A stretch of 25,963 bases of DNA from Spirogloea muscicola (lineage: Eukaryota > Streptophyta > Zygnematophyceae > Spirogloeales > Spirogloeaceae), in the NCBI GenBank assembly GCA_009602725.1, contig WELB01000289.1, forward strand, positions 107,670-133,632, in the 5' to 3' direction. Made by a program: the position numbers and the translations under genes. Below are positions 1 through 25,963 of the stretch, piece after piece. The number at the start of each line of letters is the position of its first letter. Position 1 is the first letter of the stretch. Below the pieces are notes generated by a model. The model did not search any database and was not told the DNA's origin. It was given only the letters and a program-made list of their open reading frames with translations.

Positions 1-421
<421 letters not shown>

Positions 422-682
422 CTCGTGCCCGCTTACAGGCATGCATGTACAGGTGCCCTTGCTGGCTGTCCCGCTTCTTCAACTTCACACTCTTGTTCTG
501 CTCCATCTGCATAACAGTCTCTGCCCAGTCATTCCCTCCCAAGTGGTGTTTATCCTCTCAGCAATCTCTTATTCAGCTGACTCTTTGCCTGTTTGTCCTT
601 TGTTTCAGTCTCTTGCTCACACCTGCACCCTCCAACTTGTGATGAGACCTTTTTGACAAATCTGACACCTGTCCAATTGTAG

Positions 683-3600
683 GATGCCCGACCGGGTTCG
701 ATTCAATTACGCCCTGCAAGAATTTGGGCGTGGAGGATAAGTATGACTTTGGCTGCTACTATGGACATTGCAAGTAAGCAGACGATACCGAGCACTGTGG
801 GTGGCTGTCCATACATGCAGTTTGTAGCTGCGCTGCTGTCTGAGCATCTAAAGGTCATCCTCCGCCAATCAAGTGAATGTTTCGTCAACAACGAGTCAGG
901 GGGTCCTGCAAGGACAGTAGGTGACTACAGCGTCATCAATGACTCCAAGCTCATCTGTGCAACTCTCCAGCTCCACGACATCGCGGTGCGATGTGGTGTT
1001 GGAGGATGGTCAAGATTGCTGGGGAGTCACTCTGCCTGATGGTCGAGGATGGTCATGTTCCAATATTACCTGCCAGTACGTTTCAATTCCAGCAGGCGCT
1101 TCATGAGTGCGAGCTAGCAGCTCTGTGAGCTGGTCCTGAACAACTTGCTGCCATGTAGGCTCAACTTGGAGTAGACATACAGGCACACACGTTACCTGAT
1201 AAGCATACTTGGATCTCCTTGATCCAGCACTACAACTAACAAGCTTGGTATGCAAATCTCACACTAAGCGGATCTTGCAAAAGCACTGCCAAGGATACAA
1301 CGTTGCGTGTAGTGACTGAATGCTGCAGCGTGTGCTCGTCCCTTGGCATGTGCAGGGCTGGTAGATGCACGTTCAGGAATGTTCTCAAAGAGAATCTCAA
1401 TCACACTTGTCTGTATGAGCAGTCACTGCAAGAAAACCAGGATGCTTATTGCTTTGATTCTCGGTGTACAAGGTATGAGGTGCAACTTTCCGTACTCCTT
1501 TCTGCAATCAAGTACTGCATTGCACGCACTCGTTTAAAACAGGGCTGTAATGACTCCTATCATTGTAGCCGATTCAAACAGAACATCTGCCAAGAGAGCT
1601 AGTCTACTACTCCAGCAAACTGCGTCAGCGGTAAGCTAACAATATCGTCTATCACTACTCACTGTGGCAGCAATGGAACATGCGCCTTCCTGAAATTCCA
1701 TGATTCTTCGAAGGTGTGCTTTGGGGACTCAGGTGTAACATGCTCAACTACCCACTGCGAGTAAGAGGAGGCCCCGTCCTGTCATGTCCAAAGTATAGTC
1801 GTACTTGCAGGGATTGCAAATGATGGTTTGTACACTAGAACACAGTCCTACTTAACTATGTACCATGCTGTTCTGACAGTCAGAAGTGCTTCTGGACAAG
1901 CATGAAGCAGCAGATGTGACTTAGGCCGTCTTTGCGGGCCTAAGCGGCTCTTGTGGCTACTCTGCAGTCGGTCTTAGCCCGAACGTGGCTGTTACATCTG
2001 CCAGCAAAGTCGGCGTGGCTTGTCACAGCTGTAATGGCCACCATCCCCGCCCAGGTCCAACATCTGGTGATAAGCAGGAAATGTGTGATCTCCTGTGCAG
2101 TGGAGCCGGTCATTGCACAGTCCCAAGCTCGTATCGAGATGGAGCACCTTGTCGTCTGATTGGCACGGATGTTGATCCTAGGTGTGCCAAAACAGCATGC
2201 AAGTGAGTAGGTCATCATCCCTCACCGTATAGTGTCTCGTCTCTGCTAAGCGCCTGGAACACTGGCAAGAGCTGGATGTCACCACGTCTAGGCAGGTCGC
2301 TTACCTACACGCCTTGCAGAGCTGCTATTTACTTGCTCAGTTGGAGATCATCAACAACGTTGTTGTCATCTAAGCATGCCAATATGTTGCAATGTCTGCA
2401 CAAGTTGTTGACTGCAATTTCCATCCTGTCCAGAAATGGAACTTGCGTGAAAGAGTCCAATGGGGAGACCAGTTGCAACTATGACATGTATCATTATCAC
2501 TACGAATACATTCCACCAGATCCGTGTGTGACATACACGTGCAATCCGATGTAAGTGGGTGTTGACCTCCTCTCGTGTCAGCTGTGCCTGCTTAAAGCCA
2601 TGCACCAAGCACGTTGTTCCTGCACTTGGTGGTGTCAAATCCAACGAGTTTTTCTCGGATCTTGACAATGCTAATTGAAGTGGAAGGTAGAGTTCTGACA
2701 GCCAAACTGCCTCCGACATTGACAGAAACCTCACCTGCACTGATCGTCATGTGGCTCCGAATTACACCCCATGTAAACCAGATGATCCGTGCGGCAGATT
2801 ATTGCAATGCTTGTAAGATCCGCACACTGACGCACGTGGCTTTGCTTGCGGCACACCTTGCTGCATACCTTTGCTTGGTCTCCGTGGCGCTTTGATCATG
2901 AATGCACTGTCTTTGAATACACAACCCAAGTGTCTATTATAGACCTGGCGAGCAAGTGCACCATCTTGATCTGCGAGGTGGCTGCAGCCAGCCATGCTTG
3001 CCAAAGGCCACTCTTCTAATTGCTATTCACGTCCTTCCGGTCGAGCAAAGCTGTCGTCCGTCTGCTTTTGACCTCACTATGATGGTAATATCGCAAACTG
3101 GTGCAGTTATGGATCATGCTCCCTCAGTCAAGGCCCCCCCCTGATCAATGGCACAAAGTGTGACTCAGCAGATGGAGCACGTTGCGATGACCGCATTTGC
3201 AGGTCTTACCTGCTTACCTGGTCTCTTTGGACTGCCAACTTTGCTTGCCAAGCTTGCACATGGCTCCAGCTTCAGGGTCGTCAGGCAAGGCGCTGGTGTG
3301 TGCCTCACTTGTAGATGATGCCAAGCTGACCTTTTGCATGATGTACAGGGGCGGGCTTTGTGAGGTCGCGAGAAAGTACCCAGACGGCACCATTTGTGAC
3401 ACGGTTGACCCCGCCAAGATAGACCTCCGCTGCCAAGTCGCCTCATGCAGGTCAGCTTTCAACTTACGAGCTCTTCAAAAGCCCAATCATTTAGTTGTGC
3501 GATGTTTCTTGCGACCGTCTTGTTTGCTGGTTGTTGGTCTGATATGTTTCGGTGGAACCGAAAGTTGGAAAATTGATAAGGCAGACCACTGACAATTTGT

Positions 3601-3935
3601 GCTAGTTACAGTCTGTTGGTTTATGCTCGTCTGCAATACCTGCACATCAAATGGCACTTGCATTTGACTGCAGCAATGGACGATGTACTCATGTCGTCAG
3701 CAACAAGCCGAACAGCACCGTGTGTGGTTTGACCGAGGTTGACACACCTTGCGAGAGCAATGAGTGTTGTGCCCGCTGTGATGGTGTGGGCCGTTGCGAC
3801 GACAACAACAGAGACAACCAGCCTTGTACAGTATGCAGCGCTGAATTCAACTGTGGAGAAGGTGCAAGTGGTTGCGAGCCCAATGGTTGTTCCTGCAGTG
3901 GAACGTCTTGCTACCTCAACTTTCGCATGCCTTGA
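683..3935 (+). CDS. Multi-exon gene for a protein of tandem four-cysteine modules (one module per exon); family not recognised
   Basis: Exons read by eye with GT-AG borders: 683-773, 971-1075, 1356-1472, 1671-1760, 2101-2202, 2434-2550, 2726-2812, 3107-3202, 3349-3450 and 3674-3935 (stop TGA). Each internal exon encodes one module of about 29-39 residues with spacing Cys-x(8-16)-Cys-x(4-16)-Cys-x(3-4)-Cys, usually opening with N-G-x-C at the acceptor and ending with the last Cys plus a split codon. All introns from 774 onward interrupt a codon after its second base, so modules could be added or lost without frameshift. Sample cores are NGTCAFLKF, YGSCSLSQG, PDGTICDTV and DGAPCRLIG. The last exon carries a module and then a denser Cys tail (CDGVGRCDDNN, CSCSGTSC). 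The even Cys count suggests a disulfide-bonded extracellular protein. The start codon and signal peptide were not found and may lie upstream of 683 or outside the window. It resembles the Cys-rich parts of secreted or ADAM-like proteins only loosely, so no function is assigned. Confidence 0.72.
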
Positions 3936-4859
3936 GCACGCATGCACTCCAGTCTACTCGTGCTCAGGCATGCTGTGGTTGAGCAATCGGCATACTCATA
4001 AGATAGAGGCTTAGGATGCACAGGTCACAGGAGGTGTGATAAGGTTGCACCCTTCAGATGCTGCTGCCCAGTCAGCCGCAGTGTCATAGTACCATGTCGA
4101 TCAGTCTCCTGATGGGTGGTCTGGGGCATCCTCATCCATATTGCCGAGCCGCTCTTGGTGGGGTCCATTGTGGAGTTGTAATTGTGGCTCATAACGACAA
4201 TTGGCACACAAGCAAATATGACCAGGTAGATTGTGGTTTTGTATGCCCGCTGCGGTCGGACCCTCATAACAAAGCTCGTGAGGGTCGCTCTACCTTGTCC
4301 ATAAAAACGTTGACCACCCTTTGCTGGGACTGTGCTGGCCTGTGCACTATCTGCTGCATCTGGCATGTGGCTGAGGCTCCTTGAACGATCTCCATGACCG
4401 TATGCCGGCTGACTCTCCGAGTGAAACGCACGTGCATGGCCAGAAAGGGTGCTCCATGGCCAAGCGTTGGGCGATGGGATCGAGCACGTGTTTTAGCTAC
4501 AACTGCCATATCCGGCAAGCCGACTTGCTGACCCTCAATGTCCACGAGTATATAAGTACATCAACGATAGCTTGGTGGGATAGGTCGGGCGTGCCACTTG
4601 CACGAGCTGCCAGCCCAGGGTTCTTCCTCGTTGCTGGCCCTGCGCATCATGCGGTGCTGGTGTGGAGGGCTCCAAGCCTTGGGCAGCCCGTGCGAGGTCG
4701 CCAGCCCGTCCGAAGCGGATAAAATGTCGATAAAATGCCCGCCTCCTTAACGATAATAGCTGATGAGATGGGCCTGTTGTTGGCTTGCGCGAGTCGTCAC
4801 ACAGCCGCTTGGCGCTTTTCAAGTAGCAGCTGCCACACCAACACAGCTGTAGACTTGCC
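3936..4859. other. Stretch with no recognisable gene
   Basis: This lies downstream of the Cys-rich gene. Both strands carry open frames of 90-118 codons (for example 4025-4366 minus and 4381-4722 plus), but none shows a known motif or convincing splice context. It is probably 3' flank plus decayed repeat leading into the LINE debris that starts near 4860. Confidence 0.5.
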
Positions 4860-5370
4860 CCTGTGGCGCTGCCGCTAGGCAGCAGCTCCACCTCCTGGGC
4901 ACGCGCTGCAGACTTGCCTCTAGCGGGACGCCGCCAAGGTCTTCAAAGCGAGCCGGCAACGAGCCGCGCGGGCAGCGATCTGCAGCCGCAGGCAGCCGCA
5001 GGGCTGCGCCTCTCTCTGAGTTTCATCAAGTCCCCGACCCCTGGTCGGAGCTCTCTCTACTCCAGTCAACTGCACCCGGCTCGGTGCAGCACTTCCTGGA
5101 GGCTCGGCCTTTGGGTCTTGTGTCCTTCTACCGCATGAGTCTACCTGTCCCTCCAGCGGTCCCAAGCGCTTGCTTTGCACAGCCACGCGGGTCGTGATTC
5201 GCAGCAGCCTCTGGCTTGCGCAGCTGGGTTGCTCTACCTCCCCTCAGCTCATCTGACTTCCTACTGCTGACACGGGGGTACTAAGGGCGCCCAGTCTGCG
5301 TAGCCTGGTTGCTCCGTCATGCACACCTGTCTGCATCTGGCTGGCCTCTTACAGCCGCTCTTTTAATATT
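4860..5370 (+). mobile_element. Decayed 3' end of an RLE-type LINE (C-terminal ORF remnant plus tail hairpin)
   Basis: The piece at 5080-5282 reads, across a frameshift, as a degenerate version of the C-terminus seen intact in the copies near 9040 and 12900: a YRM-x-L start, a SLQRSQALALH-like helix, then a closing SDFLLLTRGY and stop at about 5282 (compare SDLRLLSRGY elsewhere). About 60 bp downstream is a worn copy of the tail hairpin (GGCTGG...CAGCC, 5339-5356). Upstream, 4860-5080 looks like frameshifted RLE-domain sequence but is too decayed to align by eye. It is inactive. Confidence 0.55.
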
Positions 5371-5482
5371 AGCAGCCGCATTCTTTTCCAGGGTGTATGG
5401 GGGTCGCCCCAAGGCTCGCCCGCGAGGAGCGTGCCTGACGAGGGAACCACGAGCTATCTCCAGCAGGCGCCATGGCGCCTTG

Positions 5483-5545
5483 CATGGACTGGACTGGAGT
5501 GGACTGGGCTGGACTGGACTAGATTGGACTGGAGTGGACTGGACA
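5483..5545 (+). repeat. (TGGAC)n minisatellite inside the reverse-transcriptase remnant
   Basis: About twelve tandem 5-bp units of TGGAC with TGGAG, TGGGC and TAGAT variants. It runs directly into the GAC codon that starts the RT motif DIANAFNTV. Read in frame it encodes alternating DWT/GLD/WSG-type residues, so it replaces whatever normally precedes the RT motif. Confidence 0.85.
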
Positions 5546-6605
5546 TCGCAAATGCCTTCAATACAGTGGAGCGCGGCGTCATCTTTGAGGAGCTGCGTGA
5601 CCACTTCCCCTCCCTGGTCCCCTATTTCCTTAGGGCTTATGGCCGGCCAGGGCGAACAGCTGAGGAGTCCTGGAAGACGTTGTGGACTTCAATCGGCACA
5701 CACCAGGTAGGACTTAGTAGCCTTATACTTTCGCTTCGGCATAGTCCCGGGCACTACTGCGCACCCAGAGCCAGCACCCCAACCTCCTCTTCCCCTCCTC
5801 AAAAGCTGACGACAAACATATCGTTGGCCCATATAGTTTGTCAGATGTCAAGGCGGCCTATCCCTTGCTCGTACACGAATCGAGCATGATGGGCCTGCAG
5901 GTTTGCCCCACCAAGAACGTGGCATGGGGTCTACGTGGTCTCCCCACCAACCTCTAGCTCCCACCAGGCTGCCAGACCTCGGCCAATGGGCTGGCATTCT
6001 CAAGCTACCCCTTGGCACATCAACCCATGTAGAGGAAGATGTCCATAGATGGACTGCAGAAACACCTTCCCCCCCCCTCCCTCCCTTCCTCTTCTTGGTC
6101 GTCCGCAGTTGGGTGCTGGCAATCTCCACTGGCTGCATTGGCGAACTGGCGGGCTACCTGCAGCGGGACAATTGCCCCAACGGACATGCTGGGCGTGCTG
6201 CACAAGGAGTCCGACACCTCCCTCCTGCAAACTCTGGCTTCCCTGCTACAACACCCATCCATCCCCTCACCTTTATCCTCCCTGCAGGCATCCCTTCTCA
6301 CAAAGATGGGCGGCCTGGGCTGCTGGTAATTAGACCAGATGCGCAGGCAGCTGTCCTCGGTTGCTGGCACCAGGTTGCCTCCGTACTTCCCTTGCGCTTC
6401 CCTTGTCTGGCTGGCCTGCAGCCGAGGTGGAGGACGGCTTCTTCGCATTTCAAGTGCACGTGAGGAGCATCCGCGAGTCAGCAGTCTCCTCCGTCCTCTC
6501 CCTGCAACCCCTCCTCACTCCATTTCTCAGCACTTGCCCAAGCATCAGACATTACTTGCAACACCTGGGGCAACCGACTGGCTCACCATTCACGCCATTC
6601 AGTAG
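5540..6605 (+). pseudogene. Reverse transcriptase of a non-LTR retrotransposon, frameshifted
   Basis: The first catalytic-aspartate block reads DIANAFNTVERG from 5542, followed by FEELRDHFPSLVPYFLRAYG, typical of LINE reverse transcriptases in algae and oomycetes. After a frameshift, 5798-5940 reads SKADDKHIVGPYSLSDVKAAY then MGLQVCPTKN, which is the YxDD box (the Tyr replaced by Lys) and following palm segment. Another shift leads to PLGTSTHVEED (about 6015) and then, near 6110-6330, a thumb-like stretch (GCIGELAGYLQR, then SDTSLLQTLASLLQ). ORF fragments run on to about 6605. At least three frameshifts and several stops make it a pseudogene. The upstream fingers domain and the 5' end are missing. 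It could belong to the same RLE-LINE family as the tails nearby, but no piece joins them. Confidence 0.85.
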
Positions 6606-6624
6606 CTTTAAATCAGCCCTGAGG

Positions 6625-6680
6625 CCTATCGGACGCTGTGTCATACCACAGGACGTCGATGGCCACACAGCGTCGATAGG
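6625..6680. repeat. Imperfect inverted repeat
   Basis: CCTATCGGACGCTGTG (6625-6640) pairs with CACAGCGTCGATAGG (6666-6680) with a one-base gap, leaving a 25-nt loop. It sits between the RT remnant and the exon-like piece at 6793. Confidence 0.6.
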
Positions 6681-6792
6681 TCAATTTGCAGACAAAGGAA
6701 TGACGTGTCAGGGTCTACGTGGCAGGCAGAACCGACAAACCAAACCTGACAAACAGAGCAGCGAAGTAATAAAAACAAAAAGTAACTAACAG

Positions 6793-7026
6793 ATGACATG
6801 GTGCAAGCTGTGAAGGTTGGACATGTGGCCAACATCATCGTGAACAACTTGAGAGACAAGTCACATGCTTAGAACCGGAGTGCGGATTGAAGTCAAGAGA
6901 TACCGTACACAAGGAATGCTGAAGCAGTATGCAGCAGCCTCTACCTCTAAGCAGCTCGAGATGATGTTCGAGTCCTGCACTTTGGAGACACACAAGGTCA
7001 CGGTCTTTGAGGATTACCAAGTGTGA
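6793..7026 (+). pseudogene. Orphan C-terminal coding fragment, frameshifted, product unknown
   Basis: A convincing acceptor with branch-like sequence (CTAACAG, ending 6792) opens a frame reading DMVQAVKVGHVANIIVNNL. Near 6860 the frame must shift by one base, because no intron-sized gap exists, to continue as GVRIEVKRYRTQGMLKQY and end at FEDYQV with TGA at 7024-7026. Amino-acid composition looks like a real soluble protein, unlike the flanking repeats. I do not recognise the family. No upstream exon is visible because LINE debris begins immediately 5'. It may be a gene fragment left by rearrangement, or a last exon carrying a sequencing error. Confidence 0.4.
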
Positions 7027-7202
7027 GCCGGTCTCACGCAACCGGGAGCAGAGCTTCTCGGAGTACGCTTTATAGAGACTGCTCCGCTAGGTCGCTCCGC
7101 TCGCGCCCTCTGGGCACAGTCCGAGACGCGGGCGCGACACCTACTGACGTAGTAGCGGCTACGGCAGCGGCAGCGGCGCCGGAGCGGCACAAGGTCGGCA
7201 AT

Positions 7203-7330
7203 CAGTCACAGCGAGAGCCTGGGCCGAGAAAAAAAGAATTGCTCGCCCACAGAGAAGAGGGGCTAGGAAAGAGAAGTGCGCGCCCATAGAGAAGAGGGCT
7301 GGCAAAGCCAGCCTAAAAAGAGAAGGCGCG
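7203..7330 (-). mobile_element. LINE 3'-tail fragment, minus strand
   Basis: In reverse complement it shows the shared tail: a near-perfect hairpin AGGCTGGCTTTGCCAGCCCT (7295-7314), followed by TATGGGCGCGCAC and GTGGGCGAGCA boxes like those following the hairpin in the other copies. No ORF remnant is attached. Confidence 0.6.
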
Positions 7331-7667
7331 CGGTGCGCATGAAATTTAATTTCAAGCCAATACATTGTTCAGGCAGAGAAAGAATGGACAATGCCCAACG
7401 CCAAAGAAAGAGTTGCCAAAACAGGATTACACTACCAAACACGACAACCCACTAGGGAAGCTCAGTACCATCGAGTGAGCAACATCAGGTCGGAGTGGAC
7501 AAGATCCTAAAAGCCAGAAGGTGCCAAAAACGAGATACTATGAAGCTAGACACGAGACGACGCAGATGGAAGCTTGGTACCCACGAGGGAGCAGCAGCAA
7601 GTCCGAGTAGCTCGCAGCTCGAGAAGACTGCTCGGCCCCGGCCCACACCCCTCGGGCAGACCATTTG

Positions 7668-7829
7668 GCATCTCTGATCTGCGGCTGCTTAGCAGGGGTT
7701 ACTGAGTGTCTCGTAGCAGCTTTGTTTCTGTTACTTAGCGCTTCCCCTGGCCCCCTTCTCGTACTCTGTTCATTCTTTTTCGGGCTGGTTGTTCCAGCCC
7801 CTATTCTCAATGGGCGAGCACTTTCTTCT
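7668..7829 (+). mobile_element. LINE 3' end, copy 1 of a 162-bp identical direct repeat
   Basis: It starts with the last codons of the element ORF (SDLRLLSRGY, stop), then 3' UTR, the hairpin GGGCTGGTTGTTCCAGCCCC (7782-7801) and ATGGGCGAGCACTTTCTTCT. By eye it is base-for-base identical to 8526-8687, 858 bp downstream. It is 5'-truncated, as is usual for target-primed insertions. Confidence 0.85.
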
Positions 7830-8525
7830 ATTTGGCCCGTTTGGCACCCCTTGTCCCACGGCAGGTGACGTACATTTGTCCCACGGCCAGTGTATCCTGA
7901 GATCGACCACTGCCTACCACTACCCGCCGATAGCGTTCCGTCATGTCTAGTTGTCTAGATGCCTAGCTAGTGTTGGAGCTCTTTGGATATTGTCCATTCT
8001 TTTTTGGCTGGCTTCTGCCAGCCCCTCTCTTCGTGGTTATTGAGCGGGTCAATCTGCTGTAGGTTATGTAGATTTTTAGATGTGCTTGCCTTTGTACCTG
8101 GCCATTTGGCCTACATTTCTTTCTAATACACGATCTCTCCTATTCTCCATGGGCGAGCACTTTCTCTTCTATGGGCGAGCTCATCTTCTTGATAGCCCGG
8201 CCGGTACCCGCCAACACTCATCAAGGTGGGTCACACCCATCGAAGCGGGCTTCAGCGGCTTCTCTTCGGGCTTCTCTTTTGAGCACTTTGGGCGGCAGGA
8301 TACGATTTGCTCGCCAATGCCAGATCACGGCTCGGCGGCAGTTGCGCATCTTCCTGACCGTAGCTGAGCTGGAGGTATGGTGCTCGCGACTCCTATTTTT
8401 CTTTTGGGCTGGCTTGGCGAGCACTTTCTTCTTTGCCAGCCCCTCTTTCTTTATGGGCGAGCCTTCTTTTATTTTGGCCCACTCCAATCTTGTCAATCAT
8501 ATTCGCGCTGGCTTTTCAGAGCCCA
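7830..8525 (+). mobile_element. Further LINE-derived 3' UTR debris
   Basis: It contains hairpin variants at 8006-8023 (GGCTGGCTTCTGCCAGCCC) and 8406-8442 (the arms are split by a short insertion carrying GGCGAGCAC). Repeated ATGGGCGAGC boxes occur near 8150, 8170 and 8454. The stretch 8034-8100 (ATTGAGCGGGTCA ... GTGCTTGCCTTTGTAC) recurs in inverted orientation near 12490-12570. Small open frames here do not look protein-like. Confidence 0.6.
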
Positions 8526-8687
8526 GCATCTCTGATCTGCGGCTGCTTAGCAGGGGTTACTGAGTGTCTCGTAGCAGCTTTGTTTCTGTTACTTAGCGCT
8601 TCCCCTGGCCCCCTTCTCGTACTCTGTTCATTCTTTTTCGGGCTGGTTGTTCCAGCCCCTATTCTCAATGGGCGAGCACTTTCTTCT
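8526..8687 (+). mobile_element. LINE 3' end, copy 2 of the 162-bp identical direct repeat
   Basis: Same content as 7668-7829: ORF end SDLRLLSRGY, 3' UTR, hairpin at 8640-8659 and the GGGCGAGCAC box. It is joined within a few bases to the 5'-truncated endonuclease domain that starts at 8692, forming a head-to-tail junction. Confidence 0.85.
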
Positions 8688-8691
8688 TTTC

Positions 8692-9174
8692 AGAGGGCCG
8701 ACGGACTTCAACACGCGCCGTGTCGACCTGGTGGCGTCCACGCCGGGCGGCGGGGCGCGCATCATTGCTAATGTGGTCACCACTGATGTGGTCGACTGCT
8801 CCAACCCAGGGCTCTCTGCCTCGCGGGCTGGCCATGCGGCGGCGAAGGCTGCTCGCAGCAAGGCGGCCGAACACGCCGACCACCCGGCTGCAGATGAGTT
8901 CGTCCCCCTGGCTGTGGACGTGCACGGGGCTCCTGGGTCCCAGTGGCTCGACCTGCTGGCCAGGCTTGCGCGGCACGCTGTGTCCCGCAGGCGCAGTGAG
9001 CCGGCCGACTTCAACGCCGCTGGCTCGTGGGCTCAAGTCTATCGTATGCGATTATCGGTCTCCCTCCAGCAGTCCCTAGCCCAAGCCTTGCATCTGCGTA
9101 CTAGCCGTGCTCTAGCTGCGGCCTCCGGCTTTCGTCAGTGGGATAGTTTTCCGGCAGCTAGTGTGTCGGATTGA
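8692..9174 (+). pseudogene. C-terminal restriction-like endonuclease region of a non-LTR retrotransposon
   Basis: One open frame of about 160 codons, entered without a start. It reads FNTRRVDLVAS, then VVTTDVVD, AGHAAAKAARSKAAEHAD, DEFVPLAVDVHGAPG, WLDLLARLARHAV and VYRMRLSVSLQQSLAQALHL. The order (R-x-D, a central V-T-x-D-V strand, a basic A/K helix, then F-x-P-L-A-V-D-x-x-G) is what I expect of RLE domains at the C-terminus of algal LINE polyproteins. It ends at VSD-stop where better copies continue to LLSRGY, so the end has been frameshifted. The 5' part, including RT, is absent. It is not autonomous. Confidence 0.75.
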
Positions 9175-10370
9175 GGCTCATCACTCGTAAGTACTGAGTG
9201 GTCCATCCTCCCCCCGTTCTGACATCGCTTCTTCAGGCCCCTTCGTAGTTGCTAGGCGCTTTCTGGACCCTGTCGTGCAATATCCTGTCGACTGCCTATT
9301 TGTGTCGATCTGACTAGGACAGCTGACTTGGCTTAACTCGTGGTCTCCTAGGCTGACTCATCCACTTTTGTGTGTGATTCATGCTAAGGATGGAGGACCA
9401 CTATTCTCTCCTTTTCTCTCTCTCGACAACAACAACATCGACCGCTCATCAAATGCGGACGACAACAACAACGGAGCGACTATAAGGGCCCAGGCCCACA
9501 ACTACGCCGACCGCCAGAAGACCGTTCGAGGCGCAACGAGGAAAGCCCATCTGAACGTAACCTCAACCACCCACAAGACCGTGAAGGTGTGCGCTACAGA
9601 AGCGGTGGCGGGGCGATCGTGGAACGGACTGCCCACGACAACCGGCTATCCACTTACCAACCAGCGTAGCCAACGGCCAGACCTGGCCTACCAGGCAGCG
9701 CTAGGATCTTTGCCACGCACGGCCCAAGTCGGGGCGAGCAGCCATTGCAAAGCAGTCCGCTTTGTTAGAATTACCCTCTTGCCGAGAGCCACGCCTGCGC
9801 CAACGCCGCGCCATAGAAGTGTAAAGCCTAGGGCAGGAGCCGCAGCAACTAGGAAAGCTTCGCACGGACCCACGGCGCGACTGCGAGAAGTCGTGGTGAT
9901 TCTGTGGTGAGCAGCCTCGAGTATTGAGCTGCGTGTCGCAAGCTTTATACTAGCTCGAGCACTAGTTGCATCAGTTAAGGCTGTGCATTGTGGCCTAGTA
10001 GCACCATCATCGATTGGCATTCACTGACCTGGCGCATGTGATCATCTTGTGGTCAAGGGCTGCACATTTGCTTGTGTGTATGCTCTCTACTACTCAGTAG
10101 ACAGTCCAACGCCCATTATTTATGAAGCTACAGGTTCTGATTCGGATTGTTCTAATTTTTCTTCTTGTGCTGTGGAACTGTTAACAATTCTCATTATTGG
10201 CCTTTCATTGGTAAGTTTTCTTTCAGCCTGGCCAATGGGATCGACCATTTTTTTGCTTTGCTGATTGTAGAGCCTAGCACGTCATTTGTCGTTATCTAGA
10301 TTAATCGACGCCACTGTGCCATCGACGCCCTCTCGCATAACACCCCTTCGAACTTTTGTCAATTATTTTC
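9175..10370. other. Intergenic or repeat-derived stretch without a recognised gene
   Basis: 9175-9370 looks like a LINE 3' tail different from the 162-bp type. 9368-9910 (+) is open for 180 codons, with Asn-rich (CAACAA) segments near its start, but it has no recognisable domain, no splice context and a basic, low-information composition. I do not call it a gene. 10020-10300 is AT-richer and has nothing identifiable on either strand. I checked the minus strand for further prolyl oligopeptidase exons and found none. Confidence 0.45.
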
Positions 10371-10590
10371 GGGCTGGCTTTTCACAGCCCTTGCCCCCAC
10401 TGAAAGTGCCACTTCTTCAGAGCAAGCGCGGCCACATTACTAACGGCTGGGAGAGGCCAGCCCAAAGCAATGCACAAGGTCTGAAGGGCTTTTCAGAGCC
10501 TTTCCCCCTTTAGGAGAGCCACTTTCCTTTTTTCTTCCAAAGAAGATGCTCGCCCAACTTAAGAAGGTGGCCGGGGGAAGCCAGCCGAAA
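10371..10590. repeat. Cluster of three tail hairpins next to a prolyl oligopeptidase exon
   Basis: GGGCTGGCTTTTCACAGCCC (10371-10390, plus sense), GGCTGGGAGAGGCCAGCCC (10445-10463, minus sense) and a minus-sense variant GGTGGCCGGGGGAAGCCAGCC (10566-10586). The last is followed, on the minus strand, by a GGGCGAGCA box (10546-10556). All are worn versions of the LINE tail hairpin. They lie within 270 bp downstream of the last visible exon of the minus-strand peptidase gene. Confidence 0.65.
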
Positions 10591-10635
10591 GAGGATAGAC
10601 AAGGTCCACAGAGCCGGAAGGCAACGGAGGCATAC

Positions 10636-11723
10636 CACAAACATGGGGATGGCTGTGCCATCCTTGCTGGTCACAAACACCTGCCGTCACAATTGAAGTC
10701 TCAGATTCTGCAACACAATCCACACATGCCAGTCTCAACATCTGAGCACAAAAAGCCAATATGAGGCTCAGCATATTCTAAGTGAATGAGAAAGTGGGCA
10801 CCTGCTTTGTCTCAAAATGCGACGCATCAAATCCATTGACCTTGATTTCTCTGAAGACCTTGGGCTGAAGGACAGCAAGGTCTGTCAATTCACAGGAATA
10901 AATGGTCCCAGGGCTTAGGAAGCTTGTGAAGCTAAAGAAGATCTGGGAGTCCTGCTTGCGGCCAGTGGCTGAAGAGACAGAGCCCACATCCAGGGGAAGC
11001 GCTTTAATGACATTCCCGGTGCCAAGGTCCCTGGAACATGTGCAAAGGAACTCAATGGTCGAGATCAAGATAGTATTTACTGTGAAGACGTTTGCTTTCA
11101 CAAGCACACTGCATATGTCTAGTGAGAAAAGAGATAATGGAACTGTCACGATATATCAGCTGCATTCATAATATTGAAGGCAGTGCGTTGCACAAGATGT
11201 AACCCCTACCCAAGTCTACTTCTGCACAGCTTACCTGATTTGTAAGATGTGCTTAACATCGTGGAGGTAACAGGTGAGCAGGACATTGTCACGTACACAG
11301 TAGGCCCACTCCAGTACATCGCGCTCGCACTCTGCTATCAAGTCGGACCAACTCTCAGGGGCATCAAGTGACACCTGCACAGGCATGCGCACTGCTTGTC
11401 GTGTCCTGCTCTTGATTCAGTGAGCAGCAGCAACAGCTCTGCACTTGCACCTCAATGTTGGTAAGCAACAACAAAAGCCACCAAAAACTTTAACCGACTT
11501 TGGTCAGCTTGTACAGCGGGGCATCCTTGTTCGTGTGGAAGACAAAGTCAGTCCCGTCATTTGTCACGTAGCCATATTGCGCTCCAAAGTTGTCCACCAA
11601 CTTGACCATAGGCAGAAGCCCTTCCCCCTTCCAAGCAGCAGCACTGCCCGGCAGTGTCTCCAGATCGCAGTAATACAGCCGGTTCACTGGGTCGCAGCCC
11701 TCTGAGATTGACATGACGATGTA
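10636..11723 (-). CDS. Prolyl oligopeptidase (S9A), four internal exons; catalytic domain absent from the window
   Basis: Exons in transcript order: 11723-11499 (75 aa), 11374-11235, 11030-10802 and 10680-10636, all with GT-AG borders and consistent phases, giving 213 residues. They match the second half of the beta-propeller and the linker into the hydrolase domain of prolyl endopeptidase: [91 protein letters not shown] and [13 protein letters not shown]. This enzyme cleaves short peptides after proline in the cytosol. The catalytic alpha/beta-hydrolase exons (Ser-Asp-His) should follow below 10636, but only LINE tails and unrecognised DNA are there. The N-terminal exons should lie above 11723, but LINE debris begins near 11983. 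Either the introns are very long and repeat-filled or the gene is broken. The exons themselves show no stops or frameshifts. Confidence 0.88.
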
Positions 11724-11982
11724 CTGACAGTACGAAGGAGCCCACATTGCAGCTATTAATACAATTACGCGAGCAATGAGTGATCAGTCGCAACCAAAAT
11801 GGAGGCAACTTTACCAGTGGCACAATCACTGTTGCTCCTTTGAAAGATTGAGTTGAATCCATCTCATTCTACAAGTGTTGCAAACTATGGGAGAAACAAT
11901 GGACAAGATTTCCAAAGACCCAAAAAGATAATTACACAACTAGACACAAGAAGACGCAACAGAAATTTCAGTAACCGCTGCT

Positions 11983-12368
11983 ACGAAGAAAGTGCTCGCC
12001 CATTGAGGATAGGGGCTGGAAAAGCCAGCCCAAAAAAGAAGAAACAAAGTACGAGAAGGGGGCCAGGGGAAGCGCTAAAAAAAGCAAGCACACAAAGAAA
12101 CAAAGCAGCTACTAATTACTCAGTAACCCCTGCTAAGCAGCCGCAGATCAGCGGTGCTAGGCTCCTGAAAGTGGGTTCCCTGGCCAGCGCCAGAGGCAGC
12201 AGCGAGGGCTCTGCCGGCACGAAGGTGCAGCGTGTTAAGCAGCCGCAGGTCGGAGAAATAGCTCTTCAAGAAGGGGGCGATGGCTGTGAAAAGCCAGCCC
12301 GAAAAGCATTGACCAGGCCACCCCAGGGTATGAGAGACCAGCCCAGCAGTACAAACAAGTGAAATCAA
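11983..12368 (-). mobile_element. LINE 3' end, minus strand, with a second tail fragment
   Basis: On the minus strand, 12238-12120 reads LHLRAGRALAAASG ... PSTADLRLLSRGY and stop, the same C-terminus as the plus copies. After it come 3' UTR, a perfect hairpin (GGGGCTGGAAAAGCCAGCCC on plus, 12012-12031) and the GGGCGAGCAC box ending near 11987. A second fragment lies upstream: FSDLRLL (about 12250) with another hairpin at 12282-12300. It occupies the DNA just upstream of the first visible prolyl oligopeptidase exon, in the same orientation as that gene. Confidence 0.75.
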
Positions 12369-12411
12369 GGGGAGGGAGAGGGAATTTTTGCTTTTAGTTT
12401 TTAGGGGTTTT

Positions 12412-12453
12412 GGGGGGGGGGGGGGGGGGGGGNAGGGGGGGGGGGGGGGGGGG
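12412..12453. repeat. Poly-G run containing an undetermined base
   Basis: About 40 G residues interrupted by N at 12433 and A at 12434. This is probably a real homopolymer whose length was not resolved, so local sequence and spacing should be treated as unreliable. Confidence 0.9.
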
Positions 12454-12479
12454 CGGAGGATGCGTGTGTATTAAGAGAT

Positions 12480-12580
12480 GGAGGGCCATGTGTGGCCAAG
12501 TACAAAAGCAAGCACATTCACAAATGTACGTCACCTGCTGCTAAGCTGACCCGCTCAGTAATCACGAGTCAGCACATAGA
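12480..12580 (-). repeat. Inverted copy of the 8034-8100 LINE-derived block
   Basis: Reverse complement contains GATTACTGAGCGGGTCA ... GTGCTTGCTTTTGTACTTGGCCA, which corresponds in order and spacing to the plus-strand block at 8034-8108. Confidence 0.6.
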
Positions 12581-12585
12581 GGTCG

Positions 12586-13195
12586 CTAACTGATGCTCGA
12601 ACACCGGACGGCAATCGACAAGCTCTTGAATTACCAGCTAAGGCTCGACCAGCTTTCCGCTCACACCCAGCCCACCTGTGCCAACAAGGCTGGGTATGCG
12701 GTCGCCTGCGCCGCTCGGGCTAAAGAGCTCGTACGCCGATCATCGGCGGGAAGACGAGTTCTTCCCGTTGGCGATTGACACGCATGGGGCGTTGGGCGCT
12801 CGGTGGCTCGAGCTGCTCAACGAGCTCGCCCGCCACGCCATCGTCCGCCGTTTCCATAAGTAGCCGGTGGACTTTCCTGCAGCCGGGTCGTTGGCGCAAG
12901 TGTACCGTATGCGCCTGGCCGTCTCGCTGCAGAGGTCTATGGCCCGCGCGCTGCACCTGCGTGCCAGCGTGCGAGCCCTCGTTGCTGGCTCTGGCCAGGG
13001 GAACCCCTTCCAGGAGCCTAGCATCTCTGATCTGCGGCTGCTTAGCAGGGGTTACTGAGTCATTCGTAGCTGCTTTGTTTCGTTTTGTGCTTGTTTTTCT
13101 TAGTGCTTCCCCTGGCCCCCTTCTCGTGCTGTGTTCATTCTTTTTTGGGCTGGCTTTTCCAGCCCCTATCCTCAATGGGCGAGCACTCTCTTCTT
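12586..13195 (+). mobile_element. 5'-truncated RLE-type LINE: endonuclease C-terminus plus 3' tail
   Basis: The frame reads TCANKAGYAVACAARAK, shifts by one base, then continues EDEFFPLAIDTHGALGARWL and ELARHAIVRRFHK to an in-frame TAG at about 12861. After the stop the frame resumes: PVDFPAAGSLAQVYRMRLAV, SLQRSMARALHLRAS, PSISDLRLLSRGY and stop at 13058. The tail carries the hairpin GGGCTGGCTTTTCCAGCCCC (13147-13166) and ATGGGCGAGCAC. Residue for residue it parallels 8692-9174 but is clearly a separate, diverged copy. The frameshift and stop make it inactive. It meets an oppositely oriented LINE near 13195. Confidence 0.8.
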
Positions 13196-13880
13196 CTGAT
13201 ACAACGCATGAGCAGCGTCTGAGCATGATGCTGCTCAGACGCTGCAGACAAGGAGACACTCGACGACGCAAGAATGACAAGTAGGCTGCCGGCATGCCCA
13301 TCTGAGCTGGAAGCATATCCTCACGTCGGGCATATCCCAAACTTGCAATCTTCTCCAGTAAGGTGTGGAAGCGAGGGCCGATGCAGCCGAAAATGTCGAT
13401 TGCGGCCGGTAGGAGGTGGTCGCTGCGGGGTAGTCAGAGTAGTATCGGAGCTTTCTCTGCTCAGCACCTCCCACTGCGTGGCCAGCATTGTGCGGCGAAG
13501 CGGAACTGTATGCCTCAGTCACCACCACGTCTTTAAATAGTAAGTTATGACATCACTTGAAGAGAGCAAAGAATGTAGCTATACATATACTTGGGTGGCC
13601 CCACACAACCTGGCCCCACTGTTAGAGGCAGCAATGCCATGGTTTATGTGCAGATTGCAGTGCTCATGTGCGAGAAGGTCACACCTGGTCCAATCAGCTG
13701 TGCAAGATGTTGGCCGCCTGGAGCCAGATCTGTCAGCTGAAGCTGGCATAATGCGCATCTGCTCATACAGATGCACTAATCAGTGGCTTCCCGCATCATC
13801 CCTCAATGCAGTAGGTTGCACTGCACTGCCTGCTGCAGAGCACTGGTGGGCACGTCTCTCTGGATGCTATCAGTGAGATC
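13195..13880 (-). pseudogene. Second family of RLE-type LINE C-terminus, minus strand, frameshifted
   Basis: Read on the minus strand from about 13776: MRIMPASADRSGSRRPTS..ADWTR (decayed), then DVVVTEAYSSASPHNAGHAV and AEQRKLRYYSDYPA (13525-13420), the central strand and basic helix of an RLE domain. After a frameshift it continues as GYARREDMLPAQMGMPAAYL and SFLRRRVSPCLQRLSSIMLRR (13340-13205). This C-terminus differs from the LLSRGY family, so at least two LINE families are present. The frame then runs straight into the tail of the plus-strand element, so its own 3' UTR is missing. Confidence 0.7.
13212..13245. repeat. Perfect 14-bp inverted repeat with a 6-nt loop
   Basis: GCAGCGTCTGAGCA / TGATGC / TGCTCAGACGCTGC. 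It lies within the coding sequence of the minus-strand LINE (residues LQRLSSIMLRR), about 17 bp from the junction with the plus-strand element. Confidence 0.85.
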
Positions 13881-15208
13881 CGAAGAGGAGTTGCTATATT
13901 GCACTTGAGGACCATCAGCGTATAGTGGCTATCGACAATACTGAAGCTGATGACTGCTTGCGTATAACAGAGCTGCTCCTTTTCTGGTGGGCAGTAGCTG
14001 TGCTTGATTTGCTTTATTGGCCAAAGTGGCAAATACAAGCCTTGGACAGTGAATGAGTTGATGGTTGGAGTGCAAAACGTACTCCTTGAGTTGAATCCGG
14101 AATGAACATCACCTAGTAAGCTAAGAGGCTATGATCTCTGCTACATCCTGCTGCTGTAGGTTGCACTGCAGTGCACGCGCCTCAAAATGAGCAGGACCCC
14201 TCCTTGAGTATGAGTGGCTTCCAAAAGCTCACTGAGCATGCAGTGCCTGCTTCTCCTCCTAAGAAGGCCTTTGGAGCAACTCAACTCCCTATCTCTCCCA
14301 TGACATGCCACAAAGTGTCAAGTTTCTTTGACTTGAGTCATTGCCCCATTACATCAACTGCAAAGTCAGCAAAGCAGGAGTTAGGAGATGCCAGCAATCC
14401 ATCTGATGCTTGATCACCCCTACGGTGGGCCCGTGGCGCAAAGCACCACACTCCTCCTCACACTTTATATTGTAAGCAACGTTTTCTAGACGTTATCAAG
14501 GTCCAGGTGTTGGGCAGAAGTAGCTCCCTGACTGAATATCAAGCTTTGCTCACCCACAAATGACAAGCATCCCACGCACTAGAGTGTGGGGCACGGTACA
14601 GTGCGGGCTACGATACCATGTGAACTTACTGTGAAGAGGTGTATCAGACGTTTGTACAAAGTGAGCAAGGCCAGGCCGGCTCAGTGTTTGAAGGAACACC
14701 TCTGCAATTCGGACCTAGCTGACACCTAGTAATACGTAAGCATTATTGGCTATGCCAGTTGCACGTCTCACAGTTGGTCTGAGTTCCTCACTGCCTCACA
14801 GGGGCAACAGCCTCTTGCTGTTCAGGGAGCCGCACACGAACATGTATACAGAACCCTCGCGAGCTCTTCACCACTGCGCCTCCTTTTGCGCTTGGCTGCG
14901 CATAGAGGCCCTTGGGACTATGCGCATGATGTTCTCCTTCGTCTGTGACAAGCAGAAATTCGTGAACATGCTAAGAGCTAAGGTTTGTCGTGAGGGCTAC
15001 AGATTGATGTATAAACAACGGTGCTAAAATGTGATCATTGGCTTGTGACTCGGTAATGAGTGCTTGTGAAACAGCCGGAGTGGCGAGCTTGCGCCATACA
15101 TCCTGCTGTGCCGTATTTGCGAGAATGAAAAAGCGCTGCCGGCTTACATCACAGAGAGAGGACTTGGAGGCCAGCAGTCCCTCCATCCTCTGACGGAATA
15201 GTGCTCAC
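13881..15208. other. Stretch with no recognised gene; two protein-like open frames
   Basis: 14171-14413 (+) encodes 80 residues (PQNEQDPSLSMSGFQKLTEH..., ending NPSDA) after an acceptor-like CTGTAG. 14790-15027 (+) follows a CTCACAG acceptor and reads EPSRALHHCASFCAWLRIEA then FVCDKQKFVNMLRAK, with a possible donor at AAG|GTTTGT (about 14981). Either could be an exon of an unknown gene, but neither matches a family I know, and LINE debris could produce the same appearance. On the minus strand, 15114-14980 could be a further exon of the coiled-coil gene that starts at 15209, without clear support. Confidence 0.3.
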
Positions 15209-16700
15209 CTTCCGGAGCTCCTCGGCGAGCGTCTGAAGCTCGCCCTCGAGGGCGGCCGCCTCACTGCGTCGCTGCGCCAGCTGCTCGCGGAGCATGCCCT
15301 TCTCCTCCTCCGCCTGCACGCGCACGCCAGCAGGCGCCAGACTCAAGCCTCAGCTTTGTAAGCAAGAAACGCAGGGGCCATGCATGCAGCTAAACCCTCA
15401 ACCCTAAACAGCTCACATGTCCCAAGGTCTAAAACCTATTGATCCAAAGACCTGGAGAAAACATGTGCAGATTCAAAGCACTCCAGTGGTAAAGCACGAC
15501 AAGCTAACCCCTGAACTTAAGACATTGGGGCTGGGGCCGCTTTTTTGGGGCTTGATCAACAGTGCATCATGGCGGGGGCATCGGACTCTGCCAACGACCT
15601 CGTGCAGGCTGGCTTAGCCGTATCAGAGGTCACATACAATAAGCAGGCTCGATCTCGTTAGCTTGTACTCGTAAGTCAGTCTTCAGGACGGAGCATCCGC
15701 TTGGGTTGGGAGGCCGGAGCCTCACCCGCCCAATGGCATCCAGGAGCTCAGCACGGCTGCTGCCATTGTCGCCGTCGTCGCCGGCGCCCGCCTGCCCAGC
15801 GCCCACCTTCAGCACGAGCCACGAGCATCAGGAGGACGGAAGCCCTAGCCATGGCTGCCGGCCCTGCCCGAGCGGAGCTAAGCTGCAACGCCGTCCACCA
15901 GCCGGCGCACCTCAGCGTCGCGGCCGCAGCCGCTGCCAGGACCGGTCTTGAGCAGCGCCGTCTCCCGGAGGATGTCGTCAAATTCCGCCTGAGCAGCTCA
16001 GCCCACATACCAAATTTCACAGGGGCCCATTTCTATGCCGCGCTCGGCGCTCGCGGCTCTAATCTGGGGCAAAGCAGCAGCACGGCGGCGCTGGTGTGAA
16101 ACAGCTCAACGTGTTCCGCAGCTTGAAAGGCTGCAGAGACGATAGCTGAAACAACAGTAGCTAACAGACCGTAGATTGCCTGATCTTCCATCCATTCCTG
16201 CAATGTGTAGTCAATGGGTTCAGCAGCAGCCGCACCTCGGCGTTGCGCAAGATGTCGCGCACGAGCTGCTGGTGGAGGCCATAGAGCTCCGGGCGGCGCT
16301 CCAGCGGCAGCGCCTGGAAGGCGCGGGACACGTCCTGCCGGGCAAAAGCAGAAGAAGGGCAAGATATCTTATATCCTATGGGATGTTTTGGGTCTCTTCT
16401 TATCTTATGTGTGTTCTGGTCATTCAACTGCAAATGTACTTCTCTATTGCTGATGTGATGATCAGCAAGCTGTCAGCGGCAGAGCCAGGCCGCCGCCGAG
16501 GCCCCGCCTCTGATGGCGGCGGTGGCGGCGGCTGGGGCGGCCCTAAAGCCCTAACCCTGAACCCCTGAGCCTCAGCCCTAAATCCTAAAACCCTAAGGCC
16601 TGAATCCACCTCGAGGGAGGCGCTGGCGGCGAGCGGCCGCAGGGCGTCGGCGAAGGAGGAGCGCAGGACGTCCGCGGCGCCGCCGCCGCCGCCGCCGCCT
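15209..16700 (-). CDS. Multi-exon gene for an unidentified helical/coiled-coil protein (partial)
   Basis: Exons in transcript order: about 16700-16610 (ends DVLRSSFADALRPLAASASLE), 16334-16236 (33 aa, DVSRAFQALPLERRPELYGL...RNAE), 15988-15911 (26 aa, AEFDDILRETALLKTGPGSG...), 15791-15726 (22 aa, ...SSRAELLDAIGR) and 15313-15209 (35 aa, EEEKGMLREQLAQRR..., strongly coiled-coil). Every internal exon has clean GT-AG borders and a length divisible by three, and the chain keeps one frame, which together argue for a real gene. The residues are mostly helical with heptad-like Leu/Ala spacing. I cannot name the family. The start codon is not identified: a possible upstream exon ends at 16948 (GAVSQ then GTGAGT) and is poly-Gly rich from CGG repeats. 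The 3' end may extend below 15209. The first intron begins with degenerate TTTAGGG repeats. It is divergent from the LYAR gene. Confidence 0.6.
15388..15411 (+). repeat. Interstitial telomere-like motif
   Basis: CTAAACCCTCAACCCTAAAC, matching the plant-type telomere unit CCCTAAA with one change. It lies inside an intron of the minus-strand coiled-coil gene. Confidence 0.6.
16540..16602 (+). repeat. Degenerate CCCTAAA (telomere-like) array in an intron
   Basis: A run of CCCTAAA/CCCTGAA/CCTAAAA variants. On the minus strand it begins about 8 nt after the donor of the exon ending at 16610, so it forms the 5' part of that intron. Confidence 0.75.
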
Positions 16701-16770
16701 GCCACTGCGGCGGCCCGCGAGCCACACCGGCGGCGCCTCAGCTTCTGCCGGCTACGCGCGGCCAGCCCGC

Positions 16771-16900
16771 CCTCTCCCCCTCTCTCTCCTCTCTCTCCCT
16801 CCTCCCCCCCTCTCCCTCTCTCCCTCCTCCCCCTATCTCCTCCTCTCTCTCTCCCTCTCTCCCTCTCGCCTCCTCCCTCCCTCTCTCCCTCCTCCCCGTG
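16771..16900. repeat. CT-rich low-complexity tract (polypurine on the minus strand)
   Basis: CTCTCCCTCC-type repeats about 130 bp long, within an intron or the 5' region of the minus-strand coiled-coil gene. Antisense open frames here (Arg/Gly/Glu-rich) are composition artefacts. Confidence 0.9.
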
Positions 16901-16960
16901 GCCGGCCCTGGCGCACCGGGCCCGCAAAATCCTCCACAACCACTCACTTGGCTGACGGCT

Positions 16961-16962
<2 letters not shown>

Positions 16963-17001
<39 letters not shown>

Positions 17002-17017
17002 TTCGCCGCTGGCACCT

Positions 17018-17050
<33 letters not shown>
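16963..17050. repeat. (CCG)n trinucleotide repeats
   Basis: Two CCG arrays (about 16963-16999 and 17018-17050) separated by CACCTTCGCCGCTGG units. On the minus strand they would encode poly-Gly, possibly part of the first exon of the coiled-coil gene. Confidence 0.85.
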
Positions 17051-17051
<1 letters not shown>

Positions 17052-17139
17052 GAGTCGCGGCCAGGGCCCGGGCCTTCGAAACTAGGGTTCACGTGAGAGG
17101 CGTGCCCTGAATTTCGAATCCTGAGGCGCCCCGACTCCA

Positions 17140-17320
17140 GGCCTGCCACAGTAATGGCAGGGCATTACTGCCTCATTTGGCCACACTAACCGTCGGTTAG
17201 GCCACCCCCCCGCCAAACTGGTGCGTCCGCAGACGGCCGGACCACGACGGCGGCGTCGTCTCGGGAGCACCGTATAGCGGACCGGGCTAACCGACAATTA
17301 TTTGTCAAAGGTTAGCGGAC
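17140..17320. promoter_or_regulatory. Candidate bidirectional promoter with palindromic MYB-like sites
   Basis: The spacer between the divergent coiled-coil and LYAR genes holds the palindrome CTAACCGTCGGTTAG (17186-17200), further GCTAACCG (about 17285) and GGTTAGCGG (about 17311) half-sites, and GTAATGGCAGGGCATTAC (about 17151-17168). TAACCG/CGGTTA resembles plant-type MYB binding cores. No TATA box is evident. The regulatory role is inferred from position and symmetry only. Confidence 0.4.
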
Positions 17321-17483
17321 AGTGTACTGGTCGAGTACCAAGAAGCGGACGGAGACGTCGACGCCGACGGCGACGGCAACGTCAACGCAGACGCGGACGG
17401 CAACGTCAAACCCCTCGCCTCCACACTGCGAGCCCCGGAGCCTAAAACCCCAAACCCCTGAAGCCCCGCGCCGGGCCAGCGCC

Positions 17484-17484
<1 letters not shown>

Positions 17485-17519
<35 letters not shown>
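17485..17519 (+). repeat. (CGG)n repeat immediately before the LYAR start codon
   Basis: About eleven CGG units end directly at the ATG at 17520. If translated in the open upstream frame they would give poly-Ala. As 5' UTR they form a GC-rich barrier at the start site. Confidence 0.85.
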
Positions 17520-17520
<1 letters not shown>

Positions 17521-19647
17521 TGGTGTGGTTTCAGTGCGAGGACTGCGGCGCGGAGCTGAAGAAGCCGAAGCTCAAGGCGCACTTCTTCCAGTGCGCCGCC
17601 AGCCGGGTGCGCGCCCGGGCCCCCGGCCCGCGGCCCCACTCTGCGGCGCTTGCTGTGCTCCCAGCGGCGCGAGCCCCAAGACCTAAAGTCCGAACCCTAA
17701 ACCCGAACCCTTGCTTTGGCGGCGGCGGCGGCGCGCAGCTCTCGTGCCTGGACTGCGGCGTGGTGTTCGACCGCCGGAGCGTGCAGGACCACACCTCCTG
17801 CGTCACCGAGACGGTGAGCGCACGCCGCCGCCAGGTGCCCCGGCGCGCACCCGGCTGGCGGCGCACTGTAATAGCTGCGCCTCCAGCTCCGGCTTCCTCA
17901 GCTCCGCGCCGCAGTCCTTGCACTGGAGCCACACCGTCTCTGCCGCCGCCGCCGCCGTCGCCGCCCCGGCGTGTGGATCCAGGGTCTGGGTTTGAAGGGT
18001 CTGGGGCTCCTCTCGGGGGGAGGGTTTAACGTCGTCGTCCGCTTTGCAGGAGAAGTACGGCCCCAAGGGACCCACCAAGGCTGCCCCAGCAGCCATGGCG
18101 CCCCGCTCGACCGCCGCGCCGGCGCCGGCCCGGCCGCTCAACGGCCACGCTCTGCTGCCCACCAGGCAAGCTGCATTGCCGTCGCCGCCGTCACGGCCCT
18201 GCGCTGCGGAGCTCTCCGGCGCGCCGTTGATGGCTGCACGACTCATATGGTGTTAGTATCAATCTTCTCGTAGTAAGAGTAAAGCTCGCTCGTGTCGTAG
18301 ACCATGGATTCGAAGTTCGCCTTCCTCTTGAAGGAGTCCCAATGTGCTCGCGGCGACCGGCAGCCATGGTCAGTTCTCCTTGTCACCAGCCTTGTGCCGT
18401 TGCCTCGCTTTGGTATGCGAAGCAGGGCCCACGAGAAGCCGGAGGCAGCGCCAAGTGGGGTGCTGAGCGCTGCGCTGAGTAAGGCCGCTGCTGCTTCTGA
18501 GAAGTCGCCGCAGGTGGCAGAGGCGGAGACCCGCGAGAAGGCGAAAAAGGGGAAGCTGAAGAATGAGCAGAGGAGGGGGGGTGAGGCCAATAGATCTGGC
18601 AAGACGGATGAAGAGGTCCGCTCACAGCAGCTCCAGAAGACGAGCGTGAGTAAGGAAGTGCTTGATGAAAGGAATCGGGAGAGCAAGCTGCCAGCCATGG
18701 CGACCAAGCCCGCCATGCCTGAGACGTTGCTGGAAACGGCAGGGGAGGAGGGCAGGAGGAGGGAGAAGAAGAATGGGAAGATGGCGTCCAAGATGAGGAA
18801 CGAAGCGGGGCAGCAGCAGGAGGAGGAGGGCAAGGGTGAAGGAGCGGCAGCCACGAGCATCGCCACGAGTCACGTGGCATTAGAGGAAAGCGCAGTGCCG
18901 GCAGCGGGAGCAGGAGATGCAGCCCCGCTTTCCGTCGCTGGTGCAGGCGGGAGAGAGGCCACGAAGGGCCGCAAGACGGCAAAGCCTGTCGCTGCGGCGG
19001 CACTGCCGGTGGAGGTGGCGGCTCGCCCAGAATGTGGCACCAAGGGTCCTCCTGCCGTGAGCAGGACTCTGCAGAAGCGCAAGGGGCTGGAAGGCGGTCT
19101 GGCTGCCGCACCGCTTCCTGTTGCCGAAGCTCCAGCAGGCAAGAAGAAGCGAAGGAAGGTCGATGCGGCGACAGAAGATGGATCGAGGTTGACCCAGCCG
19201 GCAGCAGCAGCCGGTGCAGCGTGCCGGGAGGGCGGCGCCGCAACAAGCCCATCAAACGGCCATGCCGACGTCACACCGTCCCTCCATCCACCGATGAGTG
19301 GCGGGGCTCTGGCCAGCAGCGCGGTGGCAGAGAGTGGGGCGGTGGGCCGGCGACGTAAGGAGACAAAAGCGGACAAGGTGCGGCGGCTGAAGGCGGAGAA
19401 GGACGCGAAGCGGGAGGCGATGCTGGCTAAGGCGCGGGAGCGCAAGGTGCTGCGCAAGGCTCTGCGGGCTGCAAGGGTCCACGAGCTCAAGGCCGAGGTG
19501 GCAAAGGCGGGCACTGCCAGCCCTGCCGACGCACTCAAGGCCCTGCAGACGCGCGCGGAGAAGCGGCGGCTGAAGATGGCACTCAAACTGGCCGTTGCAG
19601 AGAGTGTGCCTGCCACTCAAGTTGGGGGCCTGCTGGCCAGGGTCTGA
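17520..19647 (+). CDS. LYAR: LYAR-like nucleolar C2HC zinc-finger protein
   Basis: Exon 1, 17520-17606, begins MVWFQCEDCGAELKKPKL and ends ...HFFQCAASR. Exon 2, 17739-17813, reads LSCLDCGVVFDRRSVQDHTS then CVTET. Exon 3 starts at 18050 with EKYGPKGPTKAA. This is the paired C-x2-C ... H-x3-C finger plus EKYGPKG signature of LYAR, a nucleolar growth regulator and rRNA-processing/transcription factor. Zinc ligands Cys6, Cys9, His21 and Cys25 are present in finger 1. The best continuation uses a GC donor (ACCAG|GCAAGC, after 18165) to an acceptor at 18426, joining in phase to a long last exon (to TGA 19647) rich in Lys, Ala and Glu, with a basic coiled segment ETKADKVRRLKAEKDAKREA, as expected for the nucleolar-targeting tail. 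A small alternative exon at 18301-18368 is also possible. An AATAAA lies at 19691. The start was chosen because LYAR proteins begin at this Met, although the frame is open upstream. Intron 2 contains an inverted copy of exon 1. Confidence 0.88.
17680..17716 (+). repeat. Telomere-like CCCTAAA motifs in LYAR intron 1
   Basis: GACCTAAAGTCCGAACCCTAAACCCGAACCC. Similar degenerate motifs lie upstream of exon 1 (17438-17462) and, in GGGTTT sense, in intron 2 (17985-18030). Confidence 0.6.
17821..18010 (-). repeat. Inverted duplicate of LYAR exon 1 and its upstream flank, inside intron 2
   Basis: On the minus strand, 17937-17833 reads TVWLQCKDCGAELRKPELEA then QLLQCAASR, nearly the same as exon 1 of the host gene on the plus strand. 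The similarity continues past both ends: into the first bases of intron 1 (GTGCGCGCC) on one side and, upstream, through a CGG-like repeat into the CCCTAAA-like flank (EPQTLQTQT versus EPRSLKPQT in conceptual translation). The Met codon is ACG and the zinc-ligand His has become Gln, so it is not a usable exon. It begins only about 8 nt after the exon 2 donor. Confidence 0.85.
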
Positions 19648-20003
19648 CCCCTCTTCTGTCGTGTTTTGCTGTGGCCAGATGTGCATTTACAATAAATCAT
19701 TGACATCAGTGCAGGCGGCCATGCTTGTTTGTGTGCCTTTACATAAAACGTCTGCAGAGGGTTGCCTGAGGAATGAACAGAGCCATGACAGCCTATGTAA
19801 CTAAGGTGCAGACGGTCAGAAGCAACTAATGAAAGTGCTCCAGCTGCCACCACGAGTGCATGAGGGGGACAGGCGAGACAACTTTCAGATTTCTTCCTGG
19901 TGTGACAAAGAATGCTTCCTCTCACACATAAGAGGCAGCAAGTGGTCGCTGTTGAATGCGCCTAGGATGTACATGAATGGGGCAAGACTTGGTATAGTGG
20001 CAC
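19648..20003. other. Convergent 3' spacer between the LYAR and ALIX genes
   Basis: 356 bp between the two stop codons. AATAAA at 19691-19696 could serve the plus-strand LYAR transcript. No clear matching signal was seen for the minus-strand ALIX transcript. No other gene is visible. Confidence 0.6.
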
Positions 20004-20908
20004 CTATTTGTAGTAATTGCCTGGAGGCTGCTGATATAGGGGCGAGGTGTACTGAGCACCGCCTGGCGGGGAGGGGGTTGACACGGGGTTACCGTAAAAG
20101 CCGGGCTGCCCGCTGCCAGCGGCAGGCGGCCAGTGGTTCTGAGGGGATGCGTACCCAAAGCTCTGCGGGCTGCTGCCGTAGCCCTGCCCGCTGCCTGTGT
20201 AAGCTGGTGGCACGCCCGTGCTGTAGTGCGGCTGCGACAGCGACGAGTACGATGTCTGCGGCTGCTGCTGCTGCTGCCAACAAGCAACACGGTACCGATC
20301 ATTCAGTAGACACTCAGCTCGTGCTCCCAAGAACGTCAACACTTGGTCCATGTCATCATGCACACTTATGTAACTGATATTTGTTTACAGCAAGTGCAAC
20401 ATCACAGGTTTCATATTGAAAATGAGGGGGAGAGGTCTGCCATCTGATACCCCATAATATTGAGGCAGAGGTTGCTGGGCCGAGGACGTGGCAGGATTGT
20501 GGTAGGAGTATTGGGGTTGTTGCTGCTGTTGCAGGTAACATAGAACGTTACTCACAGTATAAACACTCTCACGATTGCAGAACTTCCAAGCAAACATGTA
20601 GGAGGAGATAAATAGAAACCGATTGACTCACACATACAAGGACCACAAATGCAGCACTCAAGTATCAGCACCACAGTCCTAGCCACCTTAAGAGAAGCAT
20701 ACTACTAGCTGAGTGTGCTTGGTGGAACCTGTGGTGGCGGCGGCGGCGGCGGCGGCGACGGCTGAGGAGGCGGGTTGGGCCGGGGCTGGAGGAGGTTGAA
20801 GGGAAATGGCAGCTGGTGCTGCTGCTGCTGCTGCTGCTGCTGGGCTGTCGAGCTCTGCTCATGCTGTGTTGACGCGCTCTCAGCTTGCACGTGTGAGCAC
20901 TTGCTATT
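20004..20908 (-). other. Three exons encoding the Pro/Gln/Tyr-rich tail of the ALIX-type protein
   Basis: Exon 20908-20729 has poly-Gln (CAG) and poly-Pro (CCG) runs. Exons 20525-20451 and 20273-20004 both start inside CAG repeats right at the acceptor (GCAACAG|CAGCAA and TTGGCAG|CAGCAG). The tail is rich in Tyr/Ser/Gly (SQPHYSTGVPPAYTGSGQGY), as in ALIX tails that bind partners or self-assemble. The acceptor at 20909 (TACAG) was chosen because it gives a 180-nt, phase-0 exon. Confidence 0.8.
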
Positions 20909-23900
20909 CTGTACTTGCTATCCTGCTAAGTAAGCCACTGAACATCCGAATCAAGTAATGCACAGACATCAGCGACTGAACTTTCTCGACACTGCATGAG
21001 GATTTCATAGGTATACCTTGTCAAAAGAGAGCCCAGCAATCTGCCGCTGCAGATCCTCCATCATCTCGCGGCATTGAATGCTCCGCGTCATCACGTAATC
21101 ACTACACTGCTGCTTCAGGGCGGTAATCGCGTCCTGCAGGGTGATGTAGAACTTGAGCCCCTCATTTATATTTCCCCGGATTTCGCGGTACTTGGCCACG
21201 GCTGCCTCGATCTGCTTGCAGACCTTGTCCTTTTCAGCTGCGCAAGGTTGGACAACACTGCTGCTGTATGCCTCCAAACTTGAGCACAACGTGCCTCTAT
21301 GCCCCAGTAAGCTAACATCATGAAGTCAACATGGCAGGCCCTGAGAAGCTACATCATTGTCATGCTGCGGGCAACGAAATTTACAGTTGAGAGCTCAATT
21401 TGGGTGTGATTGCAGCAGTAAACCCTTACCATTGTGGTCCCTTAGATTGAAGGCATCCGCAAATATGTCACACTGAGCCTGCAGATGCCAGTGGCTCTCG
21501 TGATGTCAGGAGCACAAATGAGCTCATCAAGGACGACATTGATCAGGCTAGGCTGTTTGCCACTTCCGAGAAACCTGAGATGGGAACAGGAATGTACGCT
21601 GTATCCCCACTTGACCTACGTGATCACAATGTGAGCTGGCAAAGTGGAGCACTGTGAGTATCCACAGCTCTTGACCAACCTTGATCTCTTGAAGAAGGTT
21701 CTGCTGAGCTTGCACGTTCTGGCTAACTTCGGCACAGACCGGATCATACTTGGCCAACTCTCGCTTAAAAAGGTCTTCATAGGAGCCGGATGTTGTCAAC
21801 AAGTGATTCAGAATGTTGTCCTGTAAGGGAAGTACAAGAGACATTGACGCAACAGCTCTTACCAAAAATCTAAGCAACGCCTTACAATAAGTGCTTATAT
21901 CGCAAGATGTTTGCAGGGACTCTGTTGGCAACAGTAGCTTAGGAATTGCTACGCAACTATCTCCTGAGAAAGAGCAAGACCCTCGTTGTTGATGTGCTAC
22001 TACACAAGCATACCATAGACTACCTCCTGCCTCTGAACCCTCCCCCTACCACCGTGAGGCTTGCCATATACCTTGCGCTTCATGTCCTTTAGCATGTCCT
22101 CAAGTCCTGCCCTTTCCTGCCCCAGCTTCTCCAGGTCAGCCTGGTAGGAGCACAGAAGCCTCGGCAAAGTAAGTCCCCGCAGAAGCGAGCTGCCTACAAC
22201 TTCCATAATGCCAGCAACATACTGCCAGTATCATGCATAGAGTCCATCAGGTAGTGCACCCCAGATAGAGGCGATTAAGAATGTCCATTACCAAAAGGTC
22301 TCTTAGAGTTGCTGCTATATGGTCCTCATTTCCGTGGACCGATACAATTGGTCTTGTCAACTTGGGGAGCGCAGCTTCAACCTGCATAGTGAAGAGATGG
22401 ACTTGTCAAACGCCCACTGAGGGTCCTAGACGGAGCAAATGATTTGACAAGTACAATCTACATCGTCAGCAAATGGGTGACAGCGCTTACTTTGTGGACA
22501 CTGATCATCAGCAGGATCAATGCCAACATAATAAAACGCATGATTAACATGTCTGGTAAAACATTGGTGAGTGCCACATGTGCTCACTGGCTGAGTACTC
22601 AGGACGGAAAGGAGCTGCCGGTTGTCCTCAATAGCCTTCTCAATCCTGGCATCGCTCTCCCCTGCCTGCTTCAAGTTGCCAGCAAACCCATTGGCCCGAT
22701 CGCGCAGGTTCTTGGTCAATGTGCTGGACTGAGGACGTGTCCACCTAGTGCCAAACTGAGCCCGAATCTGAGCATCCTCCCTTGACTCTTTCTCCAATGT
22801 CTCCTCCGTCTGAAGCACAGCCAAGCAATAATCAACAACAACTTTCTTGCTAGAAAGTGGACAATTAAGTCATATCTCAGATGTTCCATCCAATCATTCA
22901 GTACATCTGCTGGAGCCCAATTAGAGAGCATTGTTGAATGCCGTGCTCTCAAATTGTATAAGCTGGTTATGCATGGTTTATATTGTGGGAGTACTGCAAT
23001 GGATGTGCCAGACTGTTTGATGTACATGTTGCTACACTTTCGAGCAGAGTGGTACCTGTACAAGAAGCTCCTCATTGACTCGACGAAGGTCTTTGAGCTG
23101 GGCTAGCTCCTGCAGCATGTTTCAAGAGACCAGCATTCAGGGCCAAACAGAAGCACACTGTCACAATGCACTAGCCTCAGTAGGGGGCTTGAGGCAGCCT
23201 GTAGCTACCTGAACTTCCCTACATACTACCTTGCAGACATGTTCTCTTGTAGGCAAGTCCTTCCACCATTCACATATCCATAGAGATTCATAGACATGCA
23301 AGGCTTTCAGTTGTATGCATCGCAGACAGCGGCCATGAGTACCTGCTGTAAACCAGCAGGTCCACCATCCACCAGGACTGCTTCAACGTCGTCGCGGAGA
23401 TGGTCAGGCAGCACATTGGTTCCTTCCAAAGCCAAGAGAGCATCCGGCATATTCATCTCCTTTAGCTTAACCCTGGTCACATTGCTCTCCTGCTCAAGCT
23501 TCTCAGCCTAGACAGAGGTCACACCAGCTATTTAGGAAAATGAGATCAACATCTGTAGCCGGGCTGTGTGCTGAAAACAAATCAAGATGAGTATCGTAAC
23601 CGCTACAGAGTATATGGTGCTCGAAACGAACTCTTCTGGGTTTGAATGCACATTGAACATGGCAGCTCAGAAGATTTCAGAAAGCAAGCAGGCTGACAAG
23701 TTGCCGACCTGGGTGCGGATGATATTGTCCACCATCTCAGTGTACTTGGAGAGGGCTTTGGCGCTGCTGTCTGGCACCAAACCCACAAACATCTTCTCGT
23801 TGCTGGCGTCCAGCACATCAGTCATTGGGAAGCTCTTGACCAGGGTAGCGGCGGGCAGGGGTGGCAGCGTGTCGTTCGACGGGACCCGCATGAGATATAC

Positions 23901-25676
23901 ACGGTCGTTCTCCTTGTTGGCTCTCTCCAGATTGCGGAGCACGGCCACCTCCAGCTTGCTCACCGCGTCCACGAGGGGGCCTACCACGCCCCTGGAATTC
24001 TTCTTCACTTCGCTGATGACTCCACTGGCTGCCTGTTGAGTTGACTCAGAAGTACACGAGGCACACTTCTAGTCAAGGTTACTGAGAATAATTTCTCTCC
24101 GCAGGCTAAGAGGCTAATATGTGAGATGTTCCAATAGTCACCATCTCATTGTAGCAATACTTCACATCACTTCATAGTTCTGCTGTGATGCTAGCCATGA
24201 GATTCAGCAAGGGGCTCGCTCTGACCTTGAGGCGAGCAATCTCCTCTGCAATGTTTTCCTGCGCGTGCAAGTCAAGAGCCACCCGGAAGTACGCCTCCGC
24301 GTGGAACTGAGCAGCCTTGAGCTGCACGTGATTGAGCCACGTCCTGACAGCGGCGATGGATGGCGTCTACATCAGCATGGCAACGAGTCTCTACCCACGC
24401 AGTCAGATACCACAAGACCATAGTGCACATATACCATGTGCAGGGACTCCAGAGGCACCTGTCAAAGTGCTGATTCAAGGGAGGCAGGAGGAGTGCTGCG
24501 TAGGCCTCCTCGTAATACATCCAGACCTGCTTGGCCACCTTAGAGCACAAGGCAGGTGGCTTGCCGTCCGCAAGAACCTTCTCGAAGAAGCACTCCTGCA
24601 AAGGAGCACGTCACTACTGCATCATTACCGACACAATCTGACAATGTGTGTACTTTGCAAAATCGTCCAACCAGGCAACATTGCAGCAACTCCTCCGTAC
24701 TTTGCTGTCACCGAGACTTAGGTGACAGGAGGTTAGCTGCCGCATCGTCGTTCAAAGCATTTGCGCGAGCTAGTGGTACAATCCACGAAGGGCAGCAACA
24801 AGCGCCGGAGGTGGCAATGAGGGAAGGTCTCCACCGACCTGCGCTTGGGCCAGCATGAAGCGCTCCAGCATGCCGGCACACTCCACTGAGACGTCTGGCG
24901 TGCAGTTTGCGGGATTCGCTGAAAATGCCTGCTCCATGGAACCACTTCAATTTTAGCTCAGCTTTCTTGTGAGGAAGATGCAATGGCAGTTTCAGTAAGC
25001 TCGAAGGTTAGCAGGAGACCCTCAGCAGCTAGTTGCAACCTGCGCTGTGTGTAACGAGCTAACCAACACCAGAGCACATGCTGTGTTAAGAAGCACTGAG
25101 CTTGTTCGCGGGGACCCTGACCTTGATTGCAATGTTGTCCCGTAGAAATGCGAAGGCTCCTGCCGCAGCCTGGCAGAGGCAGCAAGCCGAACGAGCTGCG
25201 CTCAGCTTGCAGCGGAGAAGACGCCGAGCAGTTCGTGCCTTCATTCAGCTTTTGTGCTTTAATCATCTAATCGGCTCCCGAGTGTGGAAGTGAACTATGC
25301 CAAGCAAATGGCTAAATTTGTCAAAAGACAGTACTTGGAAGCAATTGCAGGCCTGCTTGAGGCCGGCGGGCGTGGAGCGGTCGGCGGACAGCGCGAGCTG
25401 GCTCTGCACGGCGCCGAGGTTGAAGGCGACGGCGGCCTTCTCGAAGTGGATGTTCTGCTGGGTGGCCTTGCGCGACTGCTTGATGGCGTCGAACCACGTG
25501 AAGGCCAGCGTGTTGACGTGCTCGCGCTCGCCCGAAATGGGGAAGCGCGACTCCATGACGGCGAGCGCGCGGTAGTAGCGCTGCAGCAGGTCGCGCCGGG
25601 CCTCGAGCCCGTCGCCCTGGCGCTCCACCGCCACCCGCATCTCCTGCACCGCTTGCAGGTCGTCATCGGCGTCCTG
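20004..25676 (-). CDS. ALIX-type BRO1-domain ESCRT accessory protein, 17 exons, N-terminus beyond the window
   Basis: Transcript-order exons: 25676-25335, 25169-25122, 24928-24839, 24595-24459, 24343-24226, 24032-23709, 23507-23343, 23109-23056, 22809-22588, 22381-22292, 22140-22072, 21820-21680, 21478-21430, 21237-21017, 20908-20729, 20525-20451 and 20273-20004. All have GT-AG borders and matching phases, giving about 864 residues. Plant-type ALIX proteins are of similar length, and about 45 N-terminal residues seem to be missing. BRO1 domain: ESRFPISGEREHVNTLAFTW, KAAVAFNLGAVQSQLAL, VECAGMLERFMLAQAQECFF. V-shaped coiled-coil domain: YTEMVDNIIRTQ, VKLKEMNMPDALLALEGTN, QFGTRWTRPQSS. The family links ESCRT-I and ESCRT-III at endosomes for multivesicular-body sorting. 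The C-terminus is a Pro/Gln/Tyr-rich tail ending GNYYK. No frameshift or stop interrupts the chain, so the gene looks intact. The first exon lies above 25963. Confidence 0.93.
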
Positions 25677-25963
25677 CTCAGCCCACGGGCCATGGCAATG
25701 GCAGGTCAGTGCCGCTGCTGACAGTGAGGCCACGTTGTTGAGGGTGACTGGTGGCTCACACTGCCCTGTGTGAGCGTCGCAGGCCTTCTGATGCTCAGAC
25801 GAGGGAGGCGCTTATTCATTGCTTGACCAGGCACAAGTCCAAAGAGCGAAGGGTAGTCCCTCCCTCTCCTCACCCTCCCCACCCCGGCCTCTCTCTCTCC
25901 CTCCCTCCCTCCCTCCCTCCCTCCCCACTCGTTCGCCCTGCTCTCTCTCCCTCCTCCCCCTTC
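25677..25963 (-). other. Intron of the ALIX-type gene with a CT-rich tract
   Basis: No sequence matching the expected N-terminus of a BRO1 domain was found between the first visible exon and the window end. 25858-25930 is CTCTCCCTCC-type low complexity, polypurine in the sense of the gene. Confidence 0.6.

Follow-up and report, generated by a model that had tools for sequence, protein, structure and literature searches.

An inverted copy of the start of a LYAR gene makes up most of its own second intron in Spirogloea muscicola: probably an old local duplication

How an intron may come to consist largely of a backwards copy of the gene that contains it, and whether the RNA of such a gene would be affected, are the questions raised by a locus of the zygnematophycean alga Spirogloea muscicola. 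The window, i.e. the whole stretch of DNA that was analysed, is 25,963 nucleotides long (C289:107670-133632), and searches of the alga's own genome were carried out over the 153-Mb assembly. The gene at 17520-19647 (plus strand) of the window is LYAR, as originally proposed. When its exons are joined and translated, 499 residues are open; the zf-LYAR profile (PF08790) matches residues 30-57 of the product at 47.3 bits, against a curated cut-off of 20.7 bits, and residues 1-61 align with the LYAR entries 1wjv and 6zmi. The exon borders (table 1) were taken from reading of the DNA sequence alone. A (GCG)12 run (17484-17519) directly precedes exon 1, at a gene start that we take to be plant-like, and a long CCG-rich run (16961-17050), complementary to the CGG run preceding the start codon, lies upstream of LYAR. 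The surroundings also include an ALIX-like gene on the minus strand (21548-25733), convergent with LYAR, with BRO1 and ALIX_LYPXL_bnd matches in three frames, and an uninterrupted (CA)210 dinucleotide run at positions 1-420.

Table 1. Coordinates in the window of the LYAR exons and introns, of the two arms of the inverted pair and of the insertion in intron 3.
Feature	Position	Strand	Description and basis
Source arm	17387-17634	+	Upstream flank or 5'UTR, CGG run, exon 1 and first 28 nt of intron 1; alignments
LYAR exon 1	17520-17606	+	29 codons, first zinc knuckle; sequence reading, open spliced frame, 1wjv match
LYAR exon 2	17739-17813	+	75 nt, 25 codons, phase 0-0; bulk of the zf-LYAR motif
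LYAR intron 2	17814-18049	+	236 nt; counterpart in the C105 paralogue, 80 nt
Inverted copy of 17387-17634	17824-18047	-	Core 17824-18006 certain, 18007-18047 weaker; alignments
LYAR exon 3	18050-18165	+	Spliced frame
LYAR intron 3	18166-18425	+	GC-AG as read, likewise in the C105 paralogue
Intron 3 insertion relative to the paralogue	18238-18352	-	About 115 nt; 76 nt match C204:15684-15759 at 83%
LYAR last exon	18426-19647	+	Spliced frame

The original prediction placed at 17485-18010 a block of roughly 190 bp around exon 1 that is repeated in reverse orientation in intron 2, and named exact alignment of the two arms as the check. Both arms do align, and over more than the length claimed. The ungapped arms (17487-17627 versus 17830-17970) are 141 nt long and 86% complementary; gapped alignment with a strict score pairs 17448-17634 with 17824-18006 (151 of 183 aligned positions identical, 4 gap positions), while looser scoring reaches the full extent given in table 1 (187/224 aligned identical, 24 gap positions, 17 of which form a single gap at about the point where the CGG run begins). 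Thus, the location first given was right and its span slightly too narrow, as the arms extend to 17387 and 18047; similarly, the copy does begin close to the exon 2 donor, its first base lying 10 nt past it instead of the predicted 8 or so. The loss from the copy of the Met and of the zinc-ligand His was also correctly read, with ATG changed to ACG and CAC to CAG in the gapped alignment. The match between the arms is not due to chance, and this does not depend on the CGG run: 1000 second-order Markov randomisations of intron 2 gave a strict score of 47 at most, while the arms reach 189, and the corresponding values once the CGG run is excluded are 37 and 144. The extension past 18006, which was tested post hoc after it had been sighted, has by itself a score of 34; among 2000 first-order Markov randomisations (maximum, 39), 0.2% attained that value. 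Without this extension the final 43 nt of intron 2 are uncertain as copy. With the copy at 17824-18047, all that is left of intron 2 is about 10 nt at its start and 2 nt at its end, so that nearly the whole of the 236-nt intron is a backwards copy of the start of LYAR. GCC/CGG-rich sequence was seen by eye at the copy junctions.

The copy crosses the exon 1 donor into intron 1 and, therefore, derives from genomic DNA rather than from cDNA. Among the best candidates scored in the alga's own genome, the arm matches LYAR exon 1 (in the window and on C105) and, weakly, CGG-rich stretches, of which two are on C29 and one is just upstream of the paralogue exon 1; thus, it is not a dispersed repeat. 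An origin from a dispersed repeat, a transposon or a MITE, which would call for many copies, was accordingly rejected. The C29 matches (75% over 88 nt; 37 nt of CGG run) were rejected as relatives of LYAR and taken as low complexity, being a GCC/CGG-rich stretch on a contig with no PF08790 match. Inverted pairs were also sought in a control sample of 20 segments (139,064 letters, two segments being all N), which were picked by contig number at one coordinate, except for L024 on C204, picked for its match, and are thus non-random genome-wide. The first limits (non-overlapping inverted pairs of at least 100 nt with at least 80% identity within 1 kb) sit just below the 81% of the LYAR pair, and the control was repeated at 65% identity and 90 nt; a looser initial scan also gave shorter and more distant pairs, the copy counts covering just the two stated limits. 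At 80% identity or above, the arms of all six control pairs have 11-41 copies each in the sample, and at the lowered limits those of all 11 control pairs have from 4 to 43. The arms of the LYAR pair have 2 copies, namely the pair itself, with no other match in the control sample and window. The lowest-copy control pairs at the lowered limits are in L033 (4 copies, in one segment) and L035 (5 copies); the arms of four overlapping control palindromes have 2, 3, 9 and 19 copies, the 2-copy palindrome being L037:1-947, at the segment edge, and the 3-copy one being also in L037. The LYAR pair is, therefore, unusual in that it derives from a gene and has no further copies, but, from the low-copy inverted sequence in L037, L033 and L035, perhaps not unique in kind. 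Elsewhere in the window, 11985-12232 and 12949-13193 form a close inverted pair with 20 copies in the control sample and window; 7668-7828 and 8514-8686 belong, partly inverted, to the same dispersed repeat family.

The age of the copy was estimated by comparison with a LYAR paralogue at C105:277311, in which intron 2 lacks the inverted copy. A partial copy of the paralogue, limited to part of the gene, is found about 52 kb away at C105:225233 (99.9% over 1347 bp); its intron 2 likewise measures 80 nt and lacks the inverted copy. These twin stretches (L009 and L010) may reflect a recent duplication, an allele or a scaffolding artefact. The PF08790 search places zf-LYAR at three sites in the assembly (C289 and two on C105), and a third LYAR homoeologue was not found, the DNA search with the last exon returning the same three places. 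Between the window LYAR and the paralogue, 42/255 fourfold sites differ (0.186 after correction, or roughly 0.093 for each lineage), and the proteins agree at 421 of 500 aligned residues. Over 110 sites in exon 1 and the beginning of intron 1, private changes number 14 in the arm, 2 in the window exon 1 and 4 in the paralogue exon 1, while a one-base gap in intron 1 is common to the arm and the window gene. Unconstrained drift since the paralogue split predicts 10.2 changes in the arm (probability of 14 or more, 0.15), in a test on 110 sites that weak constraint would escape. The 32 arm mismatches consist of 17 transversions, 9 wobble-keeping transitions and 6 pair-breaking transitions, and no bias toward pairing was found among these transitions (9 G-U-keeping versus 6 breaking, p = 0.61). 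With divergence at or above the neutral level and no pairing bias, the earlier proposal that the copy is either recent or under some constraint is not borne out; by its substitutions, the arm is not of recent date, and no slow-down is seen in it. We infer that the copy was gained in the window gene and not lost from the paralogue. The arm may also predate the paralogue split, with loss on the C105 side, and the 14 arm-only changes against 10.2 expected lean toward such a loss.

Compared with the paralogue, the window gene carries a second insertion, in intron 3 (table 1). The site that it matches on C204 has a minus-strand frame of 376 codons. The two minus-strand frames on C204 yielded no Pfam family at cut-off, the intron 3 fragment yielded no PDB match, and a second copy of the frame adjoining the C204 match was not found in the genome search. 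If both were gained here and not lost from the paralogue, the presence in LYAR of two foreign or inverted pieces would suit patch-type repair.

Taken together, we assign a probability of about 0.65 to an old local inverted duplication, produced by repair or template switch, that has been drifting neutrally, any RNA effects being tolerated rather than selected. A DNA repair or replication event at LYAR, presumably a template switch or fold-back, would have placed a reverse-complement copy of the gene's start, at most about 248 bp long and with the exon 1 donor included, in intron 2, at a time about equal to or earlier than the split of the two LYAR paralogues. By alignment, the copy now forms nearly the whole intron between donor and acceptor; it would since have drifted without detectable constraint. 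Intron 2 is probably still spliced out, which would leave the protein unaffected, and the likeliest consequence of the hairpin, if any, would be low-level Dicer products or slower splicing, tolerated and not selected. As the sequence carries no sign of selection, a repair scar is the most likely explanation; the neutral-like divergence and the lack of pairing bias count in favour of a neutral one, and the insertion in intron 3 of the same gene suits patch-like repair. However, the stems still pair well and both splice sites have survived, which selection would also bring about and which counts against neutrality.

Unspliced LYAR RNA is predicted to fold into a long hairpin enclosing exon 2. 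A 621-nt segment of the pre-mRNA folds at −437.5 kcal/mol (z, −16.3; 0/20 shuffles as good), as compared with a z of −1.5 for the matching 469-nt segment of the paralogue (5/100 shuffles as good). In the minimum free energy structure, the intron 2 arm is paired with 132 nt of the exon 1 arm (17448-17634, 187 nt), so that the enclosing hairpin of about 100 bp proposed at the outset is reproduced, as a prediction, at a size that was right or low; the donor base of exon 1, 17607, has 17850 as its partner. From 132 to 136 nt pair between the arms in five contexts of differing length and at 20 °C, and 119 nt still do so in the predicted fold with intron 1 removed. In the single fold that took in the CCG-rich run upstream of the gene, that run did not take the place of the intron 2 arm. 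The window arm is also predicted to form a duplex with the paralogue exon 1 (−283.3 kcal/mol).

The structure could be a proto-microRNA or self-targeting hairpin, cut by Dicer in the pre-mRNA to give small RNAs that restrain LYAR and, as exon 1 is shared, its paralogue. This alternative, although the best placed, is unlikely. The stability of the predicted hairpin, kept in all the fold contexts, argues for it, as does the duplex with the paralogue exon 1, by which small RNAs against exon 1 could hit both genes. Genome profile searches gave paired neighbouring RNase III matches at three places (C67, C277 and C9) and four Argonaute-like loci (C188, C41, C54 and C5), so that a dsRNA pathway probably exists; these loci appear to fit what PMC7994812 reports for Spirogloea muscicola, namely 3 DCL2/3/4 copies, 3 AGO1/5/10 genes and AGO2/3/7. 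In combination with the strong predicted hairpin, they make small RNAs or splicing effects possible. Furthermore, inverted duplication is described in PMC3237417 as a route to plant miRNAs, and hairpins in maize genes correlate with small RNAs according to the portion of PMC10760457 that deals with them. On the other hand, the arm substitutions are without pairing bias, no Rfam match at gathering score was found within the window, and the passages of PMC7994812 on the two published Zygnematophyceae genomes report DCL1 as not identified there, which counts here if the present genome is among the two. Of the features that characterize MIRNA or proto-miRNA loci, a stable self-complementary precursor is predicted here (z, −16.3), but a conserved stem with compensatory changes was not found, in a comparison of limited power with the paralogue only, which lacks the arm (9 versus 6, p = 0.61).

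Somewhat less probable is an effect on splicing, in which pairing would hide the exon 1 donor and loop out exon 2, leading to retention, to a circular exon 2 or to a transcript that skips the second zinc knuckle in frame. It is consistent with the pairing of the donor base, with the arm pairing predicted even after removal of intron 1 and with the length and phase of exon 2 (75 nt, phase 0), the skipping of which would cost the protein most of its second zinc knuckle without shifting the frame. However, the support comes from thermodynamic folding, and fast co-transcriptional splicing of intron 1 could pre-empt pairing. Circularisation seems the weakest of the proposed RNA consequences, because exon 1 and upstream sequence make up most of the 5′ arm and just 28 nt of it fall within intron 1, whereas in the usual circRNA architecture complementary arms lie in both introns flanking the exon. 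Slightly more doubtful still is a built-in self-targeting silencer, with the intron acting as antisense of its own exon 1, so that unspliced RNA would pair, yield small RNAs and buffer the dose of LYAR and its paralogue. Finally, a chimeric inverted join made during assembly is very improbable, for, in spite of the long N runs in L009, L036 and L038, the two 99.9% identical 1347-bp stretches of the paralogue on C105 and the 947-bp palindrome at the edge of L037, about 17% of aligned sites differ between the arms, which an artefactual join should have left almost identical, the window has a single N (at 12433) and the copy junctions leave usable splice sites.

A probable old local inverted duplication sets LYAR beside several known systems. 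As a non-dispersed, reverse-complement copy of part of the same gene, the LYAR case would belong to the known inverted gene-segment duplications. The original inverted duplication model of plant miRNA origin is reportedly that of Allen et al. 2004. As outlined in PMC3237417, an inverted copy gives in that model a long hairpin that matches its source, as in LYAR, where, however, the hairpin lies within the pre-mRNA of the source gene itself, one arm is the exon, and the small RNA is hypothetical. The RNA hairpins attributed to template switching in the available part of PMC8794818 are similar in that a single event of reverse-complement copying of nearby sequence makes the stem, but those stems are short (up to tens of bases, in rRNA genes), whereas that of LYAR takes in an exon and measures about 180 to 250 bp, its arms being about 190 nt apart. 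In the intron-split miRNA precursors treated in sections of PMC11706861 (miR444 and a Solanaceae miRNA), the two sides of the hairpin are also separated by spliceable sequence; those precursors make mature miRNA, the Solanaceae one being conserved, while the 3′ arm of LYAR is itself the intron and would disappear on splicing. The miRNA-like secondary structures within maize genes likewise are strong local hairpins in protein-coding transcripts, but, in the account given in part of PMC10760457, they are nearly ubiquitous in expressed regions, in contrast to the one long exon duplication of LYAR. Among the titles listed in searches of open PMC papers, none was recognised that describes an intron made of an inverted copy of an exon of its own gene, which is weak evidence of absence.

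The locus offers a clean natural example, for which a paralogue serves as comparison, of the way in which a single inverted duplication can make an intron the antisense of the gene around it. Should small RNAs arise from it, a self-targeting precursor would have been caught in an alga; should they not, the locus would show that a gene with an intact reading frame tolerates a strong hairpin covering an exon.
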